DNA of 42,867 nt from Candidatus Methanomethylophilaceae archaeon (GTDB lineage Archaea; Thermoplasmatota; Thermoplasmata; Methanomassiliicoccales; Methanomethylophilaceae). Of this stretch, positions 1 to 42,867 are shown piece by piece (the first letter of the stretch is position 1; the number at the start of each line of letters is the position of its first letter). Under the pieces are notes generated by a model. The model was not told the origin of the DNA. It did no database searches and was given only the letters and a program-made list of their open reading frames with translations. The stretch covers positions 1 to 42,867 of the forward strand of contig CALUOK010000018.1 of NCBI GenBank assembly GCA_944322255.1, read 5' to 3'. The position numbers and the translations under genes are program-made.

Positions 1-45
1 CTCTAGCCGAACCATCCCCCATACGGCGTAGCATCGCCGCTGGCG
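1..45 (-). rRNA. 23S ribosomal RNA, 5' end only (partial)
   Basis: Read on the minus strand, the last bases before the window edge contain GGGGGATGGTTCGGCTAGAG, which lines up with the start of 23S rRNA (E. coli: ...CGGTGGATGCCCTGGCAGTCAG...). By that alignment the mature 5' end lies near base 43. Only about 45 bases are inside the window; the rest runs off the left edge. The exact mature end cannot be fixed without the partner 3' strand of the processing stem. Confidence 0.72.
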
Positions 46-232
46 TATGATCTAGCACACGTCCAGGTTTCGTATGACTGGTGATCATCGGGCTTTATCC
101 GCTCTCATCCTCCGTTTACGGAGCCCTACACCACTTCCCCGGGAAAGGACCTCTTTCCGGGTGCATGCTTAGATTCTGATTCTGAATCCCTGCCAGTTTC
201 TGACAGGAGCGGAACCCCCGTACACGCCGGAA

Positions 233-240
233 GTATTTAA
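233..240 (-). promoter_or_regulatory. rRNA promoter, proximal TATA box
   Basis: Minus strand reads CCTTAAATACTTCC, a good archaeal TATA box. Transcription would start near base 208 and proceed into the 23S rRNA. The surrounding 35-40 bases closely resemble those around the box at 360-370, so the two appear to be a duplicated promoter cassette. Confidence 0.6.
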
Positions 241-359
241 GGCTTCCGATTGTGCCCGGTTGTTCCAAAGATTCCACTGTGATCGGAATCGCTGATCCTC
301 GGCTTTCCGCCGGGACCGCCCGATGCTTCACATCGCGCAGAATCGGGTAAAGGGCAGAA

Positions 360-370
360 GTATATAAGCC
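360..370 (-). promoter_or_regulatory. rRNA promoter, middle TATA box
   Basis: Minus strand reads GGCTTATATACTTCTG, the strongest TATA box in the leader. It lies about 128 bases upstream of the proximal copy and shares with it the block AGTAT(A/T)TAAG(G/C)CTTCCGA (plus-strand reading) and a following CCGGTT-rich stretch. Confidence 0.62.
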
Positions 371-499
371 TTCCGACCGGCCCCGGTTTTCCGCGATCGA
401 AGACACCTCCGAATCACATCGAATCCGTCCGACACTCCGGATTTTCTCCGTGTGTCACACGATGCCACACATCGCGCAAACCCCTCTACACACATCTTG

Positions 500-507
500 T
501 ATAAATA
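500..507 (-). promoter_or_regulatory. rRNA promoter, distal TATA box (candidate)
   Basis: Minus strand reads AACTATTTATACAAG just downstream of the UPF0216 stop codon. Its flanks do not share the duplicated block seen at the other two boxes, so it could be a third rRNA promoter or simply an AT-rich spot, possibly helped by T-rich termination of the upstream gene. Confidence 0.45.
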
Positions 508-525
508 GTTTTCTTTAACAGGGGG

Positions 526-921
526 TCACGGAGTGAACACGATCATGACGCAATCGGGCACTTTCGCCCTCAAATCGGTCAAATCCGGGTGGTAGAGCCT
601 CAGATAGCCGTCCCTGTGGAGCCTCTTGCCCAGCAGCGCGGCGACGACCGGCGCCTCCACGCGACCTTCGACCTTCCATGCGGACACCTCGCCGGAGACG
701 TCCGTGGACACGTAGATGGGCAGACGGAGCGCGATGCGCTGCGAATCGTCGCAGACATCCCACAGGATCTTCAGCTGCTCCTCTGGAATCTCCACCACGG
801 AGCCGTCCCTGGTCCTGTAAGTGCGGTCGTCGCTGTCCATCATCTCCGCCAACGTCCTCTTGGAAACGGCGAGGTTGGAGTTCAGGTCCTTCATGATGGA
901 GCTCAGGAATGCTTCTTCCAT
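526..921 (-). CDS. UPF0216 (DUF61) archaeal protein
   Basis: 131 residues. The pattern of a short N-terminal helix, then KRTLAEMM, an RDGSVVEIP block, LRLPIYV, a G(R)V..P.V..LLGKR block and an LRLYHPDL ending matches the UPF0216/DUF61 family, found in archaea and of unknown function. Length is typical. It is soluble, with no signal peptide or membrane segment. The ATG at 921 lies about 20-25 bases after an AT-rich TATA box (941-950), so the message is probably leaderless. The gene sits between the nifB gene (divergent) and the 23S rRNA leader (same direction); readthrough into the rRNA is possible but the tandem promoters make it unnecessary. Family call is firm; function unknown. Confidence 0.85.
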   Translation of the reverse strand: MEEAFLSSIMKDLNSNLAVSKRTLAEMMDSDDRTYRTRDGSVVEIPEEQLKILWDVCDDSQRIALRLPIYVSTDVSGEVSAWKVEGRVEAPVVAALLGKRLHRDGYLRLYHPDLTDLRAKVPDCVMIVFTP

Positions 922-940
922 GTTTCAGTGATATAATATT

Positions 941-950
941 ATTATAATAA
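941..950 (-). promoter_or_regulatory. TATA box of the UPF0216 gene
   Basis: Minus strand TTATTATAAT within an AT-rich run in otherwise GC-rich DNA, about 20-25 bases before the ATG at 921, consistent with a leaderless transcript. Confidence 0.5.
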
Positions 951-1008
951 GGAAGACGGGCGCCGGGGGATTCACGGCTCTTCATCCCCGTGCTGATAAC
1001 GGCGTTAA

Positions 1009-1018
1009 TTTTAATATC
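1009..1018 (+). promoter_or_regulatory. TATA box of nifB
   Basis: TTTTAATATC lies 22-31 bases before the nifB ATG at 1040. No Shine-Dalgarno sequence is seen before that ATG, so a leaderless message is likely. Confidence 0.55.
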
Positions 1019-1039
1019 CGAGCGCAATCCACGTACCGC

Positions 1040-2260
1040 ATGTCTCAGAATCAGCAGTTGGAGGAGGCCCTTGCCAGGCATCCGTGCTACAGCAAGGACG
1101 CCCACCGCGAATACGCCAGGATGCACGTTCCCGTCGCACCCCGCTGCAACATCCAGTGCAACTACTGCAACAGGAAGTACGACTGCTGCAACGAGTCCCG
1201 CCCCGGCGTCACCAGCGAGGTGCTCACCCCGGAGCAGGCCGCCGAGAAGGTCCTGTACGTGAAATCAAAGATCCCCCAGCTGAGCGTCGTGGGAATCGCC
1301 GGCCCCGGAGACCCCATGGCCAACGAGGAGACCTTCCGCACCCTGGAGCTCGTGGCCAGGGACGCGCCGGACCTCACGCTCTGCGTCTCCACCAACGGCC
1401 TGGCGCTGCCGGACAACGCCCGGAGGCTCTACGACCTGGGCGTCAGGTTCGTCACCGTCACCATGAACGCCTGCGACCCGGAGGTCGGGGCCAAGGTGTA
1501 CGGGTCCGTGATCTGGGACGGGAAGGTCCTGAAGGGTGTCGAGGCGGCGGAGAAGCTCATCGAGCGCCAGACCGAGGGGATCTCCAGATGCGCGGAGCTG
1601 GGCATGCTGGTGAAGGTCAACATCGTCATGGTCCCCGGGATCAACGACTCCCACATACCGGACCTGGTGAAGTACGTCAAGTCCCACGGCGCGTACATAG
1701 TGAACATCCTGCCGCTGATCCCCGTCGAGGGGACCCCGTTCGCCGGCCTCAGGGCCCCCACGCCCGAGGAGAGGAAGGAGATGATGGACCGCTGCTCGCT
1801 GGACGCCAGGATGATGCGCCACTGCAAGCAGTGCAGGGCCGACGCCATCGGCCTGCTGGACCAGGACCGCTCCCAGGAGTTCGTCCACTTCAACGGCTGC
1901 GGGTCCGGATGCGGGCCGTCGGAGCCCATCGCCATCAGGACCAGGGACCCCGCCCTTTATGCCGTGGCCACCAGGGACGGGGTGAACGTGGACTCCGGCT
2001 TCGGCAACGCGTCGGCGTTCAAGGTCTACAGGCTCACACCGGACGGCCCGGAGTTCGTCAGGGACATCTCCGTCGACACATCCGCCCCGACATCAGGTGG
2101 CAGCCACAGGGAGCACATCCGCGCCATCGTGGACTCCCTCGGGGACTGCGGAAACGTGGTGGTGAAGGAGATCGGCGACATGCCTTCGAAGACCCTCACG
2201 AACCTCGGGATCAGGGCAATCATCGCCAATGGCCCCATCCCCGATGCGCTCCAGATGTGA
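1040..2260 (+). CDS. nifB: NifB, radical SAM FeMo-cofactor precursor synthase with NifX-like C-terminus
   Basis: 406 residues. NifB is a radical SAM enzyme that fuses two [4Fe-4S] clusters with a SAM-derived carbide into NifB-co, the precursor of nitrogenase cofactors. Visible hallmarks are HPCYS near residue 14, the radical SAM cysteines C36, C40 and C43 in CNIQCNYCNRKYDC, the ESRPGV block, GIAGPGDP, and CKQCRADAIGLL near residue 270. Residues from about 300 on form a NifX/NafY-like domain (ending with a GDCGNVVVKEIGDMP block), the usual NifB-NifX arrangement. No nifH, nifD, nifK or nifE is in the window, so nitrogen fixation cannot be concluded; standalone NifB genes are common in methanogens. 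The start is supported by the TATA box at 1009-1018. Confidence 0.92.
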   Translation: MSQNQQLEEALARHPCYSKDAHREYARMHVPVAPRCNIQCNYCNRKYDCCNESRPGVTSEVLTPEQAAEKVLYVKSKIPQLSVVGIAGPGDPMANEETFRTLELVARDAPDLTLCVSTNGLALPDNARRLYDLGVRFVTVTMNACDPEVGAKVYGSVIWDGKVLKGVEAAEKLIERQTEGISRCAELGMLVKVNIVMVPGINDSHIPDLVKYVKSHGAYIVNILPLIPVEGTPFAGLRAPTPEERKEMMDRCSLDARMMRHCKQCRADAIGLLDQDRSQEFVHFNGCGSGCGPSEPIAIRTRDPALYAVATRDGVNVDSGFGNASAFKVYRLTPDGPEFVRDISVDTSAPTSGGSHREHIRAIVDSLGDCGNVVVKEIGDMPSKTLTNLGIRAIIANGPIPDALQM

Positions 2261-2266
2261 CTCGAG

Positions 2267-2304
2267 ATAAGTTTGTCTAAGATAACTTATTCTGGAATAA
2301 GTTA
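2267..2304. promoter_or_regulatory. Operator-like repeats upstream of the AAA ATPase gene
   Basis: Three alternating copies of the 7-base half-site ATAAGTT: 2267-2273 (plus), 2284-2290 (as AACTTAT) and 2297-2303 (plus). The last two form a perfect inverted repeat, TAACTTATTC-TG-GAATAAGTTA, at 2283-2304. They end only about 7 bases before the TATA box, the position expected for a regulator binding site. The palindrome could also act as a terminator hairpin for nifB, but it is AT-rich and lacks a following T-run. Confidence 0.55.
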
Positions 2305-2310
2305 ATCACG

Positions 2311-2318
2311 ATTATATA
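2311..2318 (+). promoter_or_regulatory. TATA box of the AAA ATPase gene
   Basis: ATTATATA, 22-29 bases before the ATG at 2340; the message is probably leaderless. Confidence 0.6.
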
Positions 2319-2339
2319 GACAGACATACATCACGAATC

Positions 2340-3743
2340 ATGGAGTTCCTTGGAAGAGAGAAGGAAATGGAGGTGCTGGAGAACCAGTACAAGAAGGACC
2401 ACTCCTTCGTGCTGATGTACGGCCGTCGCAGGGTGGGAAAATCCACCCTCATAACCAGATTCATCCAGGGAAAGAAAGCTGTGTACTACAGCGTGAACGA
2501 TGATCTGGGCTCCATGTACCTGTCAGGCTTCACGGAAGCCATCAGGGAGGCCACCGGATCCAACATCAGCAGGTTCGACAGCTGGTCTGATGCGATCAGC
2601 TTCTTCGTGGAATCCAGCCCGGGCAAGAAGATCATCGCCATCGACGAGTTCCAGTATCTGATGATGTCGGACAAGGGGATACTTCGCAAGTTCCAGTCCC
2701 TTTGGGACAACTACCTCTCCAAGAAGAACGTCATGCTGATCCTCTGCGGCTCTCACCTCTCCATGATGAGGAACATCACCTCCGACTACAACAGCCCCTT
2801 GTTCCAGAGGAACACCGCCGAGATACGCATCATGCCCCTCCCGTTCGAAGTGACCGCCGAAGGAAAGGACCACAGACGCGCCGTGGAGGAATATGCGATC
2901 ACCGGAGGCGTACCGTTCTACATGCAGCTGCTGGATCCCGACAAGACCCCTGTGGAGAACATCGCCGACCTCGCGATACTCATGGGCGCACCGCTGATCA
3001 ACGAACCCGAACATCTGCTGGGCAGCGAGTTCAAGAACACAGGCGCCTACCTGAGATACCTTCGCACAGTTGCCGACGGCAACAGGAAGATGGGCGACAT
3101 ATGCTCGGCCACATCGACAAAAGCGAGCGATGCAGCCCCGTATTTGGACAAGCTTCAGAGGGTCGGCATGCTCAGGCGCGACGTCCCCATAACGGCCGAT
3201 GATCCCGAGCACAGCAGGAAGGGACTCTACACCGTGTCCGATGAGTTCATGGCCATGTGGAGCAGGTTCATCCAACCGTTCCGCACCTCCATAGACAGCG
3301 GTAACTGCCTGCCTGCGATAAGGTATCTGAACGAGCACTACATCGACAGACACGTGGCGTTCGTCTTCGAGGACGTCTGCCGCCAGATCCTCCGCTCGAC
3401 CCTCGAGAAGCTGAACGTGGCCGCAGTCTACGGAACGTACTGGGACAACGGGGTCGAGATCGACGTCGCAGCGTTGGACATCTTCTCGAAGACACTGTAC
3501 ATGGGCGAATGCAAGTTCTGGGAGGCTCCCGTGGACTCCAAGGTGCTGACATCCCTGATGTCCAAGACCGCCGGCGTGGAAGAGTTCCGTAAATACACGG
3601 TCAGACACTGCGTGTTCTCGGTGTCCGGGTACACGGACGCAGCCATAGAGTTGGCCAAGGAGGAGGACTTCATCCTCTTCGACAACGGGAAACTCGTCGA
3701 CGGCGTCCTTCCGGAAGTGCTGTACATCGATCGCCTCTCCTGA
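2340..3743 (+). CDS. Archaeal AAA ATPase with DUF234 nuclease-like C-terminus
   Basis: 467 residues. The N-terminal half is a STAND/AAA-type 'archaeal ATPase' domain (ATPase_2): GREKEM at the start, Walker A GRRRVGKST at residues 28-36, and Walker B IIAIDEFQYL near residue 100. A winged-helix-like middle region follows, and the C-terminus (FVFEDVCRQIL ... EIDVAALD ... GECKFW) resembles DUF234, a degenerate or active PD-(D/E)XK nuclease fold in which E-I-D and E-C-K would be the core residues. These proteins are multi-copy in archaea and of uncertain role; some sit in defence or mobile islands. It is transcribed alone, after the operator-like repeat at 2267-2304. Family call is firm, cellular function unknown. 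Confidence 0.85.
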   Translation: MEFLGREKEMEVLENQYKKDHSFVLMYGRRRVGKSTLITRFIQGKKAVYYSVNDDLGSMYLSGFTEAIREATGSNISRFDSWSDAISFFVESSPGKKIIAIDEFQYLMMSDKGILRKFQSLWDNYLSKKNVMLILCGSHLSMMRNITSDYNSPLFQRNTAEIRIMPLPFEVTAEGKDHRRAVEEYAITGGVPFYMQLLDPDKTPVENIADLAILMGAPLINEPEHLLGSEFKNTGAYLRYLRTVADGNRKMGDICSATSTKASDAAPYLDKLQRVGMLRRDVPITADDPEHSRKGLYTVSDEFMAMWSRFIQPFRTSIDSGNCLPAIRYLNEHYIDRHVAFVFEDVCRQILRSTLEKLNVAAVYGTYWDNGVEIDVAALDIFSKTLYMGECKFWEAPVDSKVLTSLMSKTAGVEEFRKYTVRHCVFSVSGYTDAAIELAKEEDFILFDNGKLVDGVLPEVLYIDRLS

Positions 3744-3747
3744 TTCA

Positions 3748-3757
3748 CATATAAATA
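3748..3757 (+). promoter_or_regulatory. TATA box of alaS
   Basis: CATATAAATA lies just after the ATPase stop codon and about 42 bases before the alaS ATG. This leaves a short leader that carries the Shine-Dalgarno sequence at 3787-3792. Confidence 0.6.
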
Positions 3758-3798
3758 GAAGCTTGGGATAGGTCGGCTCAGTTACAGGAGTGAGCACC

Positions 3799-5577
3799 AT
3801 GGAAGCTCAGCAGATGAGAGAGACCTACATCAACTTCTTCAAGGAGAGGGGCCACGCGCAGATCAGCTCCGCCCCCCTCATACCCGAGAACGACCCCACC
3901 GTTCTGTTCACCACCGCGGGGATGCACCCGCTGGTACCCTACCTCCTCGGCGAGAAGCACCCCGCCGGAAGGAGGCTGACCGACTTCCAGAAGTGCGTCA
4001 GGACCGGGGACATCGACGAGGTCGGCGACGCCAGCCACCTCACGTTCTTCGAGATGCTGGGCAACTGGTCCCTCGGGGACTACTTCAAGAAGGAGTCCAT
4101 CGCCTGGAGCTACGAGCTCCTGACCGAGGTCCTGGGGATCAAGAGGGAGCAGCTGGCCGTGACCGTGTTCGCGGGCGACGCCGACGCTCCCAGGGATGAC
4201 GAGACCGCCGACCTGTGGAGGAGCCACGGCATGACCGACGACCAGATCTTCTTCTACGGCAAGGCCGACAACTGGTGGGGCCCCGCCGGGCAGACCGGTC
4301 CCTGCGGACCCGACACCGAGATCTTCTTCGACGACGGCAGGCCCAAGTGCGGACCCGACTGCGGACCCTCCTGCCACTGCGGCAAGTACACCGAGATCTG
4401 GAACAACGTCTTCATGCAGTACTTCAAGGACGCCGAGGGCAAGTTCACCCCCCTCAAGCAGATGAACGTCGACACCGGCATGGGTCTGGAGAGGATCCTC
4501 CGCGTGCTGAACCACGTGGAGACCGTCTACGACACCCCCCTGTTCACCGGGATCATCGGCAAGATCGAGGAGATCACCGGCAAGGAGTACGGCTCCGACG
4601 AGGAGACCACCCGCGCGTTCAGGATCGTGGCCGACCACCTCAGGGCCGCCACCTTCATCCTGGGAGATGGCGTCGTCCCCGCCAAGATCGGACAGGGATA
4701 CATCCTCAGGAGGCTCATCAGGAGGGCCAGCAGGTACCTGTCCAAGCTGGGGACCGACGACGTGTGCATGCGCCAGGTCGCCGAGGTCGTGGTCTCCGAG
4801 TACTCCAAGGCCTACCCCGAGCTGGAGAGGAACAAGGACTTCATCTACACCAACATCACCGCCGAGGAGGAGAAGTTCCACAAGACCCTCGTCAAGGGAC
4901 TGAGGAGGTTCAACGAGATGATCGCCGAGGCCGGCGACGCCGAGACCCTCCCCGGGGACATGGTCTTCAGGCTCTACGACACCTTCGGGTTCCCCGTGGA
5001 GCTGACCCAGGAGCTCGCCGCAGAGCAGGGCAAGAAGGTCGACCTCAAGGACTTCCAGGACAGGTTCAAGGCCCACCAGGAGAACTCCAGGATGGGAGCC
5101 GACCAGCAGTTCAAGGGAGGCCTCGCCGACCACGCCGTGGAGACCACCAAGCTGCACACCGCCACCCACCTGCTGAACGCCGCGCTGAGGAAGATCGTCA
5201 GCCCCGACATCCAGCAGAAGGGATCCAACATCACCGCCGAGAGGCTCAGATTCGACTTCAACCTCGACAGGAAGTGCACCCCCGAGGAACTGAAGGCCGT
5301 CGAGCAGTACGTCAACGACGCCATCAAGGCCGCCATCCCCGTCGTCTGCGAGGAGATGCCCATCGAGCAGGCCCGCGAGCGCGGGGCCATCGGCGTCTTC
5401 GGTGACAAGTACGGCGAGATGGTCAAGGTCTACACCATCGGCGACGTCTCCTGCGAGATCTGCGGAGGCCCCCACGTCTCGAACACATCCGAGCTCCAGG
5501 GCTTCAAGATCAAGAAGGAGGAGAGCTCCGCGGCCGGGGTCAGAAGGATCAAGGCCGTGGTCGGCAAGTTCGACTGA
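3799..5577 (+). CDS. alaS: Alanyl-tRNA synthetase, short bacterial-type form
   Basis: 592 residues from ATG 3799, preferred over the in-frame GTG at 3790 because GGAGTGA (3787-3793) is correctly spaced for the ATG. It charges tRNA-Ala with alanine. The class II core is clear (LFTTAGMHPL, FQKCVRTGDIDEVGD, FFEMLGNWS, MGLERI). The editing centre is present, with H453 and H457 in HTATH and C555/H559 in CGGPH. Compared with E. coli AlaRS (876) or archaeal AlaRS (about 900) it lacks the beta-barrel part before HTATH and the whole C-terminal oligomerisation/C-Ala region. This compact architecture is typical of some bacteria, so transfer from bacteria is likely. The MFS gene begins 2 bases after its stop. 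It could be the housekeeping enzyme or a second copy. Confidence 0.9.
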   Translation: MEAQQMRETYINFFKERGHAQISSAPLIPENDPTVLFTTAGMHPLVPYLLGEKHPAGRRLTDFQKCVRTGDIDEVGDASHLTFFEMLGNWSLGDYFKKESIAWSYELLTEVLGIKREQLAVTVFAGDADAPRDDETADLWRSHGMTDDQIFFYGKADNWWGPAGQTGPCGPDTEIFFDDGRPKCGPDCGPSCHCGKYTEIWNNVFMQYFKDAEGKFTPLKQMNVDTGMGLERILRVLNHVETVYDTPLFTGIIGKIEEITGKEYGSDEETTRAFRIVADHLRAATFILGDGVVPAKIGQGYILRRLIRRASRYLSKLGTDDVCMRQVAEVVVSEYSKAYPELERNKDFIYTNITAEEEKFHKTLVKGLRRFNEMIAEAGDAETLPGDMVFRLYDTFGFPVELTQELAAEQGKKVDLKDFQDRFKAHQENSRMGADQQFKGGLADHAVETTKLHTATHLLNAALRKIVSPDIQQKGSNITAERLRFDFNLDRKCTPEELKAVEQYVNDAIKAAIPVVCEEMPIEQARERGAIGVFGDKYGEMVKVYTIGDVSCEICGGPHVSNTSELQGFKIKKEESSAAGVRRIKAVVGKFD

Positions 5578-5579
5578 AC

Positions 5580-6986
5580 ATGGACGGAGGACACCGCCCG
5601 GCGGTCGGGGCCGTCATGGCCCTGATCCTGCTGGCGACCATAGTCGACGGGATGGACTCGTCCATCGTCAACGTCGTGCTCCCCGCGATCTCCGAGGACC
5701 TGGGGATGTCCGTGTCGTCCAGCGCCCTGGTGTCGGTCGCCTACCTGGTGCCGATAGCCGGGCTGTGCCTCGCCTTCTCCAAACTCGCCGAGCGGGTGAA
5801 CGTCCGCAGGATGTTCCTCGCCGGCACAACCGTCTTCCTCATCGCCTCAGTGGGATGCGCCGCGTCCCCGAACGAGGAGTCCCTCGTCCTTATGAGGTTC
5901 GTCCAGGGCATCGGGGCCACGTTCATGGTGGCCTCCACGCCGATCATGGTTGTCAGGCTCCTGGATGAGGACCACCGCGGCCGCGGGATGGGATGCATCG
6001 CCGCCGGGAGCGGGATCTCTGTCATCATCGGGCCGACCGTGGGCGGCATCCTGGGGGACCTGTTCTCCTGGCACGCCGTCTTCCTGATCAACATACCCAT
6101 CTGCGCGCTCATCGTTCTGGCCACCCTGGTCATCCTCCCGAAGACCGACGGCGAGCCAGGACGCAGGTTCCCCGACGTCCCGTCCGTGGCACTGATGTTC
6201 GCCGGCATGGGGCTGGTCATGATGGGACTCTACGGGTTCACCGAGTCCATACTCCCCGACACCGTGACGGTGGCCGTGTGCGTCATCGGAGGCGTCCTGA
6301 TCCTCGGGTCGTTCATCGTCTCCGGGAGGTCCAAGGACCCCCTGGTCCACCTGGAGCTCCTGAGGAGCCGCAGGTTCACCATCGTCACCCTGGTGTTCCT
6401 GCTGAGCACCATGGCCGGGGCCGGCGTCATGTACGTGCTGCCTTTCTACATGCAGTCCGTCCAGGGCCTCACCGCCGCCGAGACCGGCATGATCCTGGCC
6501 GGGGCGTCCATCATCACCGTCATCGCTACAGTGCCCACCGGCAGATGGTGCGACAGCCGCGGATGCCGCACTCCGGCATCGGTATCCCTGGTCCTCAGGA
6601 TGGTGTTCGCGGCAATGCTCGGGTACATCGACCCGTCCCTCGGCATGGCCTACCTGGCCGTGGCGCTTGCCATACTCGGGATTTCGTTCGGCATCTCCGG
6701 CACGTCCCAGTCCACCAGGATGGTGGAGGAGTCCCCGGAGGAGTACGCCGGGGAGGCGGGGTCCATGGCCATGACCGTGAACTACGTGGGTTACGCTCTC
6801 GGACTGGCACTCTTCGCGATAGTGTTCTCCCTGTTCGGCGCCGGGACGGTCGACGTGGCGTCGATGGACGTGTCGGACTGCCTGAACGGCTTCCACGGAT
6901 CATGCTGGTTCTCGCTGATCCTGAGCGCATTGGCGCTGGTCGGCTCCCTCGCGGTCGGCCGCGTACGTACGGCAGAAGGGAAATGA
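5580..6986 (+). CDS. MFS drug exporter, DHA2 (EmrB/QacA) type
   Basis: 468 residues, very hydrophobic, with about 13-14 predicted membrane segments. Segment 1 carries the DHA2 signature DGMDSSIVNVVLPAI, and LAERVNVRRMF is the loop 2-3 motif of major facilitators. These are proton-driven exporters of drugs, peptides or other small molecules. The ATG is 2 bases after the alaS stop with no clear Shine-Dalgarno sequence, so translation is probably coupled. Its own stop overlaps the next gene's first ATG (ATGA at 6983-6986). The tight link to an ATP-grasp ligase suggests that the exported compound could be that enzyme's product, but this is inference. Confidence 0.88.
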   Translation: MDGGHRPAVGAVMALILLATIVDGMDSSIVNVVLPAISEDLGMSVSSSALVSVAYLVPIAGLCLAFSKLAERVNVRRMFLAGTTVFLIASVGCAASPNEESLVLMRFVQGIGATFMVASTPIMVVRLLDEDHRGRGMGCIAAGSGISVIIGPTVGGILGDLFSWHAVFLINIPICALIVLATLVILPKTDGEPGRRFPDVPSVALMFAGMGLVMMGLYGFTESILPDTVTVAVCVIGGVLILGSFIVSGRSKDPLVHLELLRSRRFTIVTLVFLLSTMAGAGVMYVLPFYMQSVQGLTAAETGMILAGASIITVIATVPTGRWCDSRGCRTPASVSLVLRMVFAAMLGYIDPSLGMAYLAVALAILGISFGISGTSQSTRMVEESPEEYAGEAGSMAMTVNYVGYALGLALFAIVFSLFGAGTVDVASMDVSDCLNGFHGSCWFSLILSALALVGSLAVGRVRTAEGK

Positions 6987-8590
6987 ACCCCCGACGCCAT
7001 TCTTTACGCATGGGACGCAAGGCCGTGATATGCGAATGCAGCTCCAACGGGACATTCCTCGTGGAGGACTGCAGGAACCTGGGTCTAGAACCAGTAGCCG
7101 TGTACCTCCCGATACCCGACGAGGACGACAGCCTCGTGGGCATGCTCAGGAGGTCGTCGGAGAAGGCCCTCGAGGGGGTCGAGGTCATACACGCCCCCGA
7201 CGCCGGGGAAGTAGCCCGGATGCTGTCCGGAAGCGACGTGGCCTGCGTCATCGCCGGCTCCGAGTTCGGGGTCCCCTGCGCTGACGAGCTGTCGAAGATC
7301 CTGGGTCTTCCAGGGAACGACCCATCCACCACACGCGACCGCACCGAGAAGCTGTGCATGCACCGGGCCCTGGAGAGGGCCGGACTGCGTTCCATCAGGA
7401 CGTCGCGTATCGACTCGGTGGAGGATCTGAAGCGCTTCTGGAAGGGCACCCCCGTGGTCCTGAAGCCCACCAGGTCCGGAGGCACCGTGGGATTCCACCT
7501 CTGCCGCACGCTGGAGGAGTGCTTCGAGGCTCTCGGGGAGATCGACGGGTCCGTGGACTGGGTCGGAGGCGGGGACAACGTCGCCATCGCCCAGGACTTC
7601 ATCGAGGGGCCCGAGTACATCGTCAACACGCTGTCCCGCGACGGCGTCCACAGGGTCACGGACATGTGGGCGTACCACAAGCAGAACGTCGGCATCGGGA
7701 TGGCCTACGACTGCGCCATGATCGTCACCGACCCGTCGCCGATAGAGGAGGCGGTGGCCTCCTATGCCGTAGACGTGCTCCGCGCCACCGGCATGGAGAA
7801 CGGACCCGCCCATGTCGAGATCAAGAGCGACAGGGAGGGGCCGGTGCTCATCGAGATCAACGCCAGGCCCATGGGCGGGGCCTTCACCAGGGAGTCCCTG
7901 GACCGCACCCTGGGACACCACATCACCGATCTGGCACTGAGGTCCGCCGTGGACCCCGGCTTCATATCGACGCTCCCGGAGGGGATACCGCCCCTGAGGG
8001 AGTTCATCCTGAAGGTCATGATAGTCCACGAGGACAGGTACGTGGACACCGGGCCGCTATACGAGGTGGTCAGGGGCTTCAGGAGCTTTAACAGGATCGT
8101 CTGCCCGTTCAGGCAGGGGGAGAGGGTCTTCGTCAGGAAGACGGAGGACCTGGAACTCTCGCCGGCCTCCGTGGAGCTCATCCAGCCCGACGGATGCTCG
8201 GCGATGGACGACTTCGCGCTGCTGTCCAACATGGAGAAGCGCTTCCCCGACCTCCTGTACGGGACCGACGCGACCTTCGAACCGTCTAGACGGGCGTCCA
8301 TCGAGGTTCCGGAGGACTTCGCGCTGCTGGACGACGACGGACTGCACCTGCCGGAGATACAGTGCCAGGGTCTGGCGGTTACCGTCACGCGGATGCCGCA
8401 GGACGAGTTCTACAGGACGCTGTACTCCGGGATCGCCTCGGTGCCGTCCGGAGGGAGGATCGTCGTGGACGGCTGCGTTGAGGACACGGTGCCCTACGGC
8501 AGGAGGGGGCTCAACGTGCTGCTCATGGTGGCCGGACTAGAGTTCGACCTGCTGGCGGACGACGGACCGCTGGTCGCCGTGAAGCCGTGA
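6983..8590 (+). CDS. ATP-grasp domain ligase, carboxylate-amine type
   Basis: About 535 residues. The ATP-grasp fold is seen in the order: N-terminal Rossmann-like strand (KAVICECSSNGTFLVED), the substrate domain, the ATP-binding lysine in VVLKPTRSGGTVG, and the metal-binding VLIEINARPMGG. This resembles carbamoyl-phosphate synthase/biotin carboxylase-like members and dipeptide ligases. A C-terminal extension of about 150 residues follows with no domain I recognise. The start at 6983 overlaps the MFS stop (ATGA) and has GAAGGG before it; ATG 7010 (MGRKAVICE) is an in-frame alternative that begins right at the first strand. The substrate is unknown. Pairing with an exporter is typical of small peptide or amino-acid conjugate pathways. 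Confidence 0.8.
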   Translation: MNPRRHSLRMGRKAVICECSSNGTFLVEDCRNLGLEPVAVYLPIPDEDDSLVGMLRRSSEKALEGVEVIHAPDAGEVARMLSGSDVACVIAGSEFGVPCADELSKILGLPGNDPSTTRDRTEKLCMHRALERAGLRSIRTSRIDSVEDLKRFWKGTPVVLKPTRSGGTVGFHLCRTLEECFEALGEIDGSVDWVGGGDNVAIAQDFIEGPEYIVNTLSRDGVHRVTDMWAYHKQNVGIGMAYDCAMIVTDPSPIEEAVASYAVDVLRATGMENGPAHVEIKSDREGPVLIEINARPMGGAFTRESLDRTLGHHITDLALRSAVDPGFISTLPEGIPPLREFILKVMIVHEDRYVDTGPLYEVVRGFRSFNRIVCPFRQGERVFVRKTEDLELSPASVELIQPDGCSAMDDFALLSNMEKRFPDLLYGTDATFEPSRRASIEVPEDFALLDDDGLHLPEIQCQGLAVTVTRMPQDEFYRTLYSGIASVPSGGRIVVDGCVEDTVPYGRRGLNVLLMVAGLEFDLLADDGPLVAVKP

Positions 8591-8610
8591 TGATCAAATC
8601 CAGGATTTCC

Positions 8611-8615
8611 AAAAA
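8611..8615 (-). terminator. T-run after tRNA-Ala
   Basis: Minus strand has TTTTT directly after the encoded CCA of tRNA-Ala, a simple archaeal termination signal. Confidence 0.4.
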
Positions 8616-8692
8616 TGGTGGACTGGGCGAGATTCGAACTCGCGACTTCTGGCTTGCAAAGCCAGCGATCTAACCAGCTGATCTACCAGCCC
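8616..8692 (-). tRNA. tRNA-Ala (UGC anticodon)
   Basis: Minus strand. Acceptor stem GGGCTGG/CCAGTCC contains the G3:U70 pair that identifies alanine tRNA. The anticodon arm is CTGGC-TTTGCAA-GCCAG with anticodon TGC, and the T arm is GCGAG-TTCGAAT-CTCGC. The discriminator A and the CCA end are encoded (8616-8619). No intron is seen. A TATA box lies about 28 bases upstream. Confidence 0.96.
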
Positions 8693-8719
8693 ACTAACCC
8701 TGCCGTAGATTGGTCTCTC

Positions 8720-8728
8720 TTATATACC
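8720..8728 (-). promoter_or_regulatory. TATA box of tRNA-Ala
   Basis: Minus strand GGTATATAAGAG, about 28 bases before the mature 5' end of the tRNA at 8692. Confidence 0.65.
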
Positions 8729-8729
8729 T

Positions 8730-8897
8730 TTCCCATCGGGTCCCGCCGATTCCCCACGCAGTGCTGGAACATCCAGAATCACACCGCCGTCTTGTCCATG
8801 CGTCTCGCGACTGGATGGATACGGACTCAAACGTCTACTTCCGACGATGAGTTCCGAACATGGACCGATTCCTTAAAGAACACGCGCGCATACGCCT
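8730..8897. other. Intergenic region between tRNA-Ala and the aro operon
   Basis: About 170 bases between divergent promoters. I see no coding frame with support and no clear RNA. A weaker TATA-like CCTTAAAGAA lies at 8871-8880 and could be a second promoter for the aro operon. Confidence 0.4.
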
Positions 8898-8898
8898 C

Positions 8899-8906
8899 CT
8901 ATATAC
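8899..8906 (+). promoter_or_regulatory. TATA box of the aro operon
   Basis: CTATATAC, with the expected transcription start near 8930. That gives a leader of about 60 bases, long for this genome, where many messages look leaderless. Confidence 0.55.
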
Positions 8907-8935
8907 ACGCGGGCGCACGCGAGGGCGGCGTCCTC

Positions 8936-8985
8936 CGCGACATGTTGAAATACAATGTCGCGTGTTAACATGTAGCACGGGGTGA
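8936..8985 (+). promoter_or_regulatory. aro leader with two mutually exclusive stem-loops before the ribosome binding site
   Basis: Arms CGCGACAT (8936-8943) and ATGTCGCG (8955-8962) can pair. ACATGTT (8940-8946) can instead pair with AACATGT (8967-8973). The two stems share bases 8940-8943, so only one can form. The Shine-Dalgarno sequence GGGGTGA (8979-8985) starts 5 bases after the second stem. This could be an attenuator or a regulator binding site; no ligand-binding class is recognised. Confidence 0.45.
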
Positions 8986-8990
8986 ACCCT

Positions 8991-9785
8991 ATGTTCGGAA
9001 AAAGCGTAAGAATCGAGAGGATAATGGACAGGAACACTGGAAACTGCGTCATCGTACCCATGGACCACGGCATCTCCGCTGGACCCATCGAGGGACTTAT
9101 AGACATGAAGAAGACGGTCGATGACGTCGCCAACGGCGGGGCCACGGCTGTGGTCATGCACAAGGGACTGATCCGTTACAGCCACCGTACCAGCGGTCAC
9201 GACATCGGTCTGATCCTCCACCTCTCCGCTTCCACCGACATAGGCGTGAACAAAAACAGCAAGGTGCTGGTCGCCACCGTGGAGGAGGCGCTCAAGGTGG
9301 GTGCCGACGCCGTCTCCGTGCACATCAACGTCGGAGCCGAGACCGAGCCGGAGATGCTCGCGGACCTCGGACAGGTCTCCAAGGAGTGCAACGAGTGGGG
9401 CATGCCCCTGCTCGTCATGGCGTACCCCCGCGGACCCACCATCAAGGACTCCTACGACCCCGCCGCCGTCGCGCACGCCGCCAGGGTCGCCACCGAGCTG
9501 GGCGCCGACATCGTCAAATGCAGCTACACCGGGGACATCGACTCCTTCAGGGAGATCGTGAAGGGCACCCTCGCCCCCGTCGTCATCGCCGGCGGACCCA
9601 AGATGAACTCCGACGACGACATCCTCCAGATGGTCTACGACTCCATCCAGGCCGGAGGCCACGGGGTGTCCATCGGAAGGAACGTCTTCCAGCACAGGAA
9701 CGTAGAGGGAATGACAAGGGCCATCTCCGACATCGTCCTCCGCGGATACACCGTGGAGGAGGCCAAGAAGGACAACCTGAGCTGA
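8991..9785 (+). CDS. aroA': 2-amino-3,7-dideoxy-D-threo-hept-6-ulosonate (ADH) synthase
   Basis: 264 residues. This DhnA-type class I aldolase joins L-aspartate semialdehyde with a 6-deoxy-5-ketofructose phosphate to make ADH, the first step of the archaeal shikimate route that replaces DAHP synthase. [13 protein letters not shown] at the start and [18 protein letters not shown] match the MJ0400 family. The probable Schiff-base lysine is in [11 protein letters not shown], and the phosphate site is near [11 protein letters not shown] 8991 is preferred to the in-frame GTG at 8982, because GGGGTGA ends 5 bases before the ATG and overlaps the GTG. It is the first gene of a seven-gene operon; the next gene follows after 5 bases. 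Confidence 0.93.
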
Positions 9786-9790
9786 TCCCC

Positions 9791-10804
9791 ATGGACAAGG
9801 AGATATGGGTCAGGGCCGACGTGCCCGACAGCAAGGAGGAGCGCAAGAACCTCGTCCTCTCCGCACTGGAGAGCGGCATCGACACCGCCATCGTCAGGCC
9901 CGGGGACGAGGACTTCGCGGAGTTGGGGAAGGTCAAGCTGCTGGTCAACGACGGAGGGGTCCTCTCCGACGGCTACGAGATCGTGGAGCTGAGCACCCCC
10001 GAGGACCAGGACAGGGCCATGGCCATGGCCGGGAAGAAGACCGGGGTCATCCTCGACTCGTCCGACTGGACGATCATCCCCCTGGAGAACCTCATCGCCA
10101 AGTTCAGGAACTCCGGCACCAAGGTGCTGGCATGCGCCGCCGACAAGGAGCAGGCGAAGCTGTACATGCAGACCCTCGAGAAGGGCGTGGACGGCATCGT
10201 CGTCTCCACCAGGGACCCCAACGCCATCAGGGGCTTCGCCGGGATCGTCTCCGGCACCGCCGACGTCCAGCTCCAGGAGCTGGAGGTCCTCGAGGTCAGG
10301 AACATCGAGATGGGCGACCGCGTCTGCGTGGACACGGTGTCGCTCATGGTCCCCGGGGAGGGCATGCTCATCGGGTCCCAGGCGTCCTGCCTGTTTCTGG
10401 TGCAGTCCGAGAGCGAGGACAACGGGTACGTCGCGGCCAGGCCGTTCAGGGTCAACGCCGGCGCCGTGCACGCCTACGTCCTCGGACCCGAGGGCAGGAC
10501 CAGGTACCTGGGCGAGCTGAAGTCCGGCGAGCCCGTCGTGCTCGTCAACAGGGACGGGACCACCAGGCTCTCCGCGGTGGGCAGGTGCAAGATCGAGCAG
10601 AGGCCGCTGATCCTCATGACCGCCACCGACGGCCAGAGCACGTACTCCACCATCCTGCAGAACGCCGAGACCGTCAAGCTCGTCACCAAGGACGGCTCCA
10701 TCTCCGTGTCCTCCCTGAAGAAGGGAGACAGGGTCATGGCCAGGCTGGAGTCCGGCGGAAGGCACTTCGGCATGAAGATCGACGAGACCATCAGGGAGAT
10801 CTGA
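9791..10804 (+). CDS. aroB': 3-dehydroquinate synthase II
   Basis: 337 residues. It converts ADH to 3-dehydroquinate by NAD-dependent oxidative deamination and cyclisation, the second archaea-specific step (MJ1249 family, unrelated to bacterial AroB). Family blocks are KEIWVRADVPDSKEERK at the start, a long central GDRVCVDTVSLMVPGEGMLIGSQ, ARPFRVNAGAVHAYV, and the C-terminal RVMARLESGGRHFGM. The start ATG at 9791 is 5 bases after the previous stop; GAGCTGATC just upstream resembles the ribosome binding consensus. Its stop overlaps the next start (TGATG). Confidence 0.94.
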   Translation: MDKEIWVRADVPDSKEERKNLVLSALESGIDTAIVRPGDEDFAELGKVKLLVNDGGVLSDGYEIVELSTPEDQDRAMAMAGKKTGVILDSSDWTIIPLENLIAKFRNSGTKVLACAADKEQAKLYMQTLEKGVDGIVVSTRDPNAIRGFAGIVSGTADVQLQELEVLEVRNIEMGDRVCVDTVSLMVPGEGMLIGSQASCLFLVQSESEDNGYVAARPFRVNAGAVHAYVLGPEGRTRYLGELKSGEPVVLVNRDGTTRLSAVGRCKIEQRPLILMTATDGQSTYSTILQNAETVKLVTKDGSISVSSLKKGDRVMARLESGGRHFGMKIDETIREI

Positions 10805-12114
10805 TGAGGGTCTGCGCTTCGCTGAGCGGCGCGTCCGACATGGACTCCGCCATGGAGGCCGACATGGTCGAGGTCCGCCTCGACCTGCTCGGCTCCGTCC
10901 CCGACACCAGGGGCAAGGACACGCTGGTCACCTACAGGGACCCCGTGGACCTGTCGGTGCTGCCCGAGGGCTTCTCCGGCATGATAGACGTCGGGGAGCA
11001 GCCCAGACCGGCCACCGACCTCACCGTCGTGGGATCTTACCACGACTACGACGCCACCCCGGACGCGGACGGTATCGTCTCCAAACTCACGGCCATGGAC
11101 GCGGACATCCGCAAGGGCGCGTTCAGGGTCAACAGACTGGCCGACCTGGCCAGCATCCTCGACGCTTCCAAGAGGGTCCCGGGAAGGCACGTCCTCCTCG
11201 GGATGGGCGCCCTGGGCGCGGTCACCCGCATCAGGGCGGACGTCCTCGGCAACGAGTTCTCGTTCGGATACATCGGGGAGCCCACCGCACCCGGGCAGTT
11301 CAGCGTCCGCGAGATGCTGGAGCTGGGCGACGGATGCACCGTCCTCGGGATCCTGGGCAACCCGCTGGGGAAGAGCAAGTCCCCGGCGATGCAGAACGCG
11401 GCGCTCAGGGCGTCCGGCATCAGGGGGGTTTACCTCCCCTTCGAGACCCCGGACCTGGAGAGGGCCGCGGACGTCATCCGCGGGTACGGGATCCGCGGCG
11501 TTAACGTCACGATACCGTTCAAACAGGACATCATCGACCACCTGGACCGCGTCGACAGCGTCGCGGAGAGGATCGGTGCGGTGAACACCGTCGTGAACGA
11601 CGACGGGGTCCTGACAGGATACAACACCGACGTCGTCGGCATAGGATGCGCCCTGGACAGGGCCGGCATCGACGTGACCGACGGACGCGCGGTGGTCATG
11701 GGCTCGGGAGGCGCCGCGAGGGCGTGCCTCGAGTACCTCGCCTCGCGCAACTGCGAGGTCACCGTCGCCGCCAGGAACGAGGAGACCGGCAGGAGGCTGG
11801 CATCGGAGTTCGGACAGAAGTACAGGAGCCCCAGCTCCGTGTCCGTCAGGATGCACGACCTCCTGGTCAACTGCACCCCTGTCGGCATGTACTCCGACGG
11901 GCCCTACCCGATAGGCCTGGACGGGATAGACAGGGGGCTGGCCGTGTTCGACATGGTGTACGGCTCCGAGACCCCGCTGGTCAGGGCAGCCAGGGAGAAG
12001 GATTGCAGGGTCGCCTACGGAGCGGACATGCTCGCCGGCCAGGGCGCTGAATCCTTCAGGCTCTGGACCGGGATCGGGGACGCTTTCGGGATCATGAGGA
12101 GGGAACTTGAATGA
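10804..12114 (+). CDS. aroDE: Fused 3-dehydroquinate dehydratase-shikimate dehydrogenase
   Basis: 436 residues, two enzymes in one chain. Residues 1 to about 175 are a type I dehydroquinate dehydratase, with EVRLD near residue 22, H80 in SYHDY and probable Schiff-base K104 in RKGAFRVN. At about 175 residues it is shorter than the usual 220-250. From residue 180 (GNPLGKSKSPAMQN) on it is shikimate dehydrogenase, with catalytic K240 in NVTIPFKQ, D276 in YNTDVVG and the NADP loop GSGGAARA near 300. It converts dehydroquinate to dehydroshikimate and then shikimate. The fusion resembles plant and chlamydial AroDE and would channel dehydroshikimate. Overlaps: TGATG with aroB' and ATGA with aroK. 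Confidence 0.93.
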   Translation: MRVCASLSGASDMDSAMEADMVEVRLDLLGSVPDTRGKDTLVTYRDPVDLSVLPEGFSGMIDVGEQPRPATDLTVVGSYHDYDATPDADGIVSKLTAMDADIRKGAFRVNRLADLASILDASKRVPGRHVLLGMGALGAVTRIRADVLGNEFSFGYIGEPTAPGQFSVREMLELGDGCTVLGILGNPLGKSKSPAMQNAALRASGIRGVYLPFETPDLERAADVIRGYGIRGVNVTIPFKQDIIDHLDRVDSVAERIGAVNTVVNDDGVLTGYNTDVVGIGCALDRAGIDVTDGRAVVMGSGGAARACLEYLASRNCEVTVAARNEETGRRLASEFGQKYRSPSSVSVRMHDLLVNCTPVGMYSDGPYPIGLDGIDRGLAVFDMVYGSETPLVRAAREKDCRVAYGADMLAGQGAESFRLWTGIGDAFGIMRRELE

Positions 12115-12950
12115 TGGGGAAGGGAAGCTCCCACGGTTCGATCACAGTCATCAACGCCATGCCCTGCGGCATCGGCGCCACCATCGGCGTGGACCTCAAC
12201 ACCACCGCCACCTTCGAGGAGACTGACGGCAGGAGGTCCGTCACCATCCTGAACGACGCGTCGGAGGACAAGAACCTGGCGCGCGTCTGCGTCAGCCGCG
12301 CCTACGAGCACGCCGGCATGGAGGAGTCCGACGGCTGGAACCTGGTCACAGACTCGGAGATCCCCGTTTCCAGGGGCCTGAAGAGCTCCAGCTGCGCCTG
12401 CAACGCCATCCTCAGGGCGGTGTTCTCCGTCCTGGGCGTGGAGATGGACCCCGTGGACCTCATCAGGCTGGGCGTGGAGTGCGCCCGCGAGGCCAGGGTC
12501 ACCGTCACCGGGTCCTTCGACGACGCCTGCGGATGCGGGCTCGGGGGACTCGTCATGACCGACAACACGAAGGACGAGATCCTCGCACGCTCCGACATAG
12601 GGGACTACGATGTGGTCATCCACGTCCCGACATTCAAGATCAGGAAGACCGGGCTCCCGCTTGACAGGCTCAAGGCGGTGGCTCCGGAGATACAGAAGGC
12701 GATAGACATCGCCATGACCGACCCGTTCAGGGCCATGACCATGAACGGACGCATCATATCCGAGGCGTCGGAGGTGGACAACTCGCTGGCGGAGAAGGCC
12801 GTGTCCATGGGCGCCCTCGGCGCCGGCATGTCCGGCTCCGGACCCGCGGTCGCCATAGTGGTGGCCAGGGGCGACGGCGCCAGCTTCGCGAAGGACCTGG
12901 GCATCGCCCCCGAGGAGACCATCCTCACCAGGACGAGGTGCGGAGAATGA
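12111..12950 (+). CDS. aroK: Archaeal shikimate kinase, GHMP family
   Basis: 279 residues. It phosphorylates shikimate with ATP; this GHMP-kinase type is archaea-specific and unrelated to bacterial AroK. Visible are the N-terminal AMPCGIGATIGVDL, the phosphate loop SRGLKSSSCACNAIL near residue 90, DDACGCGLGG near residue 140 and the C-terminal ALGAGMSGSGPA. GAGGAGGGA (about 12096-12104) precedes ATG 12111; ATG 12114 is an alternative. It overlaps aroDE by 4 bases and aroA by 4 bases. Confidence 0.93.
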   Translation: MMGKGSSHGSITVINAMPCGIGATIGVDLNTTATFEETDGRRSVTILNDASEDKNLARVCVSRAYEHAGMEESDGWNLVTDSEIPVSRGLKSSSCACNAILRAVFSVLGVEMDPVDLIRLGVECAREARVTVTGSFDDACGCGLGGLVMTDNTKDEILARSDIGDYDVVIHVPTFKIRKTGLPLDRLKAVAPEIQKAIDIAMTDPFRAMTMNGRIISEASEVDNSLAEKAVSMGALGAGMSGSGPAVAIVVARGDGASFAKDLGIAPEETILTRTRCGE

Positions 12951-14320
12951 CCTCGATGGCCTTCAAGGGCGGCAGACTGGAGGGGAAGGTCTCCCCGCCG
13001 CCGTCCAAGAGCCACACCCACCGCGCGTTCTTCCTGGCGTCCATGGCCGACGGGACCTCGAAGGTCACCAACGCCCTGCTGTCCGCCGACACCAAGGCCA
13101 CCCTGGCCGCATGCAGGGCCATGGGAGCGGAGACATCCGAGCAGGACGGCGTTTGGACCATCGGCGGAGGGGACCTCCACACGCCGGGCCACGTGGACGC
13201 CGAGAACTCCGGCACCACCATGAGGATATTCGCCGGGATCTGCTCCATGTTCGACGGGGAGTCCACCATCACCGGGGACGAGTCCCTGAGGAAGAGGCCC
13301 ATGGGCCCCCTGCTGGCGGCCCTGGAGAGCACCGGCGCGGTATGCACCTCCAACGGCGGGCTCCCGCCAGTGACAGTGAAGGGACCTAACCACGGCGGAA
13401 AGGTCTCAATAGACGGGGGCGTCAGCTCCCAGTTCATAACATCCCTCCTGATGGTCTCCCCCATGCTGGAGAACGACTCCGAGGTCACCGTGGAGGGCAG
13501 CATGGTCTCCGCACCTTACCTCGACGTCACGGTGCACATGATGAGGCTGTTCGGTGCCTCCGCCGAGAGGGACGGCAACGTCTTCAGGATCAAAGGGGGC
13601 ACAGGATACAGGCCACACGACTACATGGTGCCAGCGGACTTCTCGTCAGCCGCGTTCCCGCTCGTAGCAGGGGCGCTGGGCGGCAGGGTCACCGTCACCG
13701 GCATGGACATGGACGATCCCCAGGGGGACAAGGCCATCGTGGACATCCTCAGGAAGGCGGGAGCCGACGTGTCCGTGGACGGGACCGAGATCACGGTCTC
13801 GAAATCAATCATCAGGGGATGCGATGTCGACATGGGCAACGTGCCCGACCTGTTCCCCATAGTGGCGGTGCTCCTCAGCACCGCCGAGGGCGACAGCCGC
13901 CTGTACGGCGCGCCCCAGCTGAAGTTCAAGGAGAGCAACAGGATCGAGACCGTGGTCAACATGATCAACGCCATCGGAGGTGACGCGGTCGCCACCGACG
14001 ACGGCTGCATCATCCACGGGAAGCCCAGGCTCAGGGGCGGTGCGATCGTCCACAAGGGCGACCACAGGATCATGATGTCCGCTGCGGTCGCATCGATCGT
14101 CTGCGACGGACCGGTCACCATGGACGACGTGGAGTGCTGCGCCGTCTCCTACCCCGGGTTCCCCGAGGCCATGGCCGCCATAGGCATGTCCGAGGAGGTG
14201 CTGCGATGTACACGACCGGGGAGAGGTTCAGATTCACATTGTTCGGCAAGAGCCACGGCCCCTGCGTCGGCGGCATCCTCGAAGGGGTCCCCGCGGGATT
14301 CCCGGTGGACACGGAGATGA
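12947..14320 (+). CDS. aroA: EPSP synthase with an out-of-family C-terminal tail
   Basis: 457 residues as read. It transfers enolpyruvate from PEP to shikimate 3-phosphate. Family marks: PPPSKSHTHRAFF, AENSGTTMR, GDESLRKRPM, DGGVSSQFITSLLM, KFKESNR and the final DHRIMMS. The family body ends near residue 419 (GMSEEVL). Codon 420 is CGA at 14204-14206, where a TGA would give the TGATG stop-start overlap seen elsewhere in this operon. Instead the frame runs 38 more residues, rich in R, S, P and A and unlike any EPSP synthase, across the first 115 bases of aroC. A stop-loss substitution is the simplest reading. ATG 12947 is chosen because GAGGTG lies 6 bases before it. Confidence 0.92.
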   Translation: MTSMAFKGGRLEGKVSPPPSKSHTHRAFFLASMADGTSKVTNALLSADTKATLAACRAMGAETSEQDGVWTIGGGDLHTPGHVDAENSGTTMRIFAGICSMFDGESTITGDESLRKRPMGPLLAALESTGAVCTSNGGLPPVTVKGPNHGGKVSIDGGVSSQFITSLLMVSPMLENDSEVTVEGSMVSAPYLDVTVHMMRLFGASAERDGNVFRIKGGTGYRPHDYMVPADFSSAAFPLVAGALGGRVTVTGMDMDDPQGDKAIVDILRKAGADVSVDGTEITVSKSIIRGCDVDMGNVPDLFPIVAVLLSTAEGDSRLYGAPQLKFKESNRIETVVNMINAIGGDAVATDDGCIIHGKPRLRGGAIVHKGDHRIMMSAAVASIVCDGPVTMDDVECCAVSYPGFPEAMAAIGMSEEVLRCTRPGRGSDSHCSARATAPASAASSKGSPRDSRWTRR

Positions 14321-15270
14321 TAGCCGCGGAGATGGCGCTCAGGAAACCAACCGGGAAGATCGGAACCCCCAGGAGGGAGAAGGACGAGGTCGAGCTCGTA
14401 CAGGGGGTCACCGACGGCAGGGCCGACGGACGTCCAATCCTGATCAGAATCGCCAACGGCGACACCGACGGCTCGAAGTACATGAAGTTCTACGACACAC
14501 CCCGCCCGGGACACGCGGACCTCCCAGCGCTCCTGAAGTTCCCGGACCACGACCTGCGCGGCAGCGGGCAGTTCTCCGGAAGGCTCACGGCGGCCATCGT
14601 CGCCGCCGGCGCCATCACCAAGCAGGTCATCGCCCGGGACGGCATACAGGTGGACGCCTTCACCAGGTCCGTGGGGGACGTGGCCGACACCGACATCCGC
14701 ACCCAGGCTGACGCCAGGAACTCCAGGGGGTTCGCCACCAGGGCCTGCGACGCGGTCCTGGACGACAGGATGCGCGCCTGCATAGAGTCGGCCGGCTCCG
14801 AGGGCGACAGCGTCGGAGGCGTGGTCGAATGCGTCATCACCGGACTCCCCATAGGGTTCGGCGGGATATGGTTCGACGCCCTGGACGCGGAGCTGGCCAA
14901 GGCCATGTTCGGGATCCCCGCCTGCAAGGGCGTGGAGTTCGGCGACGGCTTCGGCCTGGGCACCATGAGGGGCTCGGAGAGCAACGACGGCTACCGCTTC
15001 GACGACGGACGCATCGTCACCGAGAGCAACCATCTGGGCGGGATCGTCGGAGGCATGTGCGACGGGGCGCCGGTTGTTTTCCGCACAGTGTTCAAGGCCA
15101 CCCCGTCCATCGGGAAGCCCCAGGACACCGTCAACCTCCGCACGGAGGAGAACGACACCGTCGAGGTCACCGGGAGACACGACCCGTGCATCGTCCCCAG
15201 GGCCGTGGCGGTGGTCGAGGCGATGGCTGCGCTCACCGTAGCCGACCAGATAGCGAGGGGATACCGATGA
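14206..15270 (+). CDS. aroC: Chorismate synthase
   Basis: 354 residues. It converts EPSP to chorismate using reduced FMN. Signatures: GESHGP-like GKSHGPCVGGILEGVP near the N-terminus, RPGHADLP, SGRLTAAIVAAGAI, GFGGIWFDALDAELAKAMF and NHLGGIVGGMCDGAP. Length is normal. GGAGGTG (14194-14200) is 5 bases before ATG 14206, so initiation is independent even though the aroA frame continues across its first 115 bases. Its stop overlaps the next gene (ATGA at 15267-15270). Confidence 0.95.
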   Translation: MYTTGERFRFTLFGKSHGPCVGGILEGVPAGFPVDTEMIAAEMALRKPTGKIGTPRREKDEVELVQGVTDGRADGRPILIRIANGDTDGSKYMKFYDTPRPGHADLPALLKFPDHDLRGSGQFSGRLTAAIVAAGAITKQVIARDGIQVDAFTRSVGDVADTDIRTQADARNSRGFATRACDAVLDDRMRACIESAGSEGDSVGGVVECVITGLPIGFGGIWFDALDAELAKAMFGIPACKGVEFGDGFGLGTMRGSESNDGYRFDDGRIVTESNHLGGIVGGMCDGAPVVFRTVFKATPSIGKPQDTVNLRTEENDTVEVTGRHDPCIVPRAVAVVEAMAALTVADQIARGYR

Positions 15271-16319
15271 CGCTCGAGGACATCAGGAACGAGATCCAGG
15301 ACATCGACTACCAGATCCTGGGACTCATGAAGAGGAGGCTGGAGCTGGCCAGGCTGGTCGGCGAGGACAAGATCGCCAGGAACGCCGCGGTCAGGAACAT
15401 ACCGCAGGAGGACAGGGTGGTCGACAGGTACAGGGGATTCGCCCTTGAGAACGGCATGAACCCGGTCTACGCCGAGAGGGTCTCCCGCACGCTCATGCAG
15501 GAGTCCGTCGAGCTCCAGGCCGCCATGCCCAGGACCACCTCGAAGGCCCACCACATCGCCATCATCGGCGGGTACGGGAAGATGGGGCGCTGGTTCGCCG
15601 ACCTCCTCAAGGGGGCGGGGCACCGCGTGGACATCATCGACCCCTCATCCGGGAACGGGCTCGTGGTGGAGGACGCCAAGTGGGCGGACACCGTCATCGT
15701 GTCCATCCCCATCTCCCGCACCGGACCCATGCTCAGGAAGCTGGACGAGATCTGCAGACCGGACACCCTGATATTCGACGTGGCCTCCCTGAAGTCACCG
15801 TTCATCGACGTCCTGGAGGACATGGGGTCCAGGCGCCTCGTATGCTCCGTTCACCCGATGTTCGGCCCTTCGGCAGAGTCTATGTACGACAGGAACGTCG
15901 TGGTCTGCGACTGCGGTTCCGTCGAGGCGGTGGACAGGGCCATGGAGCTCATCGGCAACCACGGCGCCAACATTCGCAGGATGCCGGTGGGGCAACATGA
16001 CATGTACATGTCCTACGTCCTCGGACTGAGCCACGCGGTCAACATCGCGTTCTTCACCGTCCTGGACAGGAGCGGCATAGACTACCAGGACATGGAGTCT
16101 GTTGCATCCACAACCTTCCACAAGCTGATGGACACCAACGAGTCCGTCGCTCTGGAGGACCCGTACCTGTACTACGAGATCCAGCATCTGAACGCCAACA
16201 GGGAGCAGATGCTGAAGGAGTTCGACAGCGCCGTCCACGATGTTGTGGAGGCCGCCCTCAGCGACGACCCGCGCGCCTTCAAGGACCTGATGGACAGGGG
16301 AAGGGAGTACTTCACCTGA
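15267..16319 (+). CDS. tyrA: Chorismate mutase-prephenate dehydrogenase (TyrA fusion)
   Basis: 350 residues. Residues 1-88 are an AroQ-type chorismate mutase: two long helices with R-D-I-D...LMKRR and the K35-centred VGEDKIARN. A linker follows, then an NAD-binding prephenate dehydrogenase beginning IAIIGGYGKMGRW at residue 97. H-P-M-F-G-P (CSVHPMFGPSAESM) and the LGLSHAVNIAFF helix are typical. The product is 4-hydroxyphenylpyruvate, or 4-hydroxyphenylpyruvate via prephenate. There is no ACT domain, so no obvious feedback site. GAGGGGAT precedes the start. Last gene of the operon; it overlaps tail-to-tail by 8 bases with the sugar kinase gene. Confidence 0.92.
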   Translation: MTLEDIRNEIQDIDYQILGLMKRRLELARLVGEDKIARNAAVRNIPQEDRVVDRYRGFALENGMNPVYAERVSRTLMQESVELQAAMPRTTSKAHHIAIIGGYGKMGRWFADLLKGAGHRVDIIDPSSGNGLVVEDAKWADTVIVSIPISRTGPMLRKLDEICRPDTLIFDVASLKSPFIDVLEDMGSRRLVCSVHPMFGPSAESMYDRNVVVCDCGSVEAVDRAMELIGNHGANIRRMPVGQHDMYMSYVLGLSHAVNIAFFTVLDRSGIDYQDMESVASTTFHKLMDTNESVALEDPYLYYEIQHLNANREQMLKEFDSAVHDVVEAALSDDPRAFKDLMDRGREYFT

Positions 16320-17853
16320 GGCCGCTCATCCCCTTGAGCGTGCCGAAAACCCCTTTCATCCCTTTTACAACCGACATGCGCTCCTCGTAGAACCTGCGGT
16401 ACAGCTCCGTGTTCGCCCTGTCAGGACTGAACGTGCGGTCGACCTCCGCGGACCTCTCCAGGACGGCCAGGAGATCCTTCTCGTCCCCGACGGCGTAGGC
16501 GCCCATGGCGCAGTCGGTCATCACGGCGCCGCCGCGCGTCTTCATCACCACGGCCTCGCTGCCGATCATGTCGGACTTGATCTGGTTCCATACGTCGTCG
16601 GCGCTGCCGCCCTCGGTGATCGTGATCCTGGACAGGTCCACGCCGGCGTCGCGGTACTCGTCGGTGACACCCATGTAGTCGTACCCGATGGCCTCCAGCA
16701 CCGACCTCCACAGGGCGGAGCGGTCGGTGTCCAGGGTCATGTTCAGGAAGGCTCCGCTGGCGTCCATCATGTCCCCGTAGCCCCCGGTCAGATACGGGAG
16801 GAAGGTGACTCCGCGGGATCCCGCCGGCACCTGCGCGGCACCGCGGCTGAGCTCGTCGTATCCGACGTTCCCGCCGTAGACGCTGTCCTTGAACCATCTC
16901 AGTGACAGCCCTCCGGTGCGGATGAAGCCCCAGTAGAAGTACGAGTCGTCCATGGACCCGCTGTTGAATATCAGCCCCGTCCCGTGGCTGCTGAGCTTCG
17001 GGATTATCCCGTCGGTGGAGACGCAGAACATGGCGCAGGTCCCGGCGACGTCAACTGCCATGCCCGGCCTGAACACCCCGCAGCCCAGCATGGACTGCAT
17101 GGTGTCCCCGGCACCGCCGCATACCGGCGTCCCGACCTTCAGGCCGGTGGCCTCGGCGATGTCCGCCGGAACGTATCCTACCACGTCCCAGGGCTTGACT
17201 ATCCTCGGCATGTACGCGGGGTCGATCCCCAGGATGTCCAGCTGCTCCTCGGACCATCTCTTCTCGAGGACGTTGTACCCGAGACCCCATCCGGACATGG
17301 CCCCCTGGTCGATGAAGGCGTCGGGACCCTTCAGCCCTGCAAGATGCATCAGGATGTAGGGTGCGTTGTGAACGAACTTGCATCCGCGCTCCCTGAACTC
17401 GGGGGAGTTGCGAAGGAACCACCTGGCGAAGAGCGCCGGGAACATGCAGCTGGCGTCGGCGTTGCCGGTCTCCCTGGCCCAGATGTCCAGGTTCATGGCG
17501 TTGATGGCGTCGGCGTCCTCCTGGGTCCTGGAGTCCAGGTAGTTGATGAACGGCGTGACCGCGTTGCCGTCGGAGTCCACTCCGGTGATGCCGCAGATGA
17601 TGCCGTCTCCCATGACGGATCTGATCGCCAGGGGATCCATGCCCTTGGAGGACATCTCCTCAGTGCACTCGCGGATCCCCTGGATCGTCAGCCGGAGGTA
17701 CTCATCCGGGTCCATCTCGACACAGCGCGGCTCGGGATAGCGTATGGTGGTCGGGTGCGAGACCAGTGCTACGCATGTCCCGTCACCGTCGTAGACGGCG
17801 ACCTTCACGCTCTGAGTGCCGGCATCGAATCCCAGATAGTACCTCTCGGCCAT
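16312..17853 (-). CDS. FGGY-family carbohydrate kinase (xylulokinase-like)
   Basis: 513 residues. An ATP-dependent sugar kinase of the FGGY family: phosphate-1 motif GFDAGTQSVKVAVYD at residues 8-22, substrate region with NYLDSRTQ, phosphate-2 CGGAGDTMQSMLGCGVF, and the C-terminal ITEGGSADDVWNQIKSDM of the FGGY signature region. It is nearest in look to xylulose kinases, but the sugar cannot be fixed from sequence alone. Such a kinase is unusual for a methanogen-like archaeon and may come from gut bacteria. The message looks leaderless (TATA at 17881-17888) and a palindrome abuts the promoter. It is not in an operon with other sugar genes here. Confidence 0.86.
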   Translation of the reverse strand: MAERYYLGFDAGTQSVKVAVYDGDGTCVALVSHPTTIRYPEPRCVEMDPDEYLRLTIQGIRECTEEMSSKGMDPLAIRSVMGDGIICGITGVDSDGNAVTPFINYLDSRTQEDADAINAMNLDIWARETGNADASCMFPALFARWFLRNSPEFRERGCKFVHNAPYILMHLAGLKGPDAFIDQGAMSGWGLGYNVLEKRWSEEQLDILGIDPAYMPRIVKPWDVVGYVPADIAEATGLKVGTPVCGGAGDTMQSMLGCGVFRPGMAVDVAGTCAMFCVSTDGIIPKLSSHGTGLIFNSGSMDDSYFYWGFIRTGGLSLRWFKDSVYGGNVGYDELSRGAAQVPAGSRGVTFLPYLTGGYGDMMDASGAFLNMTLDTDRSALWRSVLEAIGYDYMGVTDEYRDAGVDLSRITITEGGSADDVWNQIKSDMIGSEAVVMKTRGGAVMTDCAMGAYAVGDEKDLLAVLERSAEVDRTFSPDRANTELYRRFYEERMSVVKGMKGVFGTLKGMSGLR

Positions 17854-17863
17854 TTGATCGAGT

Positions 17864-17906
17864 TACCAAGGAACGTATGAATAAAAGGTATTTTGGTAGA
17901 TACCAA
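17864..17906 (-). promoter_or_regulatory. Promoter and operator of the sugar kinase gene
   Basis: TATA box CCTTTTAT on the minus strand (17881-17888), 28 bases before the ATG. A perfect inverted repeat TTGGTA-GA-TACCAA lies at 17893-17906, directly upstream of the TATA box, and a further TACCAAG half-site lies at 17864-17870 near the expected transcription start. Sites on both sides of the box suggest repression, possibly released by the sugar. Confidence 0.55.
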
Positions 17907-17954
17907 GAATATAGAGAGGTTTCTCGGGCCGTTTGAGGCCCGATAACAGGTTTC

Positions 17955-19433
17955 TCAGTAGTACCTGCGGTAGTCGTACCTGCCGTCCCTGATCCTGGCC
18001 ATGACCTCCTCGGAGACCTTCTCCAGGTCCTCCGGCGGGAACAGCCCCGAGGTGATCTCCTTGTATCCCACGGAGGACATCATGTGGACCGAGCACGAGG
18101 CCACTCCGAACGCCCTCTGCAGCGGACCGGATGTGACGTCGACGTACTGGACCTTGTCGTAGTTGATGTACTCCGTGGCGGTGTCGTATCCGCCGTACAC
18201 GAACATGAACGAGTCCTTCCCCATGTCGAAGGTGCGGTGCCTCTGGGCCAGACCGGAGTGTCCGAAGATCAGCACGGGGATCATCACGGCGAAGAACGCC
18301 TCGGTCGCCCTGATAACCAGGGCCCAGGTCTCGCTCATTCCGTCGAGATAGTACTCGGCAGTGAACAGGAGGCCCAGGAACACCGCTATGACCGCAGCCG
18401 CGAAGACCACGTCGGTGATGAGCATGGGAATCAGCGCCCTGCGGGGCTGGTGCTCCGGCTCGGACTCGAAGACCAGCTCGGGAGCCAGCTCGCCCAGGAG
18501 CCTGCGGACCTCGTCCTTCCTCTTGAGGGGGCAGAGAAGCGGGACGTTGTTCTCGTCGCTGGCCATGCCCACGACCTCCGCCTCCAGCATCGCCTTGCCG
18601 ATGATCCTGGCCAGCAGGGGCTCCCTGATCCTGACGCTGTTCACCTTGTTGATCTTGAACGAGCTGCGGGTGGTGGTTATGAGACCGCTCTCCACCGTCA
18701 CGGTGTCGCCCACGCGGAAGATCCTGTAGTTGTAGTACTTCAGGATAGCCTGTATGAACGGGACCACCTCGGAGAACACCAGCAGGATGACCGCTGTGAT
18801 GAGTCCCCCGCTGTTGTCGTAGAACAGCATGACCACGGCGTAGAACAGCATCAGGAGACCGAACAGCGCCTGGTAGGTGGGCTGCCCGAGTATGGCGTGC
18901 ATGATGACGTCCTCGTTGGACACCTTCACCAGGGTCTGCACCAGGACGTCGTCCTGGACGGTGTTGCTCTTCTCGAATATCAGGGAGTTCAACTGGCTGC
19001 GGAGGCGGTCCGCCATGTCCTTCTTCAGGACCAGAGTGGCCTCGGCGGCGGTGGCGTTCATGCTGGAGTTCACGTTGAACGTCAGCGTGGAGGTCCCGAA
19101 CACCCTGTTCAGCAGCGTCCTGGTGACGTTCACGGACGCCAGCCTGGTGTACTGGATGTGCTTGTCGGACTTGGCGATGGCCGTGCGGGTCACGTGGAGC
19201 TCGGTGTCGGTGAAGATATAGAACGTCCTCTTCCAGTAGAAGTATGACCACAGGAAGACGACCACCATGATAGCCCCGACGATCAGGGCTATGTCGGTGA
19301 GCTTGCCGGACGCATCCGTGTCGCGGAGCATCCCCCATGCTATGACCGCCACGACGAGGACGGTCGAGAGCATGTACCCGACGATCACCGAGGGGTGGTT
19401 CCTGAAGGTGCGGCTGCTCTCGTCAGGCTGCAT
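17955..19433 (-). CDS. bPH2 (DUF304) membrane protein, YdbT-like
   Basis: 492 residues. Contains repeated bacterial pleckstrin-homology (bPH2/DUF304) domains joined to paired membrane helices: two hydrophobic segments near residues 17-60, more near 185-235 and 335-385, with PH-like blocks YIFTDTELHVTRT, YYNYRIFRVGDTVTVESGLI and FVYGGYDTATEYINYDKVQYVDV. This is the YdbT architecture of Bacillus and many archaea; the role is poorly known, in some bacteria linked to resistance to membrane-active compounds. It starts directly after the stop of the smaller PH-domain gene (TGA then ATG), so the two form an operon and likely a complex. Confidence 0.85.
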   Translation of the reverse strand: MQPDESSRTFRNHPSVIVGYMLSTVLVVAVIAWGMLRDTDASGKLTDIALIVGAIMVVVFLWSYFYWKRTFYIFTDTELHVTRTAIAKSDKHIQYTRLASVNVTRTLLNRVFGTSTLTFNVNSSMNATAAEATLVLKKDMADRLRSQLNSLIFEKSNTVQDDVLVQTLVKVSNEDVIMHAILGQPTYQALFGLLMLFYAVVMLFYDNSGGLITAVILLVFSEVVPFIQAILKYYNYRIFRVGDTVTVESGLITTTRSSFKINKVNSVRIREPLLARIIGKAMLEAEVVGMASDENNVPLLCPLKRKDEVRRLLGELAPELVFESEPEHQPRRALIPMLITDVVFAAAVIAVFLGLLFTAEYYLDGMSETWALVIRATEAFFAVMIPVLIFGHSGLAQRHRTFDMGKDSFMFVYGGYDTATEYINYDKVQYVDVTSGPLQRAFGVASCSVHMMSSVGYKEITSGLFPPEDLEKVSEEVMARIRDGRYDYRRYY

Positions 19434-19949
19434 TCAGACCCTTTCCTTGAGCATGCGGACGATCTTGTCGTTGAGCGCGGTGGCGATGCCCTCGGCCACG
19501 TCCTCTTCCAGGAACTGCAGGGAGACCTCGCCCCCGGCGGTGGTGATCCCCACGTCGGCCAGGCCGAATATGCGGTTGATCGGGCCGACCCTGACGTCCA
19601 CCTGGTGGACCCTCTCCACGGGGACCAGCAGGTGGGTGATGTACAGGATACCCCTGCGGACCTCTATCTTGTCCTCGTCCATCCTGTATCTGTAGCGCTT
19701 GTAGAACACGAAGGGGCCGACAGCGCAGTAGACCAGCAGGATGACGAAGATCACAGCCAGCCATTTCGCGGCCCACTCGGTGTCGAGTGTCTCGATGTAT
19801 ATCAGATAGAACACGGCCACCGTGATGACGATCCCGATGGCGCGGGACAGGTACATGGATTTGAGGCACGAGGGGTTCAGCACCCTGTAGCCGTCCACGG
19901 TGAGTCCGTTCTCGTCGACCTTGAAGCGGTTGACCTTCCCATCCTTCAT
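19434..19949 (-). CDS. bPH2 (DUF304) membrane protein, YdbS-like
   Basis: 171 residues. Two membrane helices (about residues 33-55 and 62-84) precede one bPH2 domain with YRYRMDEDKIEVRRGIL and LLVPVERVHQVDVRVGPI, the classic DUF304 core. This is the small partner of the YdbS/YdbT pair. The ATG at 19949 lies about 25 bases after a TATA box (19971-19979), so the message is leaderless. The next gene begins immediately after its stop. Confidence 0.85.
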   Translation of the reverse strand: MKDGKVNRFKVDENGLTVDGYRVLNPSCLKSMYLSRAIGIVITVAVFYLIYIETLDTEWAAKWLAVIFVILLVYCAVGPFVFYKRYRYRMDEDKIEVRRGILYITHLLVPVERVHQVDVRVGPINRIFGLADVGITTAGGEVSLQFLEEDVAEGIATALNDKIVRMLKERV

Positions 19950-19970
19950 GGTTCCCCAATCATGGGATCG

Positions 19971-19979
19971 ATATTTAAT
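19971..19979 (-). promoter_or_regulatory. TATA box of the bPH2 operon
   Basis: Minus strand ATTAAATAT about 22-30 bases before the ATG at 19949. Confidence 0.55.
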
Positions 19980-20124
19980 GATAATCGTTAAATTATTATG
20001 AAACGTACGGTTGAAACCCAGGAGTATCCGGAGGAGAACTGGGATTTCGAAATACCTGGATCGGACAATATATACTGACGAATATGCAATGATGCACTAA
20101 AAATGGATTTTCAAAACTCGATTT

Positions 20125-20132
20125 CGCACCAA
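20125..20132. repeat. Left copy of the 8-base direct repeat (possible target duplication)
   Basis: CGCACCAA, identical to 21601-21608 and directly bordering the proposed element edge. The match does not extend on either side. Confidence 0.5.
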
Positions 20133-20135
20133 GAA

Positions 20136-20163
20136 GATGTTAGACCGCCGTGTGTTTCCGAAA
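20136..20163 (+). repeat. Left inverted repeat of the TnpB element
   Basis: Begins GATGTTAGACC and continues CGTGTGTTTCC. The reverse complement of 21570-21597 matches at 25 of 28 positions; the mismatches are two adjacent bases after GACC and one near the inner end. Confidence 0.65.
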
Positions 20164-20177
20164 TGCAATCTTGAATC

Positions 20178-20245
20178 TAACACCTGCATCCGAACTCGTC
20201 GCAGTGCAGGTTCGGGACGATGGTGTTGGTCATCGTTCGACCCGA
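20178..20245. other. Structured left-end segment of the TnpB element
   Basis: Nested arms AACACC (20179-20184)/GGTGTT (20222-20227) and CCGAAC (20190-20195)/GTTCGG (20210-20215) make a long hairpin. An alternative hairpin uses ACGATG (20218-20223) and CATCGT (20232-20237). It is non-coding, between the left end and tnpB. The function is unknown. Confidence 0.45.
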
Positions 20246-20319
20246 GGTCTTCGATGTCATGGCGGGATATCCAGGCACATTGAACCGTGGATTCTGTTCC
20301 AGTAAACTTTTCCTGTAAG

Positions 20320-20329
20320 GTTAAAATAC
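20320..20329 (+). promoter_or_regulatory. TATA box of tnpB
   Basis: GTTAAAATAC, 23-32 bases before ATG 20352. This spacing favours 20352 over ATG 20334 as the start of a leaderless message. Confidence 0.5.
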
Positions 20330-20351
20330 CTGAATGTTCGATGTGCTATCC

Positions 20352-21542
20352 ATGGCACGTGGAGACAATGCCGACGACAGCGACAGGGAATACAGGTTCG
20401 TCACCATAGAGTACGGGCTCAGCCCCAACGCCACCCAGACCAGGAAGCTGGAGGAGACGCTGTCGGTGTGCGGTTCCGCGTACAACTTCCTCCTCGCAGA
20501 GTGCAAGGCGGATGCAATCATGGGCATACGCCAGAGGAAATACGGGGAGCTCACATCGCTCCTGCCCGGGATGAAGGCCTCGGATTCCATGTACAAGGCC
20601 CCCTACTCCCAATGTCTGCTTGATGTCTGCAAGCGCGTCGAGAGGGCCATGTCCGGATGTGATTGGAACGAGGACGGCGACCCGGAACATCTCCCCAGGT
20701 TCAAGTCCCGCCACAGGTACCACTCGTTCACGTACCCCAGCGACCAGGGCTTCGAGTTCGTGGGGGACCGTCTGCGCCTGAAGAAGATCGGCGATGTGAA
20801 GTTCCTTCACAGATACTTCCCCAAGGACGGGAAGCCCCGCACGTGCACCATCAGGAGGAACGCGCGCGGGAAATGGAAGGCCTTCGTCACGTTCAGGGTG
20901 CCGATGATCGTCAGGAACGAGGAGTTCATCGAGTGTCCCCGTGTGCCCGAGGGCTACGACCTCGGGCTCGGGGACATCGTCACCGACACCAACGGCGTCA
21001 AGTTCAGGAACCCGAACCTGTACGCCGAGAAGAGGGATGAGATCGCCAGGCTCCAGAAGAAGATGCAGTCCTGCGAGAAGGGCTCCCCCGGATGGGAGAG
21101 GGCCAGGCGTCGCCTGGCCGCCATCCATGAGGACATCCACAACCAGCGCAAGGGCCGGCTGAACCAGCAGGCCCACGAGATGGTCCAGGGACACAGCGTC
21201 ATTGTTGTGGAGAGGCTCTCGCCGAAGAACATGAAGGAGAAGGCGGACAACCCCGCGGTCGTCCGCGACAGATACACCGACGCATCCTGGGGGATGCTCC
21301 TGAGCATGGTGAGGCGCAAGGCGGAAGGGGCCGGCGTCGTCGTCGTGGAAGTGGATCCCAGGAACACGTCGAGGACGTGCTCGCAATGCGGGCACGTGAA
21401 GGAGGCGTTGCCGCTGTGGCAGCGGACGTACCGCTGCCACGAGTGCGGTCTGGTCATGGACCGCGACAGGAACGCCGCCATCAACATACTGGGGTCGGGG
21501 ATGCGGTCCCTCCGCGAAGCGGTAAACGGTCAGCCAGACTGA
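20352..21542 (+). CDS. tnpB: TnpB, RNA-guided RuvC nuclease of a transposon
   Basis: 396 residues from ATG 20352 (ATG 20334 is in frame, but too close to the TATA box). TnpB is the ancestor-type relative of Cas12: it binds a guide RNA made from the element's right end and cuts DNA next to a target-adjacent motif, helping the element persist. All catalytic parts look intact: D203 in GYDLGLGD (RuvC-I), E287 in VVERLSPKNM (RuvC-II), D372 in DRDRNAAINI (RuvC-III), and the zinc ribbon cysteines C343, C346, C362 and C365. The N-terminal helical block (PNATQTRKLEETLSVCGSAYNF) is typical. Length is normal, with no frameshift. It is the only gene in its element. Confidence 0.93.
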   Translation: MARGDNADDSDREYRFVTIEYGLSPNATQTRKLEETLSVCGSAYNFLLAECKADAIMGIRQRKYGELTSLLPGMKASDSMYKAPYSQCLLDVCKRVERAMSGCDWNEDGDPEHLPRFKSRHRYHSFTYPSDQGFEFVGDRLRLKKIGDVKFLHRYFPKDGKPRTCTIRRNARGKWKAFVTFRVPMIVRNEEFIECPRVPEGYDLGLGDIVTDTNGVKFRNPNLYAEKRDEIARLQKKMQSCEKGSPGWERARRRLAAIHEDIHNQRKGRLNQQAHEMVQGHSVIVVERLSPKNMKEKADNPAVVRDRYTDASWGMLLSMVRRKAEGAGVVVVEVDPRNTSRTCSQCGHVKEALPLWQRTYRCHECGLVMDRDRNAAINILGSGMRSLREAVNGQPD

Positions 21543-21549
21543 TCACATG

Positions 21550-21594
21550 GTTGGACCGTCACGGTTGTGTTTAGGAAACACACGATGGTCTAAC
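21550..21594 (+). ncRNA. Right-end hairpin, probable 3' part of the TnpB guide RNA
   Basis: Just after the tnpB stop, arms 21550-21560 and 21584-21594 pair over 11 bases (two G-U pairs). An inner stem of 7 pairs (21566-21572 with 21576-21582) closes on a three-base AGG loop. TnpB guide RNAs come from this position, overlapping the gene's 3' end and the right end, with the guide read from flanking DNA. Here the guide would start near 21598-21601. The outer arm is also the right inverted repeat. Confidence 0.5.
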
Positions 21595-21597
21595 ATC
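21570..21597 (-). repeat. Right inverted repeat of the TnpB element
   Basis: Reverse complement begins GATGTTAGACC and continues CGTGTGTTTCC, matching the left copy at 20136-20163. A third, looser, directly oriented copy at 21550-21572 forms the other half of the right-end hairpin. Confidence 0.65.
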
Positions 21598-21600
21598 CCC

Positions 21601-21608
21601 CGCACCAA
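21601..21608. repeat. Right copy of the 8-base direct repeat (possible target duplication)
   Basis: CGCACCAA, three bases outside the right inverted repeat, symmetrical with the left side. Confidence 0.5.
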
Positions 21609-21650
21609 AAACGGAATTTCAAGGTGCATATAAGCAATCGTGATGATTGA

Positions 21651-21670
21651 CCCCGGGGTCTCCCCCGGGG
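21651..21670 (-). terminator. Stem-loop after ilvD
   Basis: Minus strand CCCCGGGGGAGACCCCGGGG, a strong G/C hairpin about 10 bases after the ilvD stop. The following bases are only mildly T-rich, so termination is probable but not proven. Confidence 0.5.
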
Positions 21671-21679
21671 AGTGGAACC

Positions 21680-23332
21680 TCAGTCGCGGTTCAGGTACGC
21701 ACCCGTCGCACCCGAGGAGACCAGCTTCCTGTACTTCTTCTGGACACCGACGACGGGTCTCTCGACCGGCTTGAAGTCCTTCAGACGCGCGGCGATCTCC
21801 TCGTCGGAGAGCCTGACGTTCAGCGACCTGGCGGGGATGTCGATGTCGATGATGTCCCCGTCCCTGACGGCGGCGATGGGTCCTCCCGCGTAGGCCTCGG
21901 GGGACACGTGGCCGATAGCCCCTCCCCTGGAGGCTCCGGAGAACCTGCCGTCAGTGATCAGGGCCACGGACTCTCCAAGGCCCCTGCCCATGATGAGGCT
22001 GGTGGGGGAGAGCATCTCGGGCATTCCCGGGGCTCCCTTGGGACCCTCGTTCCTGATTATCACCACATCGCCGGCGATGATCCTCCCGGATGTGATGGCG
22101 TCGGCGGCGTCCTTCTCGCACTCGAACACCCTGGCGGTTCCGCTGAACTGCATCATCTTGGGGCTGACGGCGGCCTGCTTGACCACGGACCCCTCGGGGG
22201 CGATGTTGCCCTTGAGGACGGCGATGCCGCCCTGCTGATGGAACGGCCTGTCCAGGGGCCTGAGGACCTCCTCGTCCCTGACCTCCGCGGCATCAGCTAT
22301 CTGGCGGACTGTGGTGCCGTTGCCGGTCATGCAGTCGGAGAGCCTGTCCCTGAGAACCTTGAGGATCGCGGGCACACCGCCGGCGCGGTCCAGGTCCTTG
22401 ATGGCGTAGGGGCCGGCGGGCCTGAGGCTGGTGATGTGGGGCGTGTCCTTGGAGATCTCGTCGAAATCCTCCAGGGTCACAGGGCATCCGAACTCCTGGG
22501 AGATGGCGGGCAGATGCAGGGCGGTGTTGGTGGAGCCGCCGATGGCCATGTCCACGCGGATGGCGTTGAGGAAGGAGTCCCTGGTGACGATGTCCCTGGG
22601 CTTGACGTCCTTCCTGACCAGCTCGACGATCCTCCTACCGGTCTCCCTGGCGATCTGCAGCTTCCTGTTGTCGTCGGCCAGGGACGTGCCGCAGCCTGTG
22701 AGGCTCATGCCGATGGTCTCGGTGAGGCAGGCCATGGTGTTGGCGGTGAAAAGTCCGGAGCAGCTGCCCCTTCCGGGACAGGCGGTGCACTCGACGGTGC
22801 GGAGCTCCTCCTCGCCGATGGTTCCGGCACTGTAGGCCCCCACGGCCTCGAACACGGACTGCAGGTCCATGTTACCGTCCTTGCCGGCTCCGGGCTCCAT
22901 GGCGCCTCCGGTGACGATGAGCGCGGGGACGTTCATGCGTCCGGCGGCCATCAGCATGCCGGGGGTGACCTTGTCGCAGTTGGAGACACCGACCCAGCCG
23001 TCCAGGGCGTGGCCCTCGACCATGACCTCGCAGCAGTCGGAGATGACCTCCCTGGAGATCAGGGAGTACCTCATGCCCTTGTGGCCCATGGCGATACCGT
23101 CGCACACCGCGGGGACACCGAAGACGAACGGCTTCCCGCCGGCCTCGATGATGCCCTCCTTGACGGCCTCGACGATCTCGTTCAGATGGATGTGGCCGGG
23201 GACGATGTCGTTCCAGGAGTTCGCGATCCCGATGAACGGCTTCTCGAAATCCTCGTCGTCCAGACCGTCGGCGCGGAGCAGGCTCCTGGCCGGGGCCTTG
23301 TCCAGACCCTTCTTGACAGCATCGCTTCTCAT
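21680..23332 (-). CDS. ilvD: Dihydroxy-acid dehydratase
   Basis: 550 residues. It dehydrates 2,3-dihydroxy-isovalerate and 2,3-dihydroxy-3-methylvalerate, the penultimate step of valine, isoleucine and leucine synthesis. Marks: NSWNDIVPGHIHLNEI, AVCDGIAMGHKGMRYSL, SNCDKVTPGMLMA (C119), CPGRGSCSGLFTANTM (C191), and the GRFSGASRGGAIGHVSPEA block at the C-terminus. A glycine replaces cysteine in the PGHIHL segment, as in E. coli-type enzymes that carry an oxygen-labile [4Fe-4S] cluster. ATG 23332 is preferred over GTG 23341, because GTGATC lies just before the ATG. A TATA-like box is at about 23373-23383. No other ilv gene is adjacent. Confidence 0.95.
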   Translation of the reverse strand: MRSDAVKKGLDKAPARSLLRADGLDDEDFEKPFIGIANSWNDIVPGHIHLNEIVEAVKEGIIEAGGKPFVFGVPAVCDGIAMGHKGMRYSLISREVISDCCEVMVEGHALDGWVGVSNCDKVTPGMLMAAGRMNVPALIVTGGAMEPGAGKDGNMDLQSVFEAVGAYSAGTIGEEELRTVECTACPGRGSCSGLFTANTMACLTETIGMSLTGCGTSLADDNRKLQIARETGRRIVELVRKDVKPRDIVTRDSFLNAIRVDMAIGGSTNTALHLPAISQEFGCPVTLEDFDEISKDTPHITSLRPAGPYAIKDLDRAGGVPAILKVLRDRLSDCMTGNGTTVRQIADAAEVRDEEVLRPLDRPFHQQGGIAVLKGNIAPEGSVVKQAAVSPKMMQFSGTARVFECEKDAADAITSGRIIAGDVVIIRNEGPKGAPGMPEMLSPTSLIMGRGLGESVALITDGRFSGASRGGAIGHVSPEAYAGGPIAAVRDGDIIDIDIPARSLNVRLSDEEIAARLKDFKPVERPVVGVQKKYRKLVSSGATGAYLNRD

Positions 23333-23425
23333 GATGATCACATCAGAATTGGATGTGTGGGCATCACGGGACCGTATCTAAACGTGTCGATGCGTGATTA
23401 CAAAGATGAAGAACAGAAGAAAGGT

Positions 23426-23449
23426 AAGGGGAGGGGTTTCCCCCTCCTT
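23426..23449 (-). terminator. Terminator stem-loop after rpsJ
   Basis: Minus strand reads AAGGAGGGGG-AAA-CCCCTCCCCTT, then TACCTTTCTTC. It lies about 17 bases after the rpsJ stop and closes the str cluster. Confidence 0.6.
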
Positions 23450-23465
23450 GGATAGTTTAGAGGTT

Positions 23466-23780
23466 TCAGGCGCTGCGGAGAACGATCTCGATGTTGACAC
23501 CATCGGGAACCTGGATCCTCATGAGCTGCCTGAGGGCGCGCTCGTCGGCGTCCAGGTCGATGAGCCTCTTGTGGATGCGCATCTCCCAGCGGTCCCAGGT
23601 CTCGCTTCCCTCTCCGTCAGGACTCTTCCTGCAGGGGACCCTGAGCTTCTTCGTGGGAAGGGGGACGGGTCCGCGGATGTCCACGCCGGTCCTCTGGGAG
23701 ATTCCCTTGATCTGGGCGCAGACGCTGTCGACCTTAGCCGGGTCGGTTCCGCTGAGAGAGATTCTTGCGCGCTGTGACAT
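23466..23780 (-). CDS. rpsJ: Ribosomal protein S10 (uS10)
   Basis: 104 residues, the standard archaeal length. It is a small-subunit head protein. Family blocks [47 protein letters not shown] and [35 protein letters not shown] are unmistakable (quoted in parts; residues 5-27, 37-60 and 65-99). It is the last gene of the str cluster, 41 bases after tuf, probably co-transcribed, with a ribosome binding sequence AAGGG about 8 bases before the ATG. A strong stem-loop follows. Confidence 0.97.
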
Positions 23781-23821
23781 CGTTTATCCCTTAGAGATAA
23801 AGTGAAGAGGAGAGGGCCCCT

Positions 23822-25087
23822 TCAGGCCTTCTCGACTTCGATGCACATTCCAGCAGCGACGGTCTGTCCCATGTCACGGATGGCGAACCTTCCGAGGGGC
23901 GGGAACTCTTTCGCGGTCTCGACGACCATGGGCTTGGTGGGCTCGAGCTTGACGACGGCGATGTCACCGGTCTTCAGGAAGTCGGGGTGGTCGGCCTTGA
24001 CCTGTCCGGACTTGGGGTCGATGGTCTTGATGAGCTCGACGAACCTGCAGGCGGTCTGGGTGGTGTGGCAGTGGAACACGGGGGTGTATCCGACTGTGAT
24101 GACCGAGGGGTGGTTCAGCACGACGATCTGAGCGGTGAAGGTCTTGGCGACGGACGGAGGGTTCTCGATGGGTCCGGCGACATCTCCCCTCTTGACGTCG
24201 TTCTTGGCGACTCCACGGACGTTGAATCCGACGTTGTCACCGGGAAGAGCCTGGGGCAGCTGCTCGTGGTGCATCTCGATGGACTTGACCTCTCCCTGAA
24301 CGTGGGAAGGCTCGAACATGACCTTCATGTTGGGCTTGAGGATTCCGGTCTCGACACGTCCGACGGGGACGGTTCCGATTCCGGTGATGGTGTAGACGTC
24401 CTGGATGGGCAGCCTGAGGGGCTTCTCGGTGTGCTTCTCGGGGACCTTCAGGTTGTCGAGGGCCTGGATGAGGGTGGGTCCCTTGTACCAGGGCATCTCT
24501 CCGGAGAGGGTCTTGATGTTGTCGCCGTTGTAGGCGGAGACGGGGATGAAGGGCACCTCGTCGGTCTTGACACCGACCATCTTCATCAGCTTGGTCATGG
24601 CCTCTTTGGCCTCGTTGTACTTGGCCTGGTCGTACTTGACGGCGTCCATCTTGTTGATGGCGACGATAATCTGCTTGACTCCGAGGGTGGTGGCCAGGAA
24701 GACGTGCTCCTTGGTCTGGGCCTGGGGTCCCTCGATGGCGGAGCAGGTGATGATGGCTGCGTCGGCCTGGGAGGTTCCGGTGATCATGTTCTTGACGAAG
24801 TCACGGTGTCCGGGGGCGTCGATGACGGTGAAGTAGTACTTGTCGGTGTAGAACTTCTTGTGGGCGACGTCGATGGTAACTCCCCTCTCCCTCTCCTCTT
24901 TGAGTCCGTCCATGACCCAGGCGAAGTAGAAGGATCCCTTTCCTTTCTCCTCGGCCTCTTTCTTGTATTTCTCGACGATGTGGGGGTCGATCGCACCAGT
25001 CTCCAGGAGGATCCTTCCGGTGAGGGTGGACTTTCCGTGGTCGACGTGGCCGATGATGACCAGATTCATGTGCTCTTTCTCTGCCAT
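23822..25087 (-). CDS. tuf: Translation elongation factor 1-alpha (EF-1A)
   Basis: 421 residues. This GTPase delivers aminoacyl-tRNA to the ribosome. G1 GHVDHGKST (residues 11-19), the switch I region with [15 protein letters not shown]3 DAPGHRDF, G4 NKMD and G5 SAY are all present, followed by the two beta-barrel domains. Sequence type is archaeal. It has its own TATA box (25133-25142) and a leader of about 25-30 bases with GGAGG before the ATG, so it can be expressed apart from fusA; 79 bases separate the two. Confidence 0.98.
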
Positions 25088-25132
25088 TGTTTATTCCTCC
25101 GTATGGAACGCTATTGTGAGCGATAAGGGGTT

Positions 25133-25142
25133 TGGTATTTAA
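25133..25142 (-). promoter_or_regulatory. TATA box of tuf
   Basis: Minus strand CCTTAAATACC in the gap between fusA and tuf, giving an internal promoter for tuf-rpsJ. The leader contains CGCT/AGCG arms at 25109-25122 and GGAGG at 25098-25102. Confidence 0.6.
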
Positions 25143-25166
25143 GGTTTACAGACTCCCGCTCGGACC

Positions 25167-27407
25167 TCAGAGGCCGGCGTAGTACTTGTCGTCGTAGGGC
25201 TCGGGGTTGAGTCCCTTGCGGGTCCTGATCTCGGTGACGATCTTCTTCTGAAGCTCGGGCGGGACCTGGTGGAACCCTGCGTTCTCCAGGGACCAGATTG
25301 CGCGTCCCTGGGTCGATCCACGGATGTCGGACGAGAATCCGAACATGTCCGCGACGGGCACCTCGGCGGTGACTGTGGAGTCGGAACCCTCCTGACCCAT
25401 CTCGAGGATGGTTCCGCGGCGCTGGTTGATCAGGTTGACGGCTCCTCCCATGTAGTCGGGGGGAACTGCGACGTACAGCTTCTGCATGGGCTCAAGCAGG
25501 ATCCTTCCGGCCTGGCACATGGCTCCGTAGATACCGTCCCTGACGGCGGGGATGATCTGGGCGGGTCCCCTGTGGATGGTGTCCTCGTGCAGCTTGGCGT
25601 CCATCAGGCAGACCTTGAGTCCGGCGACCTTCTCGTTGGCGAGGGGTCCCCTCATCATGGCCTCCTCGAAGGACTGCTTCACGAGCTCCATGGTCTCGTG
25701 CAGGTACTGGATTCCCTTGGTGCAGTCGATCAGGACGTTGTTGTTCTTGAACGCGACGACGCCCTTGGCCTCGACATCGCTCATTCCGAGTCCCATCAGC
25801 TGCTGGGCAAGGGCCTTGGGGTCCTTGATCTTGGAGTCCACGTCGATCTCGTTCCTCCTGATGGCGTCCTTGACGGACTCCTCCAGGGGGCTGACGATGA
25901 AGTAGAACTTGTTGTGCTTGTTGGGCGACTTACCCTCGAACTCGCTGGGGTTGGATCCCTTGACGGACTCCTGGTACACGACGATCGGAGGGGACGCGAT
26001 GATGTCGACGCCCTGCTCGTTCTTGATCCTGTACTCGGTGATCTCCAGGTGGAGCTCTCCCATTCCGGACATCAGGTGCTCGCCGGTCTCGTTGTTGATC
26101 TCGATGTTCAGCGAGGGGTCGGCCTTGGCGATGACCCTGAGGACCTCGACCAGCTTGGGCAGGTCGGCCATGTTCTTGGCCTCGATGGCCTTGGTGATGA
26201 CGGGCTCGGAGTAGTGGGACATCTTCTCGAAGGGCTCCATGTCCTTGATGGAGGACACGGTGCTTCCGGCGATGGCGTCCTTGAGTCCGGTCAGCGCGAC
26301 GATGTTTCCGGCCTTACACTCCTCGATGGGAGTCCTGTCGGCTCCGACCATCAGGGCGACGGTCTGGACCCTCTGGGGGTTGGGCTGTCCGGCGATGTAG
26401 AGGGTCTGTCCCTTCCTGACGGTTCCGGAGAACAGCCTTCCGATGGCGATCTCTCCGGCCTGCTTGTCCATGATGATCTTGGTGACCATCATGGCGACGT
26501 CGCCGTTGGGGTCGCAGTTGAGCATCTCCTGTCCGATCTTGGACTTGAGGTCTCCCTTCCAGATGACGGGGATACGGACCTTCTGCGCGTCGGGCGGGCA
26601 GGGGATGTGGTTGATGGCCATCTCGAGGGCCACGTCGGCGAGGGGGATGATCTTGGCCAGCTCGGCCTGACCGCCCTCGCGTCCGCAGTACTCGAAGACC
26701 TTGGTGAGGTTCATGCCCATCTTCTTGAGCTCGGGCCTCTGGAGGTAGGGGATGGAGACCGCCCAGTTGTTGTAGGCGGATCCCAGGGCGACGGTACCGT
26801 CCTGGAGGCTGACCTGCCACTGCTTGTTCAGGGGGGCGGGCAGGATGTCCGCGATCTTCTTGTTGAACTCGGTGATGATCTTGGAGAACTTGTCGATCAT
26901 CATCTGGGGGGTGAGCTGCTGCTCGACGATGGCCCTGTCGACCTTGTTGATGAAGAGCATGGGCCTGACCCTCTCCTTGAGGGCCTGCCTGATGACTGTC
27001 TCGGTCTGGGGCATGATACCCTCGACGGCGCAGCACAGGATGTACACACCGTCCAGAGCCCTCATGGCCCTGGTGACGTCTCCGCCGAAGTCGACGTGTC
27101 CGGGTGTGTCGATCAGGTTGACCAGGTAGTGGTCCAGCTTCCCGGAGGTGGGGTCCTTGTACGGAACGACCATGGCCGCGGATGCGGCGTTGATGGTGAT
27201 TCCCCTGGCGGCCTCCTGCTCGTCGTAGTCGAGCAGGCGCTGCTCTCCGGCTGTCTCGGAGGACATCATTCCGGCACCTGCGATCAGGTTGTCGGAGAAG
27301 GTGGTCTTTCCGTGGTCGATGTGCGCTGCGGTTCCGAGGTTCCTGATGAGTTTCTGATCCTTCATCAGCTCGACTGCTTTCTTCGCGTTGTCTTCTCTAC
27401 GGCCCAT
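25167..27407 (-). CDS. fusA: Translation elongation factor 2 (EF-2)
   Basis: 746 residues from ATG 27407; an in-frame GTG at 27413 is rejected because AGGTGA there serves as the ribosome binding site. This GTPase drives translocation. G1 AHIDHGKTT, G3 DTPGHVDFGG and G4 NKVD are present. The diphthamide histidine lies in EDTIHRGPAQIIPAVR, and the C-terminal domain ends EPYDDKYYAGL. Length is normal for archaeal EF-2. Second-last translation factor of the str cluster, 25 bases downstream of rpsG. Confidence 0.97.
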   Translation of the reverse strand: MGRREDNAKKAVELMKDQKLIRNLGTAAHIDHGKTTFSDNLIAGAGMMSSETAGEQRLLDYDEQEAARGITINAASAAMVVPYKDPTSGKLDHYLVNLIDTPGHVDFGGDVTRAMRALDGVYILCCAVEGIMPQTETVIRQALKERVRPMLFINKVDRAIVEQQLTPQMMIDKFSKIITEFNKKIADILPAPLNKQWQVSLQDGTVALGSAYNNWAVSIPYLQRPELKKMGMNLTKVFEYCGREGGQAELAKIIPLADVALEMAINHIPCPPDAQKVRIPVIWKGDLKSKIGQEMLNCDPNGDVAMMVTKIIMDKQAGEIAIGRLFSGTVRKGQTLYIAGQPNPQRVQTVALMVGADRTPIEECKAGNIVALTGLKDAIAGSTVSSIKDMEPFEKMSHYSEPVITKAIEAKNMADLPKLVEVLRVIAKADPSLNIEINNETGEHLMSGMGELHLEITEYRIKNEQGVDIIASPPIVVYQESVKGSNPSEFEGKSPNKHNKFYFIVSPLEESVKDAIRRNEIDVDSKIKDPKALAQQLMGLGMSDVEAKGVVAFKNNNVLIDCTKGIQYLHETMELVKQSFEEAMMRGPLANEKVAGLKVCLMDAKLHEDTIHRGPAQIIPAVRDGIYGAMCQAGRILLEPMQKLYVAVPPDYMGGAVNLINQRRGTILEMGQEGSDSTVTAEVPVADMFGFSSDIRGSTQGRAIWSLENAGFHQVPPELQKKIVTEIRTRKGLNPEPYDDKYYAGL

Positions 27408-27432
27408 GTTCACTCACCTTTGTTCAGCGGGA

Positions 27433-28017
27433 TCATCTGGCGGACTGGGCGACCCTCTCGGCCTCCTCCTTCTTTGCGACGGAGTAGGAGGTGATGTCAC
27501 CCTTGGCGGCGAGCATGAGCTCGTCGGCCAGGCACTCGTATACGGGTTTCTTGTTCTTGGTGGAAGCCGCGACGACACCGGTGCTGAGGTTCCTCAGGGC
27601 GATGTCGAGCCTCCTCTGGGGGGAGATGTCCACGGCCTTGGGGACGGAGATTCCTCCGAACTGCAGCCTGGTGACCTCCTCGCGGGGGGCGGCGTTCTCG
27701 AGACCCTCGATCAGGACCTGGACCGGGTTCTTGTGGGTCTTGGCGGCGACGATGTCGAACGCCTGGGCCACGGTCTTGTACGCCTTCATCTTCTTTCCGG
27801 TGTACTTCTCGGTCCTCATGATGTTGTTGATGAGCCTCTCGACGATGCTCAGCTTCGACTTCCCGAACCACCTGTTGGCGTGCTTTCCACCGGAGTGGGG
27901 GACGTTGGTGGGCGTGAGGTCGATGTATTTGGCAAGTCCTCCGTCGTTGACGACGACCTCGGAGGTGTCGTACTTGCCGAAGATGAGCGCTTTCTGTGCT
28001 ACGATCTCGTCTGCCAT
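27433..28017 (-). CDS. rpsG: Ribosomal protein S7 (uS7)
   Basis: 194 residues from ATG 28017. A second ATG at 28026, overlapping the rpsL stop as ATGA, would add three residues; the GAGATGAT sequence near 28022-28029 fits ATG 28017 as a ribosome binding site. It binds the 3' domain of 16S rRNA. Family blocks: VNDGGLAKYIDLTPTNVPHS, KSKLSIVERLINNIMR, GKKMKAYKTVAQAFDIV, NPVQVLIEGLENAAPREEV and ISPQRRLDIALRNL. Translationally coupled to rpsL. Confidence 0.96.
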   Translation of the reverse strand: MADEIVAQKALIFGKYDTSEVVVNDGGLAKYIDLTPTNVPHSGGKHANRWFGKSKLSIVERLINNIMRTEKYTGKKMKAYKTVAQAFDIVAAKTHKNPVQVLIEGLENAAPREEVTRLQFGGISVPKAVDISPQRRLDIALRNLSTGVVAASTKNKKPVYECLADELMLAAKGDITSYSVAKKEEAERVAQSAR

Positions 28018-28022
28018 GTGAA

Positions 28023-28451
28023 TCATCTCACGGGTTTGTCCGTCCTGCCCCTGACCATCTGGTCCAGGGAGACGTTGTTGACTTTGATGACTTTGTAACG
28101 GACTCCGGGAATGTCTCCGTAGGACCTTCCCATCCTTCCGCCGATACCCTCGACCATGACCTCATCGTGCTCGTCGATGAAGTTGATGGCTCCGTCTCCG
28201 ACAGCGAAGGCGGTGATCTGGCGTCCGTTCTTGATGAGCTGGACCTTGACGCACTTCCTGATGGCGGAGTTGGGCTGCTTGGCCTCGATTCCGACCTTCT
28301 CCAGGACGATTCCACGGGCCTGGGCGGATCCCTCGAGCGGATCGGACTTCTCCCTCAGCTTGAGGACCCTCTTCTTGTAACCCCTGTCCAGCCAGCGGAA
28401 CTTCTGGCGGTCAGTCTTCATTTTCCTTGCGGTGTACAGACCGTTTCCCAC
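28023..28451 (-). CDS. rpsL: Ribosomal protein S12 (uS12)
   Basis: 142 residues, the archaeal/eukaryotic S23 type. It sits at the decoding centre. The signature [17 protein letters not shown] and the C-terminal [19 protein letters not shown] are clear. GAGGTG lies 9 bases before the ATG (28456-28461 on the plus strand as CACCTC). It is the first gene of the str cluster here: no nusA, rpoA or L30e gene precedes it, and it has its own promoter about 70-100 bases upstream. Confidence 0.97.
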
Positions 28452-28560
28452 TTTTTCACCTCGAATTTGTCTTGATTTCGATTGGAACGTCGATAGCCTG
28501 ACCTATGTCAGACCTCTAATGCTAAGGTGGCTAGCCCCACATCATATTTAAAAAAATCGG
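28452..28560 (-). promoter_or_regulatory. Promoter and leader of the str cluster
   Basis: Minus-strand TATA box TTTAAATAT at 28544-28552, with transcription expected near 28520 and a leader of about 70 bases. A small hairpin CTGAC-CTAT-GTCAG lies near the start of the leader (about 28500-28513). The minus strand TTTTTTT run at 28551-28557, just upstream of and touching the TATA box, may also terminate the aminotransferase gene's transcript from nowhere upstream; it is mainly part of the promoter. Confidence 0.5.
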
Positions 28561-28595
28561 GCAGGAAAGGGTTTTTTCAGGATTTCTACGGAGTC

Positions 28596-28611
28596 CACCG
28601 ATAAAGCGGTG
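28596..28611 (-). terminator. Stem-loop after the aminotransferase gene
   Basis: CACCG-ATAAAG-CGGTG directly after the aminotransferase stop. It is small and not followed by a T-run on the minus strand until about 28557, so it is a weak candidate. Confidence 0.35.
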
Positions 28612-29787
28612 TTAACCGTAGAGCTCCCTGCAGGCGTCGCCGAGGACCTTCATGCCCGCCGCGATCTGCTCGTCGGTGGGCGTGGCGAAGTTGAGGCGGA
28701 TGGTGTTGGCGCCGCCCCTCACGTGGAAGGGCCTGCCGGGCATGACCACCAGCTTCCCCTCCAGCAGCCTCTCGTAGAGCCTCATGGCGTCGGTGCCCTC
28801 TGGGGTCCTCAGCCACACGAACATGCCGCCGTCCGGGTCGTTCCAGGAGACGGTGTCCGGGAGGTTGTCCTCCATGGCGTCCAGGAACACCTTCTTCTTC
28901 CTCGCATATCCCCTGCGAAGGCCCTGCAGGTACGCGTCGTAGTCGTTGTCCTGCAGGAAGCGGTCGATGACCCTCTGGCAGAAGGTGTTGGACTGCAGGC
29001 AGCACGCCTCCAGGGACCTGCCGGCCTTGGCGACCATCCAGTCCGGGACCACCATCCACCCCACCCTCATGCCGGGCGAGATGGTCTTGGAGAAGGAGCC
29101 GGTGAGGACTGTGTCCTCCGGGATCATGGACTTCATGGTCCTGCCCACCCTCCCGTTGTAGCCGAGCTCGCCGTAGGCGTCGTCCTCGATGAGCATGCAT
29201 CCTGAGTCGCCGACGATCTCCGCGACCCCCTTCCTGACGTCCTCGGAGTAGCTGGCCCCGGAGGGGTTCTGGTGGTTGGGGATGGAGTAGAACAACCTCG
29301 CGCCATCGGACACCGCCTCGGACAGTTGGTCCAGGTCGACGCCGCCGGGTCCGATATCGATGCCCCTGAAGTCGGGGGAGTACGCGGAGTAGGACTGGAT
29401 CGCGCCCAGGTAGCCGGGGTTCTCCACGGCCATGACGTCGCCGTGCTCCAGGAACATCTTCCCCATGAGGTCGAAGCAGACCTGGGACCCGCTGGTCATC
29501 AGGACGTTCTCCCAGGAGGTGTCGAAGCCGAGCTCCCTCCTGCACCTCTCGGCTATGCGCTTCCTCAGCGGGATGTAGCCGGTGGCGGTGTCGTACTGGA
29601 GGGCGCCGTAGGGCTCCTCGGCCATGACGTCGTCGATGGCCTTCCTCATCGCCGGGATGTCGAACAGAGAGTTGTCCGGGAGGCCGGTGGCGAACGCGAT
29701 CATGCCAGGCTTGGCCGCCACGTCCACCAGGCTCATGATGAAGGAGTCCATGGTGGACTCCGCGGAACGGGAGAACCTGTGCTCCAT
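28612..29787 (-). CDS. PLP-dependent aminotransferase, class I/II (2-aminoadipate/aromatic type)
   Basis: 391 residues from ATG 29787, preceded by AGGTGGTGAGG. Fold type I aminotransferase of the LysN/MocR-catalytic group: NYL-like ENPGYLGAIQSY, YSIPNHQNPSGASYS (substrate and PLP contacts), DDAYGEL (PLP aspartate and tyrosine), the PLP lysine in GSFSKTISPGMRVGW, and the C-terminal IRLNFATP with the substrate arginine. This group often acts on aromatic amino acids, 2-aminoadipate or branched-chain amino acids, so it could complete tyrosine and phenylalanine synthesis after TyrA. The substrate cannot be fixed from sequence. It starts 2 bases after the stop of the 631-residue gene, so they are co-transcribed. 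Confidence 0.88.
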   Translation of the reverse strand: MEHRFSRSAESTMDSFIMSLVDVAAKPGMIAFATGLPDNSLFDIPAMRKAIDDVMAEEPYGALQYDTATGYIPLRKRIAERCRRELGFDTSWENVLMTSGSQVCFDLMGKMFLEHGDVMAVENPGYLGAIQSYSAYSPDFRGIDIGPGGVDLDQLSEAVSDGARLFYSIPNHQNPSGASYSEDVRKGVAEIVGDSGCMLIEDDAYGELGYNGRVGRTMKSMIPEDTVLTGSFSKTISPGMRVGWMVVPDWMVAKAGRSLEACCLQSNTFCQRVIDRFLQDNDYDAYLQGLRRGYARKKKVFLDAMEDNLPDTVSWNDPDGGMFVWLRTPEGTDAMRLYERLLEGKLVVMPGRPFHVRGGANTIRLNFATPTDEQIAAGMKVLGDACRELYG

Positions 29788-29789
29788 CC

Positions 29790-31685
29790 TCACCACCTCA
29801 TGTCGTCGAACGCCCTCTGCATCATCTGCGTCGTCACATCCCTGAGCTCGGGGTTCATGCGTGTGATCTGGTCGTGCCAGGCCTTTATCCTGGACGCGTC
29901 GGGCTTCCCCGATGCCGCCAGGTCGCCGGGCAGCGGGATGCGCTTGGACCTGTTGACGTAGAGCCAGTACTCGCCGGCCTCGTCCCTCCAGAGGAACGGC
30001 AGCGGCCTGACCTGCACCGCGACGGCGGACCTGTCCCTGCCGCCGTGGATCTCCGCGACCTCGGCCTCCACCACATCGGGGGAGACCGGGACGGAGTTCT
30101 CGCCGGCGGAGAGGGGGATCTCCTCCACGGTCTTGTCCATCCTGAACAGGCGGCATACGAAGTCCCCGGTCTGGGACACCATGGCGACGACGTTCCCGTC
30201 CGCGAAGGACGCGGACATCCTCGGAGGGTTCCTGATGGTCATGAACCTCCTCATGGGGAACGAGTTGACTGTGATGTATATGGTGAACTCGGGGGCGTTG
30301 GAGCCATAGATATCCTCCTTGATGGAGTTCAGCGGCACCCTGTAGGTGTCGTCGGTCCAGTCGGGGGTGATCTCCCTCTTCTTGCCCTTGTCGCCTCCGA
30401 AGAACAGGGCCTTCTTCCTGGCCCCGGCGACCGTCACGATCAGGGTGTCGCCCAGGTCGCCCACGTCGACCTCGGCGGGCTGGAAGCGGACCGGCCCGGA
30501 GCCGATGTCGTAGGTGACCGCTGGCATGTTCCAGACTATGGAGATGTCCGCCCCGTTCCTCTGCACCCTGTAAGGACCGTCGTAGACGTCGCCCTGACGG
30601 GTCTCCCCGAAGACGGTGAAGGTGAACGCGGGGTCGGCGGGGATGTCGCCCTTTCCGGGGCGGCTGCACTCGAAGTCCGGGATGTACACGAACCTCTCCG
30701 ACGCCAGCCTCTGGGTCTCCTTGGACAGGACGATCTCCAGGACCCCGTCGGTGTCGGTCTCGAAGGTCATGGGCGCGGACACAGGGGCGGTGCCGCCGGC
30801 CACCTGGTTGCCCGAGGCGTCGAGCAGGGCGACGGTGCACTCCTCCAGCTCGCAGTTCTCGACGGCGACGGTGAAGGCCGGGAACCTCCTGTGGATCTGG
30901 AGCCTGACGCCGTCCACGGACGCCTCCGCGTCCTGGATTCCGGCCGGGACCTTCAGCGATCCCTTGGCCTTCTTCCTCTTGGCGGGCTTGGGCTTCTTCT
31001 CGGGCTCCTCCGCAGGCACTGGCTCATCCTTCGAGACGGGGGCCTCCCCGGCCTGGCTCTCCTGTTCGGGAGCCTTCTTCTCATGCTTCCTGTCGTCCAG
31101 CCAGACGCCTCCGGCCACGGAGACCTCGGCCCTCTCGACGACCGCAGACCCGACCTCCACCGACTCGTGGATCTCGGTCTTGACGGTCCTCAGGGAGGTG
31201 CCCCTGGCGTGGACTATGTACGTCTCACCGACCGGCCTCCCGACCGGCAGTCCGATGTTGTTGAAGAAGAGCAGGCTGCGGGGCTTGTAGCGGAACGCGT
31301 CGGCGCCGTCGATGACCAGGGTGAACGGCTCCAGCGGCGAGATGCCGGCTGAGGTGATGTCTATGGTGGCGGAGCGCGTGGTCCTGCCGCCCGCGCGGGG
31401 GACGGAGTCCAGCCTTCCCAGGGGGACCACGCCCTCGGCGCAGTCCACGGCCACCTCGAACCTGGCGTTCTCGTCCGAGGAGTACCGGGGTATGTACAGC
31501 AGGAACCTGCCGTCCTTGTAGTTGATCTTGGGGCTGACGTTGCCGAAGCCAGTCTGGACGTCTCCTCTCTGCTGACCCTGGCGGGGACGCCTGGGTTCGG
31601 GTCTCGATGCCGGGATCGGCATCCTGTCCTTCTCGGAGAAGAATTCCTCGAAGCTCATGTCGGAGATGTCCTTGTGCCCTTCCAT
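29790..31685 (-). CDS. Hypothetical protein with beta-sandwich-like domains and a charged linker
   Basis: 631 residues; I do not recognise the family. There is no signal peptide or membrane segment, so it is probably cytoplasmic. After a proline/arginine-rich start (residues 20-45) come beta-rich stretches at about 50-195, a low-complexity K/E/P/A linker at about 198-245 (PAEEPEKKPKPAKRKKAKG), and a longer beta-rich region at about 245-560 with patterns like Ig-type sandwiches. It ends with a helical tail (ITRMNPELRDVTTQMMQRAFDD). Many polar and hydrophobic alternations suggest an adaptor or binding protein. It is first in a two-gene unit with the aminotransferase, with its own TATA box at about 31718-31726. 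Confidence 0.8.
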   Translation of the reverse strand: MEGHKDISDMSFEEFFSEKDRMPIPASRPEPRRPRQGQQRGDVQTGFGNVSPKINYKDGRFLLYIPRYSSDENARFEVAVDCAEGVVPLGRLDSVPRAGGRTTRSATIDITSAGISPLEPFTLVIDGADAFRYKPRSLLFFNNIGLPVGRPVGETYIVHARGTSLRTVKTEIHESVEVGSAVVERAEVSVAGGVWLDDRKHEKKAPEQESQAGEAPVSKDEPVPAEEPEKKPKPAKRKKAKGSLKVPAGIQDAEASVDGVRLQIHRRFPAFTVAVENCELEECTVALLDASGNQVAGGTAPVSAPMTFETDTDGVLEIVLSKETQRLASERFVYIPDFECSRPGKGDIPADPAFTFTVFGETRQGDVYDGPYRVQRNGADISIVWNMPAVTYDIGSGPVRFQPAEVDVGDLGDTLIVTVAGARKKALFFGGDKGKKREITPDWTDDTYRVPLNSIKEDIYGSNAPEFTIYITVNSFPMRRFMTIRNPPRMSASFADGNVVAMVSQTGDFVCRLFRMDKTVEEIPLSAGENSVPVSPDVVEAEVAEIHGGRDRSAVAVQVRPLPFLWRDEAGEYWLYVNRSKRIPLPGDLAASGKPDASRIKAWHDQITRMNPELRDVTTQMMQRAFDDMRW

Positions 31686-31717
31686 TCTACCACTTCACCG
31701 CTCTGTAACAGCCCATT

Positions 31718-31726
31718 CATATTAAG
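31718..31726 (-). promoter_or_regulatory. TATA box of the 631-residue protein gene
   Basis: Minus strand CTTAATATG, 33-41 bases before the ATG at 31685, with GGTGA between as a weak ribosome binding site. Confidence 0.45.
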
Positions 31727-31942
31727 GGTACTGGACAGGACCCGCGGGACACCGGACGGACCCCTCCGACGGATCGCCGTCGCCTCATGGGAATGCCGTC
31801 TAACGATTGCCATATTCACTGTTCGATTCAATCGTTGGTTCCGTTATTCTATACATTTGTTTTAGATTATAGTGATATTCTGTTCATATGAACACGCGAC
31901 ACGGAAACGGTTATATCCCCCGCCCGCGTACGGAGGTTCCCG
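31727..31942. promoter_or_regulatory. Divergent intergenic region and pyrG promoter with a 14-base palindrome
   Basis: TATA box GGTTATAT at 31909-31916 reads towards pyrG. A perfect palindrome TGTTCATATGAACA lies at 31881-31894, 15 bases upstream of the box, the position of an activator or repressor site. The rest (31727-31880) has no supported coding frame; bases 31800-31880 are AT-rich. Confidence 0.5.
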
Positions 31943-33553
31943 TTGATTCGGATGAAGTTGATTTTCGTCAGCGGAGGAGTGATTTCCGGACTCGGAAAAG
32001 GCATAACGGCATCGTCCATCGGCAGGCTCCTGGAGTCCCGCGGGATCAGGGTGTCGGCGATCAAGGTGGACCCGTACCTGAACGTGGACGCGGGGACTAT
32101 GAACCCGTACGAGCACGGCGAGGTGTACGTGCTGGACGACGGCGGGGAGGTGGACCTGGACCTGGGGAACTACGAGAGGTTCATGGACCTGCACCTGACC
32201 CGGGACCACAACATCACCACCGGCAAGGTCTACCGCACGGTGATCGAGAACGAGAGGCGCGGCGAGTACCTGGGGAAGACAGTTCAGATCATCCCCCACG
32301 TCACCGACGAGATCAAGCGCCGCATCACGTCCGTGGCCAGGGACTCGGGGGCGGACGTGGTGATCGTGGAGCTCGGGGGAACCGTCGGGGACATGGAGTC
32401 CATGCCGTTCCTGGAGGCCGCGAGGCAGCTGGGGAGGGACCTGGGCAGGGAGGAGAACGTCATGTTCGTGCACACCACCCTGGTTCCCATAATGGGGTCC
32501 GTCGGCGAGGAGAAGACCAAGCCGACCCAGCACTCCGTGAAGGAGCTGATGAGCATAGGCATCAGGCCGGACATCATCGTCTGCAGGTGCTCCGAGCCGA
32601 TCACCGACTCCGCCAGGGCGAAGATCGCCATGTTCTGCGACGTCCCCGAGGAGGCGGTCATCTCCACGCCGGACGCCCGCACCACCTACGAGGTCCCGCT
32701 GAACCTGGAGAGGCAGGGTGTGGCCGACCTGATCATCGACAGGATGAGGCTCCGCCCCATGACGTCCAGGAGGGACATGTCCTCCTGGGAGGGACTGGTC
32801 GACAGGATCGTGGACCCGGTCAGGGAGGTCAGGATCGCGCTGGTCGGCAAGTACACGTCCCTGGCCGACTCCTACCTGTCCCACCTGGAGGCGTTCACCC
32901 ACGCGGGCGCCGCCAGGAGGTGCAGGATCAGGACGGTGTTCGTGGACAGCGACAGGCTCACATCGGAGGACCCGGCCGAGGTCCTCTCCGGAGTGGACGG
33001 GATCATCGTCCCCGGGGGCTTCGGCACCAGGGGTGTGGAGGGCATGCTTGCCGCCGCGAGGTACGCAAGGGAGAACAAGGTTCCGTTCCTGGGCGTGTGC
33101 CTGGGGTTCCAGATAGCCACCATAGAGTTCTGCCGCGACGTCCTGGGACTCGAGAAGGCGAACAGCACCGAGTTCGACCCCCGCACCCCGGACCCGGTGG
33201 TGTGCATCATGGACGAGCAGAGGGGAATCTCTGAGATGGGAGCCACCATGCGCCTGGGAGCCCAGGACGTGGTCGTCGCCGAAGGGTCGAAGGCCCACGC
33301 GCTGTACGGGTCCGCGCTGATCTCGGAGAGGCACAGGCACAGGTACGAGGTCAACCCCAACTACATCGACAGGATCGAGGCCGCCGGATGGAGGTTCACC
33401 GGAAGGTCGGATTGCGGGACCAGGATGGAGATCGGGGAGCTGGAGGGGCACCCGTACTTCGTTGCGTCCCAGTTCCACCCGGAGTTCAAGTCCAGGCCGC
33501 AGAGGCCGTCGCCGCTGCACCAGGGCTTGGTGGATGCTGCGTTGAAAAATTAA
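31943..33553 (+). CDS. pyrG: CTP synthase
   Basis: 536 residues from TTG 31943, or 533 from ATG 31952. GGAGG at 31932-31936 is well spaced for the TTG and rather far (15 bases) from the ATG; on the other hand MKLIFVSGG is the usual family start, so both remain possible. The enzyme makes CTP from UTP, ATP and glutamine. The N-terminal synthetase domain shows [10 protein letters not shown] and [19 protein letters not shown]. The C-terminal class I glutamine amidotransferase has nucleophile C386 in GVCLGFQ and H512/E514 in FHPEF. Full length, convergent with the InlB-repeat gene, with a shared terminator in between. Confidence 0.96.
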
Positions 33554-33562
33554 TTGAATAAA

Positions 33563-33581
33563 ACGGGGGTCAGACCCCCGT
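33563..33581. terminator. Bidirectional terminator between pyrG and the InlB-repeat gene
   Basis: Perfect 9-base arms ACGGGGGTC and GACCCCCGT around a single A. On the minus strand TTTTATTC follows, on the plus strand ATAATCAG, so it works best for the minus-strand gene and could serve both convergent genes. Confidence 0.7.
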
Positions 33582-33585
33582 ATAA

Positions 33586-34260
33586 TCAGTTTGGTACGGT
33601 GGATGTGCCTGAAGATCCGTAAATATCTCCAGTCACAGGCCCATCGAAGTTGAAAATGATGCCAGGCGTGCCTGCCATCAATTCTGCACTGCAGTTCGTC
33701 ACTCCTTCGAGACTGAATGTCAGAGAGTAGGTCGTGTTTCCATGGACTCCCTTGAACGAGAACTCTCCTGTCTGTGTCCATGTTGTCCCCTCTGGACCGA
33801 AAGCGATGAGTCCCGCACTCCCACCATCGGGAAGTGCAACGCCTCCTGCCACCAGAGGAGTGGTGCTAGCTTCGGAATCCACAAGGTATATCGATATACC
33901 TGCCGGCTGTCCCATTCCAAGGTTGATGGCGGGAGCCCACTGAGCGTACAGTGTAACGTATCCGTGCGCAGGGTACGATATAGTGCTTCCGGGAGCATAC
34001 GAGGTTCCTGAGCCGTCAGCACTTGTGTTCCATCCGACAAACGCGTAACCACTGTTCGTGAACATGTTGTTCGACACCGAAGTGGAAGTCAGCCTGAATG
34101 TCGGGTTTCCCTCATAGGTCACACCATCATTGCCGTCGTAGACGACGCCGACGTAACCCTTGTTCTCGTCATCGCCACCACCCATCCCGACCACCACCGC
34201 AGCGACTGCGATGACGATCACGACGACGGCGACGACCCCGATCAGAGTCTTGCTGTTCAT
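33586..34260 (-). CDS. Membrane-anchored surface protein with one InlB B-repeat
   Basis: 224 residues. The N-terminus (about 4-26) is a single hydrophobic helix, which acts as a signal anchor and places the rest outside. Residues about 68-112 form an InlB B-repeat (Listeria-Bacteroides/Flg_new), with GYAFVGWNTSADGSGTSY and a final VTLYAQW. The remainder is rich in T, S, G and V, as in exposed beta proteins. Such proteins are abundant in gut Methanomassiliicoccales and often thought to be adhesins. The GC content is lower than in housekeeping neighbours. A TATA box at 34279-34290 gives a nearly leaderless message. The related 895-residue surface gene lies nearby. Confidence 0.82.
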   Translation of the reverse strand: MNSKTLIGVVAVVVIVIAVAAVVVGMGGGDDENKGYVGVVYDGNDGVTYEGNPTFRLTSTSVSNNMFTNSGYAFVGWNTSADGSGTSYAPGSTISYPAHGYVTLYAQWAPAINLGMGQPAGISIYLVDSEASTTPLVAGGVALPDGGSAGLIAFGPEGTTWTQTGEFSFKGVHGNTTYSLTFSLEGVTNCSAELMAGTPGIIFNFDGPVTGDIYGSSGTSTVPN

Positions 34261-34278
34261 GAGATTGAAACCGCGTTT

Positions 34279-34290
34279 AGATAATAAATG
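34279..34290 (-). promoter_or_regulatory. TATA box of the InlB-repeat gene
   Basis: Minus strand CATTTATTATCT, about 20-30 bases before the ATG at 34260. Confidence 0.5.
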
Positions 34291-34309
34291 AAGATGGGCC
34301 GACCCCGCA

Positions 34310-34606
34310 TCAGGATGGGCCGTTCAGTACGTCCCGTATCCCCGCAAGACGCTCCGCGACGTCCCTGCCCTTCTCCGTGAGGTGCACGAACACAGCCTTC
34401 TGGTGGATGACCTCCAGCTCGATCAGCCCGCAGGCCTCCAGCTTCGCCATCTTCTCCGAACCGCGCGGGCATCCGTTCACGTACCTGTACAGATCGGTCT
34501 TCCTGCACCCGTCGTGGTCCAGGAGGTAGAGGAGGAACGTGATCATGTTGCGCTCCTCCAGCACCAGCATGCTATCGTGCGACTTGTCCTGCCGAACTGC
34601 CACCAT
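34310..34606 (-). CDS. Small winged-helix transcriptional regulator
   Basis: 98 residues. One winged-helix domain: helix 1 VLEERNMITFLLYLLDHDG, helices 2-3 RKTDLYRYVNGCPRGSEKMAKLEACGLIEL, and the wing VIHQKAVFVHLTEKGRDVAERL. It is close to the protein at 35147-35440 and more distant from those at 34668-35117 and 38305-38703, so these are paralogs. No ligand domain is present. It lies 49 bases upstream of the InlB-repeat gene on the same strand and is divergent from another paralog, sharing one TATA region (34627-34639). It is a candidate regulator of the adjoining surface genes. Confidence 0.82.
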   Translation of the reverse strand: MVAVRQDKSHDSMLVLEERNMITFLLYLLDHDGCRKTDLYRYVNGCPRGSEKMAKLEACGLIELEVIHQKAVFVHLTEKGRDVAERLAGIRDVLNGPS

Positions 34607-34626
34607 GATTCATTCATTAGTTTATT

Positions 34627-34639
34627 GTGTATAAAACAC
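34627..34639. promoter_or_regulatory. Shared symmetric promoter of two divergent regulator genes
   Basis: GTGTATAAAACAC: a TATA box on either strand flanked by GTGT and ACAC arms. It lies about 21-33 bases before ATG 34606 (minus) and 29-41 bases before TTG 34668 (plus), so one box could serve both genes, and its symmetry could be read by a dimeric regulator. Confidence 0.5.
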
Positions 34640-34667
34640 TACTTTTTTCTTTACATGACTCAGTCTA

Positions 34668-35117
34668 TTGAACAAAAGTTCCATTCCATCCACCGTCCTC
34701 CACACACCCGTGTCCGGAGAGGAGGGACCGGGACTCCACTTCGAGGGGTTCCCGGACGAACGGAAGGTCAACATCCTGCAGTTGAAGCACACCATAGACA
34801 TCCTGCTCTACATCAACAGCAGGGGCTCCGTCAGGGAGGTGGACGTGCGCAACGACGTCACCGGCAACTTCGATATGTCCAGCAAGCGCCTGAACATGCT
34901 GAGGGAGATGGGGCTGGTAGACTGCATGTACCCGGACTCCAACGTCAAGGGCCACAAGGCCCGGAAGTGGTGGCTGACCGGAAAGGGCAGGACCATGGCC
35001 AAGATGCTGATAGTCATGGACCGCAGCATCTCCGGGGAACTCGACCTCGAGGACCCGGTGATCGAGGAGTTCTGCGACGAGGCCCTCATGCCCGACGAGA
35101 CCTCCGAGAAGAGGTAA
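34668..35117 (+). CDS. Winged-helix transcriptional regulator
   Basis: 149 residues from TTG 34668, the first possible start after the TATA box; GTG 34710 is an alternative that removes 14 residues of low-quality N-terminus. The winged helix covers about residues 37-115 (LKHTIDILLYINSRG, REVDVRNDVTGNFDMSSKRL, MLREMGLVDC, KWWLTGKGRTMAKML). A short acidic tail follows. It is a distant paralog of the three other small regulators in this region, and convergent with the one at 35147-35440. Start uncertain. Confidence 0.75.
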   Translation: MNKSSIPSTVLHTPVSGEEGPGLHFEGFPDERKVNILQLKHTIDILLYINSRGSVREVDVRNDVTGNFDMSSKRLNMLREMGLVDCMYPDSNVKGHKARKWWLTGKGRTMAKMLIVMDRSISGELDLEDPVIEEFCDEALMPDETSEKR

Positions 35118-35146
35118 GGGAGGGGCTGATGCCCCTGTTTCATGTT

Positions 35147-35440
35147 TCAGGTGTCCGTCCCGGCCATCACGGCCTGCATCTGCATGAGGAGGTCGACGAC
35201 CTTCCGGCCCCTGTCCGTCAGACTTATGCTGGTGAACCTGCCGTGGATGCTCCCGATTTCGATCAGACCGTTGGACTCCAGGAGGTTCAGCTTCTCGGGG
35301 AAGCGCGGAGTGCGCGACAGGTCCCTGTATATCTCGGACTTCATGCATCCCTCGTGGTCCCTGATGTAGAAAAGCACCGATATCATGTGGCGCTCCTCCA
35401 GCACGCGTATGTCGGGACGGCCGTCGGCGGGGTTCGTCAT
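35147..35440 (-). CDS. Small winged-helix regulator coupled to the surface-protein gene
   Basis: 97 residues from ATG 35440, which overlaps the stop of the 895-residue surface-protein gene as ATGA; GGAAGAG precedes it. The winged-helix core (VLEERHMISVLFYIRDHEG, KSEIYRDLSRTPRFPEKLNL, ESNGLIEIGSIHGRFTSISL, DRGRKVVDLL) is very like that at 34310-34606. Longer in-frame readings to 35506 run into the surface-protein gene and are not supported. Translational coupling to the surface protein points to control of that gene or autoregulation. Confidence 0.82.
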   Translation of the reverse strand: MTNPADGRPDIRVLEERHMISVLFYIRDHEGCMKSEIYRDLSRTPRFPEKLNLLESNGLIEIGSIHGRFTSISLTDRGRKVVDLLMQMQAVMAGTDT

Positions 35441-38124
35441 CTCTTCCTGTACTCCATTATCAGGAACACCGCCATCAGCGCGGCGACTACCGCTGCCGCG
35501 GCGCATGCCACGATCGTGGTTGTGTCGTCATCCTGCTGGGGCTGAGTAGGGATGAACGGCGGGAGGTCGTCGTCATCGTCGACCGGGACGCTCGGGACCG
35601 CGGACTCGACGAAGGTTACGACCACCCTGACGGCACCTGTGACTCCGCCGATCGTCACGGTACCGGAGGTAGTGCCGCTGACTACCAGCTCAGAAGCCGT
35701 GCCACAAGTGACTGTACCGATTTCGTATCCGCTTGCAGACGAGAAGGAGAAAGTGAATGACCCTCCATCAGTGACCGTCTTGGGAACATTGGACACGGTT
35801 CCATTTCCTCCGGAGACCTGGACAGTGACATCATAGGTCTTCTCGGTGTACGTCTCATCGTCGAACTCTGCGTTCTCGTAGGTCTGGTTGGCCACCTCGC
35901 TGGGTTCGACTTTGTTGCCCTCGAGATCCTGGTATGAGATATCAGCGCCGTTCTGTTTGAAATCCTTCCATGTTACGTTGGATGGGGTTCCGTCCTCCTG
36001 GGGCTTGACGATGATCTTTGTGCCTTCGCTCTGAGATCCGGTGACGGTGATGTCGTCTCCGGAGACAATCATTTCCCCGGTCCAGGAACCAGCGATGGAC
36101 AACGATCCGGCAGTGATAGTCGTGAGCACCACAGCTTCAAAATAATCAAGAGCCAAGGAATTTCCATCGGGCCCTAGGATTGTCCCCGAATATCCTGAAC
36201 CAGCGGAGAACTGGAGAACATCTCCGAGATCCATGTTGATTGATCCGCCAGAGAGGCCTCCTCCGTAGATGAGTCCCGTACCCTTGAAATCAAGAGTTTC
36301 TTCGATGAGAATCTCGTTGGTATCAGCGATGATGAACATCGGATAAGTCGTCTTGCTGACATCCACATCACAGTCCTTCAGAGTTATGACAGACGCCTTC
36401 TCGGAACGCATGTCGATGGCGCTCTGGCCCGCCTGTGTAGTCATCACGGCAGTGATGTTGCATCCCTCGAACACGATGTTTCCGCTTGCCTCGCTAGCAT
36501 TAGGGGCATCCTTATTGATGACAATGGTGCTGAAGCTGTTGGAGGCAGGATTCTGTTGTGTGTTCGTCCCGATAAGTTCGCAATTCTTGAAGTTGGCTTT
36601 GGTCACCAGAGAGTGTGTCTGGAATGCACACCACCCTGTGGCTGTCGAATCAGTGACATTGAGTGTCAAACCTGTGTTGTCTCCCCCAATATTGATTGCA
36701 TAGGAACCTGCGGACACATACCCTTCGTTAATGTTCAGGGTAAGATTTGACGTGTAATGGACTGTGATGCCTCTCGTGTAATTGACCACGGTCGGACCCA
36801 CAACTCTGATATCGTTGAACGTCACAGTAGATCCAGAAGCGATTGCATAATTCGTATCGTTTCCAGAGATGGTGAAAACTCTGGCGTTTGCTTCATTGTT
36901 CGTCGACGTGACCGAATGTCCGTTTCCATCGATGGTTGTGCTGGATGAGACGAAAAACGGACTGTATTCCGAGGTCGTGATGTCTTCTGTCAGTTCGATT
37001 GCTCCACCTTTGGTCAGAGCACGCTTCAGAGTGTCGGCACTGTTGGCAAGCGAACTTCCGTTGAATGTTATCAACGACGTTGAACTGTCATTGTATCCGA
37101 CAGTCACATCGGAAACGTCATGGTTCTGCCACGAGACGCTTATCGGATAGCTGTTTCCATCAGCGATGGCGATTATCGGTGTCGCCCCTGCGGCATTGGA
37201 TGTTGTCGTTACGGTCGTGTCTCTGTCGATGGTGACGGAAACAGCAGCATTCTTTGCCGCGTCGCAGTAAGCGTTGTTGATGTTGATGGTCGCAGCGGCA
37301 CCGCCGGATCCGTTGTGGTTGATCTCGTTGCTGACGTCGTACACGCCAGATATGATTGTGGAGTCAGTGATGCTCACTGCTCCCGCCTTGATTTCGACGG
37401 CGGTGTTCTGATCCGCCGTGATCTTGCATTTGGCGATGGTCGCGTCGGTGTTGGATCCCAGATAGATTGGAATCGCACTGCCGGTGGACGTGAACATGGC
37501 GTTTGATATCGCCACATCCTTCACACCCTGGTTCCCCAGCCAGACGCCGGTACCGGTACCGTCGTTGAGGAATACCCCTCCGGTTATGGTGAGTTTCGAG
37601 TCGAGGACACTCCCGATGGGACTGTACAGGATTGTGCAGTAGTCAGAATAGAATGTTCCCGACTCTATCGTCAGGTTCCCGCCGTTGGTGTTCTCACCGT
37701 AAAGACGGAACATCGATGAGCCGGTGTTCTTGATTGCTCCGGTACCTTCTGAGCTCGAATCTTTTACGGTTATCGTGTTTGTGCTACCCAGGCTGGACAT
37801 CTGCACGAATGAGTGGTTCTGGGCATTGATTACATGACCGTTCAGATCGATCGTCAGACTATTCGTAGGTGTGATCGCTCCTGTCAGGATGTAATCGTTC
37901 TGCAACGTGATTGTGCCATCGACTGCGAGATCCGTGAATCCGTTGGCATCGATCTCGGTAGCACCCGCATCCACTGTAATGCTGTCCCCGAGGCTCTCGC
38001 CGTCGACTGGACAAGCTACCACCGCACATACGGCAATCAATGCGATGGCCGATGCTGCAGCCAGGAGTTTGCTTCTCTCCCTTCCTATGGTGCCGAATCC
38101 GGCACCGTATCCGTTCGTTTTCAT
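35437..38124 (-). CDS. Large surface protein with beta-helix repeats, signal peptide and C-terminal anchor
   Basis: 895 residues. A signal peptide covers about residues 18-43 (LLAAASAIALIAVCAVVACP). Residues about 60-650 are T/S/N/G/I-rich repeats of the parallel beta-helix kind (TIDLNGHVINAQN, LTIESGTFYSD, LTITGGVFLNDG, TTIDGNGHSVTSTNNE). A beta domain near 740-840 (DVTVQVSGGNGTVSNVP) is followed by an acidic, proline-rich stalk (VPVDDDDDLPPFIP) and a C-terminal membrane helix ending in EYRKR. This is the layout of a cell-surface adhesin or polysaccharide-binding protein. Base composition is clearly less GC-rich than the neighbours, a sign of transfer or relaxed selection. Good Shine-Dalgarno GGAGGTATGAGAG before ATG. 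The wHTH gene follows with an ATGA overlap. Confidence 0.85.
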   Translation of the reverse strand: MKTNGYGAGFGTIGRERSKLLAAASAIALIAVCAVVACPVDGESLGDSITVDAGATEIDANGFTDLAVDGTITLQNDYILTGAITPTNSLTIDLNGHVINAQNHSFVQMSSLGSTNTITVKDSSSEGTGAIKNTGSSMFRLYGENTNGGNLTIESGTFYSDYCTILYSPIGSVLDSKLTITGGVFLNDGTGTGVWLGNQGVKDVAISNAMFTSTGSAIPIYLGSNTDATIAKCKITADQNTAVEIKAGAVSITDSTIISGVYDVSNEINHNGSGGAAATININNAYCDAAKNAAVSVTIDRDTTVTTTSNAAGATPIIAIADGNSYPISVSWQNHDVSDVTVGYNDSSTSLITFNGSSLANSADTLKRALTKGGAIELTEDITTSEYSPFFVSSSTTIDGNGHSVTSTNNEANARVFTISGNDTNYAIASGSTVTFNDIRVVGPTVVNYTRGITVHYTSNLTLNINEGYVSAGSYAINIGGDNTGLTLNVTDSTATGWCAFQTHSLVTKANFKNCELIGTNTQQNPASNSFSTIVINKDAPNASEASGNIVFEGCNITAVMTTQAGQSAIDMRSEKASVITLKDCDVDVSKTTYPMFIIADTNEILIEETLDFKGTGLIYGGGLSGGSINMDLGDVLQFSAGSGYSGTILGPDGNSLALDYFEAVVLTTITAGSLSIAGSWTGEMIVSGDDITVTGSQSEGTKIIVKPQEDGTPSNVTWKDFKQNGADISYQDLEGNKVEPSEVANQTYENAEFDDETYTEKTYDVTVQVSGGNGTVSNVPKTVTDGGSFTFSFSSASGYEIGTVTCGTASELVVSGTTSGTVTIGGVTGAVRVVVTFVESAVPSVPVDDDDDLPPFIPTQPQQDDDTTTIVACAAAAVVAALMAVFLIMEYRKR

Positions 38125-38304
38125 CTCTCATACCTCCGGAGCCGGTCGGTTCCGGTCACATCCGCCTCCGGTCCATCGTCTCAACGATGCCTTCGGCTGT
38201 GTGACAGGGTATAGCTATAATTAATATAATTCACTATCTGAAAGATAACATAGATTACCGAATATGAGATAAGTGACATTCGTTCAAAGGCATTACCATA
38301 CGGC
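38125..38304. promoter_or_regulatory. Divergent promoter region between surface protein and regulator
   Basis: An AT-rich core (38207-38230, with TATAGCTATAATTAATATAATT) provides TATA boxes for the minus-strand surface gene. Palindrome TATCT-GAA-AGATA at 38235-38247 is an operator candidate. The surface-gene leader is about 80 bases and can form hairpins (CATCGT-TGAG-ACGATG at about 38177-38192 and GGAGCCGGT/CCGGTTCC-type arms at about 38138-38155). For the plus-strand regulator, GAATATGAGAT near 38260-38270 is a weak TATA box. Confidence 0.5.
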
Positions 38305-38703
38305 GTGTCCCGCAACGACAGCAGCAAAGGCCGCGCAGACGAGGAACCGGTCCTGGGGTTCCTGTACCAGAAGCACATAATCACCGCCATGTTCTACCTC
38401 TACGACCACGGGGAGGCGAAGGAGTCCGAGGTGGCCTCGTTCATAGGCAAGGGCTACAACATAGCGGTCCGCTGTCTGGAGAGGCTGAGGTCGGAGGGCC
38501 TCGCCGTGTCGTGGCAGGACGGGACCGACGTCAGGACCTACAAGTCCAGGCACTGGAAGCTTACGCCCGGCGGCAAGAGGGCCACGGAGTTCCTGAAGGG
38601 CCTCCACGCGTTCATGGGGGAGATCTCCTTCGAGGAGGGTCTGGAGGACGACGGCGACAACGCCGGCGAGGCACCGGCCGTCTCCTACGGCAGGAGGCCC
38701 TGA
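38305..38703 (+). CDS. Winged-helix transcriptional regulator
   Basis: 132 residues from GTG 38305, with no Shine-Dalgarno sequence. The winged helix covers about residues 16-95 (LYQKHIITAMFYLYDHGEA, ESEVASFIGKGYNIAVRCL, RLRSEGLAVSW, HWKLTPGGKRATEFL), followed by an acidic tail. It is the fourth member of the regulator family in this region and is transcribed divergently from the 895-residue surface protein, the classical position of a dedicated regulator. The start is uncertain. Confidence 0.78.
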   Translation: MSRNDSSKGRADEEPVLGFLYQKHIITAMFYLYDHGEAKESEVASFIGKGYNIAVRCLERLRSEGLAVSWQDGTDVRTYKSRHWKLTPGGKRATEFLKGLHAFMGEISFEEGLEDDGDNAGEAPAVSYGRRP

Positions 38704-38723
38704 ACGCCGACCTCATGCAATCC

Positions 38724-38733
38724 TTTATAAATA
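38724..38733 (+). promoter_or_regulatory. TATA box of the aIF2-beta operon
   Basis: TTTATAAATA, 33-42 bases before ATG 38766, leaving a short leader with AGGTG as ribosome binding site. Confidence 0.6.
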
Positions 38734-38765
38734 ACACCATGATAGCCCGTCCCAAGGTGTTTGAA

Positions 38766-39401
38766 ATGTCCGATGAAGATGACTACATGGCACTGCTCAA
38801 CAGAGCGAAGATCGCTTGCCCCGAGACCATCGAGAACCACGAGAGGTTCGAGATCCCCGAGCTGGACATCCTCCAGGAGGGCAAGATCACCGTGTTCAGG
38901 AACTTCATCGACGTCACCGACAAGCTCAGGCGCGACCCGCAGCACGTTCTCCAGTTCCTGCTTAAGGAGCTGGGCGCCCCGGGTAACGTCGAGGGACGCA
39001 GGGCCGTCTTCAAGGCGAAGATCAGCCCCAGCCAAATCAACGACAAGATCCAGATGTACACCGAGACCTACGTCATCTGCTCCGAGTGCGGACTGCCGGA
39101 CACCAAGATGGTCAAGGACGGAAGGACCCTGATGCTGGAGTGCGAGGCCTGCGGAGCGCGCAGACCCATCACCGTCAGGAAGTCCGTCAGGGCCGACACC
39201 GCCAACACCCTCCGCGAGGGCGACATCATCGAGCTGCAGATCACCGACGTCGGAAAGAAGGGAGACGGCGTGGGCAAGTTCCACGACTACCTGGTCGTCG
39301 TCCCCGGAACCGTGAAGGGCGCCAAGATCCACGCGAAGATCTCCAAGATCTCCGCCAAGACTGCGTTCGCCGTGCCCACCACGGAAGCGTGCACACGCTG
39401 A
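38766..39401 (+). CDS. eif2b: Translation initiation factor aIF2 beta subunit with C-terminal TRAM domain
   Basis: 211 residues; plain aIF2-beta is about 140. Residues 1-140 are the aIF2-beta/aIF5 fold with the zinc ribbon C105, C108, C126 and C129 (CSECG ... CEACG). aIF2 brings initiator Met-tRNA to the ribosome. Residues about 150-203 form a TRAM RNA-binding domain (EGDIIELQITDVGKKGDGVGKF, VVVPGTVKGAKI in parts), a fusion known in several Euryarchaeota. AGGTG lies 6 bases before ATG 38766. Its stop overlaps the start of the methylthiotransferase gene (TGATG), so the two are co-translated. Confidence 0.93.
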   Translation: MSDEDDYMALLNRAKIACPETIENHERFEIPELDILQEGKITVFRNFIDVTDKLRRDPQHVLQFLLKELGAPGNVEGRRAVFKAKISPSQINDKIQMYTETYVICSECGLPDTKMVKDGRTLMLECEACGARRPITVRKSVRADTANTLREGDIIELQITDVGKKGDGVGKFHDYLVVVPGTVKGAKIHAKISKISAKTAFAVPTTEACTR

Positions 39402-40630
39402 TGCGTTACTTCGTAGAGACCTACGGATGCACCATGAACTTCGGCGAGGGCCGCCAGCTCTCGGAGGACATGGCATCCCTGGGATACGAGCCGGCGGACA
39501 GCGCCGACGACGCGGACATAGTGGTGCTCAACACCTGCACCGTGGTGGAGACCACCGAGAAGCGCATGCTCTCCAGGATCTCCGAGCTCAAGAGACAGGG
39601 CAAGAGGATCGTCGTCACTGGATGCATGGCGCAGGTCCAGCCCAAGCGCATCAGGATAAGGCTGCCCGACTCCCCCATCGTCAGGTTCGAGGAGTACGGC
39701 AGGTTCAGGGACATCGTGTCCGAGAGCTTCGGATGCCAGGGCTCCCCGATTGTTCTCGAAACGGGCACCGACGCCATCCTCCCCATAGCCCAGGGCTGCC
39801 TGGGCCGCTGCTCCTACTGCATAACCAAGTTCGCCAGGGGCGACCTCCGCAGCTACCCCGCCGACGACCTCCTGAGGAGGTACGATTCCTTCCTGGCGGG
39901 CGGGGCCAGGGAGATCCTCATCACCGCCCAGGACACCTCCAGCTACGGGAGGGACACCGGCACCGACCTCCCGGCTCTGATACGTTCGATGCTTGAGAGG
40001 GAGGGCGACTACAGGATAAGGCTCGGCATGACCAACCCCGACAGCCTGGCCCGTGTCAGCCAGGGGATCCTGGAGCTCATGGACGACGAGAGGATGTACA
40101 GGTTCGTCCACATCCCGGTGCAGAGCGGCAGCGACGCCGTCCTGGGCAGGATGCGCAGAAGGTACACCGTCAGTCAGTTCATGGAGCTGGTGGACGAGCT
40201 CCGCTCCGGATGCCCGGACATCAGCATAGCCACGGACATGATCTGCGGGTTCCCGGGCGAGACCGACGAGGACCACGCGAAGAGCGTGGAGCTCATCAGG
40301 GAGCTCAGGGCGGACACCGTGAACATCACCCGCTTCTCCGCACGCCCCGGGACCGACGCCGCATCCATGGAACCGGTCCACGGCAGGATATCCGCCGAGA
40401 GGTCCGCGGAGCTCACCAGGGTCAAGAACGAGACCGAGCTGGACGTCAACTCCGCCATGGTGGGGCGCAGGTACAGGGCCCTGGCCACCGAGAGGGGCAA
40501 GGAGGGCACCATCGTCAGGACCGGCAACTACAGGCCGGTCGTCATAAGGGACGAGGTCCCGCTGGGGACCTTCCTGGACGTCGAGGTCACGGAGAACAGG
40601 CCCACGTATCTTCTCGGAAGAACGGTCTGA
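39401..40630 (+). CDS. tRNA N6-threonylcarbamoyladenosine (t6A37) methylthiotransferase
   Basis: 409 residues. A radical SAM methylthiotransferase of the archaeal/eukaryotic CDKAL1 type, which converts t6A to ms2t6A at position 37 of tRNAs that read ANN codons. The N-terminal UPF0004 domain holds the second cluster with C10 (YGCTMN), C46 (NTCTV) and C75 (GCMA). The radical SAM cysteines are C133, C137 and C140 (CLGRCSYC). IPVQSGSDAVLGRMRR and DMICGFPGET are family signatures, and a TRAM domain closes the protein (about residues 345-405). Start overlaps the aIF2-beta stop; end abuts the minus-strand membrane gene with no spacer. Confidence 0.93.
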   Translation: MRYFVETYGCTMNFGEGRQLSEDMASLGYEPADSADDADIVVLNTCTVVETTEKRMLSRISELKRQGKRIVVTGCMAQVQPKRIRIRLPDSPIVRFEEYGRFRDIVSESFGCQGSPIVLETGTDAILPIAQGCLGRCSYCITKFARGDLRSYPADDLLRRYDSFLAGGAREILITAQDTSSYGRDTGTDLPALIRSMLEREGDYRIRLGMTNPDSLARVSQGILELMDDERMYRFVHIPVQSGSDAVLGRMRRRYTVSQFMELVDELRSGCPDISIATDMICGFPGETDEDHAKSVELIRELRADTVNITRFSARPGTDAASMEPVHGRISAERSAELTRVKNETELDVNSAMVGRRYRALATERGKEGTIVRTGNYRPVVIRDEVPLGTFLDVEVTENRPTYLLGRTV

Positions 40631-41527
40631 TCAGAACAGCGACCTCAGTATGCCGGCGGCCACGCCGGGACCGGAGCCCTCCACGGGTCTGACGCCCTTC
40701 CCTCCCTCCGCCTTTATTATCGTCTCCAGCAGGGAGTCCTCGTACTCCTGCTGGTTGCGGATGTGGAGGTTCATGTTCCTGCATGCGAACAGGAAGAGCA
40801 CCACGGAGAACAGGCCCAGGGTCAGTATGAACAGGAGAATGCTGATGACCCAGTGGGGCTTCCCGACCAGGGGCTTCATGGGATCCACGGACACTCCCCT
40901 GTCCTTCAGCCTGGCGGACAGCTCCTCGGTGAACCTGATCTGAGCCTTCTCGTGGGCGTAAGGGAACCCGTACGTCGCCCCGGTGCCGATCAGGAACTGC
41001 AGGATGAGGAGAATGTACGCAACACCCGCCAGCAGGAATATCCTGTCGTCGATGTCGCCGGTGAGGAACCCGAAGTAGAACGCCATCGCCAGCAGCAGCA
41101 CCGCGGAGAAAGCCCATAACACGAAGCAGACCGCCCTCAGCGGACCGCGTCCCCTGCTGCGGACCTTGCCCGCCAGCTTCTCCAGCTCCCCGACGTCGGC
41201 GCCCTTGGACCTGGCGTACCCCACCAGGGAGTCCGTCCAGACGACGTCCCTCTTCTGATGGGACGCGGTCCTCCCGGCCAGGACGTAGAGCATGAAGCCG
41301 ATGACGCAGCACTCGGTGACCAGCGCGGTGACGATCCCCGCCCTCACGCCGTCCTCGGTGAACACCGTTCCGACGTTCGCGTCCATCACCACAGTGACCA
41401 TCAGAAGGGCCAGCACGGCAGGGACGACCATGGTCGCCACGACCACGCCCGGCTTCATCACGGTGTCGTGGTCCGTGCGCCTGACGACGCAGTCGGCGAA
41501 GGCATCGGTGGATTCGTTACGCTCCAT
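40631..41527 (-). CDS. Multi-pass membrane protein of unknown function
   Basis: 298 residues from ATG 41527; ATG 41461 (MKPGVVVATM) is a possible internal start. Six hydrophobic segments are visible: about residues 24-46, 63-83, 133-153, 165-187 and 228-255 are the clear ones. A charged loop lies between the second and third (about 90-125), and the C-terminal region is soluble (NLHIRNQQEYEDSLLETIIKAEGG). No family is recognised. It is divergent from another membrane protein gene with only 42 bases between their starts, so they may be regulated together and may interact. Tail-to-tail with the methylthiotransferase gene. Confidence 0.75.
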   Translation of the reverse strand: MERNESTDAFADCVVRRTDHDTVMKPGVVVATMVVPAVLALLMVTVVMDANVGTVFTEDGVRAGIVTALVTECCVIGFMLYVLAGRTASHQKRDVVWTDSLVGYARSKGADVGELEKLAGKVRSRGRGPLRAVCFVLWAFSAVLLLAMAFYFGFLTGDIDDRIFLLAGVAYILLILQFLIGTGATYGFPYAHEKAQIRFTEELSARLKDRGVSVDPMKPLVGKPHWVISILLFILTLGLFSVVLFLFACRNMNLHIRNQQEYEDSLLETIIKAEGGKGVRPVEGSGPGVAAGILRSLF

Positions 41528-41539
41528 CGGCCACGGGCA

Positions 41540-41559
41540 TGATTTATACGGTAAAAACG
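41540..41559. promoter_or_regulatory. Bidirectional promoter between two membrane-protein genes
   Basis: Plus-strand GATTTATACGG (41540-41550) lies about 20-30 bases before ATG 41570. On the minus strand, GTTTTTAC (about 41551-41558) lies about 25-31 bases before ATG 41527. The two boxes abut in a 42-base gap. Confidence 0.45.
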
Positions 41560-41569
41560 ATGTCGGCGC

Positions 41570-42151
41570 ATGGACAGGGATCCGCTCGATCTGATCAGGA
41601 AGGTGCCGGTCGCGAGGAACGCGGTGGCGGAGGTCGAGAGGATCCAGAGGCAGGTGGAGAAGCACGACAGCCTGCCCGTGGCCCTGTATGTGGCCGAGGT
41701 CTTCCTCTTCATCATCATAGCCATCTACTTCACCAAGCTGGCCGTGCTCAGCATGGGACTGGTCAGCGACTACGGGGACCACGTCATGAACGTGGTCACC
41801 TATGTGATAGACGTCGTGATGCTCATCGCCACGGTGGACGCCGTCCTCGGGATATCCTCCAGGAAGCCGTCCTCCTGGCGCAAGGTCATGAGGGGAGCGG
41901 GCCTCCTGTTCATCTTCTCGATCGTCGACTCTCTTCTCGGAGCCGGGATGTCCGCATCGGCGCTGCTGACCCTCAGCCCCGTCGTCGTTGCCGTCATCTG
42001 CATCCCCGTCGCCGTGATCATGTTCACCAGGAGCGTGAGGGAGCACTACGTCCCCCCGATGCAGCAGATGCCCTCCCTCGGACGCTGGCTTTCGTACGCG
42101 TTCTTCGGACAGCTGTTCCCCAACGGAAGGTACGAGATCGACTACAGCTGA
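41570..42151 (+). CDS. Membrane protein of unknown function, about four helices
   Basis: 193 residues. A soluble amphipathic N-terminus (residues 1-34) is followed by hydrophobic segments at about 36-60, 72-95, 108-128 and 130-152, then a polar tail (EHYVPPMQQMPSLGRW). No family is recognised. The start ATG 41570 fits the promoter at 41540. Divergent from the other membrane protein; the tRNA-Gln gene follows after 51 bases. Confidence 0.75.
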   Translation: MDRDPLDLIRKVPVARNAVAEVERIQRQVEKHDSLPVALYVAEVFLFIIIAIYFTKLAVLSMGLVSDYGDHVMNVVTYVIDVVMLIATVDAVLGISSRKPSSWRKVMRGAGLLFIFSIVDSLLGAGMSASALLTLSPVVVAVICIPVAVIMFTRSVREHYVPPMQQMPSLGRWLSYAFFGQLFPNGRYEIDYS

Positions 42152-42169
42152 CCCCGATTGGACGCAATA

Positions 42170-42179
42170 AAATTATAAG
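42170..42179 (+). promoter_or_regulatory. TATA box of tRNA-Gln
   Basis: AAATTATAAG, about 24-33 bases before the tRNA 5' end at 42203. Confidence 0.6.
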
Positions 42180-42202
42180 CGGAACTCTTCGGGTCATCCC
42201 AT

Positions 42203-42278
42203 AGTCCCGTGGTGTAGTGGTCAATCATGCTGGCCTTTGGAGCCGGCGACTTCGGTTCGAACCCGGACGGGACTGCCA
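42203..42278 (+). tRNA. tRNA-Gln (UUG anticodon)
   Basis: Acceptor stem AGTCCCG/CGGGACT with discriminator G and an encoded CCA (42276-42278). Anticodon arm CTGGC-CTTTGGA-GCCGG with anticodon TTG, and T arm with GGTTCGAACCC. A short D stem (three pairs) is normal for this species. It ends 1 base before the stop codon of the convergent flavodoxin gene. Confidence 0.95.
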
Positions 42279-42279
42279 T

Positions 42280-42753
42280 TCACCTTCTCGATTCCACGAA
42301 CATCGTCACCGGATCCAGGAACTTCTCGTCGTAGAAGCTGCCGCCCTCCATCATCGCGTCGAAGATGGGCTGGTTGTACTGGTTCAGTCCCTTGAGCTTC
42401 ATCATCACGCTGACCGCCAGGAGGACAGTCTTGTCCACGATGTTCAGCTTGGACCTGTCGATCCATCCCCTGAGGTAGTAGACGGGGACCTTCACCCCGT
42501 TCTTCTCCGCCACGGCGGCCTTGTCGAAGCGGCCCACGTCGTCCAGGCCGACGACGCAGACGGCGATGACCTTGGAGATGTCCGCCTGTGACAGACCGAC
42601 GATCGTGTCGTCGCGGAGCCAACCGAAGAAGACGATGCTCTCGTCAGCGGGCTGCTGACCGATGGGATAGATGTGAAGTCCGGTCCTCTCAGAGAGCGCC
42701 TCAGCGTACTTCTTTGAGGAGCCGGACTTCGAGGAATAAACAACGACTGTCAT
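42280..42753 (-). CDS. Flavodoxin-domain protein
   Basis: 157 residues. The N-terminal phosphate loop VVYSSKSGSSKKYAEAL is that of flavodoxins (flavodoxin_5/HemG-like), with a shortened following region GQQPADESIVFFGWLRDDTI. The C-terminal KTVLLAVSVMMKLKGLN segment resembles that of the HemG-type family in which a helical insertion follows. An electron-transfer or FMN-binding oxidoreductase role is likely; the partner is unknown. Start ATG 42753; the region upstream is AT-poor with no strong TATA box (weak CTTTTCAAAG near 42774). Confidence 0.78.
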   Translation of the reverse strand: MTVVVYSSKSGSSKKYAEALSERTGLHIYPIGQQPADESIVFFGWLRDDTIVGLSQADISKVIAVCVVGLDDVGRFDKAAVAEKNGVKVPVYYLRGWIDRSKLNIVDKTVLLAVSVMMKLKGLNQYNQPIFDAMMEGGSFYDEKFLDPVTMFVESRR

Positions 42754-42867
42754 GATAACACGTGATGGAATGCTTTGAAAAGAAAGAATGGGAAGTGACG
42801 TTCGATGCTACGTTTAGTGCATGGTAAGCTGCCAAGGAATTGCCGGGAAACTCGCTCGGAGTTTCCT
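42754..42867. other. Right edge of the window, no gene seen
   Basis: 114 bases upstream of the flavodoxin gene. An inverted repeat GGAAACTC-GCTCG-GAGTTTCC occupies 42846-42866 at the very edge; it could be a terminator of a gene outside or a regulatory site. Nothing else is recognised. Confidence 0.4.

Follow-up and report, generated by a model that had tools for sequence, protein, structure and literature searches.

Winged-helix regulators adjoining surface-protein genes in a Methanomethylophilaceae archaeon, and poly-G tracts at their sister loci

The window, that is, the whole stretch of 42,867 nucleotides analysed here, contains four small winged-helix genes from a family that adjoins genes for predicted surface proteins far more often than control genes do. 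At other loci of the same genome and of related species, genes of these types carry long poly-G tracts. The reading that we prefer, and to which we give a probability of about 0.6, is that of a genus-specific system in which regulators are linked in cis to surface genes, layered on poly-G phase variation at sister loci.

Four regulator genes and two surface genes

The assembly to which the window belongs, as contig 18, is 1.88 Mb long and 96% complete, and we infer it to be a metagenome-assembled genome of the Methanomethylophilaceae genus UBA71, or Ca. Methanoprimaticola (taxid 2911791); the two genus names are equated, with UBA71 as the GTDB name, in PMC8727293. The features of the locus are listed in Table 1, where surface location is a prediction from membrane segments and composition.

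Table 1. Features of the locus, with positions in the window
Feature	Position	Strand	Evidence or remark
224-aa surface protein with a membrane segment at the N-terminus and a single InlB-type (Listeria-Bacteroides) repeat	33586..34260	-	Flg_new E=4.1e-8 and TIGR02543, both over cut-off
Regulator 1, 98-aa winged-helix protein	34310..34606	-	family profile E=1.5e-31; ATG 34606 start
Regulator 2, winged-helix protein with acidic C-terminal extension	34668..35117	+	family profile E=2.1e-11
Regulator 3, 97-aa winged-helix protein	35147..35440	-	ATG 35440 start; family profile E=1.9e-33; AlphaFold2 pLDDT 88
ATGA stop/start overlap, adhesin/regulator 3	35437..35440	-	direct reading
895-aa surface protein (adhesin), membrane segments at N- and C-terminus, IVACAAAAxVAA tail, without poly-G tract	35437..38124	-	
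Adhesin C-terminal tail-anchor region	35452..35565	-	tail search E=1.1e-16, 82% identity
Divergent promoter region, adhesin/regulator 4	38125..38304	.	leader inverted repeat 38136-38171 beside adhesin ribosome-binding site
Regulator 4, 132-aa winged-helix protein, divergent from adhesin	38305..38703	+	GTG 38305 start; family profile E=3.1e-7

A preliminary description of this DNA had recognized the four regulator genes as relatives. All four open reading frames are present at the positions given there, and the kinship is borne out by pairwise identity and by a family profile. The profile was built with regulators 1 and 3 and without regulators 2 and 4, and it matches all four. Regulators 1 and 3 are 41% identical, while regulators 2 and 4 are more distant and form one group (98/90). 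The layout proposed at that stage holds as well: the ATGA at which the adhesin stop overlaps the start of regulator 3 is exact, regulator 4 and the 895-aa gene are divergent and 180 bp apart, and regulator 1 is codirectional with the InlB-repeat gene and 49 nt upstream of it. Regulator 2 is divergent from regulator 1 and tail-to-tail with regulator 3, with no surface gene adjoining directly. Its start is uncertain, the only candidates being the non-ATG codons TTG 34668 and GTG 34710, of which a codon-usage gene model favours GTG 34710.

The regulators had also been said to lack ligand domains, which agrees with what we found. No Pfam or NCBIfam model exceeds its cut-off for any of the four (the HxlR score for regulator 1 is 15.2 bits against a cut-off of 20.8), and the AlphaFold2 model of regulator 3, made with 56 relatives, is a confident single winged-helix domain. 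This model resembles MepR/MarR and HxlR/YtcD structures (Foldseek 3.9e-4 to 4e-3), and the family profile has a distant sequence match to MarR-family and small archaeal winged-helix chains; a single-sequence search of the PDB with regulator 3 found no relative. Since the scores lie below the Pfam and NCBIfam cut-offs, we describe the regulators as proteins that may work like MarR and HxlR repressors and do not call them members of those families. The fold of the domain is alike in MarR/MepR and HxlR/YtcD repressors, whereas here the curated cut-offs are not reached, no ligand-binding part is known and the genes are associated with surface genes in the genome.

The suggestion that palindromes at 34627 and 38235 serve as operators found no support. 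Inverted repeats with 5-nt arms number one in the region 34607-34709, where 0.7 would be expected. In 38125-38304 there are five against 1.6 expected (11 of 300 shuffles), and the longest of these is the leader hairpin at 38136-38171, not the palindrome at 38235. We also rejected a AGCGANANGCT element as a candidate in the window, where it has six matches with at most one mismatch against 7.5 expected, none of them at the adhesin promoter.

Spread of the regulator family and its neighbours

In a profile search the family was found in all 31 genomes of the genus, in 3 to 22 copies each, with about 20 paralogous loci in the genome that holds the window. Outside the genus, with regulator 3 alone as query, five of 29 genomes have a match, with at most two each. 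The locus had been thought to represent a recurrent, undescribed unit in gut archaea. Recurrence is confirmed, and we found no description of the unit in the open-access literature, but its generality among gut archaea is not supported, since it belongs essentially to one genus.

The immediate neighbour is a surface gene for 13 of 21 family gene calls in the window's own genome, two of these calls being halves of one broken copy, and for 39 of 68 when relatives are included; the relatives' share (26 of 47) comes from loci picked by best family score and is not a genome-wide fraction. Genes were called with a purpose-written codon-usage model, and to count as a surface protein a product had to be 200 aa or longer, to have no more than three membrane segments, one of them terminal, and to consist of Ser/Thr/Asn/Gly/Asp/Val/Ala to a fraction of 0.64 or more. 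In control sets, which are arbitrary 20-kb pieces of the same genome and of genome G014 and not whole genomes, 18 of 215 genes (8%) lie beside a surface gene (odds ratio 14.7, p=3e-16 against the family), as do 7 of 60 size-matched small soluble genes (12%; p=5e-8). The regulators thus do not lie mostly away from surface genes, an outcome that had been named beforehand as one that would tell against a control module. About 40% of family members do not adjoin a surface gene, and some subfamilies keep housekeeping neighbours across species (a symporter/ABC operon, adk); G014 and G027 also have divergent pairs of family members at their adk loci (L073, L097). The notion of a dedicated control module for host-contact proteins is partly supported: adjacency agrees with it, but contact with a host, and an action of all four regulators on these two surface genes, find no support.

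How a regulator is placed depends on its clade. Some follow tail-anchored adhesins, either overlapping at ATGA or starting +3 to +5 nt downstream. Others lie 108-179 nt downstream of giant proteins with RLMRS-like tails, and others again are upstream of giant MNTKG proteins, divergent or codirectional. Adjacency to surface genes in several separate clades and orientations favours a cis-control system. The first arrangement is that of the window adhesin, whose tail, IVACAAAAVVAALMAVFLIMEYRKR, is common to 15 proteins of its genome; a family member is directly downstream on the same strand in 11 of these 15 genes. The nearest relative of regulator 3 (L106) is likewise coupled to a surface gene through ATGA. 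Beside one intact adhesin-regulator pair there is a decaying, frameshifted extra copy of the regulator (L063 8685-8962, contig C1 of the same genome).

Poly-G tracts at sister loci

All 11 long homopolymers in the 184 kb that were inspected first are G/C runs of 9-13 nt at adhesin 5' ends. The genome has 18 tracts of at least nine G in all. The 15 tail-bearing genes account for 11 of them, at their 5' ends, where 0.03 would be expected (p=9e-27); the remainder comprises three in DNA methyltransferase genes, one in the promoter of an ABC-ATPase gene and three elsewhere. Tract and regulator occur together in 9 of the 15. The concentration of tracts at these genes, like the downstream regulators of the same genes, favours the cis-linked, phase-variable reading. 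The window adhesin has the regulator and lacks the tract, and none of the window's genes has one, so that the signs of phase variation belong to the relatives of the locus and not to the locus itself. The alternative surface states once proposed for this locus find indirect support in the poly-G tracts of its sister loci.

Leader tracts lie 41-52 nt upstream of the ATG and are followed by a C/U-rich stretch running into CCUCC, which in the predicted leader folding pairs with the GGAGG ribosome-binding site. In two leaders this site reads GAGGG and the opposite arm CCCUC, and the stem is kept. When the leaders were folded at varied tract length, the site was closed at about 12 G or fewer, with a jump near 13-14 in most. 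Opening rises by 0.34 on average in these leaders and by 0.06 in spacer shuffles (0 of 40 sets), and an independent set of five leaders from G020, which had no part in building the hypothesis, gave 0.38 against 0.04. Length-gated opening is predicted in 18 leaders from three species, with a putative transcription start. With up to about 12 G, the tract would pair only with an upstream C/U stretch, leaving GGAGG closed in the CCUCC hairpin, while from about 13-14 G it would invade the CCUCC arm and open the ribosome-binding site. At their assembled lengths of 10-13 nt, most leader tracts would count as OFF. In the tract pairing, two-sided covariation was not found with RNAalifold, as is to be expected since a G run cannot covary. 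One adhesin shows the arrangement in mirror image, with a run of C13 beside the ribosome-binding site, 16 nt upstream of the ATG (L062 8636-8648, contig C1 of the window's genome), and folding this leader at varied lengths gave no clear length switch.

The tracts could instead act on transcription, through promoter spacing or operator occupancy and not via leader RNA, as poly-G/C tracts in bacterial promoters often do. The sequence AGCGANANGCTGC occurs five times in the genome, each time immediately before a tract at a promoter and nowhere else; its role may be that of an operator or of a leader element, and as an operator of the regulators it would suit a transcriptional effect. However, an AT-rich, TATA-like peak 40-47 nt before the tract suggests a transcription start about 16 nt upstream of the tract, which would put the start before it, and in shuffles the ribosome-binding site loses its predicted length-gated opening. 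We regard transcriptional action as possible but less likely.

Tracts are also found inside coding sequences. In two assembled adhesin genes a tract in the signal-peptide region puts the gene out of frame (L068 7824 and 10106), and in four other species (G030, G007, G013, G018) tracts lie within the first codons of family regulator genes. Some tract-bearing regulators are clearly in frame (L084, L085, L094; L205 is in frame from a start beside the tract), and others are out of frame, with the start-initiated reading frame running into the tract (L109, L195, L196). The fourth adhesin of the cluster on contig C8 of the window's genome (L068 11900-12869) has an in-frame TAG directly after the signal peptide. 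The genome has a PylS gene, as expected for the order, so this codon could be read as pyrrolysine; alternatively, the gene is a dead copy.

The placement of tracts within regulator genes bears on another explanation, in which ordinary small winged-helix repressors of assorted targets multiplied in this lineage, and the adhesin-linked members hitchhiked on operon duplication without any dedicated part in surface control. The regulators coupled to tail adhesins in the window's genome do form one clade (100/99) that also takes in a copy from G014, the pattern expected of operon duplication, and the fixed housekeeping neighbours of other family members fit such an expansion too. Hitchhiking does not, however, predict poly-G tracts that strike the regulator gene in four species, and it sits poorly with the fact that unrelated surface genes are partners in separate clades, in differing orientations and spacings. 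We consider it unlikely.

Tract lengths, read from assemblies with one genome per species, differ between orthologs. In one pair, with flanks about 95-98% identical, G11 in G030 leaves the frame MRDQDRF...TQEGGGAVRS... open into the regulator, while G13 in G018 leads to an early stop. Two further orthologous tracts measure 12 against 10, so the difference is 2 nt at all three comparable sites. Tracts placed where length would alter expression or frame are thus present at the sister loci and absent from the window genes, and lengths that vary between close relatives, with ON and OFF frames, are seen between species. Phase variation is favoured by the tracts within regulator genes of four other species, by the G11 and G13 orthologs and by the methyltransferase tracts. 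That the length differences and frameshifts are errors of assembly or homopolymer sequencing in genes that do not switch is improbable: the genomes compared are all assemblies and long G runs are error-prone, yet tracts recur at the same class of site in many independent assemblies, their ortholog differences are uniform, and errors alter length but cannot create an 11-nt tract 43-47 nt upstream of so many surface genes.

A possible mechanism and its relation to known systems

In the mechanism that we propose, the small MarR/HxlR-like proteins without ligand domains most likely control the adjoining surface genes in cis. Regulator 3 would be translated after the adhesin through the ATGA overlap, so its output should track translation of the adhesin, and it is probably a feedback repressor of its own operon, which encodes the 895-aa protein. 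For regulator 4 the probable target is the divergent promoter that it shares with the adhesin, and for regulator 1 it is the InlB-repeat gene. In sister operons, coupled regulators with near-identical recognition regions may act on each other's operons. A tract located in the leader or first codons of the adhesin, or in the first codons of the regulator, would, on changing length, toggle the adhesin-plus-regulator unit or the regulator alone. Of this scheme, the order of the genes and its recurrence, the positions of the tracts, their length differences and frames in close species and the predicted change in folding come from the analysis, while we infer DNA binding, target promoters, direction of regulation, switching in populations and the RNA switch. 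Much more tentatively, we speculate that the genus UBA71 has a phase-variable surface proteome, in which each adhesin has a poly-G leader switch and the coupled repressors act on sister operons so that a cell displays few adhesins at once; the switch would have moved into the regulator in sister species, and the window copy, without a tract, would be locked.

Phase variation of surface proteins by way of repeats is a hallmark of bacteria adapted to a host, and in bacteria phase-variable surface genes are usually accompanied by DNA methyltransferases. If these methanogens likewise switch adhesins and dedicated regulators, attachment to partners and immune recognition would differ among cells of one genotype, and this surface variation would be masked in consensus metagenome assemblies. 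The coupled regulator and the predicted leader switch both offer specific, directly testable predictions. Simple sequence repeats are a classic means of phase variation for bacterial surface genes, regulators and methyltransferases (PMC11868660). The loci described here resemble such contingency loci in having homopolymers in the 5' part of surface, regulator and methyltransferase genes and in- and out-of-frame states in close relatives; they differ in belonging to a methanogenic archaeon and in the dedicated winged-helix gene coupled to the surface gene, and their switching is putative. In Helicobacter pylori, a variable G-repeat in the tlpB leader sets translation via the trans-acting small RNA RepG (PMC8295292). 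There as here, a length-variable leader poly-G pairs, or is predicted to pair, with a C/U-rich partner to set translation, but in our case the predicted partner lies within the leader itself, where it overlaps the arm opposite the ribosome-binding site. Adhesin-like and Listeria-Bacteroides-repeat proteins of Methanomassiliicoccales, the same broad class of surface gene in the same order, are counted or listed in PMC7883539, PMC5011839 and PMC8727293, in the accessible parts of which they are given without a link to a regulator family or to poly-G. A large survey of homopolymers that included 18 archaea stressed mainly short poly-A/T tracts (PMC2831843). We found no description of phase variation in Methanomassiliicoccales in the open-access literature, which alone does not prove novelty.

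Some tracts lie at genes of other kinds. The three methyltransferase tracts are 10-12 nt long, in the gene or at its start (L140 6209-6220; L141 4603-4613 and 7593-7602; contigs C1 and C2 of the window's genome). Two of the enzymes are of the N6/N4 type and one of the C5 type, two of the three genes are interrupted by the tract, and these tracts suggest phase-variable methylation. A G10-12 tract 30-37 nt upstream of an ABC-transporter ATPase gene is conserved in five species, namely that of the window (L143 955-965), G014, G027, G020 and G008 (the other loci being L160, L173, L218 and L241), and measures 12 against 10 between G020 and G008. On contig C5 of G020 (186-191 kb, L235-L238), four tandem surface genes have a G11-12 tract close to the 3' end, immediately ahead of the membrane anchor, which is in frame in only one of the four; these tracts could switch between an anchored and a released protein. 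A different small HTH-like gene on contig C4 of G018 has C12 and G10 tracts at its 3' end (L197 3613-3649). Finally, in G033, from another genus of the family, a giant surface protein has a G11 tract immediately behind its signal peptide (L189 4005-4015), which suggests that the phenomenon may extend beyond the genus.
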